Shown one piece after another: positions 1 to 64,000 of a stretch of 64,000 nucleotides of DNA. Made by a program: the position numbers and the translations under genes. The stretch spans positions 2,685,001 through 2,749,000 of the forward strand of contig NZ_CP005986.1 in assembly GCF_000175575.2 (NCBI RefSeq), read 5' to 3'. The notes under the pieces were generated by a model. The model was not told where the DNA came from. It saw only the letters and a list, made by a program, of their open reading frames with translations, and ran no database searches. Origin of the DNA: Acidithiobacillus caldus ATCC 51756. Its GTDB lineage: Bacteria; Pseudomonadota; Gammaproteobacteria; Acidithiobacillales; Acidithiobacillaceae. Within the stretch, counting starts at the first letter, position 1; every line of letters begins with the position of its first letter.

Positions 1-79
1 ACCTGCTGCCGTCCGACTTGCATGTGTTAGGCATGCCGCCAGCGTTCAATCTGAGCCAGGATCAAACTCTCGCGTTCAA
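1..79 (-). rRNA. rrs: 16S ribosomal RNA, 5' end only
   Basis: Read on the minus strand, the first 70 bases contain the universal bacterial 16S start: AGAGTTTGATCCTGGCTCAG, then the conserved ATTGAACGCTGGCGGCATGC stretch and ACATGCAAGTCG. Only about 80 bases of the gene are in the window; the rest lies beyond the left edge. The mature 5' end is placed near 79 by comparison with the E. coli gene, whose AGAGTTTG begins about 8 bases in. A strong promoter lies about 150 bases upstream. Confidence 0.95.
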
Positions 80-167
80 TCCATCTACTACCAAATACTT
101 CAGGACAACCCAGAAATACCCCTCCAGGCCGCCCCAGGGCCTAAACCCCACACATCTCCACTCGGTT

Positions 168-178
168 GGGAAAGAACG
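168..178 (-). promoter_or_regulatory. possible boxA-like antitermination site in the rRNA leader
   Basis: The minus-strand leader between the promoter and 16S contains GTTCTTTCCCAA. This resembles the boxA core (TGCTCTTTAACA) used by NusB/NusE in rRNA leaders. The position fits, but the match is partial and no boxB/boxC was identified. The rest of 81-315 has no gene. Confidence 0.35.
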
Positions 179-231
179 ATCGGGAGGCCCTGAGGCTTCC
201 CGCGCAGCGCCGTGCTGCGTGGTGAGGGCGC

Positions 232-259
232 ATTATACGCGGGCTCGGGGGGCTGTCAA
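232..259 (-). promoter_or_regulatory. rRNA operon promoter
   Basis: On the minus strand TTGACA (254-259) is followed after 16 bases by TATAAT (232-237). Both hexamers match the sigma-70 consensus exactly. The bases after the -10 are GCGCCC, a GC-rich discriminator of the kind found at stringently controlled rRNA promoters. Transcription would start near 225 and run through a leader of about 145 bases into 16S. Confidence 0.85.
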
Positions 260-315
260 CAGTCGTCTGCACACTTCGATGGGGCTGCAGACCCGACGCA
301 GGGAGCAGCCAGTGC

Positions 316-813
316 TCAGGCCCGTCGGCGCAGGAGCGCCTCTATGGCGGGTGCTATCTTCTGCGGCGCAACGCGGGGGGCAAAGCGACGCTGCGGACAC
401 CCCTCGGCGTCGACGAGAAACTTGGTGAAGTTCCAGGTGATGCGGGGTCCGAACCAGCCGGGCAGGGCGCTCTTGAGGTATTGAAAGAGGGGGGCGGCGT
501 CGGGGCCATTCACCTCGACCTTGGCAAAGACCGGGAAGGTGACGGCATAGCGACCGTAGCAGGTGTCACCGATGGCGTCGGCACTGCCCGGCTCCTGACG
601 CGCAAACTGGTTGCAGGGGAAGGCGAGCACGCTGAAACCCCGACTACCATAGTCCTGATAGAGCTTCTGCAGCCCGGCATACTGCGGGGTAAAACCGCAC
701 AGGCTTGCGGTGTTGACGATGAGCAATACCTGGCCGGCAAAATCCCGCAGGCAGCGTTCGCGCCCATCCAAAAGCGGCAGACAGTAGTCGTACAGCGACT
801 GCGCCTCAGCCAT
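316..813 (-). CDS. glutathione peroxidase family protein (BtuE-like)
   Basis: This 165-residue protein belongs to the thiol peroxidase/GPx family, which reduces hydrogen peroxide and organic hydroperoxides with thioredoxin or glutathione. The catalytic cysteine replaces selenocysteine at C39 in NTASLCGFT. The partner glutamine is in FPCNQF (Q69) and the active-site tryptophan in ITWNFTKF. A second cysteine in GDTCYGRY may act as the resolving cysteine, as in thioredoxin-dependent members. No signal peptide is visible, so it should be cytoplasmic. The ATG at 813 overlaps the tyrS stop by 8 bases, indicating translational coupling to tyrS. Length is normal for the family. Confidence 0.9.
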
Positions 814-2035
814 GGTCACTCTCCTGCGCGAGCAGACAAACGCGGGCGACGTGGCGTTTGCCAAATTGCAGAAAATATTCCGGGCCGGGCTCCAGGGCGA
901 GGCTGGGATCTTCGATGCGGGTTTCGCCAAGGTGCACGGCCCCCTCACGGATCTTGCGCATGCCTTCGCTGCTGCTGCGCACCCAACCCAGGGCCTGCAG
1001 GGTCTTGGCCAGGGTCAGGGGTGGAGGGAGGCGCAGGGTCTGCAGGGCCAGATCGTCGGGACGTTCGCGCCGCTGGAATTGGGCGAGGAAAGTCTCGCGC
1101 GCTCGCACACCGGCGCTGCTACCGTGAAAGCGCGTGACCAGTTCTTGCGCCAGATCCAGCTTGCAGTCTCTGGGGTTGATCTCTCCGGCTTCGGCCTTTT
1201 GGCGCAGGGCCACTTGCTCGGGCTGCGATTTTGCCGAAAGCAAGGCATAGTAGCGCCACATCAGGGTATCGGAGATGGACATGAGTTTACCGAACATCTC
1301 TTCCGGGGTGTCCTCCAGGGCAATGGTGTTACCCAGGGATTTGGACATCTTCTGGACCCCGTCGAGACCCTCCAGGATGGGCATGGTTAGCACGACCTGT
1401 GGTCTTTGGCCGTATTCCTTTTGCAGTTCGCGCCCAACCAACAGATTGAAACGTTGGTCCGTCCCGCCCAGCTCCACATCGGCGCGCAAGGCCACGGAGT
1501 CATAGCCCTGCAGTAGCGGATAGAGAAATTCGTGGACAGCAATGGGCTGCTGGGCGTGATAGCGCTTGCTGAAGTCGTCCCGTTCCAGCATGCGGGCCAC
1601 CGTGTAGCGCGCCGCCAGTTGGATGAGCTCCTGTGGCCTGAGACGATCGAGCCAGTGCGAATTGAAGACGACCTCGGTCCGCGCCGGGTCGAGGATACGA
1701 AATATCTGCTGACGATAGGTCTCGGCATTGGCCTGGACAGCCTCGGCGGACAGGGGTGGGCGGGTGCTGCTCTTTCCCGTGGGGTCGCCGATGCGGGCAG
1801 TGAAGTCACCGATGAGAAACAGCACCTGGTGACCGAGATCCTGGAACTGGCGTGCTTTGTGCAGCAGTACGGTGTGTCCCAAGTGCAGATCCGGCGCCGT
1901 TGGGTCCATCCCCAGCTTGACCCGCAGCGCCCGGCCCTCCTGCGCCGCCCGTTGCAGGGCCTCGTTCAGGGCTCCCTCGGGTAGGATATCGCTGCTCCCA
2001 AATGCCAGCTGCGCGCCGGCCGACTCGCCATCCAT
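806..2035 (-). CDS. tyrS: tyrosine--tRNA ligase
   Basis: Class I tyrosyl-tRNA synthetase, 409 residues, charging tRNA-Tyr in the cytoplasm. The HIGH signature appears as HLGHT near residue 51 and KMSKS near residue 230. The [11 protein letters not shown] segment belongs to the tyrosine-binding catalytic core. The C-terminal 70 residues form an S4 RNA-binding domain ([10 protein letters not shown]...[14 protein letters not shown]). ATG 2035 is preferred because AGAGGTGG precedes it at good spacing; a GTG six bases upstream is also possible. It is the first gene of a two-gene unit with the peroxidase. Confidence 0.95.
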
Positions 2036-2210
2036 TTCCACCTCTTGGCCTCACCCGCCATCGTCACTTGGATAATGCCGAGAGGATAGCATCGAGCGGT
2101 CTGGCGGAGTAAGTCATGCCCGCACTTACCGGTGCATCACCATATCGACGGATGCTGAACAGGATGGCCTTAACTGCCCAGAGTTGCGGCGACGGATCGT
2201 GGTTCGTGGT

Positions 2211-2219
2211 CCAGAATCG
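2211..2219. repeat. left target site duplication of the IS256-family element
   Basis: CCAGAATCG lies directly outside the left terminal inverted repeat. The identical 9 bases lie directly outside the right end at 3639-3647. IS256-family elements usually duplicate 8-9 bp, so the two copies define the insertion site. Confidence 0.9.
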
Positions 2220-2247
2220 GAGCTATGCTCGAATCTGGTGTACGGGA
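2220..2247 (+). repeat. left terminal inverted repeat of the IS
   Basis: Begins GAGCTATGCTC and includes TGGTGTACGG. It pairs with the right end at 3611-3638. Confidence 0.85.
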
Positions 2248-2332
2248 GGTCTACAACTAGCTTGAGGAGGGTGGCGCACTGTTGCTAGAAAAGGGTTTCT
2301 GGATCCGATTCGCAACGAATGAGGAGTGCGCC

Positions 2333-3595
2333 ATGCAAGAGAGTACTGGTTTCGACGGAGGAATGGGAGAGTTGGGCCTGAACATCGAGGGCTTATTGCG
2401 GCGGTCCGCGCGCCAGCTGATCCAACAGGCCATCGAGGGCGAGGTGCAGGTGCTGCTGGAGGAGTATGCCGCGGTACGCATGGTCGATGGTCGCCGGGCC
2501 GTCGTGCGGAATGGATATCTGCCGGAGCGGGAGATCCTGACAGCGGTCGGCCCCGTGCCTGTACAGGTCCCCAAGGTGCGAGACCGCTCCGGTTCGGGCG
2601 TGGTCTTCCGTTCTTCCCTGGTACCGCCCTACGTGCGCAAGTCGCGGACCGTGGCCGCAGCGCTCCCCTGGTTGTACCTGCACGGGGTATCGTCGGGACG
2701 GATGCACGAGGCGCTGTCTGTTCTCCTGGGCGAGGAGGCCAAGGGGCTTTCTCCGGCCGTGCTGGGACGCTTGAAAGTCGAATGGGCGCAAGAGCATGCC
2801 CAATGGCAGCGCCGGTCTCTACAGGGAAAACGCTACGCCTATTGGTGGGCCGACGGGGTCTATACCCAGCTGCGGGCGGAGGACGATCCCCGGATGTGTC
2901 TCTTGGTCATTATTGGCGTGACGGCCGAGGGCAAGAAGGAGGTCGTGGCGGTCACCGACGGTTTACGGGAGTCCAAAGCCTCCTGGCTAGAGATCCTGCG
3001 GGACTTGCGCGACCGCGGGCTGCAGGAGGCGCCACTACTGGCCATAGGAGATGGGGCGATGGGTTTCTGGGCCGCCCTGGACGAGATTTACCCACAAACC
3101 CGTCATCAGCGCTGTTGGGTGCACAAGACGGCCAACATCCTCAACGAGCTACCGAAGCGCCTTCAGGGGAAAGCCAAGGCCGCCCTGCAGGCGATCTGGA
3201 TGGCCGACACCCGTGAAGCTGCGGAGAAAGCCTGGCAAGCCTTCGTGCGGGACTACCAGGCCAAATATCCCAGAGCGGTCGCAAAGCTCGAGAAGGACCG
3301 GGACGTGCTGCTGACCTTCTTCGACTTCCCGGCAGAGCACTGGCGGCATATCCGCAGCAGCAACGCCATCGAATCGACCTTCGCCACCGTACGGCAACGC
3401 AGCAGCCGCACTAAAAACTGTGTCTCTCGAGCCACTTTCCTTGGCCTGAGCTACAAGCTCATCCAGCAGGCAGAGAGACACTGGCGCGGGATTCAGCATC
3501 CGGAAAGACTGCGCGAGCTCTTTGCCGGGGTGACATTTGTCGATGGGATGCCTGCCAACGAAACCCGGCTGGATCCTCAACAGGACGCCGCCTGA
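2333..3595 (+). CDS. IS256-family (Mutator-type) transposase
   Basis: A 420-residue DDE transposase that would catalyse copy-out/paste-in movement of the surrounding IS. The acidic triad is visible: D in WWADGVY, D in AIGDGAMGFW, and E in SSNAIESTFATVR. The family signature RCWVHKTANILNELPK follows the second aspartate. Full family length and no frame disruption. ATG 2333 is chosen because GAGGAG at 2321-2326 precedes it at normal spacing; the in-frame codons upstream have no such signal. Confidence 0.95.
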   Translation: MQESTGFDGGMGELGLNIEGLLRRSARQLIQQAIEGEVQVLLEEYAAVRMVDGRRAVVRNGYLPEREILTAVGPVPVQVPKVRDRSGSGVVFRSSLVPPYVRKSRTVAAALPWLYLHGVSSGRMHEALSVLLGEEAKGLSPAVLGRLKVEWAQEHAQWQRRSLQGKRYAYWWADGVYTQLRAEDDPRMCLLVIIGVTAEGKKEVVAVTDGLRESKASWLEILRDLRDRGLQEAPLLAIGDGAMGFWAALDEIYPQTRHQRCWVHKTANILNELPKRLQGKAKAALQAIWMADTREAAEKAWQAFVRDYQAKYPRAVAKLEKDRDVLLTFFDFPAEHWRHIRSSNAIESTFATVRQRSSRTKNCVSRATFLGLSYKLIQQAERHWRGIQHPERLRELFAGVTFVDGMPANETRLDPQQDAA

Positions 3596-3610
3596 ATCGT
3601 GTTAGCAAAT

Positions 3611-3638
3611 GCTCATACACCAATCTTGACCATAGCTC
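3611..3638 (-). repeat. right terminal inverted repeat of the IS
   Basis: On the minus strand it begins GAGCTATGGTC and includes TGGTGTATGAG, matching the left end at about 20 of 28 positions. The outer boundary is fixed by the 9-bp direct repeat that follows. Confidence 0.85.
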
Positions 3639-3647
3639 CCAGAATCG
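3639..3647. repeat. right target site duplication of the IS256-family element
   Basis: A second CCAGAATCG, identical to 2211-2219 and abutting the right inverted repeat. Confidence 0.9.
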
Positions 3648-3679
3648 GCCATTACGGCACTACCGGGGGCGTCGAGTGT

Positions 3680-3705
3680 TCCGGAATTTGTGGGGGAATT
3701 CCGGA
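3680..3705. promoter_or_regulatory. inverted repeat upstream of the sigma-54 site
   Basis: TCCGGAATT (3680-3688) and AATTCCGGA (3697-3705) are exact reverse complements separated by 8 bases. The repeat ends 12 bases upstream of the -24 element. It could be an activator or repressor site for the porin/DsrE operon. It is close for a classical enhancer-binding-protein site, so its role is open. Confidence 0.6.
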
Positions 3706-3717
3706 TTTTTGCGGAAA

Positions 3718-3733
3718 TGGCACACAACTTGCT
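3718..3733 (+). promoter_or_regulatory. sigma-54 (RpoN) promoter of the porin/DsrE operon
   Basis: TGGCACACAACTTGCT matches the sigma-54 -24/-12 consensus TGGCAC-N5-TTGCW with exact spacing. The transcript would start near 3745, about 35 bases before the porin ATG at 3780. Such promoters need an enhancer-binding protein that normally sits 80-150 bases upstream. Here that distance falls inside the IS element. Confidence 0.8.
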
Positions 3734-3779
3734 CTCGTGTCCGTGAAGGAATTCATTCACATACCGCGAGACGACGATC

Positions 3780-5108
3780 ATGCACAGAATAAAACGCAAA
3801 GGCCACATCCAGAGCATACTCCCCGTAACGCTTGCCGCCCTTGCCTGGATGCCCCTGGCGCAGGCGGCGAACTGGTTTGCGCTGCAGGGCGTATCGCCAC
3901 CCACAGCGCCGCTCTTTGGCGTATCGGGATTCATCGAGCCAAGCCTTTACGCCCAGTCGGGCACTGAAGATGGCTTGTATCATCAAATACCGAACATCAA
4001 TCTGGTCGGCCCCAACTTCAGCCAGAGTACCACGGCGCAGATCCTGCGCGCGCGGATCATGCTGCGCGGCAATATCAATCACCATATCTCCTATTTCTTC
4101 GGTGGCGAATTCGGTAATAACGGCTTTACCAATATCCGCGGTAAATACCAGCCGGGCCTGATCGACGGTCATTTTACTTTCAGCTATATCCCCGGAGCCC
4201 GTGTCGAGGTCGGTCTGATCCGCGCGCCCAGCACCGAGGGGGCGATGCAGGGCTTCATGAGCTACAACTACGTCATCAGCCCGACCGTGGTCACCCAGCT
4301 GATGAATCAGACCATGTACGATTCGGGCAAGCCCTACAAGCCGGTCCCGACGCTGGGTGGAAATTATCTCGTGCCGGGAAGCGATACCTTGGGTATCAAT
4401 GGCTTTCGTTACCCCGGGGTGATGCTGTTCGACTGGTTCCGCCATGGTCCCTGGGAGTTTACCTACGGCGCCATGGTGGGCATGTACGGCAGCGTTGCTG
4501 CCGGCAATCAATCCAACAGTCCCATGGAGGCAGCACGGCTGCAGTTGGCCTACGTCCTCGGCGGGAAAGGGCCTTTCCGCAGCGACATTCAGGGCGGCAT
4601 CTGGTATCAACACGCCCAGCCGCTACTGGACGGGCAGAGCTACAACATGGATCGCTACGGTGTCGATCTGCAATACCTCCAGGGTTATATGCAGCCTTGG
4701 GGTCGACAGCTGCGCTTTGAGTACATCCGTGGTTCGGGCTGGATCGATGCGCCGGCGGCCTTCAGTAACGCTCCAGGTCTCGCGGCGCCACTGACGAACA
4801 CCCAGCTCTACCCCGGTCAGGAAAATCGGGCCTGGGGTTATATGGCGGAAGTGGGCCTATTCTTTAGCCACCACATCGAGGCCAACCTGCGCTACGACTA
4901 TTACAACCGGCTGCCCAACAATCCCGCACAGAACCGCATCTTCAAGACCTTTGCCATCGGCTTGCAATACCACTTTACGCCGTTGACCAAAGTCATGGCG
5001 GGTTACTATTTCCGTACCCTGAATGTGCCCCATCCCAACCCTGTCTCTGCCAGCGTTGCCAATGCCGTGGACAACGTCTTTGCCATGCAGGCCATGATCG
5101 CCTTTTAA
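3780..5108 (+). CDS. outer-membrane beta-barrel porin (phosphate-selective porin O/P type)
   Basis: A 442-residue exported protein with a typical signal peptide (cleavage after MPLAQA, near residue 29). The rest is rich in aromatic and glycine residues in alternating beta-strand patterns, and the chain ends in a terminal phenylalanine, as outer-membrane barrels do. ARIMLRGNINHHISYFFGGE and the later GVDLQYLQGYMQP / LRFEYIRGSGW stretches resemble OprO/OprP-family barrels. The substrate cannot be read from sequence. The gene is followed after 11 bases by an exported DsrE-like protein with which it shares the sigma-54-type promoter. That pairing hints at sulfur-compound handling, but this is inference. 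Confidence 0.8.
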   Translation: MHRIKRKGHIQSILPVTLAALAWMPLAQAANWFALQGVSPPTAPLFGVSGFIEPSLYAQSGTEDGLYHQIPNINLVGPNFSQSTTAQILRARIMLRGNINHHISYFFGGEFGNNGFTNIRGKYQPGLIDGHFTFSYIPGARVEVGLIRAPSTEGAMQGFMSYNYVISPTVVTQLMNQTMYDSGKPYKPVPTLGGNYLVPGSDTLGINGFRYPGVMLFDWFRHGPWEFTYGAMVGMYGSVAAGNQSNSPMEAARLQLAYVLGGKGPFRSDIQGGIWYQHAQPLLDGQSYNMDRYGVDLQYLQGYMQPWGRQLRFEYIRGSGWIDAPAAFSNAPGLAAPLTNTQLYPGQENRAWGYMAEVGLFFSHHIEANLRYDYYNRLPNNPAQNRIFKTFAIGLQYHFTPLTKVMAGYYFRTLNVPHPNPVSASVANAVDNVFAMQAMIAF

Positions 5109-5119
5109 GGAGAATGTCT

Positions 5120-5620
5120 ATGTCACCAGTCCGCTTGCCCCGTCTGTTCGCCGCACTGGCTCTGCCCCTTCTGCTGCTGGGTGCCGTGCCGTCCTGGGCC
5201 AACGTGTCCATGCTCAAGGATTTCGATTACGCCAAGCCCACATTTATCCACGATCATCCCTTTGCCATCGCCCACGTGGTGCTGCAGGTGAGCCAGGATA
5301 ACCCGGCCCGCTGGAACCTTACGCTCAACAACGCGCAGAACCTGCTGAATTACTTTGGTCAGGAAAAGGTGCAGATCGTGGTGGTGGCCTTTGGTCCTGG
5401 CATAAAGATGTACCTACCCAAAAACAAAGCCATCGCCGCTCGCATCGCGGCCATCAATGCCGAGGGGGTGGAGTTTGATGTGTGCCACAACAGCATGGAG
5501 GAATTCAAGAAAAAGACCGGACACTTGCCGCCCTTGGATCCCTCGGTGGTGATCGTACCCGCCGGAATCGTCCGTATCATGCAATTGGAGTCCCACGGTT
5601 TCAACTACGTAAAGCCCTAA
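5120..5620 (+). CDS. exported DsrE/DsrF-like protein
   Basis: A 166-residue protein with an N-terminal signal peptide (hydrophobic core LFAALALPLLLLG, cleavage near VPSWA). The mature part has a DsrE-like fold pattern: HVVLQVSQDN, VQIVVVAFGPGIKMYL and a conserved-type cysteine in EFDVCHNSM. DsrE-family cysteines carry sulfur in cytoplasmic sulfur relay, and periplasmic members are poorly characterised. ATG 5120 is chosen over ATG 5114 because AAGGAG (5107-5112) sits 7 bases before 5120 and only 1 base before 5114. It is second in the operon with the porin and is followed by a terminator. Confidence 0.8.
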   Translation: MSPVRLPRLFAALALPLLLLGAVPSWANVSMLKDFDYAKPTFIHDHPFAIAHVVLQVSQDNPARWNLTLNNAQNLLNYFGQEKVQIVVVAFGPGIKMYLPKNKAIAARIAAINAEGVEFDVCHNSMEEFKKKTGHLPPLDPSVVIVPAGIVRIMQLESHGFNYVKP

Positions 5621-5639
5621 GCCGTTCTCAGCCCGCTTG

Positions 5640-5672
5640 AGGCGCTCTGGACTTGACCAGGACGCCTTTTTT
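5640..5672 (+). terminator. rho-independent terminator of the porin/DsrE operon
   Basis: AGGCGCTCTGG and CCAGGACGCCT form a stem with one internal mismatch around the loop ACTTGA. The stem is followed at once by a run of T. It lies 20 bases past the DsrE-like stop codon. Confidence 0.85.
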
Positions 5673-5744
5673 ATCGTGCCGCACGTGCCCACCGCGCAAC
5701 GGTCCCCACATGGAGATCCCTGCAGGACGCAGCAACAAAACTTT

Positions 5745-6929
5745 TCAGGGCTTGATCTCGCGCCCTATGCCGTACTTGAGGCGACGCACCGGTAGATACC
5801 AGATGAGTCCATCCACCAGCATCAGCACGCCCGCGCCCATGAGCAGATATTCCGAGAAGCCGTAGGGGCTGACTCCAAGCATCTTATGGATGGCAATACC
5901 CAAGCCGATGAAGGCGACACCGGTGCGGATGAGGGACAGGCCGGTACGGGCGCGGGCGTAGGAGGTTCGGTGGCTGCTGGCGATGGTGCGCTGCGCTGCC
6001 AGCATGTTGCGCTCACGGGCAAGGTACGTCCGCTCCTTGCTGGCGGGCACGGGTGGGATGATGGAGCAGTACGGTGGAATGGTGGCCGCCAACCGGGCCA
6101 GATGCGTGTCGTCCTGTGCCTGGCAGGGTCTTTCGGCCAGATGGTAGCGCTCGGTGAAGCGGACGTTGGCGGCGGTGATCCGGATCAGCTCTTTCTGACA
6201 GGGGAGATCCATGCGCGACCCGCGCACCTGGAGATAGTCGAAAAGACCAATGGCTGCCAGCACGATACCCACCACGAGAATGGGCAGGTAGTAGGGCGAC
6301 AGGATGTTATCGCGCAGGTGCGTGAGCACATGGGCCAAGGCCACCATAGCCAAGCCCCAGCGCAAGAGCTTCATGGAAGTTCGCGCCCGGGCATGGGCGG
6401 TACGATGGGCCGCGAGCTTGGTCCGCCATAGGGCCATGGTATTGCGCCAGTAGGCGAGCCCAGTGCGCTCGATACCGATGAGCAGCGGTGCCGCAGCATG
6501 CAGATAGTCCTGAATATACCAATGGATATCCTCGCGCAGGGCAACCCGGAACTCGTAGTTCGCTGCCGACAGGGTCGTGCGCACCTGGGCGCGCATGGTG
6601 GGGCTGTCGGGTACGGCCGCTGCCACCACCACCGTATCGCCCAGCTGGCGCACCGGAAACCAGGCCTCGGCCCTGAGCATCTTGGGGTCGAGTCCAGCAA
6701 AGAGGCTCGTCGGTACCGGCAGACGCTCGTCGTACTGGACGAAGGGACAAGCGTAATGGCGGGAAAGGACCTCGAGCAGGGCACAGCGCGAGAGCCCAAA
6801 ATCCCGGAGCAGGACACGCTCCACCGGAATCTGGCGGCGGCTGGCACTTTCCTGGGCTGCCTGCCATTGCGCGGGACTGAGGTGGCCCGAGTCCACCAGG
6901 CCAGCATAGGGAGAGGGCTCAGGATTCAC
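5745..6929 (-). CDS. MshE/GspE N-terminal-type domain fused to two DUF202 membrane modules
   Basis: I do not recognise a named gene. Residues about 8-145 resemble the N-terminal domain of GspE/MshE ATPases (helical repeats such as LLRDFGLSRCALLEVLSRHY, then an alpha/beta part QLGDTVVVAAAVPDSP), but no ATPase follows. Instead there are two DUF202/YidH-type modules near 158-245 and 300-385. Each has an Arg-rich amphipathic segment (HARARTSMKLLRWG; YARARTGLSLIRTG) and two membrane helices. GTG 6929 is chosen because GGGAG precedes it and it overlaps the upstream gene's stop by 11 bases. Isolated MshE N-domains can bind cyclic di-GMP; the arginine/leucine/glycine motif looks degenerate here, so binding is only a possibility. 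Confidence 0.7.
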   Translation of the reverse strand: MNPEPSPYAGLVDSGHLSPAQWQAAQESASRRQIPVERVLLRDFGLSRCALLEVLSRHYACPFVQYDERLPVPTSLFAGLDPKMLRAEAWFPVRQLGDTVVVAAAVPDSPTMRAQVRTTLSAANYEFRVALREDIHWYIQDYLHAAAPLLIGIERTGLAYWRNTMALWRTKLAAHRTAHARARTSMKLLRWGLAMVALAHVLTHLRDNILSPYYLPILVVGIVLAAIGLFDYLQVRGSRMDLPCQKELIRITAANVRFTERYHLAERPCQAQDDTHLARLAATIPPYCSIIPPVPASKERTYLARERNMLAAQRTIASSHRTSYARARTGLSLIRTGVAFIGLGIAIHKMLGVSPYGFSEYLLMGAGVLMLVDGLIWYLPVRRLKYGIGREIKP

Positions 6930-8346
6930 GATGGTAGTGCTCCCGTGTCCACATGCTTTTGGGCAGGCTGTAGTCGGCATCGGCAATTTCGAAATGCGGC
7001 GCCACGAAGGGCGAACGCCGCTTGGCGCGTTCCGCCGGAAGGTACCAGAACAGGCCGTCCACGATCAGGTAGAGACCGACGAGCACGAGGCCAGCATCGA
7101 AAAGGGTCCACCAGAGATCTTCCTGCCGTGCGAAATGAAAATAGATGTAAAGACCTGCGCCCACGGTCATGAGGCTGAAGCCGGTGCGGATGAAGGCCAT
7201 TCCCGTGCGCGCACGCGCCATGACCGTGCGCAGGCGCGACATGGCATTGCGCTTGTCCGCCAGGGTGGTGCGCTCCAGGGCAAGGCCGGTGGTGGCATAG
7301 ACACCGGGCTGGGCCGCGACCCCGCTGGCCTCGGCGACGGGATCCACACCCTGTCGGTACAGGCAGGAGGAAGGGAAAATGCGATCCCACAGCCCCACGT
7401 GATCGCGCTTCTTGGCGACGACGGCGAGGGCATGATTGGCGGCGTGACGGCCCGGGTGATACCAGAGGAAGCCCTCGACGAGCATGACGATACCGATGCC
7501 AATGAGACTCCAGTCGAAGACCGACCAGGGCCCCGGCGGAAACTTCCGGACGAAGGCGATACCGATACCGGCAAAGGCGATCCCCGTGCGGGCGAAGGCC
7601 AGTCCAGTGCGGGCGCGGGCCATCATCACCCGCAGATACGCCAGGATGGTACGCTCCTCAGCGAGGTCCGTGCGGTCGTTGGCCAAAAAGCGGCGACGCT
7701 CTACCGGGGAAAGCGCATCCCAGTCTTCGCGCAGGGCCGTTGCCGTGGGCACCACGGGGCTGCGCCGAAAACGCCACCTGCCGTCAGCGGTGTCCACCTC
7801 CAGTGCGCTGTATTCGGGAGGGATGTCGTACGGCGGGTAATCCCGGATCTGTCGCGACTCACGCCGGGCTGGCCAGTACCAGAGAATGCCATCGATGATG
7901 GCAAGCACACCCAGCACCAGTAGCGGCAATTCGAAAAAGAGCAGGGTACCGCCACCAAAAAACCGGAGAAAGGCGACGGCGATACTGATGAAGGTCAGGC
8001 CAGTGCGCGCCAGGGCAAGTCCCGTCCGGCTCCGGGCAAAGCGCGTCCGTTGGGCGGCATAGCGGGTGCGCAGGGCGGCCAGGTAGGTGCGCACCCTGGC
8101 CAGAGGTGTGCGCCCACCGGAAACCGGGAAGTGTGCGTTGAGGTCGGCACTGTTCTCGATGAGGCGGACGAGATCTTCACGGGTGGCCACGCGAAAGCGC
8201 AGTTCCGAAACCCCGAGGACATTCCGGATGTGCTCCACCAAGGCGGGATTCTCGGGGTCACAAACGATGACCTCGGCGCGGTCTTTATCCCAGGAGATGG
8301 GTAACCAGAGTTCGCGGCGCAGAACGTCCACGCCGAGCCTGCGCAA
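6919..8346 (-). CDS. partial MshE/GspE N-type domain fused to three DUF202 membrane modules
   Basis: Upstream partner of the preceding gene, same strand, with ends overlapping by 11 bases. After a short alpha/beta segment (DRAEVIVCDPENPALVEHI) come three DUF202-type modules near residues 75-160, 215-300 and 350-440. Each repeats the pattern FARSRTGLALARTGLTF, MARARTGLAFARTGIAF or MARARTGMAFIRTGFSL, followed by two membrane helices and a WYxP ending. The start is doubtful. The TTG at 8346 has no clear ribosome site. In-frame similarity to the partner gene continues upstream to about 8420 (QARYTWPTVEYEEGL resembles SRHYACPFVQYDERL), but there is no ATG or GTG in that stretch. A one-base indel in the T6 run at 8454-8459 would join it to a GTG at 8464. 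Confidence 0.65.
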   Translation of the reverse strand: MRRLGVDVLRRELWLPISWDKDRAEVIVCDPENPALVEHIRNVLGVSELRFRVATREDLVRLIENSADLNAHFPVSGGRTPLARVRTYLAALRTRYAAQRTRFARSRTGLALARTGLTFISIAVAFLRFFGGGTLLFFELPLLVLGVLAIIDGILWYWPARRESRQIRDYPPYDIPPEYSALEVDTADGRWRFRRSPVVPTATALREDWDALSPVERRRFLANDRTDLAEERTILAYLRVMMARARTGLAFARTGIAFAGIGIAFVRKFPPGPWSVFDWSLIGIGIVMLVEGFLWYHPGRHAANHALAVVAKKRDHVGLWDRIFPSSCLYRQGVDPVAEASGVAAQPGVYATTGLALERTTLADKRNAMSRLRTVMARARTGMAFIRTGFSLMTVGAGLYIYFHFARQEDLWWTLFDAGLVLVGLYLIVDGLFWYLPAERAKRRSPFVAPHFEIADADYSLPKSMWTREHYHRES

Positions 8347-8709
8347 GGTGGAGGATGCGGCGGTCAGTCCTTCTTCGTATTCTACCGTCGGCCAAGTATA
8401 GCGGGCCTGCAGTTCTTGAAGTCGTTCGTCCTTGGCTAAGGTTTGTGCGCTTATTTTTTGTCACCCCAACACATCACTGGCAGCGGGGCCGGCATCTCGC
8501 CCAGGCTCCGAGCGCGGCACGATGCCTTGCGCGCCCCGAAGCGTCCGTCCGCCCTGGAAAATCCCGCCATTGTACGCAACTCGGCGGGTTTCTTACTACC
8601 CCCTACCACGGTCCGAAGCGCGAGGCCGGTACCCTGCCGCCGCGGCGTTTGGAAATGCCGGGCCGGCGGCGCCAAAGGCGCCGCGCCACTGGCGTCGGGT
8701 CGATCCGCG
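8347..8709. other. 363-base intergenic region with a GC-rich hairpin
   Basis: Between marC and the DUF202 pair, all on the minus strand. Bases 8347-8420 probably code for the lost N-terminus of the downstream gene. Bases 8666-8684 form a perfect hairpin, GCGGCGCC-AAA-GGCGCCGC, about 25 bases after the marC stop. No T run follows on the minus strand, so it is an imperfect terminator at best. I see no further gene or clear promoter. Confidence 0.55.
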
Positions 8710-9375
8710 TCAACTACTCTGAGCGATGAATCCGTGGGCGAGAGCGGGAAAGAGGGCGGAAAGCCCGTTGGCGATGAAGGTCACCGCAATGGAAGCGAGG
8801 ACCAGCCCAAAGATACGCGTGGAGATATTGATGCCCGTGACCCCCAAGCGTCGCGACAAGGGTCCCGCCAGACGCAGGGCGACATAGGCTACCCCGGCAA
8901 TGGCCAGGATATCCAGCACCAGGAGGCCGCTGGACAGCCAGGAACTGCTCTTGTGATGGGCGATGATGACGGTGATCATGGTACCCGGTCCGGCGAGGAG
9001 CGGGATGGCCAAGGGAACGACGGCAACGTCCTCCTTTTGCATGCCTTCGGCGGCCTCTTCCGGCGTGTGTCGGTAGCGACTGGATTTGGCCTGTAACATG
9101 TTGAAAGCAAGCAGCATCAGTACCATGCCTCCCGCCACCTGGAATGCGGCGATACTGATCCCGAAGAATTGCAGGATGTACTCACCGAGAAAGGCCGATA
9201 TCAGCAAAACGATGGCCACCGCCCGCGCTGCCAGGCGCGCCGTGGCCAGGCGCTGTGGCGGGGTTTCATCGCTGGTCAGGGCAATGAAGATGGGGATTGC
9301 ACCGACGGGATTGAGAATGGCGACCAGGGCGATGAAGGTCTGCAAAGCGGCATGAAACTGATCGGCGACGCTCAT
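8710..9375 (-). CDS. marC: MarC-family integral membrane protein
   Basis: A 221-residue MarC/UPF0056 protein with six predicted membrane helices. Family features include the FIALVAILNPVGAIPIF first helix and AIPLLAGPGTMITVII in the middle. The function of the family is unresolved: despite the name, E. coli MarC has no proven role in antibiotic resistance. It is divergent from fmdB with about 155 bases between the starts. It is a single gene with its own hairpin downstream. Confidence 0.88.
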   Translation of the reverse strand: MSVADQFHAALQTFIALVAILNPVGAIPIFIALTSDETPPQRLATARLAARAVAIVLLISAFLGEYILQFFGISIAAFQVAGGMVLMLLAFNMLQAKSSRYRHTPEEAAEGMQKEDVAVVPLAIPLLAGPGTMITVIIAHHKSSSWLSSGLLVLDILAIAGVAYVALRLAGPLSRRLGVTGINISTRIFGLVLASIAVTFIANGLSALFPALAHGFIAQSS

Positions 9376-9457
9376 TCCTCACCCCCTCGCGGCGGCTGAG
9401 GGTGGGCACGAAAGCGCGCGTCGGGACGGTACAGCAACACGGCGGTGGACTTCCCTC

Positions 9458-9486
9458 TTGAAAATCGTGGCCAGTGGTCGTATTTA
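9458..9486 (+). promoter_or_regulatory. sigma-70 promoter of fmdB (and perhaps aspS)
   Basis: TTGAAA (9458-9463) and TATTTA (9481-9486) are separated by 17 bases. They lie 45 bases before the fmdB ATG at 9531. Confidence 0.65.
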
Positions 9487-9530
9487 TACTTCAGCAAATT
9501 CTGCTGTTCAGAACCGTGGAGAATACCACA

Positions 9531-9788
9531 ATGCCAACCTACGAGTATGTATGCAAGGACTGCGGGCATGCCCTGAGTGTCGAGCAGCGCATGTCCGATG
9601 CGCGCTTGGTGGATTGTCCCGCCTGCGGCCAGCCGGGTCTGGAGCGGCAGCTGGCGGCGGGCGGCTTTGCCCTGAAGGGCACTGGCTGGTATCAGACGGA
9701 CTTCAAGGGGGGAAGCAAAACGGTCAGCAGCGCGCCCAGTGAGTCGGCGGCGCCACCCTGTGCCGGCGGTAGTTGCGCCTGTCATTGA
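9531..9788 (+). CDS. fmdB: FmdB-family zinc ribbon protein
   Basis: A small protein of 85 residues whose start [13 protein letters not shown] is the hallmark of the FmdB/CxxC_CXXC_SSSS family. Four cysteines in two CxxC pairs (CKDC near residue 9, CPAC near residue 34) would bind one zinc. The C-terminal tail is low in complexity and ends in an extra Cys/His cluster (CAGGSCACH). The family is often adjacent to aspS in proteobacteria, as here, and its role is unknown. A terminator-like hairpin follows 29 bases after its stop. Confidence 0.88.
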
Positions 9789-9817
9789 CGTCGCCGGCGG
9801 CGCAGGACAACATGTAC

Positions 9818-9838
9818 AGGCCCTTCGGGGCCTTTTTC
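9818..9838 (+). terminator. UUCG-loop terminator between fmdB and aspS
   Basis: AGGCCC-TTCG-GGGCCT followed by TTTT forms a compact hairpin with the very stable UUCG loop and a T run. It ends only about 20 bases before the aspS ATG, leaving no room for a promoter after it. Transcription of aspS from the fmdB promoter must therefore read through it. It may work as an attenuator or reduce aspS expression. Confidence 0.85.
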
Positions 9839-9858
9839 CTTATCTGGGCCAGACTCAC

Positions 9859-11649
9859 ATGCGCACACATTACTCCAACGAAACCGGAACCGAGCTCATC
9901 GGTTCGGAAATCATTCTCTGCGGCTGGGTGCAACGGCGCCGCGACCATGGCGGTGTCATCTTCCTCGACCTGCGGGATCGCGAGGGGCTCATACAGATCG
10001 TTGTCGATCCCAGTCAGGAGGAGGCCTTTGCCCTGGCCGAGCAGGTCCGCTCCGAGTACGTGCTGCGCGTGCGCGGTCCGCTGCGGGCGCGCCCTGCCGG
10101 GAGTGAGAATCCCGACATCGCCAGTGGCGCCGTCGAACTGCAGGCGGTGGCCATCGAGGTCCTCAATCGTTCCGAGCCCCTGCCCTTTCCCCTGGACGAG
10201 GACGGCATCAGCGAAAACCTGCGTCTCAAATACCGCTACCTGGACCTGCGCCGCCCAGAGATGGCAGGGCGCCTGCGGCTGCGCCACCAGGTCAATCGCT
10301 ACCTCCGCCGGTACTTGGACGAGCGCGGCTTCGTCGACGTGGAGACGCCGATCCTGACCCGCTCGACGCCGGAGGGTGCGCGCGATTACCTGGTCCCCTC
10401 ACGGACCCAGCCAGGCCATTTCTTTGCTTTGCCCCAGAGCCCGCAGATATTCAAACAACTGCTCATGGTCGGCGGACTGGAACGCTATTATCAGATAACC
10501 CGCTGCTTTCGCGATGAGGATCTGCGCGCCGACCGGCAACCGGAATTCACCCAGGTGGATATCGAGGCCTCCTTCGTGGACGAGGCGGCGGTCATGGCCA
10601 TTGCCGAGCCCATGATCCGCGGTCTCTTTCGAGAGCTTCTGGATGTCGATCTGGGCGATCCCTTCCCGCGCATGCCCTATGCCGAGGCCATCCGCCGCTA
10701 CGGTGTCGATCGCCCGGACCTGCGCAATCCCCTGGAGCTGACCGAGCTGACGGACCTGGCCCGGACCGTGGAATTCAAGGTCTTCCGCGCCGCGGCCGAA
10801 CTGCCACAGGGGCGGGTGGCCTGCCTGCGCGTACCGGGGGGAGCGGATCTCAGTCGCACCCAGATCGACGCCTATACCGAGTTTGCTGCCATCTATGGGG
10901 CCAAAGGTCTCGCCTGGATCAAGATCAATGCCCTCGATGGCGGCAGCGAGGGTCTGCAATCGCCCATCGTCAAATTTCTGCCCGAAACCTTCCTGCAGGA
11001 GATGCTCCAGCGCAGTGGCGCCCAGGTGGGGGACATTCTTTTCTTTGGCGCCGATCGCGCAAAGATCGTCAACGAGACCCTGGGTAACCTGCGCAACCGC
11101 GTTGCCGCAGATCGCGGACTGCTGGAGGGGGGTTGGCGAGCGGTGTGGATCACGGATTTCCCCATGTTCGAATACGATGACCAGGAAGACCGTTGGGTAT
11201 CCACCCACCACCCCTTCACGGCCCCGCAGGAGGGGAGTCTTGGGCTGTTGCAGAGCCATCCCGAGAAGGCCCTGGCGAGGGCCTACGATCTCGTACTCAA
11301 CGGCAACGAGATCGGCGGTGGTAGCATTCGCATCCACCGCCGCGAGGTGCAGGAACAGGTCTTTGCCGCCCTGGGCATCGACCCGGAAGAAGCACGCGAC
11401 AAGTTTGGCTTTCTCCTGGACGCCCTCAGCTACGGTGCTCCTCCCCACGGCGGGCTGGCCTTTGGCCTGGATCGTCTGGTCATGCTGATGAGCGGGGCAG
11501 ACACCATCCGCGATGTCATCGCCTTCCCGAAAACCCAGAAGGCGGGCTGCCTGCTGACGGATGCACCCAACCGCGTCGCCGAGCGCCAGCTGCGCGAGCT
11601 GGGCATTCGCCTGCGTCCCGGCGTGCTGGACGATGGCCAAGCTTCCTAG
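9859..11649 (+). CDS. aspS: aspartate--tRNA ligase
   Basis: A 596-residue bacterial-type AspRS (class II), charging tRNA-Asp. The N-terminal OB-fold anticodon-binding domain ([20 protein letters not shown]) spans about 15-110. The catalytic core includes [27 protein letters not shown] and [15 protein letters not shown] (motif 2). A GAD insertion domain lies near 290-420, and motif 3 is [13 protein letters not shown] near the end. ATG 9859 (MRTHYSNE) fits the family; the ribosome site before it is weak. The 3' end overlaps nudB by 17 bases. Confidence 0.97.
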
Positions 11650-12082
11650 ATCCGTGCTCGTGCTGGTGCACACCAGCGACGCGGTGCTGCTCCTGGAGCG
11701 GCTGCAGCCCGCAGGCTTCTGGCAATCGGTGACGGGCAGTCTCGAGCCGGGCGAGGACTGGGAGGATGCTGCGCGCCGAGAGCTCGAGGAGGAGACGGGC
11801 TTTCCCGCAGAGGGGCTGGTGGATACCGGGGTACGCAACCTCTTTCCCATCCTGCCTCCCTGGCGCGATCGTTACCCGGCGGACGTACGGGACAACGAAG
11901 AGCGGGTCTTCACCCTGGCCCTATCCAAGCAGCACCGCCCGCGACTGCAGCCGGCGGAACACTGCGCCTTTGCCTGGTTGACGCCGTTGGAGGCGGCCCG
12001 TCGCTGCGGCTCGGCCACCAATCGGGATGCCATCCTGCGGCAGTTCCATCGCGTTCTTGACGTGCGTTCCCTGGCCTCGTAG
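11633..12082 (+). CDS. nudB: dihydroneopterin triphosphate diphosphatase (Nudix, NudB)
   Basis: A 149-residue Nudix hydrolase. The Nudix box runs from GSLEPGED through RELEEETGF, near residues 35-57, and carries the metal-binding glutamates. The phrase [14 protein letters not shown] and the later FTLAL / [16 protein letters not shown] resemble NudB, which removes pyrophosphate from dihydroneopterin triphosphate in folate synthesis. In many proteobacteria nudB follows aspS directly, which supports the name. It starts inside the last codons of aspS, so translation is coupled. Confidence 0.88.
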
Positions 12083-12092
12083 CGTGACGGAT

Positions 12093-12114
12093 GGACCGCC
12101 ATGGGTGGCGGTCC
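12093..12114. other. perfect hairpin between nudB and nadA
   Basis: GGACCGCC-ATGGGT-GGCGGTCC is an uninterrupted 8-bp stem with a 6-base loop, 10 bases after the nudB stop and 12 bases before the nadA ATG. No T run follows. It could stop or pause transcription, protect the 3' end, or affect ribosome access to nadA. Confidence 0.6.
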
Positions 12115-12126
12115 GGGAGAGCATGG

Positions 12127-13224
12127 ATGAGTGTGGAAAGCGTGAGGCTCTATGTGGATCGGCCGGCGGTCGCTGCCGCTCTGGATGCCCGAATACGCGC
12201 GGCCAAGCGGGCCCTGGGCGAGCGCTTGGTCATTCTTGGGCACCACTATCAACGGGAAGAGGTCTATCGGCACGCCGATTTTCACGGCGACTCCCTTCAG
12301 CTGTCGCGGGCTGCGGCGCACCAGAAGGCTGAGTTCATCGTGTTCTGCGGCGTCCACTTCATGGCCGAGGTCGCCGACATTTTGAGCCGCCCGGACCAGA
12401 TCAGCATTTTGCCGGACCTCAACGCCGGCTGCGCCATGGCCGACATGGCCAGTATCGAGCAGGTGGAGCGGGCCTGGACCGAACTGCGCAGCGTATTGGA
12501 CCCCGACCGCGAGATCACGCCGGTCACCTACGTCAATTCTTCTGCTGCCCTGAAGGCCTTCTGCGGCGATCACGGCGGTACCGTCTGCACTTCGTCCAAC
12601 GCCCGCAAGGTGCTGGAGTGGGCCTTTGCGCAACGGCCCAAGGCGCTGTTCTTCCCAGACCAGCACCTGGGGCGATGGACCGGCCACCAGCTGGGCATAC
12701 CGCTGCGCGACATGCCGGTCTGGGACCCCAATCTGCCCCTGGGCGGTCTGCAGCCCGAGGAGATTCGCTCGGCCCGCATCCTGCTGTGGAAAGGACATTG
12801 TTCGGTGCATCAGATGTTCCAGCCGGCCCATATTCAGCGGTGGCGCGAGGCACATCCCGAAGGTAAGGTCATCGCCCATCCGGAATCCGCCTTCGAGGTC
12901 TGCGCGGCCTCCGATTACGTCGGTTCCACCGATTTCATCCTGAAGACCGTCAAGGCCGCCGCGCCCGGCAGCGAGTGGCTCGTGGGTACCGAGATCAACC
13001 TCGTCAGCCGTCTCGCCGAAGAGGTTCGCGGCGAAAACAAGCGGGTGGAATTCATGTCGCCCATGGTCTGCATGTGCTCCACCATGTTTCGCATCGATCC
13101 CGAGCAGCTGGCCGAGACCCTGGAGGATCTGGTGGCGGGCAAGGTGCGCAACCGCATACAGGTGCCGCCGGCGACGGCGGACTCGGCGCGACGAGCCCTG
13201 GATCGCATGCTGGAGGTCTCCTGA
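12127..13224 (+). CDS. nadA: quinolinate synthase A
   Basis: A 365-residue NadA that condenses iminoaspartate with dihydroxyacetone phosphate to quinolinate, the first committed pyridine ring of NAD. Signature parts are VILGHHYQREEV, FCGVHFMAEVA and TYVNSSAALKA. The three iron-sulfur cysteines fit those in FCGVHFM, GGTVCTSSNA and VCMCST. The segment HPESAFEVC is also typical. ATG 12127 follows GGGAGAG. nadB and nadC are not in the window. The coding end overlaps the earliest possible acyltransferase start. Confidence 0.95.
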   Translation: MSVESVRLYVDRPAVAAALDARIRAAKRALGERLVILGHHYQREEVYRHADFHGDSLQLSRAAAHQKAEFIVFCGVHFMAEVADILSRPDQISILPDLNAGCAMADMASIEQVERAWTELRSVLDPDREITPVTYVNSSAALKAFCGDHGGTVCTSSNARKVLEWAFAQRPKALFFPDQHLGRWTGHQLGIPLRDMPVWDPNLPLGGLQPEEIRSARILLWKGHCSVHQMFQPAHIQRWREAHPEGKVIAHPESAFEVCAASDYVGSTDFILKTVKAAAPGSEWLVGTEINLVSRLAEEVRGENKRVEFMSPMVCMCSTMFRIDPEQLAETLEDLVAGKVRNRIQVPPATADSARRALDRMLEVS

Positions 13225-13844
13225 GCACGAGTCGGGTCCTTAGGGGCTTTGGCCCGGACAGGGCCTCCCAGTGGACCCTGAGCCAGCGCAGTCTGCATCT
13301 GCTGATCCTGGCCTACGCCCGCTGGTATCAGGCTGCCACCTGGGAGCCCAGTACCGTCCCCGATACGGGGGCCGTCATCCTCGCCTGCAATCACCTGTCC
13401 GTACTCGATCCCTTGCTCCTCATCGCCAGCAATCGCCGCGTCGTGTCTTTTCTCGTGGCCCGGGAATACTACGAGTCGCGTTGGCTTCGTCCTTTCCTGG
13501 ACCTGATCCATTGCATCCCGGTGAAACGCGATGGACGCGATCTGCGCGCCCTGCGTGCCGCCGCCCAGGTGCTTGCGGCCCAGCGTGTGTTGGGGATTTT
13601 TCCGGAAGGCGGCATCGCCCGCAGCGACGTGCGCCGCGGCCTCGGTTGGCTGGTGCAGGAGAGCGGTGCGGCGGTGGTGCCGGCCAAGGTCATGGGCGTC
13701 CATCAATATCCCTCGGATTGGCGCACCTGGGCCACCCGCCAGCGGCCGCGTCTGCGCTATGGTGTACCCCTGCATTTTCTGGAACGCGCGGAACCTTCGG
13801 AGATCCTCGGCGCCACCATGAGTGCCATCGCCACTCTGGCATGA
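13221..13844 (+). CDS. PlsC-type 1-acylglycerol-3-phosphate acyltransferase; start codon uncertain
   Basis: About 207 residues with the acyltransferase motifs of the PlsC family: NHLSVLD (HX4D catalytic pair) and FPEGGIARS (phosphate-binding block). It would add an acyl chain to lysophosphatidate or a related lysolipid at the inner membrane. No ATG, GTG or TTG occurs in frame between the nadA stop and the conserved domain. The candidates are CTG 13221 (overlapping the nadA stop) or ACG 13227, 9 bases after the GGAGGT at 13212-13217. The start given is therefore nominal. No membrane segment is clear beyond a hydrophobic N-terminal helix (HLLILAYARWY). Confidence 0.8.
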   Translation: MSTSRVLRGFGPDRASQWTLSQRSLHLLILAYARWYQAATWEPSTVPDTGAVILACNHLSVLDPLLLIASNRRVVSFLVAREYYESRWLRPFLDLIHCIPVKRDGRDLRALRAAAQVLAAQRVLGIFPEGGIARSDVRRGLGWLVQESGAAVVPAKVMGVHQYPSDWRTWATRQRPRLRYGVPLHFLERAEPSEILGATMSAIATLA

Positions 13845-13864
13845 CGCCCGTGCGGCGCTATGAT
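13836..13864 (+). promoter_or_regulatory. possible promoter of yebC
   Basis: CTGGCA (13836-13841) and TATGAT (13859-13864) are separated by 17 bases, ending 46 bases before the yebC ATG. The -35 element is weak. Confidence 0.4.
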
Positions 13865-13910
13865 ACCTTCTTGTTTTTTCGGATACCCATAGAGGCAGCG
13901 AGGAGTTACC

Positions 13911-14663
13911 ATGGCCGGTCACAGTAAGTGGGCCAACATCAAATTTCGCAAAGCGGCCCAGGACGCCAAAAAGGGCAAGATCTTTACCCGCCTGATCCGC
14001 GAGATCACGGTAGCAGCCCGCGCCGGCGGCGGCGACGCCAGCAGCAATCCGCGTCTGCGCACCGCTCTGGATAAGGCCTATGCCAACAATATGGCCAAGG
14101 ACACGGTGGAGCGCGCCATCAAGCGCGGCACCGGCGAACTCGAGGGCGTGGATTACGAAGAGGTCACCTACGAGGGCTACGGTCCGAGCGGTGTGGCCAT
14201 CCTCATCGAGACCATGACCGACAACCGGGTGCGTACCGTCGCCGAGATCCGGCACATTTTCTCCAAGCGCGGTGGCAATCTGGGGACCTCGGGGTCCGTC
14301 GCCTATCTTTTCCAGCGGCGCGGCATGATCAGCCTGGCAGCAGATGTCGGCGAAGACCGGGTCCTGGAGGCGGCTCTAGAGGCAGGAGCGGAAGACGTGG
14401 TGACGGAGGATGGGCGCATCGTCGTCTACACCGAGGCAACGGCCTTGCACGGCGTCGCCGAGGCTCTGCAAAACGCAGGACTCACCCCCGAAGAGATCGA
14501 GTTGACCATGATCCCGGAAACCACCGTGGAAGTGAGCGGTGACGACGCCGACAAGCTCATGCGCCTGCTGGAGGCCCTGGAAGAAAACGACGACGTCCAG
14601 AACGTCTACGCCAACTACAGCCTGAGCGACGAGGAAATGGCGCGTCTGGAGGCGGCTTCCTGA
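13911..14663 (+). CDS. yebC: YebC/PmpR family protein
   Basis: A 250-residue member of the universally conserved YebC (TACO1) family. The start MAGHSKWANIKFRK is diagnostic, as are NNRV-type segments (MTDNRVRTVAEIRHIFSKRGG) and the C-terminal MIPETTVEV / LEENDDVQNVYANY. Members have been described as transcription regulators and as translation factors that relieve proline-stretch stalling. It precedes ruvC, the usual proteobacterial order. An AGGAG-like site precedes the ATG. Confidence 0.95.
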   Translation: MAGHSKWANIKFRKAAQDAKKGKIFTRLIREITVAARAGGGDASSNPRLRTALDKAYANNMAKDTVERAIKRGTGELEGVDYEEVTYEGYGPSGVAILIETMTDNRVRTVAEIRHIFSKRGGNLGTSGSVAYLFQRRGMISLAADVGEDRVLEAALEAGAEDVVTEDGRIVVYTEATALHGVAEALQNAGLTPEEIELTMIPETTVEVSGDDADKLMRLLEALEENDDVQNVYANYSLSDEEMARLEAAS

Positions 14664-14678
14664 ACGCGGCAGAATCCT

Positions 14679-15179
14679 TTGCGCATCATCGGGATTGACC
14701 CGGGCTCTCTGCGCACCGGTTACGGGGTCATCGAGGTAGATGGACGCGGACGTCTGCGCAGCGTCGGCTACGGTTGTCTGATGGTGGCCGGGCGTCCTTT
14801 TCTCGAGCGCATCGGCGCCATCCACGCGGGTCTGCTGGAGGTGCTGGCAGAGTTCAGACCGGACGAGGCGGCCATCGAGGCGGTCTTCATGGCACGCAAT
14901 GCCGATTCTGCCCTGAAATTGGGACAGGCACGCGGGGCGGCCCTGGTGGCCCTCCTGCAGGAAGGCCTGCCCGTTCACGAATACACGGCCCTGCAGATCA
15001 AGAAGGCAGCCGTGGGCGGTGGGCACGCCGCCAAGGAGCAGGTGCAGCACATGGTACGGATATTGTTGAGCCTCAGCGAGGCGCCTCAGGCCGATGCCGC
15101 CGATGCCCTCGCCTGCGCCGTCTGCCACGCTCACCATGCCGGCACGCGCGCGGTCTGGGCACAGGGGGCGTCGCGATGA
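14679..15179 (+). CDS. ruvC: Holliday junction resolvase RuvC
   Basis: A 166-residue RuvC endonuclease that cleaves Holliday junctions placed by RuvAB. Catalytic acidic residues are visible: D in [15 protein letters not shown] in [11 protein letters not shown], and two aspartates in [15 protein letters not shown]. It uses a TTG start at 14679; the protein begins exactly where RuvC proteins do. It overlaps ruvA by 4 bases (ATGA), so the two are translationally coupled. Confidence 0.96.
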
Positions 15180-15751
15180 TCGCCTTCCTGCGCGGGCACA
15201 TCCTGGAGCGTCACCCGCCGTGGCTGTGGCTGGAGGTGAACGGAATCGGCTACGAGCTGGAGATGCCGCTGTCCGCCTTCTTCCAGCTGCCCGCGGATGG
15301 CGCCGCCCTCACCCTGCACACGCATCTGGTGGTACGCGAGGACGCGCACCTGCTCTATGGCTTTCGTGAGCGGGCCGAGCGCGATATATTCCGCCAGCTC
15401 ATCAAGGTGAGCGGCATCGGCGGCAAGGTAGCCCTGGCCTGCCTCTCGGGCATGGATGTGGAGCAGCTGCGCGCGGCCCTGCGCGATGGCGATGTGCGCC
15501 GGCTGACGGCCATTCCCGGGGTGGGTGCCCGTACCGCCGAGCGCCTCATCGTGGAGCTGCGGGACAAACTGGCGAGCGGATCTGTGGGCGCGACACCAGT
15601 GGCCGGCGACCCGCGTCAGGAAGCCATTGCCGCGCTGCAGAGCTTGGGGTATAAGGCGACGGACGCGAGCCAGGCCCTCGCCGGACTCGATCCGGGACTC
15701 AGTGTCGAGGAACTCATCCGTCAGGGCCTCAAAACCCTCGCGCGGCACTGA
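15176..15751 (+). CDS. ruvA: Holliday junction branch migration protein RuvA
   Basis: A 191-residue RuvA that forms the tetramer gripping the four-way junction. It has an N-terminal OB domain (MIAFLRGHI...[11 protein letters not shown]), two helix-hairpin-helix motifs ([14 protein letters not shown] and [15 protein letters not shown]) and a C-terminal three-helix RuvB-contact domain after a flexible linker. The start ATG overlaps the ruvC stop. Confidence 0.96.
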
Positions 15752-15801
15752 CGTGTACGGCTTTCTCGTTCCGCCCCCCCACGGGAGAATGTAGCATCGG
15801 T

Positions 15802-16839
15802 ATGGTAGAGCGTGGCCCCTTGAGTCTCGAGGAAGATGGCAGCGACAAGCTCGATCGCGCTCTGCGACCGCGGCATCTCCAGGAGTATCTCGGCCAGGCG
15901 CGCCTGCGCGACTCCCTGGCGCTCTTCATCGATGCGGCCCGCGGGCGCGGCGAGGCCCTGGATCACGTTCTGTTGTTTGGTCCGCCCGGCCTGGGTAAAA
16001 CCACGCTGGCACACATCATCGCCCAGGAAATGGGTGCCGGGCTCAAGGTGACCTCCGGACCCATTCTGGACAAGCCCGGCGATCTTGCCGCCATCCTCAC
16101 GAACCTGCAGCCCTTCGATGTGCTCTTCGTGGACGAAATCCACCGCCTCAGTCCCGTGGTGGAAGAGATTCTCTACCCAGCTCTGGAAGATTACGAGCTG
16201 GACATCCTCATCGGCGAAGGCCCATCCGCCCGTTCCATCAAAATCGCTCTGCCGCCTTTCACCCTCATCGGAGCCACCACCCGGGCAGGACTCTTGACCT
16301 CGCCACTGCGCGATCGCTTCGGCATCAGCTTCCACCTGGAGTTTTACAGTGTCGACGAGCTGGCCCAGATCGTGTCGCGCTCGGCCCGCATCCTGCAGAC
16401 CCCTTTCGATGCGGCGGGCGCCCGCGAGATCGCGCGCCGCTCCCGCGGTACCCCCCGCATTGCCAATCGCCTGCTGCGCCGGGTGCGCGATTACGCTCAG
16501 GTTCGCGGCAACGGCACCATCGACGAGGCAACGGCGCAAGCGGCTCTGCGGCTCATGGAGGTGGACGAGTACGGTTTCGATGGTCAGGATCGCAAGCTGC
16601 TGCAGGCAGTGATTCAGCGTTTTGGCGGGGGCCCCGTGGGAGTGGAGAGCCTGGCCGCGGCCATCGGCGAAGAGCGGGGTACCATCGAAGAGGTCCTCGA
16701 ACCCTTTCTCATCCAGAGGGGCTACCTCGTACGTACGCCGCGCGGGCGTTGCGCGACCCAGCAAAGTTATCTGGCCCTGGGGCTACCCTGCCCGGACGCC
16801 ATTGCCAACGGCCAGAGCGGGGACCTCTTCGATGTCTGA
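15802..16839 (+). CDS. ruvB: Holliday junction helicase motor RuvB
   Basis: A 345-residue AAA+ ATPase that drives branch migration. Walker A is [11 protein letters not shown] near residue 57, Walker B is [10 protein letters not shown], sensor 1 is LIGATTRAG, and arginine-finger and sensor 2 segments ([21 protein letters not shown]) follow. A C-terminal winged helix binds DNA ([24 protein letters not shown]). It lies 50 bases after ruvA and overlaps ybgC by 8 bases. Confidence 0.97.
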
Positions 16840-17254
16840 ACCACACTTCCCGGGGTATCATCAAGTGCGTGTCTATTATGAAGATACGGATCACGGCGGG
16901 GTCGTGTACCATGCCAATTATCTGCGCTTCATGGAACGTGCGCGAACGGAAATGTTACGGACACTGGGCTTTTCGCTGGATGCGCTGGAACGGGACGAGG
17001 GCGTGGTCTTTGCTGTGCGTCGGGCAGCTCTCGACTATGTCGCACCGGCCCGCTTCAACGACCTGCTGGATGTTCTGACCCGCATCCACCGACAAAGCCC
17101 CCTGCGTACCTTTTTTACGCAGGAGGTACGCTGCGAGCGGGGCCTGCTCTGCCGCGGCGACATCGAAGTGGTTTCCCTGAGTGCCGACAGTTTCCGCCCG
17201 ACCCCTATCCCCAAGGCCGTGCGCATGGCTTTTTCCCATATTTCTGCCCAGTGA
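16832..17254 (+). CDS. ybgC: YbgC-family acyl-CoA thioesterase
   Basis: A 140-residue hot-dog-fold thioesterase. The family signature [15 protein letters not shown] near residue 15 contains the catalytic aspartate, and RARTEMLR follows. It usually precedes tolQ in proteobacteria, as here, and is thought to act on acyl-CoA or acyl-ACP linked to phospholipid metabolism at the Tol complex. It begins inside the last codons of ruvB and lies 6 bases from tolQ. Confidence 0.93.
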
Positions 17255-17260
17255 GATTCT

Positions 17261-17962
17261 ATGGACCCTCAACACAGTATTGCCGCCGCCGAATCCCTTT
17301 CCCTCACGCACTTGGTGCTCCATGCCAGTTGGGTGGTGCAAGCCATCCTCGTGCTTCTGCTCATTGCCTCGGTAGCTTCCTGGTACGTCATCTTTCAGAA
17401 GGCCCTGGTCTTTGCGCACGCCCAGCGGGCCCTGAAACGCTTCGAGAAACGCTTCTGGAGCGGCGGTGAAATGGCCCAGATCTACCAGCAGGTAACGGGC
17501 AACGCCCAATTGGAGACCGGGGCCGGGGCTATTTTCTGTGCCGGCTATGAAGAGTTTCAACGGCAGCGCAAACAGGCGCGCGGAGCCGACGCCCTGGATG
17601 CCGCGCGCCGCGCCATGCGGGGTGCCCAGATCCGCGAGGTGGGACAGTTGGAGGGGAACCTGCCGCTGCTGGCATCCATCTCGTCGGTGGCGCCCTTTGT
17701 TGGCCTGCTGGGGACGGTGTGGGGCATCATGACGACCTTCATGAACATCGGCGCCGCTCAGCAGGCGACGCTGGCCACCGTGGCGCCACCTGTGGCCGAG
17801 GCCCTCATTGCCACGCTGGCCGGTCTCTTCGCCGCCATCCCGGCGACCTTCTTCTACAACCGCTTCGTGCACCGGCTGGATGAACTGGACTCCCATTACG
17901 AGGTCTTCATGGACGAGTTCACCAACATCCTGCACCGGCAAACCCCCGAGGCCAAACCATGA
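17261..17962 (+). CDS. tolQ: Tol-Pal system proton channel subunit TolQ
   Basis: A 233-residue inner-membrane protein of the ExbB/TolQ/MotA family. It has three membrane helices: VVQAILVLLLIASVASWYVIF near the N-terminus, then two after residue 135. The conserved proton-channel region is SISSVAPFVGLLGTVWGIMT with the final helix VAEALIATLAGLFAAIPATFFYN. With TolR it converts proton flow into TolA movement during outer-membrane constriction. The stop overlaps tolR by 4 bases. Confidence 0.96.
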   Translation: MDPQHSIAAAESLSLTHLVLHASWVVQAILVLLLIASVASWYVIFQKALVFAHAQRALKRFEKRFWSGGEMAQIYQQVTGNAQLETGAGAIFCAGYEEFQRQRKQARGADALDAARRAMRGAQIREVGQLEGNLPLLASISSVAPFVGLLGTVWGIMTTFMNIGAAQQATLATVAPPVAEALIATLAGLFAAIPATFFYNRFVHRLDELDSHYEVFMDEFTNILHRQTPEAKP

Positions 17963-18369
17963 AAAGACGGCGACTACTGGCGGAGATGAACGTCGTGCCC
18001 TACATCGACGTCTCCTTGGTACTGCTGGTGATCTTCATGCTCTCGGCACCGCTGCTGACCCAGGGCGTGAACGTCAATCTGCCCAAGGGCGTCACCAAGC
18101 CCGTGCCGGACAAGACCCCGCCCATCGTCATCTCCGTCAGCCGCCACGGCGCGCTGTATCTGCAGTACAAGGATGTACACCAGGCGGTGCAACTGGACGA
18201 TCTGTCCCAGGTCGTCCAGCGTCTGAGCCACGGTCATGGCGACGATACACAGGTGCTGGTGGGCGGAGATGCCGCAGTGGACTATGGCAAGGTCATGGCG
18301 GTCATAGCCCGCCTACAGCAGGCCGGCATCAGCAAGGTGGGTCTGTTGACACGCCCGGAGGGACATTGA
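17959..18369 (+). CDS. tolR: Tol-Pal system protein TolR
   Basis: A 136-residue ExbD/TolR protein with one N-terminal membrane helix. The protonatable aspartate is in MNVVPYIDVSLVLLVIF. The periplasmic part (residues 40-136) would contact peptidoglycan. It is coupled to tolQ (ATGA overlap) and to tolA (TTGA overlap). Confidence 0.96.
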   Translation: MKRRRLLAEMNVVPYIDVSLVLLVIFMLSAPLLTQGVNVNLPKGVTKPVPDKTPPIVISVSRHGALYLQYKDVHQAVQLDDLSQVVQRLSHGHGDDTQVLVGGDAAVDYGKVMAVIARLQQAGISKVGLLTRPEGH

Positions 18370-19409
18370 AACGGGAGCCGCGCACCGCGCCACTGGTCCT
18401 GGCCATTCTCCTCAACGCCGCTCTCCTGGTGGCCTTGTTCTGGACCTTCCACGTCAATATTCCCCGTGTTGGCTCAACGCCCATGCAGGCGCAGCTCATC
18501 AGTTCCGCCGCCACCCCCGCAGCAACGCCATCAGTAAAGCCTGCTGCCGTGGAGCCCGCCAAAGCCACAACGAAGCCCGCCCCCACTCCACCGCCTAAGC
18601 CCGAGACCAAGCCACAGCCAAAGCCGCAACCATCGCCAAAGTTGGAAGCACAGGCACAGGCTAAAGCACAGGCCAGGGAGCAAGCAGAGGAAGCCCAAAA
18701 GCAGCACAAAGCGCAGGAAAAGGCAGCGGAACTGGCCGCACAGCGGGCCGCAGCCGAGAGGCAAGCCCAAGAGCTCGCCGCCCAGAAGCGTGCCGCGAAA
18801 CTCGCGGCACAGCGCCGGGCACAGGAAAAGGCTGCAGCTCAGAAGGCGGCCGCCGAGAAGGCTGCGGCGGAGAAGGCTGCGGCGGAGAAGGCTGCGGCGG
18901 AGAAGGCTGCGGCTGAAAAGGCTGCGGCTGAAAAGGCTGCGGCTGAAAAGGCTGCGGCCGAGCGCGCCGCCCAGCTCAAGAAGGAATTGGCAGAACAGGC
19001 TGCCAAAGCCGCCGAGGCGGCACGTGCCAAGGCCCTGCGCGAGCGCATGGAAGCGCAAGCCAAGCTCCAGGCCGAGGCCAACATCGCCGCTGCCCGGGCG
19101 GCCCAGGCAGCCGAAGATCAGAAGCTCAGCGCGCTTTTCAGTCAGGAGGTGCAAAGGCGGGTCTATCGCCAGTGGGACACCAATTTCGCCGCCGCCCTCT
19201 CGTGCGTGGTACAAATCCACCTGAGTCCTACGGGCGCCATCATTGGTGCACCGAAGATCCTGCGTTCCAGCGGTAATCCCCAGTTTGATCGCGCCGTCAT
19301 CGCCGCCGTGGAGCAGGCCGCGCCCTTCGTACCGCCACTGGGCCTGTCGTACAATGCCTATCGCGAAGTCAACATCCAATTCAACGCCGAGGAACTCAAT
19401 CATGGCTAG
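18366..19409 (+). CDS. tolA: Tol-Pal bridging protein TolA
   Basis: A 347-residue inner-membrane-anchored periplasmic protein linking TolQR to Pal/TolB. It starts at TTG 18366, overlapping the tolR stop. A membrane helix (LVLAILLNAALLVALFWTF) is at residues 9-27. A Pro/Lys-rich section (about 55-95) and a long Ala/Lys/Glu/Gln helical domain (about 95-250), including eight KAAAE units, follow. The C-terminal TolA/TonB-like domain has RQWDTNFAAALSCVVQIHLS and SGNPQFDRAVIAAVEQAAPF. The C-terminal domain would contact Pal and TolB. Confidence 0.95.
   Translation: MKREPRTAPLVLAILLNAALLVALFWTFHVNIPRVGSTPMQAQLISSAATPAATPSVKPAAVEPAKATTKPAPTPPPKPETKPQPKPQPSPKLEAQAQAKAQAREQAEEAQKQHKAQEKAAELAAQRAAAERQAQELAAQKRAAKLAAQRRAQEKAAAQKAAAEKAAAEKAAAEKAAAEKAAAEKAAAEKAAAEKAAAERAAQLKKELAEQAAKAAEAARAKALRERMEAQAKLQAEANIAAARAAQAAEDQKLSALFSQEVQRRVYRQWDTNFAAALSCVVQIHLSPTGAIIGAPKILRSSGNPQFDRAVIAAVEQAAPFVPPLGLSYNAYREVNIQFNAEELNHG
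18843..18962 (+). repeat. 15-bp tandem repeat (8 units) inside tolA
   Basis: Eight consecutive 15-base units, each encoding Lys-Ala-Ala-Ala-Glu. Units 2-4 share GCTGCGGCGGAGAAG and units 5-7 share GCTGCGGCTGAAAAG, so the array has grown in two blocks of near-identical copies. Copy number may vary between strains without changing the reading frame. Confidence 0.95.
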
Positions 19410-20676
19410 ACGTCTATGGATCCTGCTTCTGACCTTTGGCCTGGGGTTTTTCTGGAATCCGGCAGCCCAGGCTGCACTCACCGTCGACGTCACCAAAAGT
19501 GTGTCCTCGGCCCTGCCCATCGCCATACCGTCCTTCGGACCGGGCCTGCCCGGCCAGCCTAGTGTGGCGGACGTCATCCGCAGTGACCTCAGCCACAGCG
19601 GCCTCTTTCGGGTCCTGGCGCCGGGCAGCTACCCCGGCGATCCCCATCAGCCCATCGAGGTCAAGGCCAGCAGCTGGAGCGGCATCGGGGCGACGGGCCT
19701 GGCCATCGGCGATACGCAGAAAGAAGCCAATGGCAATTATGTGGTTCAGGTCTACGTCTACAATGTGCAGACCGGTCAGGAACTGGCCGCCCGTCGGTAT
19801 ACTTGCTCGCCTGCGGAGCTGCACATGACGGCGCACCACGTGGCCGATCTCATCTATAAGACTTTTACCGGTAAGGCGGGGCCTTTCGCCGCACGCATCG
19901 CCTACGTGCGCCAGATCGGTAATGAGTACACCTTGCTGGTGGCGGAGTCCGATGGCTGGAACCCGCACCCAGTGGTGCGCGGCCGGATGCCCGTTTTTTC
20001 ACCGGTATGGTCACCGGATAATCGACGCCTGGCCTATGTCACCTACCACGATGCACGCGCCATCATTTACGTCCAGGATCTGGCTACGGGACAACGCCAG
20101 GCCGTGGCTCCGGCGGGCGAGATCGTCAGCGCGCCGGCCTTCTCCCCCGATGGTCGAGAGCTGGCCTATGCCCGTGCCGAAGGCGGGGCGACGAATATCT
20201 TTGTCGTCGATCTGGCCACGGGGCAACGGCGCCAGTTGACCCACGGTAGCGCCATCAATACGTCACCCAGCTGGGCGCCCGATGGCCGGCATCTGGTGTT
20301 CGTTTCCGATCGCGCCGGCAGCCCACAGATCTATTCCATGGACTCCGATGGCGGGGACGTCCATCGCCTGACCTTTTCCGGCAACTACAATGCCAGCCCG
20401 GTATACTCGCCCACGGGTCAGGACATCGCTTTCATCCACCGTACTGATGGCGTCTACGCGCTGGCGGTGATGCGAGCCGACGGCAGCGGCATGCGCGTTC
20501 TGGACGCCCAGGGCAATTGCGATCACCCGAGCTTTGCCGGTAACGGTCAGATGATCCTTTATGGCACCCAGCGCGGTGGCCGCAAGGTCCTTGCCGAGGC
20601 CAGCGTCGACGGTAAGACCTTGGCGGTTCTGCGGGGCACGGCGGGTGAGGATAGCCAACCCGCCTGGTCACACTGA
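19402..20676 (+). CDS. tolB: Tol-Pal periplasmic protein TolB
   Basis: A 424-residue periplasmic beta-propeller protein. It has a signal peptide (LWILLLTFGLGFFWNPAAQA), an N-terminal alpha/beta domain (residues 25-160), and a six-bladed propeller made of WD40-like TolB repeats (FSPVWSPDNRRLAYV, SAPAFSPDGRELAYA, TSPSWAPDGRHLVFV). It contacts Pal and TolA. It starts 5 bases upstream of the tolA stop and is the last plus-strand gene of the cluster; pal is not downstream but inverted at 22979-23560. Confidence 0.96.
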   Translation: MARRLWILLLTFGLGFFWNPAAQAALTVDVTKSVSSALPIAIPSFGPGLPGQPSVADVIRSDLSHSGLFRVLAPGSYPGDPHQPIEVKASSWSGIGATGLAIGDTQKEANGNYVVQVYVYNVQTGQELAARRYTCSPAELHMTAHHVADLIYKTFTGKAGPFAARIAYVRQIGNEYTLLVAESDGWNPHPVVRGRMPVFSPVWSPDNRRLAYVTYHDARAIIYVQDLATGQRQAVAPAGEIVSAPAFSPDGRELAYARAEGGATNIFVVDLATGQRRQLTHGSAINTSPSWAPDGRHLVFVSDRAGSPQIYSMDSDGGDVHRLTFSGNYNASPVYSPTGQDIAFIHRTDGVYALAVMRADGSGMRVLDAQGNCDHPSFAGNGQMILYGTQRGGRKVLAEASVDGKTLAVLRGTAGEDSQPAWSH

Positions 20677-20778
20677 CGCCACCGTCACCAACGGAGCCGG
20701 AGCAGGTGACGTGAGGGGTATCCCGGTGCGCCCGCCGGCATACGCGATCCGTGGCCGCCGGGTGCCCAGAAGGGCGAG

Positions 20779-21465
20779 CTAGATATAGGGGGCGGGGTCC
20801 CGCAGGTCGAGTTCGGCAAAACCGGCAAGACGCAGCCGGCAGCTGTCGCAGCGACCGCAGGAGCGCCCCTGGGTATCCAGTTGGTAACAGGATCGGGTGT
20901 GGGCGTAGTCGACGCCCAATTCCAGCCCGCGGCGAATGATCTGCGCCTTGCTGAGGTACTGGAGCGGGGCGTGGATGCTGAGTTTTTGGCCTTTTTCTGT
21001 GCCGAGCACCGTGGCCACCTGGGCCAGCTCCTGAAAACGTTGGATGAATTCCGGCCGACAATCGGGGTAACCGCTGTAATCCTGGCTGTTCACCCCGATG
21101 AAGATGTCCAGGACACCCAGCACTTCTGCCAAGGCCAGGGCGTAGGAGAGGAAAAGGGTATTGCGCGCCGGCACATAGGTGATGGGAATGCCCGCCGCGG
21201 CGGGTTCCTCGGGGACAGCGATGCGCTCGTCCGTGAGGGCCGATGCGCCAAATATCCGCAAATCCATCTTGAGGACGCGGTGACTGCGCACACCCGCTGC
21301 CTCGGCGAGCTTGCGCGCAAACTGCAATTCCGTGGCGTGCCGCTGCCCGTAGTCAAAGGACAGAGCGTGCAGAGCGAAGCCCGCCTCCCGGGCAATGGCG
21401 AGCACCGTGGCGGAATCCAGTCCGCCCGATAGCAAAACGATGGCTGCTTTCTCGGAATCGCCCAT
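20779..21465 (-). CDS. queC: 7-cyano-7-deazaguanine synthase QueC
   Basis: A 228-residue ATP-dependent enzyme converting carboxydeazaguanine to preQ0 in queuosine synthesis. The pyrophosphatase P-loop is [11 protein letters not shown] at residue 12, and the zinc site is built from the four cysteines in the C-terminal SCYQLD...[19 protein letters not shown] and [13 protein letters not shown] are also typical. ATG 21465 follows GGAGAGA. It is 23 bases after queE in the same operon and convergent with tolB. Confidence 0.96.
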
Positions 21466-21488
21466 GCCGGCGTCTCTCCCCTGGCATT

Positions 21489-22130
21489 TCAGTGGCCCGG
21501 GACATCCCCCCAAATGAACTTGTGCAACTGGATCTGCAGACGCACTGGCAGACGATCTTCGAGGATCCACTCCGCCAGATCCCTGGCAGTCAATTGACCG
21601 TAGGCGGGGGAAAAAAGCAGTTCGCAGCGACCCTGAAGCTTGCGCTCCCGCACCGTGGTCCGCGCCCATTCGTAGTCATCGCGATTGCAAAGCACAAACT
21701 TGACCTGATCGCGGCTACCCAGGTAGTCCAGGTTTTCCCAAAGGTTTCGCTCGAGTTCTCCGGACCCCGGGCTTTTCAGATCGAGAATCTTGACGACCCG
21801 CGGATCCACCTCCGCGACGCTCAGGGCACCACTGGTTTCGAGGTACACCTCGCGCCCGCCGTCGCACAGAGCCGTCATGAGCGCATGCACCGCCGGTTGC
21901 GCCAAAGGCTCGCCGCCGGTGATCACCACCAGTCGGTTGTCGCGCTCGGCCACCCGCGCCAGGATCTGGTCGGCATCCAGCCACTCGCCACCGTGGAAGG
22001 CATAGGCGGTGTCGCAGTAGCTGCAGCGCAGGGGACAGCCGGTCAGGCGCACGAAGGTTGCCGGAACTCCGGAGGCGGTCGTCTCACCCTGCAGGCTATG
22101 AAAGATCTCGCTGACGCGCAGCCGGGACAT
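21489..22130 (-). CDS. queE: 7-carboxy-7-deazaguanine synthase QueE
   Basis: A 213-residue radical SAM enzyme forming 7-carboxy-7-deazaguanine. The iron-sulfur motif is [14 protein letters not shown] (CX3CX2C). IFHSLQGET at the N-terminus and VVITGGEPL are family signatures. It begins directly after the cpoB stop (one base separates start and stop) and precedes queC. Confidence 0.95.
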
Positions 22131-22961
22131 TTAGCGCGACATGGCCTGCAGTCGGGCCTGAGCCTTCTGTGCCGAGGGAGTGCTGGGATACTGCTTGAGT
22201 ACCTTATTGAGAACGGCGCGCGCCTTGGTCGCCTGCCCTGTGGCCTGGTAGACCTCGGCGAGGCGCAGCATCGCCTCCGGTGCCAGACTGCTTTGGGCGT
22301 ACTGATTCTCGACGGTGCTCAGGCTCTTGATGGCGGCATCGTTCTGGCCCAGGACGTACTGCGCCTGGCCCAGCCAGTAGTAGGCGTTGACGACGAGACT
22401 GCTCTGTGGGTATTTACGGATGAAATCCTGCAGGGCAGTCACCGCCGAACCGTACTTGCCCGCGCGCAACAGGTCGAAGGCGCGCTGGTAATCGGCCTGG
22501 CCGAGGCCAGGAACGCTGGATTCCGAGGCGTCACCCAGGGCGCTGGCCAGCGCGTTGCTGGTCTTTGTCCCCTGGGCCGCGGACGATACCGAAGCCACCG
22601 GAGCGGCGCTGAGGTCGGCGCTGGTCGCCGGCGCAACGGTGGCCATCGCCGCCGCAAGGCTGTTCAACCGCTGTTCCGTTGCCTTCTGCTGTTGCTCCAA
22701 GGCGTGGGTTTTACTCTCCAGTTCACCACGCAGATCGCGAATCTCCGCCTCCATTCTCTGGGAGCGGTTGACGAGGTCGGCGAGGGCACTCTGGCTACCT
22801 CGCTCGGCTTTCTGCACGGCGATGAGGCTGTTGACCTCGCCCTGCAGCACCGACACCTCTTGACGCAACTGCAGCAACTGCTCGCTGGTGGACTGCGCCC
22901 ACACCATGGGACTGAAGGCCCCCAGACCCAGGACCAGCAGCAGTCGGGTTGTGTTTGTCAT
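22131..22961 (-). CDS. cpoB: cell division coordinator CpoB (YbgF)
   Basis: A 276-residue periplasmic protein that coordinates Tol-Pal with peptidoglycan synthesis at division in E. coli. It has a signal peptide (LLLVLGLGAFSPMVWA), an N-terminal coiled coil (about 25-100), a low-complexity linker, and tetratricopeptide repeats near 150-270 (YQRAFDLLRAGKYGSAV, SLVVNAYYWLGQAQYVLG). ATG 22961 is preferred because AAGGTGG precedes it by 7 bases. An ATG at 22982 overlapping the pal stop is the alternative. Confidence 0.92.
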   Translation of the reverse strand: MTNTTRLLLVLGLGAFSPMVWAQSTSEQLLQLRQEVSVLQGEVNSLIAVQKAERGSQSALADLVNRSQRMEAEIRDLRGELESKTHALEQQQKATEQRLNSLAAAMATVAPATSADLSAAPVASVSSAAQGTKTSNALASALGDASESSVPGLGQADYQRAFDLLRAGKYGSAVTALQDFIRKYPQSSLVVNAYYWLGQAQYVLGQNDAAIKSLSTVENQYAQSSLAPEAMLRLAEVYQATGQATKARAVLNKVLKQYPSTPSAQKAQARLQAMSR

Positions 22962-22978
22962 CAGCAAACCACCTTGGC

Positions 22979-23560
22979 TCATCCGCCGTTGTAACCACCA
23001 CTATACACAAAATCGACGCGCCGGTTCTTGGCCCAGCAGCTTTCGTCGTTCTGGTTGCACAGGGGATTGTCCTTGCCAAAACTCACGGTGCTGATACGCG
23101 CAGCGCTGACACCCTGCGCCTCCAGATACCGCTTGACCGCCTCGGCACGACGCTCACCCAGAGCAAGGTTGTATTCCTGGGTCCCGCGATCGTCGGTATT
23201 GCCTTCCAGACGCACCTTGACGTGGGCGTGATTCATCATGAACTGGGCATTCTGACTGGCAATTTCCTGGGCGCGGGCGTCCAGACTGTCGCTATTGAAG
23301 CCAAAATGCACCCGCAGATGCTGCGGTAGCGCTGCCAGCTCCGCCGCCGTGAGGCCGCTGTTGGCGCCGCCGATGGGGCCGTTGGCATCCAACTGCTGTG
23401 AGCCGATTCCGGCTCCATTGTAGGCCGCCGTATTCGCCGACTCCGCTGGCGCCACGGGTCCCGCCGCCTTGGGCGCACCACTGCCGACGTTACTGGCACA
23501 ACCGGCAAGAGCGAGGATTCCCGCCGCGGTGAGGGCCACCAGCATGTATTTACGATCCAT
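22979..23560 (-). CDS. pal: peptidoglycan-associated lipoprotein Pal
   Basis: A 193-residue outer-membrane lipoprotein. The lipobox LALAGC places the lipid-bearing cysteine at about residue 21. After a low-complexity linker comes an OmpA-like peptidoglycan-binding domain: VHFGFNSDSLDARAQ, VRLEGNTDDRGTQEYNLALGERRA and SFGKDNPLC. TGGAGAT precedes the ATG. It heads the pal-cpoB-queE-queC unit, which is inverted relative to tolQRAB. Confidence 0.96.
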   Translation of the reverse strand: MDRKYMLVALTAAGILALAGCASNVGSGAPKAAGPVAPAESANTAAYNGAGIGSQQLDANGPIGGANSGLTAAELAALPQHLRVHFGFNSDSLDARAQEIASQNAQFMMNHAHVKVRLEGNTDDRGTQEYNLALGERRAEAVKRYLEAQGVSAARISTVSFGKDNPLCNQNDESCWAKNRRVDFVYSGGYNGG

Positions 23561-23589
23561 GTGTTAATCTCCAGAAAGAATGGGCGAAT

Positions 23590-23617
23590 TGTATATTGCC
23601 GGCTCCGCCCATAGCAA
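23590..23617 (-). promoter_or_regulatory. promoter of the pal-cpoB-queE-queC operon
   Basis: On the minus strand TTGCTA (23612-23617) and TATACA (23590-23595) are 16 bases apart, 30 bases before the pal ATG. Confidence 0.6.
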
Positions 23618-23626
23618 TGGCGTCCC

Positions 23627-23654
23627 TTGACAGGCCCCAATCCCCTGCTAAGGT
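23627..23654 (+). promoter_or_regulatory. promoter of hemC
   Basis: TTGACA (23627-23632) is a perfect -35 element. TAAGGT (23649-23654) follows after 16 bases. It is divergent from the pal promoter. Confidence 0.6.
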
Positions 23655-23684
23655 GAGGCATTGCCCACGCACCATCGGCAGGAA

Positions 23685-24620
23685 ATGTCCCGCACCAGCT
23701 CCGTAACGCCCCTGCGCATTGGCACACGCGCCAGTCCCCTTGCCCTTTGGCAAGCCGAGCACGTGCGCGCCGGCCTGCTGCGCGCCCATCCCGAAATACC
23801 GGTAGAGATCGTGCCCATGACCACGCAGGGGGATCGCATGCTCGCCGTCCCGCTCCACGAGATCGGCGGCAAGGGACTGTTCGTCAAGGAGATCGAGGCG
23901 GCCCTGCTCGAGGGCACGGTGGACCTTGCGGTGCATTCCATGAAGGACGTCCCGGCACAGCAGCCGGAGGGCCTGGAGATTGCGGCCATACTGGCGCGGG
24001 AGGATGTGCGCGACGCCTGGGTGTCCAATACCTTCGCAAGACCCGAAGATCTTCCCCAGGGCGGTCGGGTGGGGAGCTCCAGCCTGCGTCGGCGTGCCCA
24101 GCTCCTGCATCGGCTGCCGCAGACGGTCGTGCTGGATCTGCGTGGCAATGTCGCCACGCGCCTGCGCAAGCTGGATGCCGGTGACTACGACGGTATCGTG
24201 CTTGCGGCGGCCGGTCTCAAGCGCCTGGGACTCCTGGAGCGTATCCGCCACTATCTGGAGCCTGAACTTTCGCTCCCGGCCGTGGGTCAAGGCGCCATCG
24301 GTGTGGAGATCCGCAGCGACGATGCGCGTACGCGCACCTTGCTCAAGCCCCTGAACGATCCTACGACGAGCCGTTGCGTGGGTGCCGAGCGCCACATGAA
24401 TCGTCTCCTGGGCGGCGACTGCCGCCTGCCCGTCGCGGCCCTGGCCGAAGCCGACGGAACCGGGCTGCGCCTGCGCGGTCTGGTGGCAAGCCCGGACGGG
24501 CGAGAGCTCCTGCGGGCAGAGGCAGTGGGTAGCCTTGCACACAGTGTGGGCGAGCAGGTTGCCCAGGCGCTCCTGGCCCAGGGAGCACAGCACATCATCG
24601 ATGAGGTGAAACGGGCATGA
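23685..24620 (+). CDS. hemC: hydroxymethylbilane synthase (porphobilinogen deaminase)
   Basis: A 311-residue enzyme that polymerises four porphobilinogen units into hydroxymethylbilane. IGTRASPLALWQA at the N-terminus, the catalytic aspartate in HSMKDVP and the dipyrromethane-cofactor cysteine in GGDCRLPVA are all present. ATG 23685 follows AGGA; a TTG at 23661 would add 8 residues. The stop overlaps hemD by 4 bases, so hemC, hemD and hemB form one coupled operon. Confidence 0.96.
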   Translation: MSRTSSVTPLRIGTRASPLALWQAEHVRAGLLRAHPEIPVEIVPMTTQGDRMLAVPLHEIGGKGLFVKEIEAALLEGTVDLAVHSMKDVPAQQPEGLEIAAILAREDVRDAWVSNTFARPEDLPQGGRVGSSSLRRRAQLLHRLPQTVVLDLRGNVATRLRKLDAGDYDGIVLAAAGLKRLGLLERIRHYLEPELSLPAVGQGAIGVEIRSDDARTRTLLKPLNDPTTSRCVGAERHMNRLLGGDCRLPVAALAEADGTGLRLRGLVASPDGRELLRAEAVGSLAHSVGEQVAQALLAQGAQHIIDEVKRA

Positions 24621-25405
24621 GAGAGCTTCTGCGCGGCAAGGGCATCGTCGTCACCCGACCAAAGGAACAGTCCGGCGAACTCATCGCCCTGCTGGAAGCG
24701 GCTGGCGCACTTCCCATCCCCTTCCCGGCCATCCGTATCGAGGCGCCGGAGAACTGGCAATCCCTGGATGCCGCCCTGACCGATCTGGCGCGCTTCCAGT
24801 GGGCGATCTTCAGCAGCCGCAACGCCGTCCAGTTTGCCTTGAGCCGCCTGCAGGCGCTGGCGCGGCAGTGGCCCGCGTCCACCCGCATCGCTGCCGTTGG
24901 TCGGGAGACCGCGCGCGCCCTGAAGGATTTCGGCCTCGGCGTCGATCTGGTACCAGAACGTTTCAGTTCCGAGGGGCTGCTGGAACATCCCGCCCTGCTC
25001 GAGGTGCGGGGGGAGCGGATCGCCCTCTTCGCCGGTGATCAAGGACGGGAGCTTTTGGAACGTACCCTGGGTGAGCGCGGCGCTCTGGTGGAAAAGGTCT
25101 ACTGTTACCGACGCAGTGTGCCCGGCGCCAATCCCACGCCACTTCTGCACGCCTGGGCTCGGGGTGAACTGCAGGCCGTGACGGTCACGAGTCCGGAGAT
25201 CTTCAACAACTTCTACCAGATGGTCGGGGGTCTCGGGCAGCGTTGGCTCAAGACCACGCCCATCGTCGCCATCAGCCCCCTGACGGCCGAAGCCATTACG
25301 GCCAAGGGGCTGCCCGCGCCCTGGGTGGCTCCAGAGGCGAGTAACCAGGGTTTACTGCAGGCCCTGCAGGACTGGGCCGCGCACACGGAGGGTTCGGGAA
25401 AATGA
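24617..25405 (+). CDS. hemD: uroporphyrinogen-III synthase
   Basis: A 262-residue HemD that closes and inverts ring D of hydroxymethylbilane. The family is weakly conserved; visible elements are VVTRPKEQSGEL, WAIFSSRNAVQFAL, AAVGRETARALKDFG and VTVTSPEIFNNF. Position between hemC and hemB with 4-base overlaps on both sides confirms the call. Confidence 0.92.
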   Translation: MRELLRGKGIVVTRPKEQSGELIALLEAAGALPIPFPAIRIEAPENWQSLDAALTDLARFQWAIFSSRNAVQFALSRLQALARQWPASTRIAAVGRETARALKDFGLGVDLVPERFSSEGLLEHPALLEVRGERIALFAGDQGRELLERTLGERGALVEKVYCYRRSVPGANPTPLLHAWARGELQAVTVTSPEIFNNFYQMVGGLGQRWLKTTPIVAISPLTAEAITAKGLPAPWVAPEASNQGLLQALQDWAAHTEGSGK

Positions 25406-26409
25406 CCGCCACTTTACCCATTCCACCCCACTTCGCCCTGCGCCACCAGCCGCGGCGGCTGCGCCGTCGCGCAGCCATGCGTGCCATGCTGCGCGAGACC
25501 CAATTGCAGGCCAGCGACTTCCTCTTGCCGATCTTCTTGGTGGAGGGTACGGGTGTTCGTGAGGAAATAGCCTCCATGCCCGGAGTTTTCCGCCACAGTA
25601 TCGACTCCTGCCTGCAACTGTGCGGCGAAGCGGTTGCCCGACGAATCCCCGGGGTTCTGCTCTTTGGTGTCGTCGCCGCGCAGTGCAAGGACGCCAGTGG
25701 ATCTGCCTCCTGGGACAGCAATGGTCTGGTGCAACGTGCCACTCGCGCCATCCGCGAACACTACCCGGATCTGCTGGTGATTGCCGACGCCTGTTTTTGC
25801 GAATATACCGACCATGGGCACTGCGGGGTACTCGCCCCCGATGGCGATCGCGACGATCCAGCCACCCTGGAGAATTTGCAGAGACAGGCCCTGTCCTATG
25901 CCGAGGCCGGCGTCGACGTCATCGCCCCCTCGGGCATGGTGGACGGCATGGTCCTCGCCATTCGCGAGGCCCTGGATGCAGCCCGCTACGAGCGCGTCGC
26001 CGTACTCTCCTACGCCATAAAGTACGCCAGCGCCTTTTATGGCCCCTTCCGCGACGCAGCGGACAGCGCCCCAAGCTTCGGCGACCGCCGAGCCTACCAG
26101 ATGGATCCCGCCAATCGCCGGGAGGCCTTTCGGGAACTCGCCCTCGACCTCGAGGAAGGTGCGGACATGGTCATGGTCAAGCCCGCCATGCCTTACCTCG
26201 ACATACTCCGGGACGTGCGCGAGCGCTGCGATTTCCCGGTCCTGGCTTATCAGGTTTCCGGCGAGTACAGCATGCTGCGTGCCGCTGCCGCGGCCGGCGC
26301 CCTCGAACTCCAACGCAGCGTCCTGGAGTCCTTGCTGGCCATCAAACGTGCCGGCGCCGATGCCATCATCAGCTACTTTGCCATCGAGGTCGCAGACTGG
26401 CTGGACTGA
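25402..26409 (+). CDS. hemB: delta-aminolevulinic acid dehydratase (porphobilinogen synthase)
   Basis: A 335-residue HemB that condenses two aminolevulinates. The Schiff-base lysines lie in LSYAIKYASAFYGPFR and MVMVKPAMPYLD. A cysteine cluster (ADACFCEYTDHGHCG) matches the zinc-using active-site type. It is the last coupled gene of hemCDB. The order B-after-D differs from the enterobacterial layout, where hemB stands alone. Confidence 0.96.
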   Translation: MTATLPIPPHFALRHQPRRLRRRAAMRAMLRETQLQASDFLLPIFLVEGTGVREEIASMPGVFRHSIDSCLQLCGEAVARRIPGVLLFGVVAAQCKDASGSASWDSNGLVQRATRAIREHYPDLLVIADACFCEYTDHGHCGVLAPDGDRDDPATLENLQRQALSYAEAGVDVIAPSGMVDGMVLAIREALDAARYERVAVLSYAIKYASAFYGPFRDAADSAPSFGDRRAYQMDPANRREAFRELALDLEEGADMVMVKPAMPYLDILRDVRERCDFPVLAYQVSGEYSMLRAAAAAGALELQRSVLESLLAIKRAGADAIISYFAIEVADWLD

Positions 26410-26470
26410 GCCCTTACCGTGGCTACGGCCGCTCCTTGGACGTCTGCCACCGTGACGGTGTGACGCCGCC

Positions 26471-27106
26471 GTGAAGCGGCAGGCTCGCGGCAGGCGAGGA
26501 TTCCTGCGGGATCTGCGGGCCCGTGCCCCGTGGTCTGCGTACTTTGGCCTGAGCGCCAGAGATCTGGATCGACTCTTTCCTTGGCTGCTCTTGTCAAGCC
26601 TCGGCCTTGGCGGCATCTTCCTCTTCGTCCGGGACGTGGGACTGCTGCACGTGCCGCGCGTGCCGCCCATTTCTTCCTACGTTCAGATAGACCTGGTCTC
26701 CGCACCCGCTGAAGCGACAGGCACGCCTGCTTTGCCCATGCCGACGCGCGGGCCGGGCCTCCCCGTGGTGCGGGCCCCCGCAACGCGAGCCCCCAGCACG
26801 GCGCAATCCGATCCCAAAGCGCAGCTCGCCGCCTATCTGCTGGCCTGGGAGCGACGGGTGGCCGAGGTCGCCGGGGCCAGCCTCGCCGGGCACAGCATAC
26901 CTCAGGGTCGGCTGATCGTGGCCATCACCATCGATCCCACTGGGCAACTGCGTCGGGTGGAGATCCTGCGCGGTCAACAGCACCGCGATCTCGTCCTGGC
27001 TGTGGAAAGCATCCTGCAACAGGCAGCACCCTTCCCCCCCCTGCCACCATCGTGGCAGCACCCGCCGCAGGAACTGCGCATCGTGCGCACCTGGAACTTC
27101 GAGTAA
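26471..27106 (+). CDS. TonB-like C-terminal domain protein
   Basis: A 211-residue protein with a membrane helix near residues 35-55 (LFPWLLLSSLGLGGIFLFV), a Pro/Ala-rich periplasmic linker and a TonB C-terminal-type domain (AYLLAWERRVAEVA, GRLIVAITIDPTGQLRRVEIL, SILQQAAPFPPLP). TonB proteins pass energy from ExbBD to outer-membrane receptors; no exbBD is adjacent. The linker lacks the usual long Pro-Lys runs. It starts at GTG 26471, downstream of hemB, and may be co-transcribed with it. Confidence 0.75.
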   Translation: MKRQARGRRGFLRDLRARAPWSAYFGLSARDLDRLFPWLLLSSLGLGGIFLFVRDVGLLHVPRVPPISSYVQIDLVSAPAEATGTPALPMPTRGPGLPVVRAPATRAPSTAQSDPKAQLAAYLLAWERRVAEVAGASLAGHSIPQGRLIVAITIDPTGQLRRVEILRGQQHRDLVLAVESILQQAAPFPPLPPSWQHPPQELRIVRTWNFE

Positions 27107-27166
27107 CGCAGGACGCCCGATACAGCCCGAATCGACCTCCCCTCACCCTTGGCCCGCACCCAGAAC

Positions 27167-28426
27167 CTAGGGCAGGGCCGCCGACCAGGCCAAGGCATCC
27201 AGGCTCAAACCTCCCAGAATGCCGGGCGGGATGCCCAGACGTCCACAGAGTTCCTGAGCGATCTCCTCGTCCTGGCGTTCCGTGGCCTCCACCAGGGCGA
27301 GAATCTGACCATCCTCCCCACGCCGCGTCAACAATGCATCGCGCAGAGTGTCGGGCAGATGCAGTTCCTGCAGCAGGTCGGTCATGGGCTGATCCACGAG
27401 CGCGTCCAGCAGGGACAGCATACCCACGAGGAAGCTGCGATGCAGTGCCGCGGGATGCTGGTCGAGTGTAACGGAGTGCTCCCGGAGGATTTCGGCGAGT
27501 CGGGCGCGTGTGCTGGCCTGCAGCGCCAGGGAGGCTTTTGCCGGCCCTTGATTGGTGAACATCAGCAGGGTGAGCCAACGCTGTAGGGGCTGACGCCCCA
27601 GCAGAACGAGCGCGCGGCGGATGCTGTCGATGTCCTCACCGCGGCGCAGACCCGCAGAATTGAGATAGCGCAGCAACTGGTACGACAGGGCAGGATCGCG
27701 GCGGAACCCTTCCTCGATTTCCGCCAGCGGCCCTTCGGCAGCAAGTAGATTGAGGAGGTGAAACACCACCCGTTGCTGGCTGGTCAGTTTTTTGCCGGAG
27801 ACGATTTCCGGGCGCATGAAGTAATAGCCCTGGGCATAATCAAAGCCGGCCTCAAAACACTGTTGCGCCAGCACCCGAGTCTCCACCCGGGTTGCCACGG
27901 TCGCCAGGTGCGCGGTGACACCACCGCCCCGCCGGATGAGGGTGAGGGCTCGCTGCCAGTCTGCCGGAGCGGTCTCGTACAGATCGATCTTCACATAATC
28001 CATCAACGGCAGGAGGGCCAACTGCCAGGACACGCCAGAAAAGCGATCCAGGGCAAGGCGAAAGCCGTGTTTTTTGAGGGCAAGGATCTTATCGAGAAAT
28101 TCCTTGCCCGGTGCCACCGCCAAGGTGAATTCCGGGACGATCTGTCGCGCCGGAAACAGTTCGAGGCTTTTTTCATCAAACAGCCCGTCGGTGAAATTCA
28201 CGAAAGCCGGTTTGCCGCCAAGCAGGGAGTCCACGGGGAACCAGCTGAAGGCCTTGACCAGAACCCGGGCCGAGGCCAGAAAGGGATCGGCCAGAATCGT
28301 TTCGCTATCGCGTGCGAAGAGCTCATAGGCGATGATCTCACCCTGGCGGCCAAGGATGGCTTGTCGGGCAATGCGTTCGGTACCGGAGAGCGCTGTATCC
28401 TCGGATATTTCGGGCAGCTTTGACAT
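27167..28426 (-). CDS. EAL-HDOD protein (YuxH type), probably catalytically inactive EAL
   Basis: A 419-residue signalling protein. The N-terminal half (about 15-205) resembles an EAL domain: IAYELFARD stands where E-A/V-L is expected, with FVNFTDGLFDE, YVKIDLYE and QGYYFMRPEI later. Several metal-binding acidic residues of active phosphodiesterases seem altered, as is usual in YuxH-type proteins. The C-terminal half (about 215-400) is an HDOD domain (SYQLLRYLNSAGLRR, IRRALVLLGRQPLQRWLTLL). It probably acts by protein interaction or by sensing cyclic di-GMP. The gene is convergent with the TonB-like gene. ATG 28426 is chosen as start. Confidence 0.82.
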   Translation of the reverse strand: MSKLPEISEDTALSGTERIARQAILGRQGEIIAYELFARDSETILADPFLASARVLVKAFSWFPVDSLLGGKPAFVNFTDGLFDEKSLELFPARQIVPEFTLAVAPGKEFLDKILALKKHGFRLALDRFSGVSWQLALLPLMDYVKIDLYETAPADWQRALTLIRRGGGVTAHLATVATRVETRVLAQQCFEAGFDYAQGYYFMRPEIVSGKKLTSQQRVVFHLLNLLAAEGPLAEIEEGFRRDPALSYQLLRYLNSAGLRRGEDIDSIRRALVLLGRQPLQRWLTLLMFTNQGPAKASLALQASTRARLAEILREHSVTLDQHPAALHRSFLVGMLSLLDALVDQPMTDLLQELHLPDTLRDALLTRRGEDGQILALVEATERQDEEIAQELCGRLGIPPGILGGLSLDALAWSAALP

Positions 28427-28528
28427 CGTGGAAGGATAATTGGACTCAGGTGCAGTGAGGTGAGCGGCGCCACAGACTCCGTGGCGGAATGCGGACACGA
28501 TGGGAGATGGTCAAAAAAGTCCGGGATG

Positions 28529-29875
28529 TCAAGGTTCGGCTTTCGGCGCAGCCAAGGCCTCGCGCTCCAGGGCCTCGAGGCTTCGGGCACTGCTCTCGAC
28601 CGCAAAACGGGCCGTGATGACGCGCCCAAGCCATGCCACCGCCGCCACCCCCGTGAGGAGCAACGGGACACCCAGGTGCTGCTCCAGGATCGGAAAAAGG
28701 ACGGCCGAGAAAACCGCACCCAGGCGCGAAACGGAAGTGGCGAGGCCGGCCACGCTCGCCCGCCACTCCGTGGGAAAAATCTCTACGGCAAGGGCAAAGA
28801 TGGTCACCGCCGGCCCCAGCCCAAGGCCAAGGGCATAAAGTGTACTCCCAAGGAAAAGGACTGCCACCGAAGGCAGGGCAACACCGAGGGCGAAGATGAC
28901 AAGACCCGCGGCCATCAGCGCAAAACCTTTTTTCTGCAGGGGGATACGACCGACCCAATCGATGCGCGGCAGGATGTGGACGATGGCGGCAGCAGTCACC
29001 AGTTCGAAGAGGAGATTGATCCCTGCGGCCGCCGTATCGCTGCTGGCCACCTGGGTACTGCGCAGCACGCTCGGGAGGTAAAGCGCAATCCCGAGACTCA
29101 CCACGTCCAGGCAAAACCAGGGGAGGATGCCGAGGGTCAGGCGACGGCGCCATACCCGTCTCTGCCACAACGGCGCCAGCGGCATGCGTTGGACGCCAAA
29201 TTCGCGCAGGCGGTCGCGCAGAGCGTCTCCGTCCAGGGCCGGTTCGAGTTCGCGCAGGGCATGCGCCGCCGCTTCCGGCCGACCTTGCCGCAGTAACCAG
29301 CGGGGTGACTCGGGAAGGCGGCGGCGCAGCCACAGAAGGCCCAGCGCCGGCACCACCGCACTGGCCAACATCCAGCGCCAGGAATCCGTTCCCAGGGACA
29401 ACAACGCCAAGCCCAAAGCGGTGGAAAAGATGGCACCACCAAACCAGGCCAGATTGACCCAGGCAAAGCCGCGACCACGGCTCGCCGTAGCACTGTATTC
29501 GGCAACGATGGTGGCCACCAGAGGATAATCGAGACCGATGGCAAGACCCGTAATGAAACGGCCGAGGAGCAAGGTTCCAAGGTCCGGACTGAGGGCACTG
29601 ACCAGCGCCCCGAGCAAATACAGCGCGACATTGGGAAGCAGCAGACGCTGGCGACCAAAACGGTCCGTCACCCACCCACCCGCGAGACCGCCCACCAGAG
29701 AGCCCAGCAGGGCCATGGCCATGAGGGTGCCCACATCCGCTGGGGATGGCTGCCATTGCTGCGTCAGGGGCAGCAGGGCAATGGCGAGAATGCTGAGATC
29801 AAAGCCATCCAGAAACATGCCCAGAGTGGCCGCCCACAAGGCCCGGGTATGCTTTCCCCGCACTGGCGCCCTCAT
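28529..29875 (-). CDS. MFS transporter, sugar/metabolite-type
   Basis: A 448-residue twelve-helix major facilitator. The loop 2-3 signature is GGWVTDRFGRQRLLLPN, and the family motif PESPRWLL follows helix 6, as in the sugar-porter and aromatic-acid/osmolyte families. FLDGFDLSILAIALLPL in helix 1 resembles the organic-acid symporters. The substrate is not predictable. It is located 9 bases downstream of the hemolysin III-type gene and in the same direction, so the two may form an operon. Confidence 0.85.
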   Translation of the reverse strand: MRAPVRGKHTRALWAATLGMFLDGFDLSILAIALLPLTQQWQPSPADVGTLMAMALLGSLVGGLAGGWVTDRFGRQRLLLPNVALYLLGALVSALSPDLGTLLLGRFITGLAIGLDYPLVATIVAEYSATASRGRGFAWVNLAWFGGAIFSTALGLALLSLGTDSWRWMLASAVVPALGLLWLRRRLPESPRWLLRQGRPEAAAHALRELEPALDGDALRDRLREFGVQRMPLAPLWQRRVWRRRLTLGILPWFCLDVVSLGIALYLPSVLRSTQVASSDTAAAGINLLFELVTAAAIVHILPRIDWVGRIPLQKKGFALMAAGLVIFALGVALPSVAVLFLGSTLYALGLGLGPAVTIFALAVEIFPTEWRASVAGLATSVSRLGAVFSAVLFPILEQHLGVPLLLTGVAAVAWLGRVITARFAVESSARSLEALEREALAAPKAEP

Positions 29876-29884
29876 CCTCGGCCC

Positions 29885-30517
29885 TCAGCTGCCTACGGCA
29901 AGCCAGATACCCCAGAATTGCAGGGCGGTACCTGCCAGAACGAAGAGGTGCCAGATACCGTGAAAATAGCGTCGCGCATCCATCACAAAGAAAACCACAC
30001 CAGCCGTGTACGCCAGCCCACCCGCCCCGAGATACCACAGAGAAAGGCTGGGAGCCGCCCGATAGAGAGGGCCAAGCGCCAGCAGAATGAGCCAGCCCAT
30101 GAGGAGATACCACCACAGGGACAAGCCCGCAAAACGCTCGCGAAAACGCCACAGGAGCAGGGTGCCGGCGAGGGCCAGCAGCCACTCCACGACAAAAAGC
30201 CCCCAACCGAGAGGCCCGCGCAGCATCAGGAGACTCACCGGCGTATAGGTGCCGGCAATGAGACCGTAGATGGCGGTGCGGTCCAGCAGCTGCAGGCGCG
30301 CTTTCTGCGGCCCGCTGCTCCAGGCGTGATAAAGGAGGGAGCTCAGATAGAGCAGGGCCGCGGTGACCAAAAAGAGGCCCAGGGCCAGAAGCGCCCGCGT
30401 CGACAGTACCGACCAGTTGGGCACGATCAGTGCGGCAAAGGCGGCCAGCGCCAGTCCCACACCCGCACCGTGGGACACGGCGTTGACCTGCTCTTCCCTG
30501 GTGGATTGCTCCCGCAT
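29885..30517 (-). CDS. hemolysin III / PAQR-family membrane protein (YqfA-like)
   Basis: A 210-residue seven-helix protein. Conserved PAQR elements are REEQVNAVSHGAGVGLA near the N-terminus, SSLLYHAWS, RTAIYGLIAGTYTPVSL and HGIWHLFVLAGTALQF, including the histidines thought to bind metal. Bacterial members are named hemolysin III after a Bacillus protein, but their function is unclear. It is divergent from the copA promoter. Confidence 0.88.
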   Translation of the reverse strand: MREQSTREEQVNAVSHGAGVGLALAAFAALIVPNWSVLSTRALLALGLFLVTAALLYLSSLLYHAWSSGPQKARLQLLDRTAIYGLIAGTYTPVSLLMLRGPLGWGLFVVEWLLALAGTLLLWRFRERFAGLSLWWYLLMGWLILLALGPLYRAAPSLSLWYLGAGGLAYTAGVVFFVMDARRYFHGIWHLFVLAGTALQFWGIWLAVGS

Positions 30518-30747
30518 CGCCGTACCCCCGTCGCCCTGTCCACCGCGGTTATATCAGCCGCTGGACATCGAGGCAATCGGCCTTGAGTCCAACGGTGTAC
30601 GCAACTATCGCCGCGGGGCGGGCAATGGCATCGGGGTGGCACAGCCAGTGTAGCCCCCGTAGTTTGCGATGACTTGCCGCCGGCTGGACCCGAAGGCGTC
30701 GGCCGTGTACACCTGTGGGGGTCGAGGAGGATGGGGTGTTTGGGCTC

Positions 30748-30778
30748 TTGACTCTACAGTGCTTTGTAGGATTGAAAA
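30748..30778 (+). promoter_or_regulatory. CueR/MerR-type promoter of copA
   Basis: TTGACT (30748-30753) and TGAAAA (30773-30778) are separated by 19 bases, the long spacer typical of MerR-family promoters. The spacer holds a dyad, CTACA-GTGCTT-TGTAG, resembling CueR operators. No cueR-like gene is in the window, so the regulator must be elsewhere. It lies 30 bases before the copA ATG. Confidence 0.75.
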
Positions 30779-30809
30779 TACGACCGTGGTGGGCTGTGTG
30801 GAGCACGAC

Positions 30810-33305
30810 ATGAGCGAAGAAAACCTGGAGCGGCTGGACATTGGCGTTCGCGGCATGACCTGCGCCTCCTGCAGCAGCCGCGTGGAGCGGGCCTTGGGAC
30901 GCCTTCCCGGTGTGCAGTCGGCGCAGGTGAACCTGGCCACGGAGCGCGCCGAAGTACATTTCAGCCCCGGTCAACAGTCCGCCTCCGCCCTGGTGGCTGC
31001 GGTCCAGGCCAGCGGTTATGAGCCCATGGTGGAGGAGGCGGAGATTGCGGTGGGCGGGATGACCTGCGCGTCCTGCGTCGGACGGGTCGAACGCGCCTTG
31101 CGCCGCCAGCCGGGGATCCTGGAAGCCAGCGTGAATCTGGCCACCGAAAAAGCCGTGGTGCGCTATCTACCCACCATGATCCAAGGCGCAGATATGCTCG
31201 CCGCCATCCGCAAGGCGGGATACACGGCAAGCCTGGCCAGTGCGGCCGCTGGCCAGGGTGCCGCCCGGCGCCCCGGGAGGGAGACCACGGCACGATCCCT
31301 GTGGCTGGCCGTGGGGACAGCGCTCATCGTGCTCTTTCTTGCCATGGTGCCGCCCTGGTGGCCGAGTCTGCAGCAGTTCATGAACTCTGTCCAACCCTTC
31401 CCTGGGGCCTGGGACTGGCTGCAGATGCTCCTGACGACCTTTGTCCTGTTCGGTCCGGGGCGGCGTTTTTTTCGTGCCGGTTGGGTCGCGTATCGTCACC
31501 TCGCTCCGGACATGAATGCCCTGGTGGCCACGGGAACCGGGGCCGCCTGGCTCTATAGCTTGCTCGTGCTGCTCGTCCCGTCGATCTTTCCGGAGGCAGC
31601 GCGGCATGTCTATTTCGATTCTGCCGCCGTCGTGATCGCCGCCATCCTCGTCGGTAAATATCTCGAGGCAGCGGCCAAGGACCGCAGTGCCGCGGCCATT
31701 GCCCAGCTGGCCCGACTACAGGTCCGCAGCGCCGCGCTCCTGGACGAGACCGGCCAGACCCACGAGATTCCCATTGCCGAACTACAGCCCGGGCAGCGGG
31801 TGCTGGTGCGTCCCGGCGAGCGCATCCCCGTGGACGGACGGGTGCTGGAGGGTCGAGCCGAGGTGGACGAGGCCATGCTAACCGGTGAACCGTTGCCGCA
31901 AAATCGCCGACCGGGCGACAGCGTGGTGGGCGGCACCCTGTGTCGCGACGGTCGCCTGATCATCGAGGTCTCGGCGCGGGCCGGCGATACCGTTCTCGCC
32001 CAGATCATCCGCCTGGTGGAGAATGCCCAGGGCGGCAAACTGCCTATCCAGGGTCTTGCGGATCGGGTTGTGCGGGTCTTCACACCGCTGGTGCTGCTCA
32101 CCGCCGCCCTCAGCTTTGGCGCCTGGCTGACGCTGACGGGTGATCTCAGTCAGGCATTGGTCGCCGCGGTGGCCGTGCTGGTGGTCGCCTGTCCCTGCGC
32201 CATGGGCCTTGCGACTCCGGCGGCCGTGCTCGTCGGTACCGGACGAGCGGCGGAGCTGGGGGTGCTGTTCCGTTCCGGCGAGGCTGTGGAGCACCTGGCT
32301 CGCGCCGATACCCTGATCTTTGACAAGACCGGCACCTTGACCACCGGTCGTCCAAGGCTCGTGGCCATTCACGGGGCGGACCCAGATCGTGCCCTGACGC
32401 TTGCGGCAGCGGCAGAGCAGGGCTCGGAACACCCTCTGGGACAGGCCCTGCTGGAGGCGGCGCAGGAACGGCGCTTGCACCTGCCACCACTCCAGGACTT
32501 TCAAGCCCTGCCCGGTCTCGGCCTACGGGCGCGGGTGGAGAACCGTGACGTGGTGCTGGGCTCCGCCGAGTTCCTGCGCAGCGAGGGCATTACCGTGGAC
32601 GAGGAAAATGGGCAGACGGTCGCAGAAGCAGAGGCCCAGGGTGCCATCCATCTGGCAGTGGACCGGCAATTCTGGGGCACCTTCCGCTTTGCCGACCCGC
32701 TGCGCCCGGAAGCGGCCCGCGTGGTGGAGGCACTCCGTCGCCGCGGCTTCGTACTCTGGATGATCACCGGAGATGCGGCAGGCACGGCAAGCAAGGTGGC
32801 CCGTGATGTGGGTATCGAACACTGGTACGCGGGGGTCCTACCCCAGGACAAGGCGAAGTACCTGCGGGAGCTGCGTGGTGCTGGCAAGAAGATCGCTTTC
32901 GTCGGGGACGGCATCAACGACGCCCCCGCCCTGGCCACGGCCGATGTCGGCATTGCCCTGGCCAGTGCTACGGACATAGCCCGGGCGGCGGCCGATGTGA
33001 CCCTGACCCATGGACGACTGGAGGCCGTGGTGACTGCCGTCGATCTGGCTCGTCGCACTCTGGCTGTCATCCGGGGAAATCTGTTCTGGGCCTTCTTCTA
33101 CAATGTCCTCCTGATTCCCGTGGCGGCAGGGCTTGCGGCACCCTGGGGGCTTACCCTGAATCCCATAGCGGCGGGAGTGGCCATGGCCCTGTCCTCGGTC
33201 TTCGTCCTCAGCAATAGCCTGCGGCTGCGGCGGCTGCCGCCTTTCCCGGAGGTGCGCCCGGCGGCGAATAGCCCGCCCGCAAGGACCCTGGAGCGGTATC
33301 CGTAG
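30810..33305 (+). CDS. copA: copper-translocating P-type ATPase
   Basis: An 831-residue P1B-1 ATPase exporting Cu(I) from the cytoplasm. Two N-terminal heavy-metal-associated domains each carry GMTCASC (near residues 15 and 83). The membrane metal site is the CPC in [13 protein letters not shown], the phosphorylation site is DKTGTLT, the nucleotide-domain HP motif is EHPLGQ, and the hinge is [11 protein letters not shown]. The actuator domain has the LTGEP loop. ATG 30810 gives a standard N-terminus. A copZ-like chaperone follows after 66 bases and they are probably co-transcribed. Confidence 0.96.
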
Positions 33306-33331
33306 CGAGGCCAAGGCGCGATACTGGTATT

Positions 33332-33359
33332 TTTGACCCGACTATCTTTGACCCGACTA
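33332..33359 (+). repeat. 13-bp direct repeat in the copZ leader
   Basis: TTTGACCCGACTA occurs at 33332-33344 and again at 33347-33359, with a 15-base period. It ends next to the copZ ribosome site (GAGGAGGT). It may be a small duplication; each copy contains a TTGACC that resembles a -35 element. Confidence 0.8.
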
Positions 33360-33371
33360 GAGGAGGTAATC

Positions 33372-33578
33372 GTGCAAACACTGCATTTGAACATCCGTGG
33401 CATGACCTGCAGCCATTGTGTGCGCGCGGTGCGTGAGGCCCTCGAGGCCGTCCCCGGCGTGCATCGGGCCGAGGTCAGCCTCAAGCCATCCCAAGCCACC
33501 GTGCAGGGGGATGTCGACCCCAAGGCCTTACTGGCCGCCGTGGAAGCCGAGGGATACCACGCCGAGATCCAGCCCTGA
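33372..33578 (+). CDS. copZ: copper chaperone, CopZ-like heavy-metal-associated domain protein
   Basis: A 68-residue single HMA domain with the metal motif GMTCSHC near residue 11 and the fold expected of CopZ (LNIRGMTCSHCVRAVREAL, then EAEGYHAEI). It would carry Cu(I) to the CopA N-terminus. GTG 33372 is chosen because a very strong GAGGAGGT sits 4 bases upstream. Adjacency to copA supports the role. Confidence 0.9.
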   Translation: MQTLHLNIRGMTCSHCVRAVREALEAVPGVHRAEVSLKPSQATVQGDVDPKALLAAVEAEGYHAEIQP

Positions 33579-33626
33579 ACCACGTCCGGTCATCGCTGCG
33601 GGCCATGCGCGCCGCTGCGGTTCAGG
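33574..33626. other. long inverted repeat between convergent genes
   Basis: CCTGAACC (33574-33581, spanning the copZ stop) pairs with GGTTCAGG (33619-33626, spanning the neighbouring gene's stop) around a GC-rich loop. There is no T run. It may help stop transcription from both sides. Confidence 0.4.
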
Positions 33627-34341
33627 AGCTGGGTGGGACGATCTGCAGGGCCTCGCCCCAGCGACTGTAGGTGATGGACTCCGTGAGTTGGTAGGGAATA
33701 CCCGCCTGGGCCGCGGTCTCCAGGAGGTGGGCGGCACACAGGTAATGGGGCGCGGTGGCGGCCACCCAGAGGTCGCCCGAGGCCTGCTGTATCGTTCCCA
33801 GTTGCAGCGCTTGGGCGTGGCGCGAAAGGCTGGCGACCCCGGCAGGGCTCAGGGTAAAGGTGTAGCCAATACATTCCTGGCCATCCATGGGACGCGCGGG
33901 CAAGCTTTGCACAGCCCCGAGATAGGGCTCCAGATCCTGCCAGGGAATGGCCTTGGGAATCCGAATGCTGGCCGATTCCTCCCGGAAGGGACCGCCGGGA
34001 GGAGTGGTTCGATACCAGACGCGGTTTCCCAGAGTGATGCTCTGGGCCTGCAGGGTGACGCCCGGCAGAGGCTGCAGACGGGCCTCGACGGAACCGATTT
34101 TCCGCGCGAGGTCCACGGCTCCCGAGGATTCTGCCGAAATGGGCAGCATGGAAGAGCGAACCACCAGGTGAAAGTGGTACGGCGTATCCATGGCCAACTG
34201 GATGGCATCCGCCAACACGGGCGGAATGACCGCCGTCGCCGGAGCGTCGGATGACGTCGCCCCCGCCGCCCCGGCGGAGAGCGGTGCAGACAGCCAGAGG
34301 CTAGCGGCGAGCAGCGAGAGGAGGTGGAAAGCTCGGTTCAC
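33622..34341 (-). CDS. exported protein of unknown function
   Basis: I do not recognise this 239-residue protein. It has a signal peptide (HLLSLLAASLWLSAPLSAGAAG). Its mature part has alternating strands, for example TPYHFHLVVRSSMLP, ITLGNRVWYRTTP and CIGYTFTLSP, reminiscent of periplasmic lipid-carrier (LolA/LppX-like) folds, but this is only an impression from the pattern. Two cysteines (one in GQECIGYTF, one in HYLCAAH) could form a disulfide. It lies 38 bases after the Pro/Gly/His-rich gene on the same strand and convergent with copZ. Confidence 0.65.
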   Translation of the reverse strand: MNRAFHLLSLLAASLWLSAPLSAGAAGATSSDAPATAVIPPVLADAIQLAMDTPYHFHLVVRSSMLPISAESSGAVDLARKIGSVEARLQPLPGVTLQAQSITLGNRVWYRTTPPGGPFREESASIRIPKAIPWQDLEPYLGAVQSLPARPMDGQECIGYTFTLSPAGVASLSRHAQALQLGTIQQASGDLWVAATAPHYLCAAHLLETAAQAGIPYQLTESITYSRWGEALQIVPPSS

Positions 34342-34379
34342 GAAGACTGCCCTCCAAACTCAGGATGCCAAAACCGGAT

Positions 34380-35084
34380 TCAGGGACGCGGCCCACCATG
34401 CGGCCCCATGAAACCGCCCCCATCGCCCGGCCCGTGTTCACCGGGTCCATGCCCGTCCGGCCCAAATCCGTGGGGTCCGTGTCCCTGTCCATGGGGCCCA
34501 GGACCACCGGGATGGGGGCCACCACCGGGATGCGGACCACCCCCAGGACGCGGTCCCTCACCTGGACCACCACGCGGTCCCCCCGGGCCACGGAAGTCCC
34601 GATCCCCGGGGTGACCTTCCCGCTCATGGCCGTGAAATCCAGGGCCGCGCTCCGCCGGCCCAGTAAACTGGAGTCCCCGCTCGTGCCCAGCCCACAGCCA
34701 TCGGCCCGGCGGCGGTCGATACCGCCCCGGTGGCGCCGGTGGTGGCGGGGCCACACCAAGGACGCGAAAGAAACGGTCCGGCGGCGGTGGCGGCGGCGGT
34801 GCGCCGTAGGGCGGTGGCGGTGGCGGTGCCGCGTAATAGCGATAATACAGTTGCGGATAGTACTGCCAGATCACGTACTGGGCATACAGCGGCGCCGGAT
34901 AATAGACGGCATAGCCCGGCGGCGGCGCAAGGTAGACGTACTGCGGAAAGTTGGAAAAGCCAAGGCTGTAGCCTGGCCCCCCCAGGTTCAGTTGCAACTG
35001 AACCTCGGCCGAGGCCGGCGGAACCCCCGCCGCAGCAAGGACGGCCAGTGCCCCGGCCCACAGCAGCGATTTTCTTGGATGCAT
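34380..35084 (-). CDS. exported Pro/Gly/His-rich low-complexity protein
   Basis: A 234-residue exported protein with a signal peptide (SLLWAGALAVLAAAGVPPASA). The mature N-terminus is Tyr- and Pro-rich (YVYLAPPPGYAVYYPAPLY), followed by poly-proline runs and, in the last 90 residues, Gly/Pro/His repeats such as HPGGGPHPGG and GPHGQGHGPHGF. The his-rich tail could bind metal ions, which would fit the nearby copper genes, but this is inference. ATG 35084 is preceded by a strong AGAGGAAGGG. The length of plausible coding sequence and codon pattern support a real gene. Confidence 0.7.
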   Translation of the reverse strand: MHPRKSLLWAGALAVLAAAGVPPASAEVQLQLNLGGPGYSLGFSNFPQYVYLAPPPGYAVYYPAPLYAQYVIWQYYPQLYYRYYAAPPPPPPYGAPPPPPPPDRFFRVLGVAPPPPAPPGRYRPPPGRWLWAGHERGLQFTGPAERGPGFHGHEREGHPGDRDFRGPGGPRGGPGEGPRPGGGPHPGGGPHPGGPGPHGQGHGPHGFGPDGHGPGEHGPGDGGGFMGPHGGPRP

Positions 35085-35324
35085 CCCTTCCTCTCTAGTC
35101 CCGATATCGGGCGGCAGTCGATGGGCATCAGCAGCATTTTTCATGCCAGAACCCGTCCAGCTCCAGTTCAGTCGTCCCTGCGCGGTGCAGGCCCGCAGGT
35201 TCACGCCCCTGACCCACACCAATGCGGGCGGGCCAGACCCGAGTGGGATGCACGGGGCGAAAAAATGTCGTCCGGAAGCGACAGAAAACTCCCCAGCTGC
35301 GGAGCGAACAACTAAAAACCACTT

Positions 35325-36815
35325 TTACATCAGGATGATATCGTACTGTTCCTGGGTGTAGGTCTGTTCTGCCTGCACCCGGATGGGACGGCCGATGAAC
35401 TCCTCCAGCGCCGCAAGGCTCGTGCTCTCCTCATCCAGCAGTTTGTCGGCCACCTTCACCGAGGCTAATACCACAAAGCGCTCGGCAGGATAGGCCCGGG
35501 TCTCGCGGACGATCTCCCGCAGGATTTCGTAGCAGATGGTTTCGGCGGTCTTCATGAATCCGCGTCCGTGGCAGTAAGGACAGGGCTCGCAGAGAATCTG
35601 GCGCAGGCTCTCGCGGGTACGCTTGCGGGTCATCTCCACAAGGCCCAGGGCGGAAATCTGGGTGATACTGCAGCGCGTGTGGTCGCTTTGCAGGGCCTTT
35701 TCCAGGGCACGGTGCACCCGTCGCTTGTGCTCCTCGTCCTCCATGTCGATGAAGTCGATGATGATCATCCCGCCAATGTTCCGCAGCCGCAGTTGCCGGG
35801 CGATGGCCGCCGCTGCCTCTAGATTGGTTTTGAGGATGGTTTCTTCCTGATTACGTCGACCGACGAAGGCGCCGGTATTGACGTCCACGGTGGTCAGGGC
35901 CTCCGTCTGATCGATGATGAGGTAGGCCCCGGACTTGAGTGTGACGCGGCTCTGCAGGGCACGCTCGATTTCGTCTTCGACGTTATACAGGTCAAAGAGC
36001 GGGCGGTCCCCGGCATAGTGCTCGATGCGCTCCACCACCTCCGGAATCACCTCGGCACAGAACTGGCGCGCGGCTTCAAAGGTCTCGCGGCTGTCGATGC
36101 GAACGCGCTGAATGTCATCGGACATCACGTCGCGCATGACGCGCAGGGCGAGGTTGAGGTCCTGGTGAATGAGCTGGGGAGCGCGTGCGCTGGCGACCTG
36201 CTCGTGCACGCTTTGCCAGAGCCTCCCCAGAAAATCCAGGTCGCTGGCGAAGTCTTCGGCCTCGGTCCCCTCGGCCAGGGTGCGGATGATATAGCCACCA
36301 TCCTCATCGGCAGGAATCATCGCCTTCAGAATTCCCTTCAAACGCTCGCGTTCCCCGGGGTCCTCGATCCGGCTGGACACGCCCAGGCGCGGAACGTACG
36401 GCATGTAGACCAGATAGCGGCCCGGCAGGGTGATGCGGGTGGACAGTCGCGCTCCTTTGCTGCCCACGGGATCCTTGATGACCTGCACCACCACCTCCTG
36501 GCCCTCGTGCAACAGTGTGGCGACACTGCGCACCTCGTGGGCCATGTCGGCGCGGGTCTCCAGATCCGTATCGCCGTTATCCATCTCCTCGTCCTGAATA
36601 TCGCCTGCGTGCAGGAAGGCGGTACGCTCCAGGCCGATATCGATGAAGGCGGCCTGCATGCCCGGCAGCACCCGCCGTACCACCCCCTTGTAGATATTCC
36701 CGACCAGCCCCCGATGGCTGCTGCGCTCGATCTGCACTTCCTGAAGCACCCCATTGTCCACCAGTGCCACGCGAATCTCTTGGGGGGTGACGTTGATCAA
36801 CAGCTCTTCACTCAT
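35325..36815 (-). CDS. rng: ribonuclease G
   Basis: A 496-residue RNase E/G-family endoribonuclease that processes the 16S rRNA 5' end and decays mRNA. It has an N-terminal S1 domain (NIYKGVVRRVLPGMQAAFID), the catalytic DNase I-like part with acidic residues in TTVDVNTGAFVG and IIIDFIDMEDEEH, and the zinc-link cysteines in CEPCPYCHG. It lacks the C-terminal scaffold of RNase E, so G is the right name. ATG 36815 overlaps the maf stop by 8 bases. Confidence 0.95.
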   Translation of the reverse strand: MSEELLINVTPQEIRVALVDNGVLQEVQIERSSHRGLVGNIYKGVVRRVLPGMQAAFIDIGLERTAFLHAGDIQDEEMDNGDTDLETRADMAHEVRSVATLLHEGQEVVVQVIKDPVGSKGARLSTRITLPGRYLVYMPYVPRLGVSSRIEDPGERERLKGILKAMIPADEDGGYIIRTLAEGTEAEDFASDLDFLGRLWQSVHEQVASARAPQLIHQDLNLALRVMRDVMSDDIQRVRIDSRETFEAARQFCAEVIPEVVERIEHYAGDRPLFDLYNVEDEIERALQSRVTLKSGAYLIIDQTEALTTVDVNTGAFVGRRNQEETILKTNLEAAAAIARQLRLRNIGGMIIIDFIDMEDEEHKRRVHRALEKALQSDHTRCSITQISALGLVEMTRKRTRESLRQILCEPCPYCHGRGFMKTAETICYEILREIVRETRAYPAERFVVLASVKVADKLLDEESTSLAALEEFIGRPIRVQAEQTYTQEQYDIILM

Positions 36816-37422
36816 GTCGATCTCGCAAAAAGGGAGGTGGGAGTCCCGCGGCACCCAACAGCTCCGCCGTCTCGAAAAGGGGCAAGCCCATGACACCGCT
36901 GTAAGAGCCGCGCAGACTGCGCACGAAACTCGCGCCCAAACCCTGAATACCGTAGCCGCCGGCCTTATCAAAGGGCTCGGCGCTGGTCCAGTAGGCCGTC
37001 ACCTCGGCGCTGCTGAGGGGACGCAGCCAGACTGCGCTGCGACTCAGGCAACGATACCACTGCCGACCGTCGTATACGGCAACGGCCGTCAGTACCCCAT
37101 GCCAACGGCCGCCGAGGGCCGCATACATGCACCGCGCCGCGTCCAGATCGCGCGGTTTGCCAAAAACCTGCCCGTCCACCACCACCACGGTATCCGCGCC
37201 CAGGACGATGCCCCCTTGAAGCTCTCGCCAAGCCGCCGCGGCTTTTTCCTGCGCCAGCCGCCGAACCAGGGACTGCGGTCGTTCCAGCGGGCGGGGGGTT
37301 TCGTCTATGGCGGCAGCCCGCACCTGTGGGTCGTAGCCCAGCTGCCGCAACAGTTCGAGCCGCCGCGAAGAGGCCGAGGCCAGGGTCAGAATGGGCGTGC
37401 CGAGCGCGTCAGGGCTGGGCAC
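36808..37422 (-). CDS. maf: Maf-family nucleoside triphosphate pyrophosphatase
   Basis: A 204-residue Maf protein that hydrolyses non-canonical or modified nucleotides (dTTP/UTP or m7GTP subclass). The N-terminal LASASSRRLELLRQLG, DETPRP and GADTVVVVDG motifs are intact. A GTG start at 37422 is used. It overlaps the next upstream gene by 14 bases and rng by 8 bases, so the three are coupled. Confidence 0.93.
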   Translation of the reverse strand: MPSPDALGTPILTLASASSRRLELLRQLGYDPQVRAAAIDETPRPLERPQSLVRRLAQEKAAAAWRELQGGIVLGADTVVVVDGQVFGKPRDLDAARCMYAALGGRWHGVLTAVAVYDGRQWYRCLSRSAVWLRPLSSAEVTAYWTSAEPFDKAGGYGIQGLGASFVRSLRGSYSGVMGLPLFETAELLGAAGLPPPFLRDRHE

Positions 37423-38299
37423 CGAGGCCTACGAGCAGCAATTCAGCCGTCCCCGCTGGCACCCCCGCGCCGCTGGCCAAGGCCAGTCGCTGATCGGGAA
37501 TCCCGTTCTGACGCAGCGCACGCAGAATGACCTCGGCCTGCCGGGTAGCGGCATTGGTCCCCTCGGGCTGGGGAGACACCCGCACCAGGATCTCACTGGC
37601 GCTGCTCGCCCGCAGGCTGTTCGCGAGGGATCGCAAACGCTGCAGGCCATTGGCCGTGAGCTGATGACTGGATGGGGCGAAGAGCTGGGCAACGGGCATC
37701 TGCAGTCGGAGCCCGTCCTTGCCGGCGCTGACCTGGGCGTATTGACCCAGTCCAGCGGGGATGCCCGGGACCGCAGGGCTCGGACTGGACGCGGTACTGG
37801 GTGCCGACGGTGCTTGCTTGGACAATTCCTCGAGGCGCTGCTGCTCCTGGCGCAGGATCTGCTTCTGCTGCGCAATCTCCTGCTGCAGACGCTGGCTCTG
37901 GGCACCGCTGGCGGTCTGCTGCGCCAGCTGCTGACGCAGACGCGCGTACTCATCCTGAAGGTGCTGACTTTGGCTTTGCAGCTTTTGCAGCTCGCGCCGC
38001 AGCGTAGCGATGTTCTGGCCCTGCTGGTCATTGTCCCGTTCGATGCGGATGCCCTCCAGCTGTGCCGCAAAGATGGCCCGGTCCACGGCAAAGAGCGCCG
38101 GATTGACCTGATCACTGGTCATCTGCTGTAGGGTCGAGCGCAGGGGGGCGAGGCGGTCGGCCGGTACTTGCTGCTGTTCGAGTTGCGCCAGGGCGCGCAT
38201 ATCGCTCTGCAGCTCTTGAGTCGTACGGAGGTCTGCCTGGACCAGCACGGGGCAGATGAGCAGTGCCGTGCCCAGGGTGAAGGTGCCGAGAACTTTCAT
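37409..38299 (-). CDS. periplasmic coiled-coil protein with OmpA-like C-terminal domain
   Basis: A 296-residue protein with a signal peptide (FTLGTALLICPVLVQA), a long Gln/Leu/Arg-rich coiled coil (about 60-160), a Pro/Ser linker, and an OmpA-type C-terminal domain (LTANGLQRLRSLANSLRAS, VRVSPQPEGTNAATRQAEVI). The peptidoglycan-binding residues of the OmpA domain look partly lost. It pairs with the DUF4398-type lipoprotein upstream (ATGA overlap), a pair seen in other gammaproteobacteria. It probably bridges envelope layers. Confidence 0.75.
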   Translation of the reverse strand: MKVLGTFTLGTALLICPVLVQADLRTTQELQSDMRALAQLEQQQVPADRLAPLRSTLQQMTSDQVNPALFAVDRAIFAAQLEGIRIERDNDQQGQNIATLRRELQKLQSQSQHLQDEYARLRQQLAQQTASGAQSQRLQQEIAQQKQILRQEQQRLEELSKQAPSAPSTASSPSPAVPGIPAGLGQYAQVSAGKDGLRLQMPVAQLFAPSSHQLTANGLQRLRSLANSLRASSASEILVRVSPQPEGTNAATRQAEVILRALRQNGIPDQRLALASGAGVPAGTAELLLVGLGAQP

Positions 38300-38730
38300 G
38301 GTGTGGTATCCCCCAATTGCTTACGGGTAGCCGCGACCTTTTGCTGCAGTTCCGCCACGCGCTGCTGCTCCTCGCGAATCTGACGCTTGAGCTGCTGTTC
38401 CTCGGCGCGGCCAGGCGCGCCGTCGAGGCGCGCCTGAACGTTGTCCAGGAGCAACTTGGCCAGCTGGGTCTGACGATCGGCATAGAGGTAATCGCCACGG
38501 GCATCGGCCGCGCGCGCCGCCGCCAGTGCCCGCTGGGCGGGCACCAACTCCGCCGGCTTGACCTGGGGAGACAGGGAAAAGATGTGCGCCCGCCCCTCCT
38601 GCACGGCGATGGCGTTGTTTGTCACCTGTGCCGGCGTGGGGGTCACCATCTGGGCACAAGCGGCGAGGCTCAGCAGGCTCGCCAGGAACGCTCCGCGCCC
38701 CAGCAGGCCGAGTGTCGAGATCTTCACCAC
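38296..38730 (-). CDS. DUF4398-type lipoprotein
   Basis: A 144-residue protein with a lipobox (ASLLSLAAC), so it should be lipidated at the cysteine near residue 24. The body resembles DUF4398 (ALAAARAADARGDYLYADRQTQLAKLLL) followed by a basic coiled coil (EEQQLKRQIREEQQRVAELQ). GTG 38730 is chosen because AAGGAG lies 7 bases upstream; a second GTG at 38727 is equally in frame. It overlaps the OmpA-like gene by 4 bases. Confidence 0.78.
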   Translation of the reverse strand: MVKISTLGLLGRGAFLASLLSLAACAQMVTPTPAQVTNNAIAVQEGRAHIFSLSPQVKPAELVPAQRALAAARAADARGDYLYADRQTQLAKLLLDNVQARLDGAPGRAEEQQLKRQIREEQQRVAELQQKVAATRKQLGDTTP

Positions 38731-38734
38731 AGCA

Positions 38735-39208
38735 TCACTCCTTTTCACCTCGATGATAGGGGAGTCCGGCCTGAATGCTCCAAGCCCGGTACCATTGCTC
38801 GGCCAGAACGACACGCACCACCGGGTGCGCCAGGGTCAGGGGCGACAGGGACCAGCGCCAACTGGGCGCGAGCCCCGGATCCAGGCCGTCGGGTCCACCT
38901 ATCCAGAATACCAGATCCTGCCCCCGTTCCCGCCAGTCCTCCAGTCGCTGGGCCAGCTCCTCACTGCCCAAGGCACGGCCACGAACATCCAGCGCAATCA
39001 CCTCGGCACCCTGGGGAGTCGCCGCCCGTAGCCTGCGCCCTTCCTCGGCACGCCAGCGCGCCACGCTGCCGCCGGGCCGGCGGCTCGCCAGAGGCAAGGA
39101 CTGCCACATGGGCCGCAGCGGCGGCGGAATCCGCGCCGAGTACTCCGCTACGGCCTCCTGCACCCAACGGGGCATTCGAGTACCCAGAGCCAGAACCTGA
39201 ACCCGCAT
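38735..39208 (-). CDS. rlmH: 23S rRNA (pseudouridine-1915-N3)-methyltransferase RlmH
   Basis: A 157-residue SPOUT methyltransferase. The SAM-binding knot has the motif FWIGGPDGLDP, and the C-terminal signature EQWYRAWSIQAGLPYHRGE is complete. It acts on the 70S ribosome. Six bases after rsfS, in the order common to proteobacteria (nadD-rsfS-rlmH). Confidence 0.95.
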   Translation of the reverse strand: MRVQVLALGTRMPRWVQEAVAEYSARIPPPLRPMWQSLPLASRRPGGSVARWRAEEGRRLRAATPQGAEVIALDVRGRALGSEELAQRLEDWRERGQDLVFWIGGPDGLDPGLAPSWRWSLSPLTLAHPVVRVVLAEQWYRAWSIQAGLPYHRGEKE

Positions 39209-39214
39209 GGGCCG

Positions 39215-39568
39215 TTAGCGCCCGTCCTGCTCCCGCGTTCGCGGCAGGTCACCCCAGAGGCGCTCCAGCTGATAAAAGTCGCGCGTCTCGGGACGCATGA
39301 GGTGTACCACGACGTCACCCAGATCCACCAACAGCCAGTCGCCGCCGGCCCCGCCCTCGGTACCCAGCGGCCGTACTCCCCGCCCCCGCAAGGCCTCCAC
39401 CACCGCCTCCGAAAGCGCCCGCAACTGGCGATCCGAGGTGCCGGAAGCGATGACCAGATAGTCGGTGATATCGGTCTGGCAACGGACATCGATGGTCTCT
39501 ATGGACTGGCCCTTGTGCTCATCCAGGGCATGCACGACCAGATCACGCACTTCTTCAGCGGTTGGCAA
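39215..39568 (-). CDS. rsfS: ribosomal silencing factor RsfS
   Basis: A 117-residue RsfS (YbeB/Iojap) that binds L14 and blocks subunit joining in starvation. TDYLVIASGTSDRQLRALSE and GDWLLVDLGDVVVHLMRPETRDFYQLERLW are the defining segments. It starts at TTG 39568 and sits 16 bases after nadD. Confidence 0.94.
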   Translation of the reverse strand: MPTAEEVRDLVVHALDEHKGQSIETIDVRCQTDITDYLVIASGTSDRQLRALSEAVVEALRGRGVRPLGTEGGAGGDWLLVDLGDVVVHLMRPETRDFYQLERLWGDLPRTREQDGR

Positions 39569-39584
39569 TGGCCAGAATCCTCAT

Positions 39585-40229
39585 TCAGGGGCTGCAGTAC
39601 AGCCGTTCCGCCACAATATATTCCAGGACGGCGTCGGGCAACAGAAAAGCGGCGCTGCGACCCTCCGCAAGCAGGCTGCGGATGCGGGTGGCCGAAATCT
39701 CCAGGGCGCTGACATTGAAGAAGGCGATCTTGCCCGCGCGCTCGCGCCGCAGGGCCGCGAGATCGTCACAGCGTCGCCGATACAGGGCCTGGCGCAGCGC
39801 CTCCGGCAGCTCGGCCGCCGGCCATCCCGGCCGACCGGTGACGACGAGGTGAGCGAGATCGAGAATCGCCTCCCACTCGCGCCAGGTATCGAAGCGCAGA
39901 AAGGCATCCATACCGATGACCATGGACAGCGAGGCCGCACCGTGTGTCTCGCGCAGGTGGCGTAGGGTATCGACGGTGTAGGAGGGGCCGTCCCGCTCCA
40001 CCTCGAAGCTACAGACCTCCAACTGCGGGTATCGGCTCACGGCCCGCCGTACCATTTCCAGACGATGACGAGCCGGCGCCCAGGGGCTTTGCCGGTGCGG
40101 CGGGCTGCCGGCCGGGATCAAGAGCGCCTTGGGCAGGCCGAGGGCCTCCCGAACCTCTTCCAGGGCACGCAGATGACCGTAGTGCACCGGATCAAAGGTG
40201 CCGCCGAGGATGACCAGGTCATGCTTCAT
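39585..40229 (-). CDS. nadD: nicotinate-nucleotide adenylyltransferase
   Basis: A 214-residue NadD that adenylates nicotinate mononucleotide in NAD synthesis. The nucleotidyltransferase motif [12 protein letters not shown] is at the N-terminus and the [10 protein letters not shown] motif near the C-terminus. [14 protein letters not shown] is also typical. ATG 40229 is chosen; an ATG 18 bases upstream is in frame and cannot be excluded, as neither has a strong ribosome site. Confidence 0.94.
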
Positions 40230-40309
40230 GGGGGCACTATAGTCCATGGCCGGAGTCCGTGGAAAGGTGCCGCGACCAGGGAAAGGGCTGGGCGCGGCGT
40301 AGGACGTCC

Positions 40310-40338
40310 TTGATAACTGCAACTAAGTTGCATATATT
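40310..40338 (+). promoter_or_regulatory. promoter P1 of the OprB-type porin gene
   Basis: TTGATA (40310-40315) and TATATT (40333-40338) have an ideal 17-base spacer. The spacer is almost filled by the 15-base palindrome at 40318-40332, so a bound repressor would block RNA polymerase. The leader is about 90 bases. Confidence 0.75.
40318..40332. promoter_or_regulatory. operator palindrome TGCAACTAAGTTGCA
   Basis: A perfect 7+1+7 palindrome between the -35 and -10 elements. A closely related site (TGCAACTCACTTGCA) overlaps the promoter of the next gene, the metal-binding protein. The shared site suggests one regulator, most simply a Fur-family metalloregulator, but the regulator is not identified. 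Confidence 0.7.
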
Positions 40339-40396
40339 CCGCACGACCACTCCGCGCGTCCCTGGGGAGCTTGACCGGTAAGTCTATTTATTGAAT

Positions 40397-40415
40397 GATA
40401 ATGATTCGCATTTAT
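40397..40415. promoter_or_regulatory. Fur-like box before the OprB-type porin gene
   Basis: GATAATGATTCGCATTTAT matches the 19-base Fur consensus GATAATGATAATCATTATC at 13 positions, including the first nine. It lies about 20 bases before the porin ATG, close to a possible second promoter (TTGACC near 40371). It suggests repression by iron. Confidence 0.65.
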
Positions 40416-40435
40416 ATTATTTGGAGAGATTGTCC

Positions 40436-41650
40436 ATGCGTCGTATACCCCTCTGTGCGCTGCTGAGCACCATGCTTGCTTCCAGCGCCGTTTTCGCCAC
40501 CCCGGCGGATCGAGGACAGGGTCCCGTGGAGCAGGTCCCGGGCATCGCCAGCAAGCTCCTGCCCGGCTACAACCGCCTGAACGATGGCTGGTCCTGGGCT
40601 GGTCATCTGGATGCCGAGAGCTACAGCAATCTCGCCGGCGGCGCGGCCCAAGGGAGCACGGCCAATCTGCTCGGGCAATTGGGTGGCCGTCTCGACACCG
40701 GTCGTGCCGGCCTCTGGCCCGGGGGACAGTTCACGCTCAGCGGAATTGGCATCCTTGCCGGCGCCGATCCAGAGGGCTATAGCGCCGCCTTACAGACACC
40801 AAGCAATATCTACGCGCCCTCAGAACTGCGCCTCTACGAGCTCAGCTTTCGCCAGCAGCTCGGGGCTGGAGTGCAGCTGCGTCTGGGCTATGACGACATC
40901 AACCACTACTTTGGCGTGGTCGGTCCCGCCGAAAATCTGGTGAACAGTGCCTTTGGCTTCACGCCGACCATCACGGAGAATGTGCCCGGCAACGGCAGTT
41001 ACCCCTACAGTGCCCTTGGAGCCATGCTGGGGGTGCACGGCGATATCTGGGGATCCAAGCTCGGTATATTTCAGGGCGATGCCCAGCACCAGTTCACCCA
41101 CACCTTTGCCCGCGGCTATCTGGCGCTGTGGGAAGGTGGGCTGCGCTGGGGGGACGCGGAGCCGGACGAGGACAGTGGCTATGTCGTGAAAGTGGGGGCC
41201 TGGCACTACCAGCAACCCCATCCCGACCTGCCGGGGCTCAGTCCAAGCACCTCCGGCGTCTACACCGTATGGGAGGCGCGCCGGGAGCTGGACCGGGGGC
41301 GCCGTCTCGGACTGTTTCTGCAAGGAGGGGCGGCACCGCAATCCGTCAATCCCGTGCCCTGGCAGCTGGCGCTGGGCCTGCGCCTGGAGCAGCCCTTTCT
41401 CGGACGGCCCGGCGATAGCCTCAGTCTGGGCATGACCCGATCCTGGCTGCGCAGCGCGGTGCTGCAGGCGGATGAGGAGCTCCCCGCAGGCACCGTGCAT
41501 CCCGCCGAAATGGCCTATGAACTGACCTATGTGGCGCAACTGCGTCCACATCTTAGCATTCAGCCGGATATCCAGTTCATCCATCGCCCCCAGGGAGTCT
41601 ATCCCGACGCCACGGCGGCCCTGCTGCGCGTGCACCTCGAGTTCTTCTGA
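40436..41650 (+). CDS. OprB-type outer-membrane porin
   Basis: A 404-residue exported protein with a signal peptide (LCALLSTMLASSAVFA). The mature part has the sequence style of carbohydrate-selective porin OprB: GQFTLSGIGILAG, YELSFRQQLGAGVQLRLGYDDIN, LALWEGGLRWG and a C-terminal VHLEFF ending in phenylalanine. OprB names a fold here, not a proven sugar substrate. The Fur-like box and shared operator with the metal-binding protein next door argue for metal-linked uptake. ATG 40436 follows TTGGAGAG. Confidence 0.82.
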   Translation: MRRIPLCALLSTMLASSAVFATPADRGQGPVEQVPGIASKLLPGYNRLNDGWSWAGHLDAESYSNLAGGAAQGSTANLLGQLGGRLDTGRAGLWPGGQFTLSGIGILAGADPEGYSAALQTPSNIYAPSELRLYELSFRQQLGAGVQLRLGYDDINHYFGVVGPAENLVNSAFGFTPTITENVPGNGSYPYSALGAMLGVHGDIWGSKLGIFQGDAQHQFTHTFARGYLALWEGGLRWGDAEPDEDSGYVVKVGAWHYQQPHPDLPGLSPSTSGVYTVWEARRELDRGRRLGLFLQGGAAPQSVNPVPWQLALGLRLEQPFLGRPGDSLSLGMTRSWLRSAVLQADEELPAGTVHPAEMAYELTYVAQLRPHLSIQPDIQFIHRPQGVYPDATAALLRVHLEFF

Positions 41651-41655
41651 GACCC

Positions 41656-41683
41656 TTGACAGGGGTGGGACTTCATCCATAAT
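41656..41683 (+). promoter_or_regulatory. promoter of the metal-binding protein gene
   Basis: TTGACA (41656-41661) is a perfect -35. CATAAT (41678-41683) follows after 16 bases. It starts only 6 bases after the porin stop codon. Confidence 0.8.
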
Positions 41684-41697
41684 GCAACTCACTTGCA
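41683..41697. promoter_or_regulatory. operator TGCAACTCACTTGCA
   Basis: An interrupted palindrome with TGCAA and TTGCA arms in the same positions as the palindrome before the porin gene. It begins at the last base of the -10, covering the transcription start, a typical repressor position. Confidence 0.65.
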
Positions 41698-41714
41698 CTT
41701 TAAGGAGTAACCCC

Positions 41715-42653
41715 ATGGTCCTGCGCGGCCTCATCCCTTCCCTCCGGCGCATCCTGAGCAGCGCCCAGGCGCTGTCGTGGTTTGGCCTCGCTCTCTGTCT
41801 TGGTCTCGCTACACCGGCCCTTGCGCAGCCCGTTCACGCCGTCGGCGCCGAGAATGAATACGCCGACGTCATTGCCCAGATCGGCGGACCCTACGTTACG
41901 GTGCGCGCCATCGAGAGCAACCCCAATACCGATCCGCACAGTTTCGAGGCGAGCCCATCGGTGGCCCGAGAACTGGCCAAGGCACGTCTCGTGGTTCGTA
42001 ATGGCCTCGGCTACGACGATTGGGCAGGCAAGATCCTGGCGGCCAATCCCGCCCCCGGGCGGCAGGTGATCGTGGTGCAGGAACTGCTGGGCTTACCGCG
42101 GAATACCCCCAACCCGCACCTCTGGTACCGACCCGATACCATGCCCAAGGTCGCCCAGGCGGTGGCTGAGGCCCTGAGCCGGCTCGATCCGGCCCATGCC
42201 GCTTACTTTGCGGCGCGGGTCAGGGCGTTTGACCGGTCGCTGCAGCCGTGGTTCTCCGCCATCGCCGAGTTCAAGGCCCGCTACGGCGGTACCCCCGTCG
42301 CCGTGACGGAGCCCGTGGCAGACTATCTTCTCGAGGCAGCGGGCTGCCGAATCCAGACCCCCTGGGCCCTGCAGGCAGCCATCATGAATGGAACCGATCC
42401 GGCACCCCAGGATGTGAGCTACCAGAACCGCCTGCTCGATCGCCGCGAGGTCAAGGTGTTCCTGTACAACCAGCAGGTGACGGATCCCCTCACCCGATCC
42501 TTCCTAGATCGCGCGCGTCAGCACGGTATCCCCGTGGTGGGCGTGTACGAGACCATGCCGGCGGGCTACCAGTACCAGAGCTGGATGCTCGCCGAGACCC
42601 GGGCACTGATGGCGGCTGTGGCCCAGGGGCGGTCCACTACGGTGTTGCACTGA
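41715..42653 (+). CDS. ZnuA/TroA-type metal ABC transporter substrate-binding protein
   Basis: A 312-residue periplasmic cluster A-I binding protein (SBP_bac_9 type). It has a signal peptide (FGLALCLGLATPALA). Metal ligands are expected at H75 in NTDPHSFEAS, at the histidine in NPHLWYRPD and at later acidic residues near VAVTEPVADYLL and GVYETMP. There is no His-rich loop, so manganese is as likely as zinc. No ATPase or permease partner is nearby, so it is an orphan in this window. TAAGGAG precedes the ATG by 7 bases. It is controlled with the porin through a shared operator. Confidence 0.88.
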   Translation: MVLRGLIPSLRRILSSAQALSWFGLALCLGLATPALAQPVHAVGAENEYADVIAQIGGPYVTVRAIESNPNTDPHSFEASPSVARELAKARLVVRNGLGYDDWAGKILAANPAPGRQVIVVQELLGLPRNTPNPHLWYRPDTMPKVAQAVAEALSRLDPAHAAYFAARVRAFDRSLQPWFSAIAEFKARYGGTPVAVTEPVADYLLEAAGCRIQTPWALQAAIMNGTDPAPQDVSYQNRLLDRREVKVFLYNQQVTDPLTRSFLDRARQHGIPVVGVYETMPAGYQYQSWMLAETRALMAAVAQGRSTTVLH

Positions 42654-42704
42654 GGCAGCGCCGCGGCGCGTGGACTGGCGCTGGGCTTTTGTCATAATGC
42701 CGCC

Positions 42705-43628
42705 ATGTTTGCCTCGACTTCCGCGCCTTCACCAAGCCTTGGGCAGCGTTTCACTGCCGGCACCGCCGTGGCGCTCATGCACCTTTCCGCGCGCCTGCCG
42801 CGGCGGGCGCGCCTCGGTCTTGCCCACCGGCTGGGGGACCTTGCCTGGGTACTGGTACCGCGGGCGCGCCGGGTCGCCCGCCGCAATCTGGAGATTGCCT
42901 TTCCGGAGTACACCACGGTGCAACGGCGGCGGCTCTTGCGAGCGCATTTTCATGCCCTGGGCGAGGCGCTCCTGGAGCTCGGGCCACTCTGGCTGTGGCC
43001 GCTGCCGCGCGCCCTCGGTCTCATCCGCGAGGTAAAGGGAGCGGAGGCCGTGGATGCCGCCCTGGCCACCGGCAAGGGGGTAGTGCTGTTCACCGCCCAT
43101 CTGGGCTCCTGGGAGGCGGCGGTGCAGTACATTGGCCAACGCTGGCCGGTGACGGTGCTCTACATGGCCACCCGTAACCCGCTGATCAATGACCACCTCG
43201 TGACCGGCAGGTCCCGCAGCGGCGCCCGCCTGGTGGCCAAGGAAGGCGGCATCCGACCTTTACTCCAGGCCCTGCAGCGCAGTGAGATCGTCGGCATCCT
43301 GCCCGATCAGAACGTTGACCCGCGGGAGGGCGTCTTTGCCCCCTTCTTTGGCCGTCCGGCCTGTACCACGCCGTTGCTGGGGCGCCTGGCGGACCGGCGG
43401 CAGAGCGCCGTCTTTGGTCTTTTCGCCTACCGCCTGGAGGGGGGCGCGGGTTTCCGACTGGAGATCCTGCCCATGCCCGAGGGTTTTCCCAGTGGCGACC
43501 CAGAGGCCGATGCGACGGCCATGAACGCCGTACTGGAGGGCGCCATACGCCAGGCGCCGGCTCAGTACTGGTGGGTACATCGACGCTACAAGGACCCCGC
43601 TCCCGGCTGGGACTACCCCTACGGTTGA
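42705..43628 (+). CDS. lpxL: lipid A biosynthesis lauroyl/myristoyl acyltransferase (LpxL/HtrB type)
   Basis: A 307-residue inner-membrane acyltransferase adding secondary acyl chains to Kdo2-lipid IVA. The catalytic HX4E pair is in FTAHLGSWEAAVQ near residue 130. GILPDQNVDPREGVFAPFFG and YWWVHRRYKDP are family segments. A hydrophobic N-terminal region anchors it. LpxL and LpxM cannot be told apart here. It has its own start 52 bases after the metal-binding protein gene. Confidence 0.9.
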   Translation: MFASTSAPSPSLGQRFTAGTAVALMHLSARLPRRARLGLAHRLGDLAWVLVPRARRVARRNLEIAFPEYTTVQRRRLLRAHFHALGEALLELGPLWLWPLPRALGLIREVKGAEAVDAALATGKGVVLFTAHLGSWEAAVQYIGQRWPVTVLYMATRNPLINDHLVTGRSRSGARLVAKEGGIRPLLQALQRSEIVGILPDQNVDPREGVFAPFFGRPACTTPLLGRLADRRQSAVFGLFAYRLEGGAGFRLEILPMPEGFPSGDPEADATAMNAVLEGAIRQAPAQYWWVHRRYKDPAPGWDYPYG

Positions 43629-43641
43629 CCCCGTCGCCCCC

Positions 43642-43670
43642 CTTGAAAAGCTCCACGACCATCCCCAGTT
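43642..43670 (+). promoter_or_regulatory. sigma-32 (heat shock) promoter of the small heat-shock gene
   Basis: CTTGAAA (43642-43648), preceded by CCCCC, and CCCCAGTT (43663-43670) are separated by 14 bases. This closely matches the RpoH consensus CTTGAAA-N11-16-CCCCATNT. It ends 39 bases before the hsp20 ATG. Confidence 0.85.
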
Positions 43671-43709
43671 TCCGGGTGTGGTTGGGTTTTTCAGGAAAGG
43701 AGATGAACC

Positions 43710-44156
43710 ATGAGCGAGGACAACAAGGTAGTCAGTGCCCCGGCGAGGGCCGTGGACCCGGTGGAACAGCTCTTCGATGCCATGCTGCCCGGGTTCTTCC
43801 GGCCCGTGAATCTGTCCGCGGGAATGAGTCGCCCCAATGTGGCGCACATCGACGTCATCGACCGCGACAATGAGATCGTCATCAAGGCGGAAGTGGCGGG
43901 TGTCGACAAGGATCATCTGGACATCCAGGTCCACGGCAACCAGGTCTACATCAGTGGCAACAAGACCGAGGAAGTGGAAAAAGGCGAGGGCAAGTACATC
44001 TACCGCGAGCGTCGGTACGGCGATTTCTCGCGCACCATTCAACTTCCGGTGGACGTGGATGCTGCCCAGACCCGCGCCGTCTACAAAGATGGCGTTCTCG
44101 AACTGACCCTGCCCAAGGCGGAATCTGCCAAGCGTCGCCGGATCACCGTCGAATAA
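43710..44156 (+). CDS. small heat-shock protein, Hsp20/alpha-crystallin family
   Basis: A 148-residue holdase chaperone. The alpha-crystallin domain spans about 45-140, with EIVIKAEVAGVDKDHLDIQV, YRERRYGDFSRTIQLP and the C-terminal signature DGVLELTLPK. AAGGAG precedes the ATG. A heat-shock promoter and a terminator flank it, so it is transcribed alone. Confidence 0.95.
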   Translation: MSEDNKVVSAPARAVDPVEQLFDAMLPGFFRPVNLSAGMSRPNVAHIDVIDRDNEIVIKAEVAGVDKDHLDIQVHGNQVYISGNKTEEVEKGEGKYIYRERRYGDFSRTIQLPVDVDAAQTRAVYKDGVLELTLPKAESAKRRRITVE

Positions 44157-44177
44157 GGCAATACCGGGCAGCAAACC

Positions 44178-44217
44178 AGGCCCGAGCGTCCGAGTGTATG
44201 GGCGCCCGGGCCTTTGC
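44178..44217 (+). terminator. terminator of hsp20
   Basis: AGGCCCGAGCG and GGGCGCCCGGGCCT form a long GC-rich stem with two mismatches around a short loop, followed by TTT. It also ends within a few bases of the mnmE stop on the other strand and may serve both. Confidence 0.75.
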
Positions 44218-44222
44218 TTTGG

Positions 44223-45572
44223 TCATTTGCCGATACAGAACTGGGAGAAGATCGCTCCCAGGATCTCTTCCACGTCCATGGCACCGGTGACCGTAGCGAG
44301 GCTCGCGCCGGCAGCGCGTAGGCATTCCGCAAGGAGTTCCTCGTTGCCCATGGACAGGGCCGTCGCTGCCTCGGTCAAGGCATTGCCACACTCCTCCAGG
44401 GCGTGAACGTGGCGATTGCGGGCACTGAAGGGAGCCGCTTCCACTGCCCCCAGACTCCGTTGCAACTCCATGCGCAGCGCGTCCAGTCCGGCCCCGGTGC
44501 GGGCGGAGACGACCAGCTGCGGCCGGGGCTCCGGCAACACCGGCGCCTTTGCCACCAGATCCCCTTTGTTCCAGACGATGGTCAGGCGTTGCGAGTCCAA
44601 CTCGGCAAGGATGCGGGCGTCGTCGCTTTTCCAACCGGCAGCGGCATCGGCTACCAGCAGTACCCATTGGCTGCTGGCGACGGTGGCGCGACTGCGGCGA
44701 ATGCCCTCGCGTTCCACCGGATCCGCACTGTCCTGCAGGCCGGCGGTGTCCACTAACTCCACCGTCAAGCCGCCGATCTGCAGCTCCTCGCGGACGAGAT
44801 CGCGCGTCGTACCCGCTATCGCCGTGACGATGGCGCTTTCGCGCCCGGCCAGCGCATTGAGCAAGCTGGACTTGCCAACATTGGGACGGCCGATCAGGGC
44901 AACGCGAGCACCCCGGGCAAGGCGTGCCCCCTGACGAGCCTGCTGCAACAGGGATTCGAGGCGGCGCTGGCTCGTCTTCAGGGCCTGCTCCAGCGCGTCG
45001 CGGTGGGCGCTCCCAAGATCCTCCTCACTGAAATCGAGGCCAGCCTCGCACAGCGCCAGTACTTGCAGGATGGCCTCGCGCAGTTCGTTGATCTTCTCCG
45101 AAAAACGGCCTTCGAGGCTAGCCAGGGCGGCGCGGGCCTGGCTCTCGCTCTGGGCATGGATGAGATCGGCGAGTCCTTCGGCCTGGGCAAGATCCATGCG
45201 GCCATTGAGAAAGGCACGCTCACTGAACTCCCCCGGACGGGCGTCACGCGCACCCAGGCGCCGGGCACTCTGCTGCAGAAGCTGGAGGACGAGGGGGCTA
45301 CCGTGGCCCTGTAGTTCAACGACGTCTTCGCCGGTGAAGCTATTGGGGGCGGGAAAATAGAGGACGATCCCCTGATCCAGGGCGCCTCCACGATCGTCGT
45401 AGAAACGTTGCAGGTAGGCGCGGCGCGGCTCCCAGGGACGCTGCCGCCGGCAGAGGGCGCGGGCAATGGCCAGCGCCCTGGGTCCCGACAGACGCAAGAT
45501 ACCCACTCCCGCCTCCCCCATGGCTGTCGCGGGGGCCACGATGGTGTCCCCCAGACGGTAGTCCAAGGCCAT
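44223..45572 (-). CDS. mnmE: tRNA modification GTPase MnmE
   Basis: A 449-residue GTPase that works with MnmG to add the cmnm5 group to tRNA wobble uridine. It has an N-terminal folate-binding domain (IVAPATAMGEAGVGILRLSG), a helical domain, a G domain with GRPNVGKSSLLN, DTAGLQD and the NKGD of VWNKGDL, and the C-terminal CIGK. ATG 45572 follows GAGGAAG; a GTG two codons upstream is the alternative. It is the last gene of rpmH-rnpA-yidD-yidC-mnmE. Confidence 0.96.
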   Translation of the reverse strand: MALDYRLGDTIVAPATAMGEAGVGILRLSGPRALAIARALCRRQRPWEPRRAYLQRFYDDRGGALDQGIVLYFPAPNSFTGEDVVELQGHGSPLVLQLLQQSARRLGARDARPGEFSERAFLNGRMDLAQAEGLADLIHAQSESQARAALASLEGRFSEKINELREAILQVLALCEAGLDFSEEDLGSAHRDALEQALKTSQRRLESLLQQARQGARLARGARVALIGRPNVGKSSLLNALAGRESAIVTAIAGTTRDLVREELQIGGLTVELVDTAGLQDSADPVEREGIRRSRATVASSQWVLLVADAAAGWKSDDARILAELDSQRLTIVWNKGDLVAKAPVLPEPRPQLVVSARTGAGLDALRMELQRSLGAVEAAPFSARNRHVHALEECGNALTEAATALSMGNEELLAECLRAAGASLATVTGAMDVEEILGAIFSQFCIGK

Positions 45573-45584
45573 GGGCACGCTTCC

Positions 45585-47201
45585 TCAGACTTCCTTCATC
45601 ACGTGGCGGGTGATGAGATACTGCTGGGCGATGGAGACCACGTTATTGGTCAACCAGTACAGCACCAGGCCCGCCGGGAAGAAGGAGAAGAAAATTGCGA
45701 AAATCACCGGCAGCGCCGAAAGGATCTTTTTCTGCATGGGATCCATGGGCGCCGGGTTGAGGCGCTGCTGGATGAACATGGAAACTCCCATCAGCAAGGG
45801 CAGGATGTAGTAGGGGTCTGGTGCCGCCAGATCGTGAATCCAAAGCACGAAGGGGGCCATGCGCAGCGATACGCTCTCCACCAGCACCCAGTAGAGGGCA
45901 ATGAACACCGGCATCTGGATGACAATGGGCAGACAGCCGGCCATGGGGTTGACCTTCTCGCTGCGGTAGAGCTCCATCATGGCCGCCCCCATCTTCTGGC
46001 GGTCCTCACCGTACTGCTTCTTGATCTGCTCCAGCTTTGGCTGCAGCTTGCGCATGTTGGCCATGGAGCGGTAGCTGATGGCCGAGGGGTAGAAAAAGAG
46101 GATCTTCACCGCCAGAACCAGGAGCACGATGGCCAGGCCCCAGTTACCGGTCCAGCTGTGGAACCAGCTCAGGACTCCGTGCATGGGTTCGGCAATGATG
46201 GCGAACCAGCCATAGTCCACGGTCTGCTCCAACCCACGACCGAGGCTCGAGAGCGTTTTCTGTTCCTTGGGGCCAAGGTAGAGATCCTGCTCGATGGTCG
46301 TGCTCTGTCCCGGAGCCAGGCGCGGCAGCGCCACGGCCACCCCAGCGACGGAATTCGGTCCCTCGGCTCGGGCATAGATCTGGCCGGTGGCCTTGGGCTC
46401 GGGGAGAATCGCTTCCAGAAAATAGTGATCGGTCATACCGGCCCAACCGGAACCACTCCAGTCCTCCGGGTGACTGCGCAGGTCCGAAAAGGATTTCTCC
46501 GAGAAGCTGCCGTTGTGCATGAGCACGGCACCGGTAAAGATGGACATGAACCAGTGGCTCTCACTGCGATCGTTGCGCAGGATCTGGTCGAGATAACTGC
46601 CGTTCCAGTCCGAGCTACCGCCATTGGTGACTCGGACGGTCTCGTGGATGAGGTAGCTGTCCGGTGCAAATTCCAGAGTTTTCTCGATACGCAGGGGGCC
46701 CGCCTCGCCCTGGAAAATCAGGGTATGGCCGGTATCCTGCAGCAAGCGATAGCGTCCCTGCAGGATCTGCCCATCGAGGGCGCGAAAACCACTCTGCTGC
46801 AGGGTGAGACGTGCGCTCTCTGGGGTCAGGATCGGATAGGGCGCCTTGTCGCTGCTGCTGGTGGGATAGTGTTTGAGGCCGAGGTGGACGATATCGCCAC
46901 CGAGCAGGCTAACGGACCCCTGGTACACCTGGGTGGCAAAGGGAACACTCGGCGCTGCCGCAAGTTCCGCTGGACTCGCGAGGCCCGACGTCACGGTGCC
47001 GGACAGGGTCGCCGCCGCGCTGGTGCTGGGCGCCGTAGCCGTCGCCGAGGTCGGAGCGGGTGCGGGCTTGGCCGTGGCGCTCTGGGTGACGGCGGTGGGG
47101 GCGGCGGCAGGATGCGTGGGCTTGGGCGCCATCCACTGCTCGTAGAGCACGAGGACAATGATGGAGAGCACGACGGCAAGGAGGGTTCTTTGCGTATCCA
47201 T
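45585..47201 (-). CDS. yidC: membrane protein insertase YidC
   Basis: A 538-residue inner-membrane insertase that works with or without SecYEG. An N-terminal membrane helix (LLAVVLSIIVLVLYEQW), a large periplasmic domain (about 70-320) and a five-helix core follow, with the positively charged QPKLEQIKKQYGEDRQKMG loop and PMAGCLPIVIQMPVFIALYW. Length is normal for gram-negative YidC. It lies between yidD and mnmE as usual. Confidence 0.97.
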   Translation of the reverse strand: MDTQRTLLAVVLSIIVLVLYEQWMAPKPTHPAAAPTAVTQSATAKPAPAPTSATATAPSTSAAATLSGTVTSGLASPAELAAAPSVPFATQVYQGSVSLLGGDIVHLGLKHYPTSSSDKAPYPILTPESARLTLQQSGFRALDGQILQGRYRLLQDTGHTLIFQGEAGPLRIEKTLEFAPDSYLIHETVRVTNGGSSDWNGSYLDQILRNDRSESHWFMSIFTGAVLMHNGSFSEKSFSDLRSHPEDWSGSGWAGMTDHYFLEAILPEPKATGQIYARAEGPNSVAGVAVALPRLAPGQSTTIEQDLYLGPKEQKTLSSLGRGLEQTVDYGWFAIIAEPMHGVLSWFHSWTGNWGLAIVLLVLAVKILFFYPSAISYRSMANMRKLQPKLEQIKKQYGEDRQKMGAAMMELYRSEKVNPMAGCLPIVIQMPVFIALYWVLVESVSLRMAPFVLWIHDLAAPDPYYILPLLMGVSMFIQQRLNPAPMDPMQKKILSALPVIFAIFFSFFPAGLVLYWLTNNVVSIAQQYLITRHVMKEV

Positions 47202-47215
47202 GGGGCTCCACAGCT

Positions 47216-47437
47216 TCAGGGAACGGGGTCGAAGCCACCCGGATGCCAGGGATGACAGCGACCAAGACGTTTGATGCCCATCCACGAACCCCGCAGCAGT
47301 CCGTAACGGGCGATGGCCTCACAGGCGTACTCGGAACAGCTGGGATGAAAACGGCAATTACTGCCGAGAAAGGGGCTCAGGAGCAGCTGGTACGCACGGA
47401 TGAGCAGGATCGCCCCGCGCCGCAGCCACACCATCAA
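47216..47437 (-). CDS. yidD: membrane protein insertion efficiency factor YidD
   Basis: A 73-residue YidD with the signature [27 protein letters not shown] and [10 protein letters not shown] at the end. An amphipathic N-terminal helix binds the inner membrane next to YidC. It overlaps rnpA by 4 bases and starts with ATGATG. Confidence 0.95.
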
Positions 47438-47778
47438 GGGCGCAGCACCGCATCGACGCGCATCGACAGGGTTTGATAGCTGCCCTGGGCGCTCGCAGGC
47501 TTTGCCACCACCATGAGATCCTTACCCTGATCGCGCCAGGGAGACTGGCGAAAGGCCTCCCGCAACCGCCGTTTGACCCTATTGCGCAGCACCGCGTTGC
47601 CGACCTTGCGACTGACCGCCAAGCCAAGGCGGGCGAAGCCTCGATCGTTGGCGAGGACGTAGCAGGCGAGCTCCGGAAAGCTGCGCTTACGGCCTTCGCT
47701 CAAGGTACGCCGAATCTCTGCCTTGTGCCGCAGACGGTAGCGGCGTTCGAAACCGTGGGGCTGCGCCTTCGCCGTCAC
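47434..47778 (-). CDS. rnpA: ribonuclease P protein component
   Basis: A 114-residue basic RnpA that binds the RNase P RNA. The RNR motif is [17 protein letters not shown] near residue 65, and [13 protein letters not shown] precedes it. GTG 47778 overlaps the rpmH stop by 4 bases (GTGA), which is why this start is favoured. Confidence 0.94.
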
Positions 47779-47909
47779 GGGCAGAGACGGGCACGACCCT
47801 TGGCACGTCGACGCTTCAGCACCAGACGACCGGCCTTGGTCGCCATACGCGCGCGGAAACCGTGGGTGCGCTTGCGGTGAACGACGCTGGGTTGGAAAGT
47901 ACGCTTCAT
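47775..47909 (-). CDS. rpmH: 50S ribosomal protein L34
   Basis: A 44-residue protein, [20 protein letters not shown] then [18 protein letters not shown], a complete and typical L34. Its stop overlaps the rnpA start by 4 bases. dnaA, often on the other side of rpmH, is absent; the mla operon lies there instead. Confidence 0.97.
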
Positions 47910-47941
47910 GGGGCTTTATCCTGGTTCTCTCAAGAGCCGAG

Positions 47942-47970
47942 AAGATAAGGAGATGATCCCTCGATGTCAA
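47942..47970 (-). promoter_or_regulatory. promoter of the rpmH-rnpA-yidD-yidC-mnmE operon
   Basis: On the minus strand TTGACA (47965-47970) and TATCTT (47942-47947) are 17 bases apart. The transcript would start about 30 bases before the rpmH ATG. Confidence 0.8.
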
Positions 47971-48023
47971 GCCGCCGCAGGCCTTTGCCGTGGCCAGGAA
48001 ACAAGGCTCCCGGTCTGCGCTGG

Positions 48024-48054
48024 TTGGCCAGCACTCGGATCCTCGGGCTATAAT
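48024..48054 (+). promoter_or_regulatory. probable promoter of the mla operon
   Basis: TATAAT (48049-48054) is a perfect -10, 30 bases before the mlaF start. A possible -35 TTGGCC (48024-48029) is 19 bases away, longer than ideal. Confidence 0.55.
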
Positions 48055-48084
48055 GCCGCGGTCTAATGTGCAAGGGTGTGGAGT

Positions 48085-48909
48085 GTGGCAGCGGGCGACC
48101 TCATCGAAATTGAACAGCTGCGCTTTTCCCGTGGCAGTCATCGCGTGCTGGACGGCATCGATCTACGGGTGCCGAGGGGTGCCGTGGCCGCCATTCTGGG
48201 TGCCAGTGGTGGCGGCAAGACGACCCTGCTGAACCTCATTGCCGGCACCCTCCGCCCCGATGCCGGCCGAGTTCGGGTGCAGGGCCAGGAACCGTCAAAA
48301 CTGGATCGGGCCGGGCTCTTCGCCCTGCGCCGCAGCATGGGCATGCTCTTTCAGCACAGTGCCCTGTTCACCGATCTCTCGGTCTTTGAGAATGTCGCCT
48401 TTCCCTTGCGCCGGCATTTCCGGCTGCCCGAGAGCCTGCTACGCAAGTTGGTCCTGATGAAGCTCGAGGCCGTCGGGCTGCGGGGCGCCGCGGAGCTTGG
48501 GCCGGGCGAACTCTCCGGCGGCATGGGCCGGCGGGTCGCCCTGGCGCGGGCAGTGGTCATGGATCCCATCCTCATCCTCTACGACGAGCCTTTCACGGGC
48601 CTCGATCCCATCAGCGTCGGTATCATCGCCACCCTCATCCGCCGCCTCAACGATGCCCTGGGCGCCACCAGCATCGTCGTCAGTCACGACATCGATGAGA
48701 CCTTCGCCATTGCCGACCTTGGCTTCATCCTCGGCGGTGGCAAGATCATTGCGCACGGAACACCCGCGGAGCTGCGCGCCAGCGACTCGCCGCTGGCGCA
48801 GCAGTTCCTCAGCGGGCGACCGGATGGGCCGGTGCCCTTCCATTACCCGAGTAACCAGAGCTTTCTGGAGGTCATGGGTCTAGGAAAACTGGGGGGGGTG
48901 CGGCCGTGA
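48085..48909 (+). CDS. mlaF: Mla phospholipid transport ATPase MlaF
   Basis: A 274-residue ABC ATPase of the Mla system that keeps the outer membrane asymmetric. Walker A is [11 protein letters not shown], the signature [14 protein letters not shown], and Walker [18 protein letters not shown] 48085 is chosen because AAGGG lies 8 bases upstream; GTG 48076 is in frame but poorly placed. The stop overlaps mlaE by 4 bases. Confidence 0.95.
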
Positions 48910-49688
48910 CCGCCCTGGAGTTCATTCCGGAGCTCGGTCGAGTGGTGCGCGAGAGCGTGCCACGGCTCGGTGCCGCCAGCCGTTTTCTGCTACTGGGTCT
49001 CGGCCGGGTGGTGCATCGCCACTTCAGCATCCAGCAATGGCTGCGCCAGGTCTACGGATTTGGGGTACTGTCCCTGGCACTGATGGTCGTGGCCGCCTTT
49101 TTCACCGGCATGGTGCTCGGCTTTCAGGGGTACTACGCGCTGGTACGCTTCGGTGCCACCTCCGCCCTGGGGACCCTGGTCGCCCTGTCCCTGCTGCGGG
49201 AACTGGGTCCGGTCCTGACGGCACTGCTCTTTGCCGGACGCGCCGGCTCGGCCTTGACGGCGGAAATCGCCACCATGAAGGCTACGGAGCAATTGTCGGC
49301 CATGGAAATGATGGCCGTCGATCCCTTGGCCTGGGTAGTCTCCCCGCGTTTGTGGGCTGCCGTGTTCACGGTCCCCATCCTGTGCGTGATCTTCGATCTG
49401 GTGGGCATTTTTGGCGGCTACCTCATTGCCGTTCCGGTATTGGGCGTGGACAGCGGGACCTTCTGGTCGCAAATGCAGTCCAACGTGTCCTTCCGCGGCG
49501 ATATACTCAACGGCCTGTTCAAGGCCCTGTGTTTTGGGCTCGTGGTGGCCTGGATTGCCGCTTGGCAGGGCTACAGCGCCAAACCCACCGCCGAGGGGGT
49601 AGGTAACGCCACCACCCGCAGTGTGGTGGCGGCGTCCCTGGCGGTACTGGGCTTGGATTTCATTTTGACGGCCTTACTCTTTTCATGA
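48906..49688 (+). CDS. mlaE: Mla transport permease MlaE
   Basis: A 260-residue MlaE/YrbE permease with five or six membrane helices. The conserved [21 protein letters not shown] segment is complete. GTG start. Coupled to mlaF and mlaD through 4-base overlaps. Confidence 0.95.
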
Positions 49689-50218
49689 CGGGTGACCCTT
49701 CAATGCGTAATCGTGCAGTGGACTGGTGGGTGGGGATTTTCGTCCTGCTCGGGATTGCTGCCCTGGCGGTGTTGGCCTTTCGGGTAGGAAACCTGTCTGG
49801 ATTCCAGTACGGCGAGGGTTATGTTCTCCACGCCGACTTCAACAACGTCGGCAGCCTCAAGGTGCGCAGCCCCGTCAAACTGGGCGGAGTGACCGTGGGC
49901 GAGGTCACGGGTATCCGCATCGACCCCAAAACCTTCCAGGCCGAGGTCAGCATGCGCATAGAGCCGCAGCTCAAGCTGCCGGTGGATACCGGCGCCTCCA
50001 TCTATACCCAGGGATTGCTGGGCGAACAGTACATTGCCCTCCAGCCCGGTGGCATGCCCCAGGACCTCAAGCCCGGCGGTACCATCACCCTGACCCAAAG
50101 TGCCGTCAACATCGACCAGCTCATCGGTCAGATGGTCTTCAGCAAGGCTGAGGGCGGGAGTGGCAGTTCGGGCTCGGGCTCCGGCGCAAGTGCCATTCCC
50201 AACCCCCCAGGACAGTGA
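49685..50218 (+). CDS. mlaD: Mla substrate-binding protein MlaD
   Basis: A 177-residue membrane-anchored MCE-domain protein forming the hexameric periplasmic ring on MlaE. A helix ([19 protein letters not shown]) anchors it. The MCE domain runs about 40-115 ([21 protein letters not shown]). The tail is Gly/Ser rich. The C-terminal hydrophobic pore helix is short. Confidence 0.94.
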
Positions 50219-50237
50219 CCCATTCCAGGAGATTGCC

Positions 50238-50840
50238 ATGAAATCCCTAGCGTACGCGTTGATGTTTTTGGTACTGGGCTGGATCCTGCCGGTGCAGGCG
50301 GCCGACGTCACGGAGCCAACCCAGGTCGTGGAGCAGATGACCGACTCGGTGCTCACCGTGCTGCAGAAGAACGAGGGACGTCCCGTGGATCGGGCCCTCA
50401 AGAAGGAGGTGGCCAACATCATCCTGCCGCACATCGACTTCACCACCATGTCGCAGTACGTCATGGCACAGTACTGGCGACAGATGACCAGCGCCCAGCA
50501 GGATCAGTTTGTCAAGCTCTTCAAGGAGCTTCTGGTCAAGACCTACAGCAATTCCCTGAATCACTATCACGGTCAGCGGGTGAAGATCACCGGCAGTCAG
50601 CAGATCTCCCAGAATCCGCCGGTGGCTCAGGTCAACATGGTCATCCAGCAGCCCGACGGCGGTCCCGACATTCCGGTCATCTATGCCCTGCTTCAGCAGG
50701 GCAACACCTGGCGGATCTATAACGTCTATATCGACGGGGTAAGCCTGGTGCTCAACTATCGTCAAAGTTTTGGCCAGATCGCCGCGAGTCGGGGCATTCC
50801 CGCACTTCTGCGGGATCTCAAGGCGAAAGTGGATGACTGA
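50238..50840 (+). CDS. mlaC: Mla periplasmic lipid shuttle MlaC
   Basis: A 200-residue exported Ttg2/MlaC protein that carries phospholipids between MlaA and MlaD. Signal peptide AYALMFLVLGWILPVQA. Family segments: IILPHIDFTTMSQYVMAQYW and VKTYSNSLNHYHGQRVKI. CAGGAGA precedes the ATG. It overlaps mlaB by 8 bases. Confidence 0.94.
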   Translation: MKSLAYALMFLVLGWILPVQAADVTEPTQVVEQMTDSVLTVLQKNEGRPVDRALKKEVANIILPHIDFTTMSQYVMAQYWRQMTSAQQDQFVKLFKELLVKTYSNSLNHYHGQRVKITGSQQISQNPPVAQVNMVIQQPDGGPDIPVIYALLQQGNTWRIYNVYIDGVSLVLNYRQSFGQIAASRGIPALLRDLKAKVDD

Positions 50841-51177
50841 AGGACGCCGCGCCCGCTGGCAGGTCGGCCAAGAAGACGACCAGTCCGTACTGCGCCTGTC
50901 GGGTGACTGGCGTCTGGACGCCCTCGACGAAGCGCTACGCAGCGAGGAACTGCGGTCACTGGCCGTGGATCGGGTCCGTCTCGACGATGTGGACGCGGCC
51001 GACAGTGCCACCCTGGCACTGCTCCTGGATTGGCAGGAGCGGGCACTGCAGCGCAAGCGACCGCTGGTTCTGACAGGACTCGGGCCAGGCCTGCGGGAGC
51101 TGGTGCACCTCTACGGTCTGGAGGCGCTCCTCACCGAAGCACCGGGCGAGAAGGACGAAGGGGACCGTGGGCACTGA
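50833..51177 (+). CDS. mlaB: STAS-domain protein MlaB
   Basis: A 114-residue STAS protein expected to bind MlaF and stabilise the ATPase. The fold pattern is LRLSGDWRLDALDEAL, VRLDDVDAADSATLALLLDWQERA and LTGLGPGLRELVHLYGL. The STAS threonine/serine in DSATL is present. Its position as the last gene of mlaFEDCB confirms the assignment. Confidence 0.9.
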   Translation: MTEGRRARWQVGQEDDQSVLRLSGDWRLDALDEALRSEELRSLAVDRVRLDDVDAADSATLALLLDWQERALQRKRPLVLTGLGPGLRELVHLYGLEALLTEAPGEKDEGDRGH

Positions 51178-52099
51178 CCTCGCCATCCACGTCCGTAGTT
51201 TGCGCAAGGCCTACGGCAACGGTTTCCTCGCCCTAGGCGGCATCGATCTGGACGTGCGCGCCGGCGAGTTTTTCGGCCTCCTGGGGCCCAACGGCGCCGG
51301 CAAGTCGACACTCATCAACATCCTCGCCGGGATCGTCCGGCGCAGCAGCGGGGTAGCCGAGATCTTCGGTTTCGACGTCGAGCACGATTATCGACACAGC
51401 CGGCAAATGCTGGGTGTGGTGCCCCAGGAACTGGCCTACGATCCCTTTTTCACAGTGCGCGAGTTCTTACGCTGGCAGTCCGGTTACTTTGGCATTCGGC
51501 GCAACGACGACTGGCTCGATGTGCTGATGCAGGAACTGGACCTGGCGGACAAGGCCAACACCAATCTGCGCGCCCTGTCCGGGGGCATGAAGCGCCGGGT
51601 GCTCATCGCCCAGGCCATGGTCCACCGTCCGCCCGTCGTGGTTCTGGACGAGCCCACCGCCGGCGTGGATGTGGAACTGCGCCAGGGACTTTGGCGCTTC
51701 ATGCGCCGTTACAACGAAGAGGGGCACACCGTCATCCTCACCACCCACTACTTGGAAGAGGCGGAAGAACTCTGCGGTCGCATCGCCATTCTCGACCACG
51801 GTCAGGTGCTTGCCCTGGACAGCAAGGAAGCCCTGCTGGCTCACAGTCGTCACCGGGTTTTGTCGGTGAGCTTTGAACGCGACCCTGGCCCTCTGCCCAG
51901 CGAACTGGAGGACGCCCTCATGCGTGCCGACCAGCGCACCTGGGTACTACGCGTCCAGCGCGATCAGGGACTTGGGCCCATCTTGCGCCAGTTGCAGGCG
52001 CTCCCGGCGCAGATTGTCGATCTGCACGTGCAAGAACCGCGTCTGGAGGACGCCTTCACCGAACTCCTCGCCCAAGGCCATGACCAAGCCCGCCCCTGA
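51167..52099 (+). CDS. ABC transporter ATP-binding protein (YadG-like)
   Basis: A 310-residue ATPase of the ABC-2 class. Walker A is LLGPNGAGKSTLIN, signature LSGGMKRRVLIAQA, Walker B VVVLDEPTAGVD, and the H-loop TTHYLEEAEEL. The C-terminal extension (residues 220-310) resembles YadG. In many proteobacteria yadG is next to mlaB and followed by its permease yadH. Here an S4 protein follows and no permease is in the window. GTG start, overlapping mlaB by 11 bases and the S4 gene by 20 bases. Confidence 0.88.
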   Translation: MGTDLAIHVRSLRKAYGNGFLALGGIDLDVRAGEFFGLLGPNGAGKSTLINILAGIVRRSSGVAEIFGFDVEHDYRHSRQMLGVVPQELAYDPFFTVREFLRWQSGYFGIRRNDDWLDVLMQELDLADKANTNLRALSGGMKRRVLIAQAMVHRPPVVVLDEPTAGVDVELRQGLWRFMRRYNEEGHTVILTTHYLEEAEELCGRIAILDHGQVLALDSKEALLAHSRHRVLSVSFERDPGPLPSELEDALMRADQRTWVLRVQRDQGLGPILRQLQALPAQIVDLHVQEPRLEDAFTELLAQGHDQARP

Positions 52100-52358
52100 C
52101 GGCCTACGCCTGGACCTCTTCTTGAAAATGGCGCGCCTCATCAAGCGTCGCAGCTTGGCCAAGACCATCTGCGACGGCGGCTGCGTCACCCTCAATGGGC
52201 GTACCGCCAAGGCCGCCACGGAAGTCCGGGTCGGTGACCAGCTGTGCATCGATATCCGTGACCGTTATCTCGAGCTCCGCGTGCTCCGTCTGCCGACCCG
52301 CGTCGAAGGTCCCGAAGGCGTGGTGGACATCCTTCGTCGTGAGGAAGCATCGCAGTGA
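52080..52358 (+). CDS. S4-domain RNA-binding protein (Hsp15/RqcP-like)
   Basis: A 92-residue protein that is almost entirely an S4 domain: RLDLFLKMARLIKRRSLAKTI then CDGGCVTLNGRTAKAATEVRVGD. Such small proteins recycle stalled 50S subunits (Hsp15 or RqcP). It lacks the basic tail of E. coli Hsp15. Overlaps pdxA by 4 bases. Confidence 0.82.
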   Translation: MTKPAPDGLRLDLFLKMARLIKRRSLAKTICDGGCVTLNGRTAKAATEVRVGDQLCIDIRDRYLELRVLRLPTRVEGPEGVVDILRREEASQ

Positions 52359-53362
52359 GCGCGCCACGGCTGCTCATCACCATGGGCGAGCCCGCGGGGA
52401 TCGGTCCCGATCTCTGTCTCGCCCTTAGCGATCACCCCCTGCCGGGGACTCCGGTGGTCATCGGCAGCCACGCCTGTCTCCAGCGCCGCGCCGCCGATCT
52501 TGGTCTGGGACTGCGTCTGCGCCGCTGGAGCGCAGACCAAGCCTGGCCCAAGGCCGAGGCGGGTACCCTGGCTGTTCTGGATCTGCCCCTGCCCATTCCC
52601 TGCCGCGCCGGGCGGCTCGAGCCCGGCAATGCCGAGGCCGTGCTGCGCGGGCTCGCACAGGCGGTGGAGCTGATTTCCCTGGGACTCGCCGATGCCCTCG
52701 TTACCGCGCCCATGCACAAGGGGGTGATCAACGACGCCGGGATTTCCTTTGCCGGACACACGGAGTACCTGGCGCAACTCTGCGGTGTCGAGCGGGTGGT
52801 GATGATGCTGGCCGGTCGCGGTCTGCGGGTTGCCCTGGCGACCACCCACCTGCCTCTGCGCGCCGTAGCCGATGCCATCCAGGTGGAGGCCTTGAGCGCC
52901 ACGCTGCGCATCCTGCATCGCGCCCTGGGTACGGACTTTGGTCTTGCGGATCCGCGTATCGTCGTCGCCGGATTGAACCCGCACGCGGGCGAAGGCGGAC
53001 ATCTGGGTCGTGAGGAACTGGACATCATCGATCCCGTCCTGCGTTCCCTGCGGTCGGAGGGACTGCGGCTGCTGGGGCCCTTGCCGGCGGATACCCTGTT
53101 TCAGCCGCGTTACCTGGAAGAAGCCGATGCGGTATTGGCCATGTACCACGACCAGGGTCTCCCGGTCCTCAAGTACCATGCCTTCGGTGCCGCGGTGAAC
53201 GTTACCCTGGGTCTACCCATCGTGCGCACCAGCGTCGATCACGGCACGGCACTGGATCTGGCGGGGACCGGTCAGGCAGAGGTCAGCAGCCTGCTCGCTG
53301 CTATCCAGATGGCGGCCGATATCCACCGCAACCGCCGCGCTCGAGATCGGGGAGCGACCTAG
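52355..53362 (+). CDS. pdxA: 4-hydroxythreonine-4-phosphate dehydrogenase
   Basis: A 335-residue PdxA of the DXP-dependent pyridoxal phosphate pathway. Family segments are ITMGEPAGIGPDL, TAPMHKGVIN, the metal histidine in FAGHTEYLA, GLNPHAGEGGHLGREE, and YHDQGLPVLKYHAFG. GTG start, coupled to the S4 gene. The stop overlaps the HNH gene's stop by 4 bases. It precedes rsmA but is separated by the HNH gene; pdxA-rsmA adjacency is common. Confidence 0.95.
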   Translation: MSAPRLLITMGEPAGIGPDLCLALSDHPLPGTPVVIGSHACLQRRAADLGLGLRLRRWSADQAWPKAEAGTLAVLDLPLPIPCRAGRLEPGNAEAVLRGLAQAVELISLGLADALVTAPMHKGVINDAGISFAGHTEYLAQLCGVERVVMMLAGRGLRVALATTHLPLRAVADAIQVEALSATLRILHRALGTDFGLADPRIVVAGLNPHAGEGGHLGREELDIIDPVLRSLRSEGLRLLGPLPADTLFQPRYLEEADAVLAMYHDQGLPVLKYHAFGAAVNVTLGLPIVRTSVDHGTALDLAGTGQAEVSSLLAAIQMAADIHRNRRARDRGAT

Positions 53363-53913
53363 AAAACGTGCTGTCGGTCCGCCGGCACCTGAGCCAGCAA
53401 GAACTCCATCTGATCGGCAAGGATGCGCCGATTGCTCAGCAGCAGGTACTCTGCCCAGGTGGGCGCGAAGGGCACGGCGAGTAAAGGCATGCCCGCTTCT
53501 TCTGGGGTGCGGTTGTCCTTACGACTGTTGCACCAGCGGCAGGCCGTGACCACATTGGTCCAGATGTCGCGGCCCCGGCGCGAAAGGGGGATGATGTGGT
53601 CCCGGGTCAGTTCACGTTGCGGAAAATGGCGACCGCAATACATGCAGAGGTGGCGATCGCGATGAAAGAGGGTAGGATTGCTCAGCGCCGGCGGCCGTAC
53701 CTTGCCCAGGTGGCGGCCGCGAACGGCGATGACCGGGTGGATCTCCAGGGAAGAGGGCAAGCCGCTCAGCCTGCTGATGCCACCGTGAGCCGTGAAGAAA
53801 GGGTTCCCCAGGGTCCAGGCCACGTTGCCCCGGACATAATGGGCTGCAGCCTCTTCCCAGGTTTCCCAGGCCATGGGACGGCCACTCACGTCAAGACGCA
53901 GCACGAGGTGCAT
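53359..53913 (-). CDS. HNH endonuclease
   Basis: A 184-residue HNH protein. Zinc cysteines are in LCMYCGRHF and CRWCNSRK, and the HNH core is RDHIIPLSRRGRDIWTNVV followed by ACRWCN. The N-terminal half is unassigned. It resembles the McrA-like stand-alone nucleases found singly in many chromosomes. It interrupts the pdxA-rsmA pair, in the opposite direction, which is unusual. No mobile-element ends are visible around it. Confidence 0.88.
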   Translation of the reverse strand: MHLVLRLDVSGRPMAWETWEEAAAHYVRGNVAWTLGNPFFTAHGGISRLSGLPSSLEIHPVIAVRGRHLGKVRPPALSNPTLFHRDRHLCMYCGRHFPQRELTRDHIIPLSRRGRDIWTNVVTACRWCNSRKDNRTPEEAGMPLLAVPFAPTWAEYLLLSNRRILADQMEFLLAQVPADRQHVF

Positions 53914-53978
53914 AGACTTTCCGTTCGGTAGCGCCTGAATAAGGCGTCACTTGAATATAGCATGAAGGACCGAGAAGG

Positions 53979-54827
53979 GTGCAAGCAGAGTCTGTCCCCC
54001 AGGCCAAAAAACGATTTGGCCAGAATTTTCTGGTGCAGCCAGCCATCGTCCAGCGCATCGTCGCTGCGGTCGGTCCAGGCAGCAGCGATGCCCTCGTGGA
54101 GATTGGTCCTGGCCGTGGCGCCCTCACCCGTGCACTCCTGGCCGCATTGGCCCCGGCACAGCGGCTGCGGGTGATCGAGTTGGACCGCGACCTGCTGCCC
54201 ATCCTGCGTAATCTCGCCCCCCCTGAGCGTCTCGAGATTCTCGCTGCCGACGCCCTGAAAGTGGATTTCCTGAAGATTGCCGATACTGCGGGTGCCAGAC
54301 TGCGCATCGTCGGCAACCTTCCCTACAATATCTCCACGCCCTTGCTCTTTCATCTGCTGGGCCAAGCCGAGGCCATCACGGACATGCATTTCATGCTGCA
54401 GAGGGAGGTGGTGGAGCGCATCGTCGCCAGACCCGGTAGCGGCACGTATGGGCGTCTGTCGGTCATGCTCCAGGCCTATTGTCTCGTGGAAATGCTCTTT
54501 CCCGTGGCCCCCGGGAATTTTCATCCCGTACCCAAGGTGGATTCGGCTTTTCTGCGCCTGGTGCCCCGCCATCCCACACCCATTGCCCCGGCACGGCAAG
54601 CGCTTTTTGCCGAGGTCGTCCGGCTCGCCTTTGCCCAGCGGCGCAAGACGCTCGCCAACAACTTCCGCAGTCGACTGCCGGCGCCGGCCTGGGAGCAGCT
54701 GGCTATCGATCCGGGACGACGCGCCGAAACCCTCAGCGTCGACGATTTTTTCCGCCTCACCGAGGCCCTCGATACCGCAGGAGTAGGATATGGACCCCAT
54801 GAAGGCCGTCGCCGCCCTTTTCGCTGA
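53979..54827 (+). CDS. rsmA: 16S rRNA dimethyladenosine transferase RsmA (KsgA)
   Basis: A 282-residue SAM-dependent methyltransferase that dimethylates two adenosines in the 16S 3' hairpin. FGQNFLVQPAIVQRI near the start, the SAM motif ALVEIGPGRGALTRAL, and the adenosine-binding VGNLPYNISTPLL are all clear. GTG start with GAAGGG upstream. The 3' end overlaps the YbjN-like gene by 38 bases. Confidence 0.95.
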   Translation: MQAESVPQAKKRFGQNFLVQPAIVQRIVAAVGPGSSDALVEIGPGRGALTRALLAALAPAQRLRVIELDRDLLPILRNLAPPERLEILAADALKVDFLKIADTAGARLRIVGNLPYNISTPLLFHLLGQAEAITDMHFMLQREVVERIVARPGSGTYGRLSVMLQAYCLVEMLFPVAPGNFHPVPKVDSAFLRLVPRHPTPIAPARQALFAEVVRLAFAQRRKTLANNFRSRLPAPAWEQLAIDPGRRAETLSVDDFFRLTEALDTAGVGYGPHEGRRRPFR

Positions 54828-55263
54828 TCTGAACTGGCCGGCACGCAAGATACCCGAATATCCGGTCTACAGCTGTGCCCTGGCGGTGCCCAATGGTCCG
54901 CTGGAAATTTTCTGCCACGTGCACGCCGAGCGCGAGCGCGTACTGTTCTATGTCCGGCCGCAGGAGCTCGACATTGTGCACGCACGTCTGGCCATGCTGA
55001 TGGAATTCCTGACTCGAGCGAACTACGGCCTGCCCCTGGGTAACTTTGAGCTGGATTTAGCAGACCACGAGCTCAACTTCAAGAATAGCGTGCAACTGCC
55101 CGAGCGCTGTGTGGCTCCGGACATATTGAAACCCTATCTCCTCCAGGCGGTGGAAACCTGCAACTTTTACCTGCCGGGGATTCGCGAGGTATTGGCCGGT
55201 GCCGTTCCGGCGGAGGTCATTGGGCGTTTGGAGCAGGGAGCGGCGTCGACCCGTTCTGAGTAG
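54790..55263 (+). CDS. YbjN-like domain protein
   Basis: A 157-residue protein resembling the YbjN/sensory-transduction-regulator fold (FYVRPQELDIVHARLAMLMEFLTRANYGL, GNFELDLADHELNFKNSVQLP). No signal peptide is visible. Function is unknown; E. coli YbjN affects envelope and motility phenotypes. It starts inside rsmA, and its 3' end overlaps the convergent SPOR gene by 47 bases. Confidence 0.75.
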   Translation: MDPMKAVAALFADLNWPARKIPEYPVYSCALAVPNGPLEIFCHVHAERERVLFYVRPQELDIVHARLAMLMEFLTRANYGLPLGNFELDLADHELNFKNSVQLPERCVAPDILKPYLLQAVETCNFYLPGIREVLAGAVPAEVIGRLEQGAASTRSE

Positions 55264-55999
55264 GCTGGCCAGGGACGGCGCTTAGCACCGGCGTCAGGCC
55301 CAGTCCGCGAATCCGCGTCAGCGCCGGCTGTGCCTGCACCAGTGAGGGGAAGGGATCGCTGACGAGGCTGTACAGAGCGTGGCCATCCTCGCCCTGGCTC
55401 TCGTGCAGGTGCATCGTGACCCCGAGGAGGGCCAGGCGCTCCTGTAATACCCGGGCAGCACCGTGATTGCTGAAAGCACCCACCTGGATGATGACGGGCT
55501 TGAGGGCTACTGCGCTGCGGGTTGCGGCGGTATCGGGAATGCCCGGACCACTGCCGAGGATGTCCTTCGGGATCTCCACCTTCATCTGCGGCAGAATGCG
55601 GTAGAAATTGAAATCCACGGCGCTGCTGGTGGAGGCGGTAGCGCTCACGGCGGCGGCAGCCGACGCCGGGACCGCGCCACTGGCGAGGGGAGACTGCACG
55701 GGCGCCGCCGCCGACACGGCCGCCACTGCCACTGGACCCTGTACCCGGTCGCTGGTGGTGGCGGCAACGGGTTTTTGCGGCGCCTTGAGCAAGCCCAGTT
55801 GACCGCGATCCAGAGGCAGTTGGGCCAGCCACCACCAACTCGCCCCACTCAGCAGCAGGACCAGCAGGATCAACAACCAAGGCCATCGCCGACGCGGCGC
55901 GGGCGCCGAACTCTCCTCTTCCTCATCCCGAGGAGGTATGGGCCGCGGCGGCGGTGGCGGCGCGCTGGGTCGGCTGCTGTGGCCTTTGTAGTCACGCAT
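55217..55999 (-). CDS. SPOR-domain protein, FtsN-like
   Basis: A 260-residue bitopic membrane protein. It starts MRDYKGHSSRP, similar to the FtsN cytoplasmic N-terminus, then has a Pro-rich segment, one membrane helix (WPWLLILLVLLLSGASWWWL), an Ala/Val-rich linker and a C-terminal SPOR domain (VIIQVGAFSNHGAARVLQERLALLG). SPOR domains bind denuded glycan at the septum. Location after argS is the usual ftsN neighbourhood. ATG 55999 is chosen; a GTG 33 bases upstream is possible. Confidence 0.82.
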   Translation of the reverse strand: MRDYKGHSSRPSAPPPPPRPIPPRDEEEESSAPAPRRRWPWLLILLVLLLSGASWWWLAQLPLDRGQLGLLKAPQKPVAATTSDRVQGPVAVAAVSAAAPVQSPLASGAVPASAAAAVSATASTSSAVDFNFYRILPQMKVEIPKDILGSGPGIPDTAATRSAVALKPVIIQVGAFSNHGAARVLQERLALLGVTMHLHESQGEDGHALYSLVSDPFPSLVQAQPALTRIRGLGLTPVLSAVPGQPTQNGSTPLPAPNAQ

Positions 56000-56047
56000 G
56001 GCCAGCAACGGCGGGCGCGCGACCCCGGTCACCGTGCATCGCGGTCG

Positions 56048-57790
56048 TCACATCCGCTCCGGGGCGCTAACGCCCAGCAGGGCCAAACCGTTGGCAATGG
56101 TACGGGCGACGGCGCGCGCCAGGGCGAGGCGAGCGTGCCGCGTGTCGCGCTCTTCCACCAGGATTCGCGTGGCGTTGTAGTAGGTATGGAAGGCAGACGC
56201 CAACTCCTTGAGGTAGAAGGCGATCTGATGCGGTTCCCGGGCTCGGGCACTGGTGGCGACGGCCTCCGGAAAACGCCACAGCAGATCGGCGAGGGCCAGC
56301 TCACGGCCATCCTGCAGGGGCGAGAGGTCCGGGACCTCCGCCTGCGGAGTCGACAGACCCTGTTCTTCGGCCTGGCGAAACAGGGAGAAGACGCGGGCGT
56401 GGGCGTACTGGATATAGTAGACCGGATTTTCCTCGCTGTGCTTCTTGGCCAGCTCGAGATCGAAATCCAAGTGCTGGTCGGCACGCCGCAAGACGTAAAA
56501 AAAGCGTGCCGCATCGTTACCTACCTCGGCGCGCAGCTGGCGCAGGGTGACGAACTCACCGGCGCGCGTGGACATGGAGACTTTTTCGGCGCCGCGGTAG
56601 AGGATGGCAAACTGTACCAGGAGGATTTCCAGCGCCGCATCGTCGAGACCCATGGCCCGCAGGGAGGCACGGACCCGGGCGATATAGCCGTGATGGTCAG
56701 CCCCCCACATATCCACGATCTGCCGAAAACCGCGGGCAAACTTGTCGGCATGATAGGCAACGTCTGAGGCGAAGTAGGTGTAGGCGCCATTCTCGCGCCG
56801 CAGCACACGATCCTTGTCGTCGCCGTAGTCCGTCGAGCGGAACCACAGGGCACCATCCTGAACATAGGTATGCCCGGCCGCCGTCAGCGACTCCACGGCG
56901 CGTGTGATGGCTCCACTGTCCATCAGGCTGCGCTCGGAGTACCAGCCATCGTAGTGCACACCAAATTCGGCCAGATCCTCGCGGATATCCGCCAGAATGG
57001 TATCGAGGCCCGCGCGGTGCAGCGGGGCGTAGTCGGGACCGAGATCGGTCTTGAGCTGCTGAATCAGGGCGTCCATGGCGGCGTCGGCGTCCTCGAACCG
57101 ACTCAAGTCCGGCAGATTCCTGGCAGCGGGCGTGAGCCGATCGCCGAACTCACGGCGCAGCGCCGCGGCAATGGGCAGAAGATAGTCGCCGCGGTAGGCA
57201 TTGCTGGGGTAGGGCCAGGGCAGATCCAGTCCCGCATTCTCGAGATAGCGCAGGTAGACGCTGGCCGCGAGAATGTCCATCTGCCGCCCGGCATCGTTCA
57301 CATAATATTCGCAAAAGACGCGATAGCCGCAAAAGCGCAAGAGGTTCGCGAGGCTCGCGCCATAGGCGGCGCCGCGACCGTGGCCCACGTGCAGGGGACC
57401 GGTGGGATTGGCAGAGACGAACTCGAGGTGCAGGGTCTCACCCTCGCCGAAGTCGTGGGCCCCGAACCGCTCCCCCTGGGCGTACACCAGACGGACTACC
57501 TCCTGGAAGGCCTCGGGCCGCAGGAAGAAGTTGATGAAACCGGGGCCGGCGATCTCGCAACGGGCAATGTGGGGCGAGGCGGGCATGGCGGCGACGATGC
57601 GCTCGGCCAGCTCCCGCGGCTTGCAGCGCGCGTCCTTGGCGAGCAGCAGGGCTACGTTGCTGGCAAGATCGCCGTGACTCGCCTGCTTGGGACGCTCCAG
57701 TTCCAGGGTCTCGGGAACCCGGCTCAGGGCGCCAGATTCCACCAGCTGCTGCAGGGCGACGGACAACGTAGAGGTAACGAAAGCTTTCAC
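56048..57790 (-). CDS. argS: arginine--tRNA ligase
   Basis: A 580-residue ArgRS (class I). N-terminal tRNA D-loop domain, HIGH motif as [10 protein letters not shown] near residue 120, and a KMSKS equivalent in [12 protein letters not shown]. The C-terminal anticodon domain includes [19 protein letters not shown] 57790 is the start, with AAGGCC upstream. An alternative further upstream is unsupported. Followed by the SPOR gene on the same strand. Confidence 0.96.
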
Positions 57791-57923
57791 GATAGGCCTT
57801 GAGGTAGACGCATTTTTGCGGCAGTGTAGCGCAAGTGGCCGATGAACGGCAGAGGCGGCGCCAGGCCCAACGGGTCGGTCTTGGTCGTCCACCTCTGTCT
57901 GCGCGGCGTCCAAGGATCGCAAG

Positions 57924-58838
57924 ATGTCGGAATCCCACCCTCTGGCCTTTTTTTGGCACTGGCTCACCCTGCCCATCCCCCTGCCCGGTGAAGGCCACGT
58001 CACCCCTTTGGCGGTGCTCGAGTTCAGCGTCACCCTGGTGGTGCTCTGGTGGGTGGCCATCCGCCTGCGCAAGCTGCTGCGCCAGATCCTCAGCCGCCAG
58101 CTGGATCACGCCACGGCCTATGCCATTTCCCGCATAAGCTATTACCTCATCATTGCCTTTGGCCTCCTGGTGGCGCTACAGACCCTGGGCGTCAATCTGA
58201 GCAGTCTGGCCATCTTTGGCGGCGTAGTCGGCGTGGGCCTCGGCTTTGGTCTGCAGAATATCTTCAGCAACTTTGCCTCTGGCCTCATTCTGCTGTTCGA
58301 GCGCAGCATCAAGGTGGGTGACTACATCCAGCTCAAGGAAAACGGCATGCATGGGATGGTGACCAAGCTCAGCGTGCGCTATACCCAGGTCAAGACCAAC
58401 GATCACGTGGACATCCTCGTCCCCAATTCCCAGTTCGTGAACGGTGAGGTGATCAACTGGAGCCTGGATGAACCCGTCATCCGTCTGCACATCCCCTTTC
58501 GTGTGCCCTACGGTACGGATCGTAAGCGGCTTCAGGAGCTGGTGGTGGAGACGGCCCGCCGCTCGGCGCTGACCGTGGACGATGCCCAGCACCGCCCCGA
58601 CCTGTGGATCACGGGTTTTGGCGATGCCGGTTACGATTGCGAAATGATCGTCTGGGTCAACCGCGATGGCCTCACGCGCCCGGGAGGGACCCGCGCGCAC
58701 TACCATGGCCTCTTGGCAGACGCCCTGGAGTCCGCCGGCATCGAGATACCGCGACCGCGTCAGGAGGTGGTGGTGCTGGCTGGCAACTCCCCCGCGGCAG
58801 GCGTTTCTGCCGTCTCCAGTTCTTCCTCCTCGACGTAG
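57924..58838 (+). CDS. MscS-family mechanosensitive channel
   Basis: A 304-residue inner-membrane channel that opens under membrane tension. Two N-terminal helices lead to the pore helix TM3 ([22 protein letters not shown]), followed by [15 protein letters not shown] and the cytoplasmic beta domain ([17 protein letters not shown]). The tail is low complexity (Ser-rich). The last 79 bases overlap the convergent MFS gene. Confidence 0.92.
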
Positions 58839-60352
58839 TTGTGGGGCCCATCGGGCCGGGCGATGCTCCGCGGCGGGATGATGAGCAGGTACGCAGCCAG
58901 TGCCGCCAACAGCGCAATCCACATGCACAGGCGCAGCAGGTTGTTCATGCTGAGGGTGGCGGCTTCCACCTCGAGCAGGTGCTGCAGCTGCCACAGTGGC
59001 CAAGTACTGTGGGTGTAGGGATCGATCTTGTCGCGCATCTGGGTCGCGACCAGGGCACTGCCCCGGGTCCAGTAGACACTGATGAGGCTGACGCCGATAT
59101 TGGCGCTGAAGACGCGGATGAAGTTGCTGGTGGTGGCGGCCCGCGGAATCTCGGCGGCCGGCACTTCCGACAGCAGGATGAGGGTGAGGGGCACAAAGAG
59201 ACTACCCACGGCAAGGCCCATGAACAGCATGGGCAACACGGTATCCCCCAGGCTGCTGATGGGGCTCAAGGTGAAGTTGCCGTAGCTGGCGGCGAAGAGC
59301 AGGAAACAGAGGGTCGCCAGACGCCGTAATCCCACCAGACTGCGCAGGCGGTCCATGACCATGGACACGGGGATGGCGCCGATGGCGATGGGGACGAGGA
59401 CGATGCTCCCCCAGTAACCGTTGTAGCCCAGATTTTGTTCTACCCAAAGCGGCAAGGCCGCGGCCCAGCCCATGAACATGGCCCAGCCGAGGCACAGCAG
59501 GGAAAGACCCAACCAATAGTTGCGCTGACGCAGGTAGTGGAAGCGCAGCAGCGGATAACGTGCCTCGCTCTCTCGCCAGGCGAAGAGCACGAAGGCAATG
59601 AGGGCGAAGACACTGCTGGAGAGGATCAGCGGTGAGTGCCACCAGCCATACTGCTCACCATTGTCCAGGGTAATCTGCAGACCCATGAGTCCCGCATAGA
59701 GCAGCACAAAACCAGCGAGGTCAAAGGCAGGCAGGCTGGGGTCGCCGCCGCCGGCGGGAATCGCCCGCCCCCCAAGCACGGCCGCAAGCAGCCACAGGGG
59801 CAGGGACAGCCAGAAGATCCAGCGGAAACCCGGTCCCGTTGCCAGCCAGCCGCCGATGGCCGGCCCGAAAAAGAAGGGGACCAGCATGGCGTTACTCCAG
59901 AAAACCGTGACCAGGGCGTGCTTACTCTTCGGGCTGTGGCGAAGAAAAAGGCTCTGGCTGAGGGGTACCAACAGGCCGGCAGCCAGCCCCTCCAGGGTGC
60001 GCGACAGTAGCATGATCCAAAGGTTATGGGTCATGCCACTGATGACGGAGCCCGCCGCGGCGACGCCGGTGGCCGTGAGAAAGACCCGGCGCATGCCAAA
60101 GCGCGCCGTGGTCCAGGGCATCAGAGTGATGCCCAGCGACCAGTTGACGATGAAGTAGGTCAGGGTCCACAGCGCGTGATCGCTACTGGTAGCGAGCCCA
60201 CCGGCCACGTAGGGGAAAATCGCTTGGACGCCCGCACCCTCGAAAGAACCCAGGGCGAGGCCGAGCCCCACACCGACAAAGAGCGGCCAGGACTGGCTCA
60301 GGGGCCGCACACGGGCCTCATCGGCGACGGAGGGTGGATCGATCTTTGCCAT
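58760..60352 (-). CDS. MFS exporter, DHA2 (EmrB/QacA) type
   Basis: A 530-residue fourteen-helix major facilitator, the size of drug exporters. FIVNWSLGITLMPWTTARFGMRR near the start fits the loop 2-3 region, and LSRTLEGLAAGLLVPLSQ is the antiporter motif region. The C-terminal tail is acidic. It is divergent from a LysR regulator, the usual arrangement for regulated efflux. The substrate is unknown. ATG 60352 is chosen. Confidence 0.87.
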   Translation of the reverse strand: MAKIDPPSVADEARVRPLSQSWPLFVGVGLGLALGSFEGAGVQAIFPYVAGGLATSSDHALWTLTYFIVNWSLGITLMPWTTARFGMRRVFLTATGVAAAGSVISGMTHNLWIMLLSRTLEGLAAGLLVPLSQSLFLRHSPKSKHALVTVFWSNAMLVPFFFGPAIGGWLATGPGFRWIFWLSLPLWLLAAVLGGRAIPAGGGDPSLPAFDLAGFVLLYAGLMGLQITLDNGEQYGWWHSPLILSSSVFALIAFVLFAWRESEARYPLLRFHYLRQRNYWLGLSLLCLGWAMFMGWAAALPLWVEQNLGYNGYWGSIVLVPIAIGAIPVSMVMDRLRSLVGLRRLATLCFLLFAASYGNFTLSPISSLGDTVLPMLFMGLAVGSLFVPLTLILLSEVPAAEIPRAATTSNFIRVFSANIGVSLISVYWTRGSALVATQMRDKIDPYTHSTWPLWQLQHLLEVEAATLSMNNLLRLCMWIALLAALAAYLLIIPPRSIARPDGPHNYVEEEELETAETPAAGELPASTTTS

Positions 60353-60445
60353 ACCGTCAATGTAAGACCGGGGCTTATATTGGACAAATCGATATGTTTT
60401 CTTTCTATAATAGGTAATGCCGATGATATCGGAGCCCACGCCGGC
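60353..60445. promoter_or_regulatory. divergent control region of the MFS exporter and LysR gene
   Basis: An AT-rich stretch (about 60375-60420) in a GC-rich window contains TATAAT (60411-60416) on the plus strand and several T-N11-A patterns that LysR proteins bind. A TTGGAC lies 20 bases before TATAAT, longer than ideal. This is likely the shared regulatory site. Confidence 0.5.
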
Positions 60446-61339
60446 GTGCGCTATTCACCCGAAGACATCTTGATTTTCCTCGAGGTTGCCGAGGCCGGCG
60501 GCGTGGCAGCGGGATCGCGACGCCTCAGTCGGAGTCAACCGGCCATCTCCGAGCGCCTCCAGCATCTGCAGCAGGCCCTGGGTGAACCGCTCTATCGCCG
60601 CTCGGGGCGTGGCATACGCCTGACCTCCGCGGGCGAATCCCTGCTGCCCCTGGCCCGACGCCTGCGCGAGGATCTGACCGAGGTGGAGCTCTGGTCCGCC
60701 CACCGCCACAGTCTGCAGGAAGGCGAGCTGCGCATCGCCGCCAGTACCACGGTAGCCAATTACTTTCTCATGGAGCATCTGGCCGAGTTCCGCAGCCGCT
60801 ATCCCGGCATCGGCCTGCGTCTGAAAGCTGGCCCCCTTGCGCGCGACACCAACTGGTCCGACTGGGACCTCATCTTTACCGAAGAACCGTTGCCAGCCAG
60901 CGCGCTGCCCAGTTCGCTGCGGCAGATCCCGTGGCGGCGCGACGAGATCGTCGCCATTCTCCCCCGGGATCATCCCTGGGTACGCGAAGGTCGTCGGAGT
61001 GTGGATTGGCCGACGGTGCTGACCCAGCCCATCGTCTGGCGCGAGCCACACTCGGGCGTGCGGCGGCGGGTAGAGGCGGCCCTCGATGCCGCTGGTCTAC
61101 GTCCGCAGTATGCCGTGGAGGTTACCGGGATCGAGGCCCTGCGCGACGCCGTGGCCGCCGGCCTGGGCCTAGGCTTCGGCTCCGTCGAGGCTCTGGACAA
61201 GGTGCGCTGGCCTTTGGCCTCGATGCACCTCGATCCTCCCCGCGGGCTGTTCTGGGACCTCTACCTCGTCTATCCCGTGGCACCACTCCGTTCGCGGGCC
61301 CTGCAGGCCCTGTTGGGGGTGTTGGGTTTGGCCATCTGA
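60446..61339 (+). CDS. LysR-family transcriptional regulator
   Basis: A 297-residue LysR regulator. N-terminal winged helix (FLEVAEAGGVAAGSRRLSRSQPAISERLQHLQQALG), then a periplasmic-binding-protein-like effector domain (GELRIAASTTVANYFL...). GTG 60446 is the likely start. It should control the divergent exporter. The 3' end lies 3 bases from the prmB stop. Confidence 0.9.
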   Translation: MRYSPEDILIFLEVAEAGGVAAGSRRLSRSQPAISERLQHLQQALGEPLYRRSGRGIRLTSAGESLLPLARRLREDLTEVELWSAHRHSLQEGELRIAASTTVANYFLMEHLAEFRSRYPGIGLRLKAGPLARDTNWSDWDLIFTEEPLPASALPSSLRQIPWRRDEIVAILPRDHPWVREGRRSVDWPTVLTQPIVWREPHSGVRRRVEAALDAAGLRPQYAVEVTGIEALRDAVAAGLGLGFGSVEALDKVRWPLASMHLDPPRGLFWDLYLVYPVAPLRSRALQALLGVLGLAI

Positions 61340-61342
61340 GCC

Positions 61343-62257
61343 TCACAGATCGCCCAGGAGGCCGCCCCCTTCCAGCAGGACGAAAGCGCCGGAGCCGCCC
61401 GCTGGGTGCTCGAGCCAGATGAGGGGGTGCTGGGGACGGCGAGCCAGGAGGGCGTGCTCGGCATCCCCCGTTTCCACCACCAGGGCGCCCCCCGGCAAAA
61501 GGTGGTCCGGCGCTTGGTCCAGCAAGGGCAGGATACAATCCAGTCCATCCTCGCCGGCGGCCAGGGCAAGGCGCGGCTCGTGCCGGTATTCCGGGGGCAG
61601 ATCGGCCATGGCAGCGGCATCGACATAGGGCGGATTGCTGACGATGAGGTCGAAGCGCGCCGGACCCACCGCACTGAAGATATCCGAGGTGTACAGCCGG
61701 ATGCGCTCTTCAAGGCCATGGCGGCGGACATTCTGGGCGGCGAGCTCCAGCACCTGTGGCGAGATGTCCACGGCGTCCACGCTGGCCTGTGGAAACTGCC
61801 GGGCCAGAGCCACCGCCATGCAGCCGGAACCCGTTCCTATCTCGAGGATGCGGCGCACCCGTTCGGCCTGCACCCAAGGGGCAAAGCCCTCCTCGATGAA
61901 GGGCTCGAGCAGGCTACGCGGGATCAGCACGCGCTCGTCCACGGCAAAGCGCAGCCCGGCAAACCAAGCTTCACCGAGGATATAGGCCGTGGGCCGACGC
62001 AGTATCTCGCGCTGGTAGAACGCGTCGAGGATCGCCTCCCGCTCCGCCCGCGTCAACAGGCATTGGCGGACTTCCGGCAGATCTTCCGGCTCCAGTCCCA
62101 GGCGCCGGGCGACGAGGGCACTGGCTTCCCCTCGGGGCGTCTGGAAACCCTGGCTGCAGTCGATACCGGCTGCGCCAAAACGGCTCCAGCCGTAGCGGCA
62201 GAAGTCGCCAATACTGCGTAGGGTGTCCGCCTGTTCGATGTAGTGATGACGCTCCAT
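61343..62257 (-). CDS. prmB: ribosomal protein L3 N5-glutamine methyltransferase PrmB
   Basis: A 304-residue HemK-family methyltransferase. The SAM site is ILEIGTGSGCMAVALA, the catalytic motif IVSNPPYVD. The N-terminal helical region and the YILGEAWFAG motif favour PrmB over PrmC. It lies 8 bases after xth on the same strand. Confidence 0.9.
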   Translation of the reverse strand: MERHHYIEQADTLRSIGDFCRYGWSRFGAAGIDCSQGFQTPRGEASALVARRLGLEPEDLPEVRQCLLTRAEREAILDAFYQREILRRPTAYILGEAWFAGLRFAVDERVLIPRSLLEPFIEEGFAPWVQAERVRRILEIGTGSGCMAVALARQFPQASVDAVDISPQVLELAAQNVRRHGLEERIRLYTSDIFSAVGPARFDLIVSNPPYVDAAAMADLPPEYRHEPRLALAAGEDGLDCILPLLDQAPDHLLPGGALVVETGDAEHALLARRPQHPLIWLEHPAGGSGAFVLLEGGGLLGDL

Positions 62258-62265
62258 CGTCCCGC

Positions 62266-63027
62266 TCAATCCAGTTCCAACCAGACGGGACAATGGTCCG
62301 CCCCCCGCACCTCCGTGGCAATGCCGGCCCCCTTCAGACGCGGCAGCAGGCTTTCGTGTACCCAGAAATAGTCCAGACGCCAGCCCACATCCCGCTCCCG
62401 GGCGCCACTGCGCAGGCTCCACCAGGAGTAGCGGCGCTCCTCGGGATGAAAATGGCGGAAACTGTCGATGAAGCCGGCTTCGCGCCAGCGATCGAGCCAG
62501 GCACGTTCTTCCGGCAGGAAACCCGATACCCTACGATTTGCCTCGGGTCGGGCCAGATCCAGGGGCGTGTGCGCGGTGTTGACGTCGCCGCAGAAGATCA
62601 CGGACCGTCCACGACGCACCAGGGCCGTGACCTGCTCCAGGAAAAAGGCGTAGAAATCGAGCTTGAAGGCCAGTCTCTGCGCGTCCTTCTTGCCGTTGGG
62701 AAAGTAGACGTTGTAGAGGTCGAAATCGCCGCAATCGGTGACCACCACTCGTCCCTCGGCATCGAAGTCGGCACGGCCAAGCTGGGCGCGCACGGCGGTG
62801 CAGGGGTCGCGGAAAAAGGTGGCGACACCACTGTAGCCGGGGCGCTCGGCCTCGGCCCACAGGCTGTGGAAGCCCGGTAATTGCGCCTCATCGGGGTCGA
62901 GCTGGGCTAACTGGACCTTGGTTTCCTGAACGCAGAGCACATCCATGGGGGTTGCCGCCACCCACTCGCGCAAGCCGTGCCGGGTGACCGCGCGCCAGCC
63001 GTTGACATTCCAGCTGTACAGACGCAT
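62266..63027 (-). CDS. xth: exodeoxyribonuclease III
   Basis: A 253-residue AP endonuclease/3' exonuclease. YSWNVNGWRAV, the catalytic glutamate in CVQETKVQ, CGDVNTAH and the C-terminal GADHCPVWLELD are complete. Metal ligands and catalytic histidine are intact. Immediately follows the small unknown gene. Confidence 0.95.
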   Translation of the reverse strand: MRLYSWNVNGWRAVTRHGLREWVAATPMDVLCVQETKVQLAQLDPDEAQLPGFHSLWAEAERPGYSGVATFFRDPCTAVRAQLGRADFDAEGRVVVTDCGDFDLYNVYFPNGKKDAQRLAFKLDFYAFFLEQVTALVRRGRSVIFCGDVNTAHTPLDLARPEANRRVSGFLPEERAWLDRWREAGFIDSFRHFHPEERRYSWWSLRSGARERDVGWRLDYFWVHESLLPRLKGAGIATEVRGADHCPVWLELD

Positions 63028-63306
63028 TCAGCGTACCACCCGGACGGCCAGAAAGTCGCCATCTTCCAGCACCCTTTGCAGCAGCCGACGACCGGCGGCG
63101 GCATCGGCCTGATCTTCGGGCAGGAGCGCCAGGCCCTCGCGCGCCACACTGGGGCTGATGACGCCATGACGCAGGGCGAGGTGGTACAGTACCTGAACGC
63201 TGCGGGCCTGTGTCGCCACATTGTCCATTTCGCCCTGAAAGGCGGCTGTGGGGCCGCCATAGAAGTGCAGCTTGCGGATATGCTGAGTGTCGGGCAGGGT
63301 TGGCAT
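63028..63306 (-). CDS. small protein of unknown function
   Basis: A 92-residue protein that I do not recognise. It has no signal peptide or membrane helix. Segments such as HIRKLHFYGGPTAAFQGEMD and RRLLQRVLEDGDFLAVRVVR suggest a compact alpha/beta fold. It is tightly packed between rlmJ and xth (6 and 0 bases), which supports it being expressed. Confidence 0.6.
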   Translation of the reverse strand: MPTLPDTQHIRKLHFYGGPTAAFQGEMDNVATQARSVQVLYHLALRHGVISPSVAREGLALLPEDQADAAAGRRLLQRVLEDGDFLAVRVVR

Positions 63307-63312
63307 GGTCGC

Positions 63313-64000
63313 TCATTCCTTGGCGGTAGCGTGGTCCGGCGCGGATGGCGCTCCCGCCCAAACCGGTGCGCTTTGGGGCAAGGCGCGGTAGGAGAGATCC
63401 CAGAAGCCACCCTGGGCCAGCACCGGTCCCAGCACCGCCAGGGCAGCGAGGAGACGCTCACGCAGTCCCCAAGGGGGGCGCACCAGGATCAGGCCGGAGC
63501 CGACCATACTGGTCCCACCGGTCTCCGACTCCAGGCGCAACTCCACCACTTCCATGTCCAGCGCGCGCTGGAGGCTCTGTAAAAGTCGCGAGATCATACC
63601 GCGAACCTTGATGGGATACCAGACGATCTGGCAGCCCTGGGGCCAGCGCGCGTGCGCGCCGATGATGGCCTTGGCCAGAGCCTCCCACTCATCGCGGCGC
63701 TCGAAGGGCGGGTCCATGAGGATCAAGCCGCGCCGCTCCGGCGGCGGCAAATGACCGCGCAGGATGGCATAACCATCGTCGCCCAGAATGCTGGTACGCC
63801 CCCGGCCAGCGAGGTTATGGCGCAGGCGCTCGCGAACCACTGCCACCTTTTCCGCCAGCACCATGCGGTCCCCGGGACGGAGGAGACGCGCCGCAACAAC
63901 GGGTGAGCCGGGATAGTGTCTCAGGACACCGTCCTCTGCGCCCTCCTCGAGCAGGTCGAGCCAGGGCGACAGGCCCTTCAGCTGCCGCCGCGCCGCCCAC
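63313..64000 (-). CDS. rlmJ: 23S rRNA (adenine-2030-N6)-methyltransferase RlmJ, 5' part missing
   Basis: The reading frame stays open to the right edge, so the gene starts outside the window. The catalytic motif is GLILMDPPFERRDEW. Upstream of it, DGVLRHYPGSPVVAARLL matches the conserved YYPGSP segment of RlmJ. The C-terminal half ends with AALAVLGPVLAQGG. It probably heads the operon with the small unknown gene, xth and prmB. Confidence 0.9.
   Translation of the reverse strand, partial: WAARRQLKGLSPWLDLLEEGAEDGVLRHYPGSPVVAARLLRPGDRMVLAEKVAVVRERLRHNLAGRGRTSILGDDGYAILRGHLPPPERRGLILMDPPFERRDEWEALAKAIIGAHARWPQGCQIVWYPIKVRGMISRLLQSLQRALDMEVVELRLESETGGTSMVGSGLILVRPPWGLRERLLAALAVLGPVLAQGGFWDLSYRALPQSAPVWAGAPSAPDHATAKE

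Follow-up and report, generated by a model that had tools for sequence, protein, structure and literature searches.

What is made by two adjacent, overlapping genes that join heads resembling the N-terminal domain of MshE (MshEN) to a series of DUF202 membrane modules is the question raised by the locus described here. DUF202 proteins are widespread, and their function in bacteria is unsettled. The pair lies in a stretch of 64,000 nucleotides (hereafter the window) from Acidithiobacillus caldus ATCC 51756, a genome of 2.99 Mb, and its features are collected in Table 1. The original prediction, made from the letters of the window, had described it as a two-gene unit of an architecture for which no described system was known. 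Our literature search gave no paper naming both MshEN and DUF202, and the architecture holds up on inspection, is conserved, and has no description in the literature searched. New in this work are a heptad ladder of arginines, an invariant count of three plus two modules, the absence of the c-di-GMP motif from the heads, and an AUA, AUU, or AUC (AUH) start codon in 17 of 19 genomes.

Table 1. Features of the gene pair, in positions of the window.
Feature	Position	Strand	Evidence and remarks
Upstream gene, truncated MshEN-like head and three DUF202 modules	6919-8454	-	511 aa, start AUA; frame and start analysis, Pfam
Shine-Dalgarno-like GGGGTGA overlapping the in-frame TGA	8461-8467	-	GGGGT/GGAG/GAGG in its place in 15 other genomes, 7 nt upstream of AUH
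Proposed AUA start codon	8452-8454	-	ATG/GTG/TTG absent from in-frame stop to VEY; AUH in 17/19 genomes
MshEN C-terminal subdomain of the upstream protein	8149-8397	-	Pfam E 6.9e-12; AF2 beta-alpha fold; Foldseek
DUF202 module A, six-rung Arg ladder	7855-8121	-
DUF202 module B, six-rung Arg ladder	7432-7710	-	Including Pfam
DUF202 module C, five-rung Arg ladder	7015-7305	-
Overlap of the two genes, 11 bp	6919-6929	-	Stop TGA 6919-6921, GTG 6927-6929
Downstream gene, complete MshEN-like head and two DUF202 modules	5745-6929	-	394 aa, start GTG
Complete MshEN fold of the downstream protein, without c-di-GMP motif	6495-6929	-	Pfam, AF2, Foldseek, motif test
DUF202 module D, six-rung Arg ladder	6210-6491	-
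DUF202 module E, six-rung Arg ladder	5766-6056	-

Both open reading frames are present on the minus strand, and the GTG at 6929 gives the overlap of 11 bp that had been claimed for them. From the predicted span of 5745-8420 the first end was retained, whereas the second had to be moved: the frame of the upstream gene is open from the TGA at 8461-8463 and its best start is the AUA, which places the end of the gene at 8454 and not at 8420. For the downstream gene the start is ATG or GTG in 12 of 12 aligned orthologs, and the gene caller often picked its antisense frame. At the gene pair no regulatory RNA was found with Rfam, a sigma-70 promoter scan gave no match, and neither did a plasmid search.

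The heads of both proteins match MshEN above the Pfam cut-off (E 2.5e-10 for the downstream and 6.9e-12 for the upstream protein), and NCBIfam gives a match of the head to TIGR02538 (E 8e-6). The AF2 models of the two proteins, built from 12-sequence alignments, reached mean pLDDT values of 72 and 67 and are to be read with modest confidence. In the downstream protein the head is modeled as an MshEN fold with pLDDT mostly 84-91, and the best Foldseek matches of this protein in the PDB were MshE with c-di-GMP (5htl, E 3.2e-4), PilF GSPII, and the PilB N-domains. The upstream head is modeled as the second half of the MshEN fold followed by three hairpins, and its comparison with the N-domains of PilF, MshE, and XpsE gave a probability of 1.0 with E values of only 0.03-0.1. 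Structure prediction therefore recovers the MshEN-like fold that had been proposed for the N-termini, with the reservation that the upstream protein of this genome holds only the C-terminal half of the domain. A relative (L041) keeps the full head in its upstream protein, so that the half-domain is probably the result of a later loss. As had also been predicted, no ATPase follows, and neither protein has a match to such a domain in Pfam or NCBIfam.

The rest of the two proteins agrees with the five DUF202 modules, two plus three, read from the window at the outset. With the Pfam model (PF02656) the upstream protein scores 51.5 bits (E 1.4e-13) and the downstream protein 20.9 bits (E 5e-4), just under the gathering cut-off of 23.4, and 21 out of 25 single modules (five modules from each of five genomes) match DUF202 at E <= 0.01. 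The RT-x-x-A-x-x-RT stretch that enters the membrane helices is present in the modules, and the WYxP ending that had been attributed to every one of them was seen in four, the first module of the downstream protein ending in DYL instead. Each module is modeled as a helix of 50-57 residues (56-57 for the long helices of the downstream protein) and then a second, shorter membrane helix.

Within the modules, arginines are spaced exactly seven residues apart, with 6-6-5 rungs in the upstream protein and 6-6 in the downstream one, and the count of such arginines exceeds that of within-module shuffles in each module (p <= 0.0013, 10,000 trials). The arrangement of 3+2 modules with ladders of 6-6-5 and 6-6 is the same in the 22 genomes read, the exception being L041, with one downstream module of five rungs, and among the neighboring ORFs of those 22 genomes only one other had an Arg chain, and that a single one. 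The ladder arginines are invariant or nearly so across 12 orthologs; R11, R18, R25, and R32 are invariant in the 25 modules, and position 1 of the Pfam DUF202 model falls on rung R25. Since it beats the shuffles and is kept across species, the heptad ladder is not a product of chance. The modules are also specific to their position, module A being 71-84% identical to module A of other genomes and 32-47% identical to the other modules, as expected if each occupied a fixed place in a ring, and the fixed total of five suggests a ring as well.

A system with modules of the same type is the VTC complex of yeast (Vtc1/Vtc3/Vtc4; 7ytj, 8i6v, 9umg), a 3:1:1 pentamer in which five TM1 helices line a channel and K24 and R31 of Vtc1 are polyphosphate-channel residues (PMC9911596). 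VTC has five modules per complex and the pair encodes five (3+2) in all genomes checked, a number read here from the genes, and in both systems basic residues are found seven apart on the first membrane helix. K24 and R31 of Vtc1 fall at corresponding places of the ladder, as judged by motif match, the YidH alignment, and the Pfam position, Vtc1 itself being outside the alignment. The two systems also differ in several respects, as the pair has neither the TTM polymerase nor the SPX domain of VTC, its modules apparently have two membrane helices whereas VTC subunits have three, and they are fused 3+2 with about three more arginine rungs. VTC was not among the best 50 Foldseek matches of either protein, and the module profile found zero PDB chains at E <= 10 in a searched set that included VTC chains. 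The relationship between DUF202 and VTC, to which the original prediction had pointed, stands as a lead.

A bacterial counterpart is seen in YidH-YidG of Escherichia coli, two adjacent DUF202-type genes which also overlap by 11 bp (L080:609-1308) but have one module per protein, no MshEN head, a short ladder, and normal starts. The R-x6-R-x6-R of YidH (R13, R20, and R27) aligns with the last three rungs of the ladder. YidH, the closest bacterial relative that has been studied, passed a screen for D-alanine export but failed in the transport assay (PMC10299036). The A. caldus genome itself contains a DUF202 protein of 108 aa (L002:1435-1761) with a four-rung ladder, RDWLALDRTVLANERTFLAYTRT, and apparently two membrane helices, like the modules of the pair, although it consists of a single module and has no head; its gene directly precedes one resembling a molybdopterin oxidoreductase. 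Another protein of the same genome (L001:1195-1848, 217 aa) apparently carries two DUF202 units in tandem.

The survey of the fusion across genomes located the pair in 16 of 29 Acidithiobacillaceae genomes including this one (two of the copies being fragmentary), in five of five genomes of a second family, in the two genomes of a third order, and in none of the remaining genomes among 369 of the class and 399 of the phylum (Pseudomonadota). It is thus confined to the Acidithiobacillaceae and two small gammaproteobacterial groups, the named hosts being Acidithiobacillus, Ca. Igneacidithiobacillus, Bacterium BMS3Bbin13, and UBA3588. In G025:C12 (L021) and G017:C85 (L022, L031) the contigs that carry the pair are fragmentary or masked in part, and in L021 the head of the upstream protein lies outside the same open frame. 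Within the Acidithiobacillaceae the neighbors are conserved, with marC and aspS on one side and dsrE and a porin-like gene on the other; in the window the porin-like gene and then the DsrE-family gene occupy 3780-5620 (+) and adjoin the pair, a placement conserved in the Acidithiobacillaceae. No neighbor conserved between families was found, those of the two other groups being different, and the surroundings therefore give no functional lead. Since neighbors differ between families, the pair would be expected to act alone or with unlinked partners. As regards the possible link to polyphosphate or acid tolerance raised in the original prediction, the polymerase domain of VTC (TTM, PF09359) is absent from the 29 Acidithiobacillaceae genomes, and ppk is present in 20 of 20 genomes tested, whether or not they carry the pair. 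Being universal, ppk is uninformative as a co-occurring gene, and its presence in genomes without the pair indicates that the pair is not needed for polyphosphate.

The reading we prefer, and put forward only tentatively, is that of a concatenated five-module conduit for anions or polyanions, one whose heads serve in docking and whose translation is rationed. The two proteins would come together in the inner membrane as one complex, and their 3+2 covalently linked modules would close into a single five-fold ring like the VTC pore; given five modules and a common register, a single VTC-like ring could be made up of one copy of each protein. Each module would provide one long helix of approximately 50-57 residues above a two-helix membrane part, with the heptad arginines (29 in total) facing the lumen as stacked rings, and this would generate a long, positively charged passage for anionic or polyanionic substrates, of which phosphate or the polyphosphate made by PPK is the most plausible. 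The MshEN-like heads would be located at the cytoplasmic mouth, serving in docking or assembly and not in c-di-GMP sensing, and a start codon of the class repressed by IF3 would keep the output of the upstream gene low, the overlapping downstream gene starting normally. Ring assembly, pore, substrate, head function, and IF3 control are each of them steps that we infer, and the most specific version, a pre-linked 3+2 polyanion pore of the VTC kind with up to six arginine rings, heads independent of c-di-GMP, and a low copy number under IF3 control, must be considered doubtful. Genes pointing to phosphate were found at none of the neighborhoods annotated.

Two other functions are serious rivals to this conduit. 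The same ring might act in pH or charge homeostasis as an anion-selective leak (chloride, sulfate) that sets an inside-positive potential and is unrelated to polyphosphate, a rather unlikely role by our estimate. Most of the named hosts are acidophiles that oxidize sulfur (Acidithiobacillus, Igneacidithiobacillus), a lumen lined with arginine would favor anions, no polyphosphate-specific neighbor was found, and some ppk-positive relatives are devoid of the pair. However, about a dozen Acidithiobacillaceae genomes do without it, it also occurs in Bacterium BMS3Bbin13, and a constitutively open leak would be harmful, although low expression could account for that. The second possibility is a scaffold and no pore at all, with the ladder helices forming a cytoplasmic coiled-coil stalk that binds the head groups of lipids or acidic partners, and with the MshEN-like heads recruiting a component of a type II secretion system or type IV pilus in the manner of the XpsE and PilB N-domains. 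The long helices extend far beyond the membrane in the AF2 models, the head resembles the PilB, XpsE, and MshE N-domains by the TIGR02538 and Foldseek matches given above, and the genome codes for one other MshEN protein, whose ORF of 619 aa has the size of an ATPase. The register of the ladder coincides nevertheless with the polyphosphate-channel residues of Vtc1, and pilus genes are unlinked to the pair in every neighborhood annotated. We regard the stalk, too, as rather unlikely.

The proposed rationing of translation concerns the point at which the upstream gene begins. Between the in-frame stop and a conserved VEY motif no ATG, GTG, or TTG is available, and an AUA, AUU, or AUC after a Shine-Dalgarno sequence was found in genomes of two families (13 Acidithiobacillaceae and four of the second family). 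The distance from GGAG, GAGG, or GGGG to the AUH codon is 7 nt in 15 of these 17 genomes and 9 nt in two, this genome being one of them. A canonical start before the conserved domain is absent in eight of the 17, and one (L062) has an ATG two codons upstream of its AUA, just one base past the Shine-Dalgarno. ATG serves as the start in two genomes of these families (L015 and L049) and also in relatives whose heads are longer. The corresponding site of L041 is an internal Ile codon after GGAGGA, from which the present start may derive, having been taken over once the front of the head had disappeared.

That the gene starts instead at an internal TTG (8346 here), with the preceding segment being untranslated relic DNA, is very unlikely. 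This TTG is the mechanical start of the ORF, and over the first 13 codons after AUH the substitutions by codon position (89/103/136) are only mildly enriched at the third; against it, a conserved PTVEYEEGL lies upstream of the TTG, the MshEN match also begins before it, the third-position bias is strong from VEY onward (169/118/393), 15 genomes from two families have a Shine-Dalgarno at a distance of 7 nt from AUH, and the TTG is not kept at that place in relatives. An origin of the upstream N-terminus by frameshift or read-through from the preceding gene was rejected, since several genomes have an in-frame stop three to five codons before AUH; in this genome the preceding gene also ends about 250 bp off.

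Starts of the AUA/AUU/AUC class are repressed by IF3 (PMC5472188), and a low, IF3-sensitive output would thus be the natural reading for the upstream gene. The class is shared with infC (AUU/AUC) and Streptomyces sigR (GTC), from which the pair differs in being a membrane complex without a known link to translation, and in sigR-rsrA the outputs of the upstream and downstream genes are unequal (PMC5472188). The infC gene of the present genome (G000:C1:2455303, L081) has no ATG, GTG, or TTG at its 5' end either, and its likely start is an AUC after GGAGGGTAGGACT.

The heads, for which a docking role is proposed above, share their N-domain fold with the c-di-GMP receptors MshE, NfrB, and PilF-GSPII (5htl, 8pdk), but the ligand motif is lost and DUF202 modules take the place of the ATPase or glycosyltransferase. 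The published relaxed motif of these receptors has 24 residues, RLGxx(L/V/I)(L/V/I)xxG..., in two copies (PMC5013675). None of the 24 proteins of the pair (12 upstream and 12 downstream) contains it, and the same test detects it twice in the E. coli NfrB control; in the window protein SPY and PVE stand in the places of RLG, with the key R, L, and G positions replaced. The motif was likewise absent from the MshEN ATPases taken as controls (L023, L050, L061, L082-L084), which makes these controls uninformative. A membrane complex gated by c-di-GMP, as the original prediction had imagined on the basis of such sensing, is consequently extremely unlikely. The MshEN fold is there and c-di-GMP signaling exists in Acidithiobacillus (PMC5852609), but on top of the missing motif and the SPY and PVE replacements, mutation of the glycine of the MshE RLG abolishes binding (PMC5013675) and the upstream protein here is without the entire motif-bearing half. 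Given the absence of the motif, the heads would more likely be docking or assembly domains.

A natural 3+2 concatemer with an exaggerated ladder is an object of defined stoichiometry in which the idea of a five-fold pore could be tested directly in bacteria. The conserved AUH start, if true, would place a membrane complex among the very few genes with IF3-dependent start codons (infC, sigR), and genes starting with AUH represent a class that is cut short by standard annotation. In biomining bacteria polyphosphate has been linked to copper resistance, and an anion conduit in such organisms, if true, would be of practical interest.

Two further elements were seen in the same window, namely an ORF at 2282-3595 (+) which resembles, by eye, a transposase of the Mutator/IS256 type, and the 5' end of a 16S rRNA gene at 1-77 (-), detected with Rfam.
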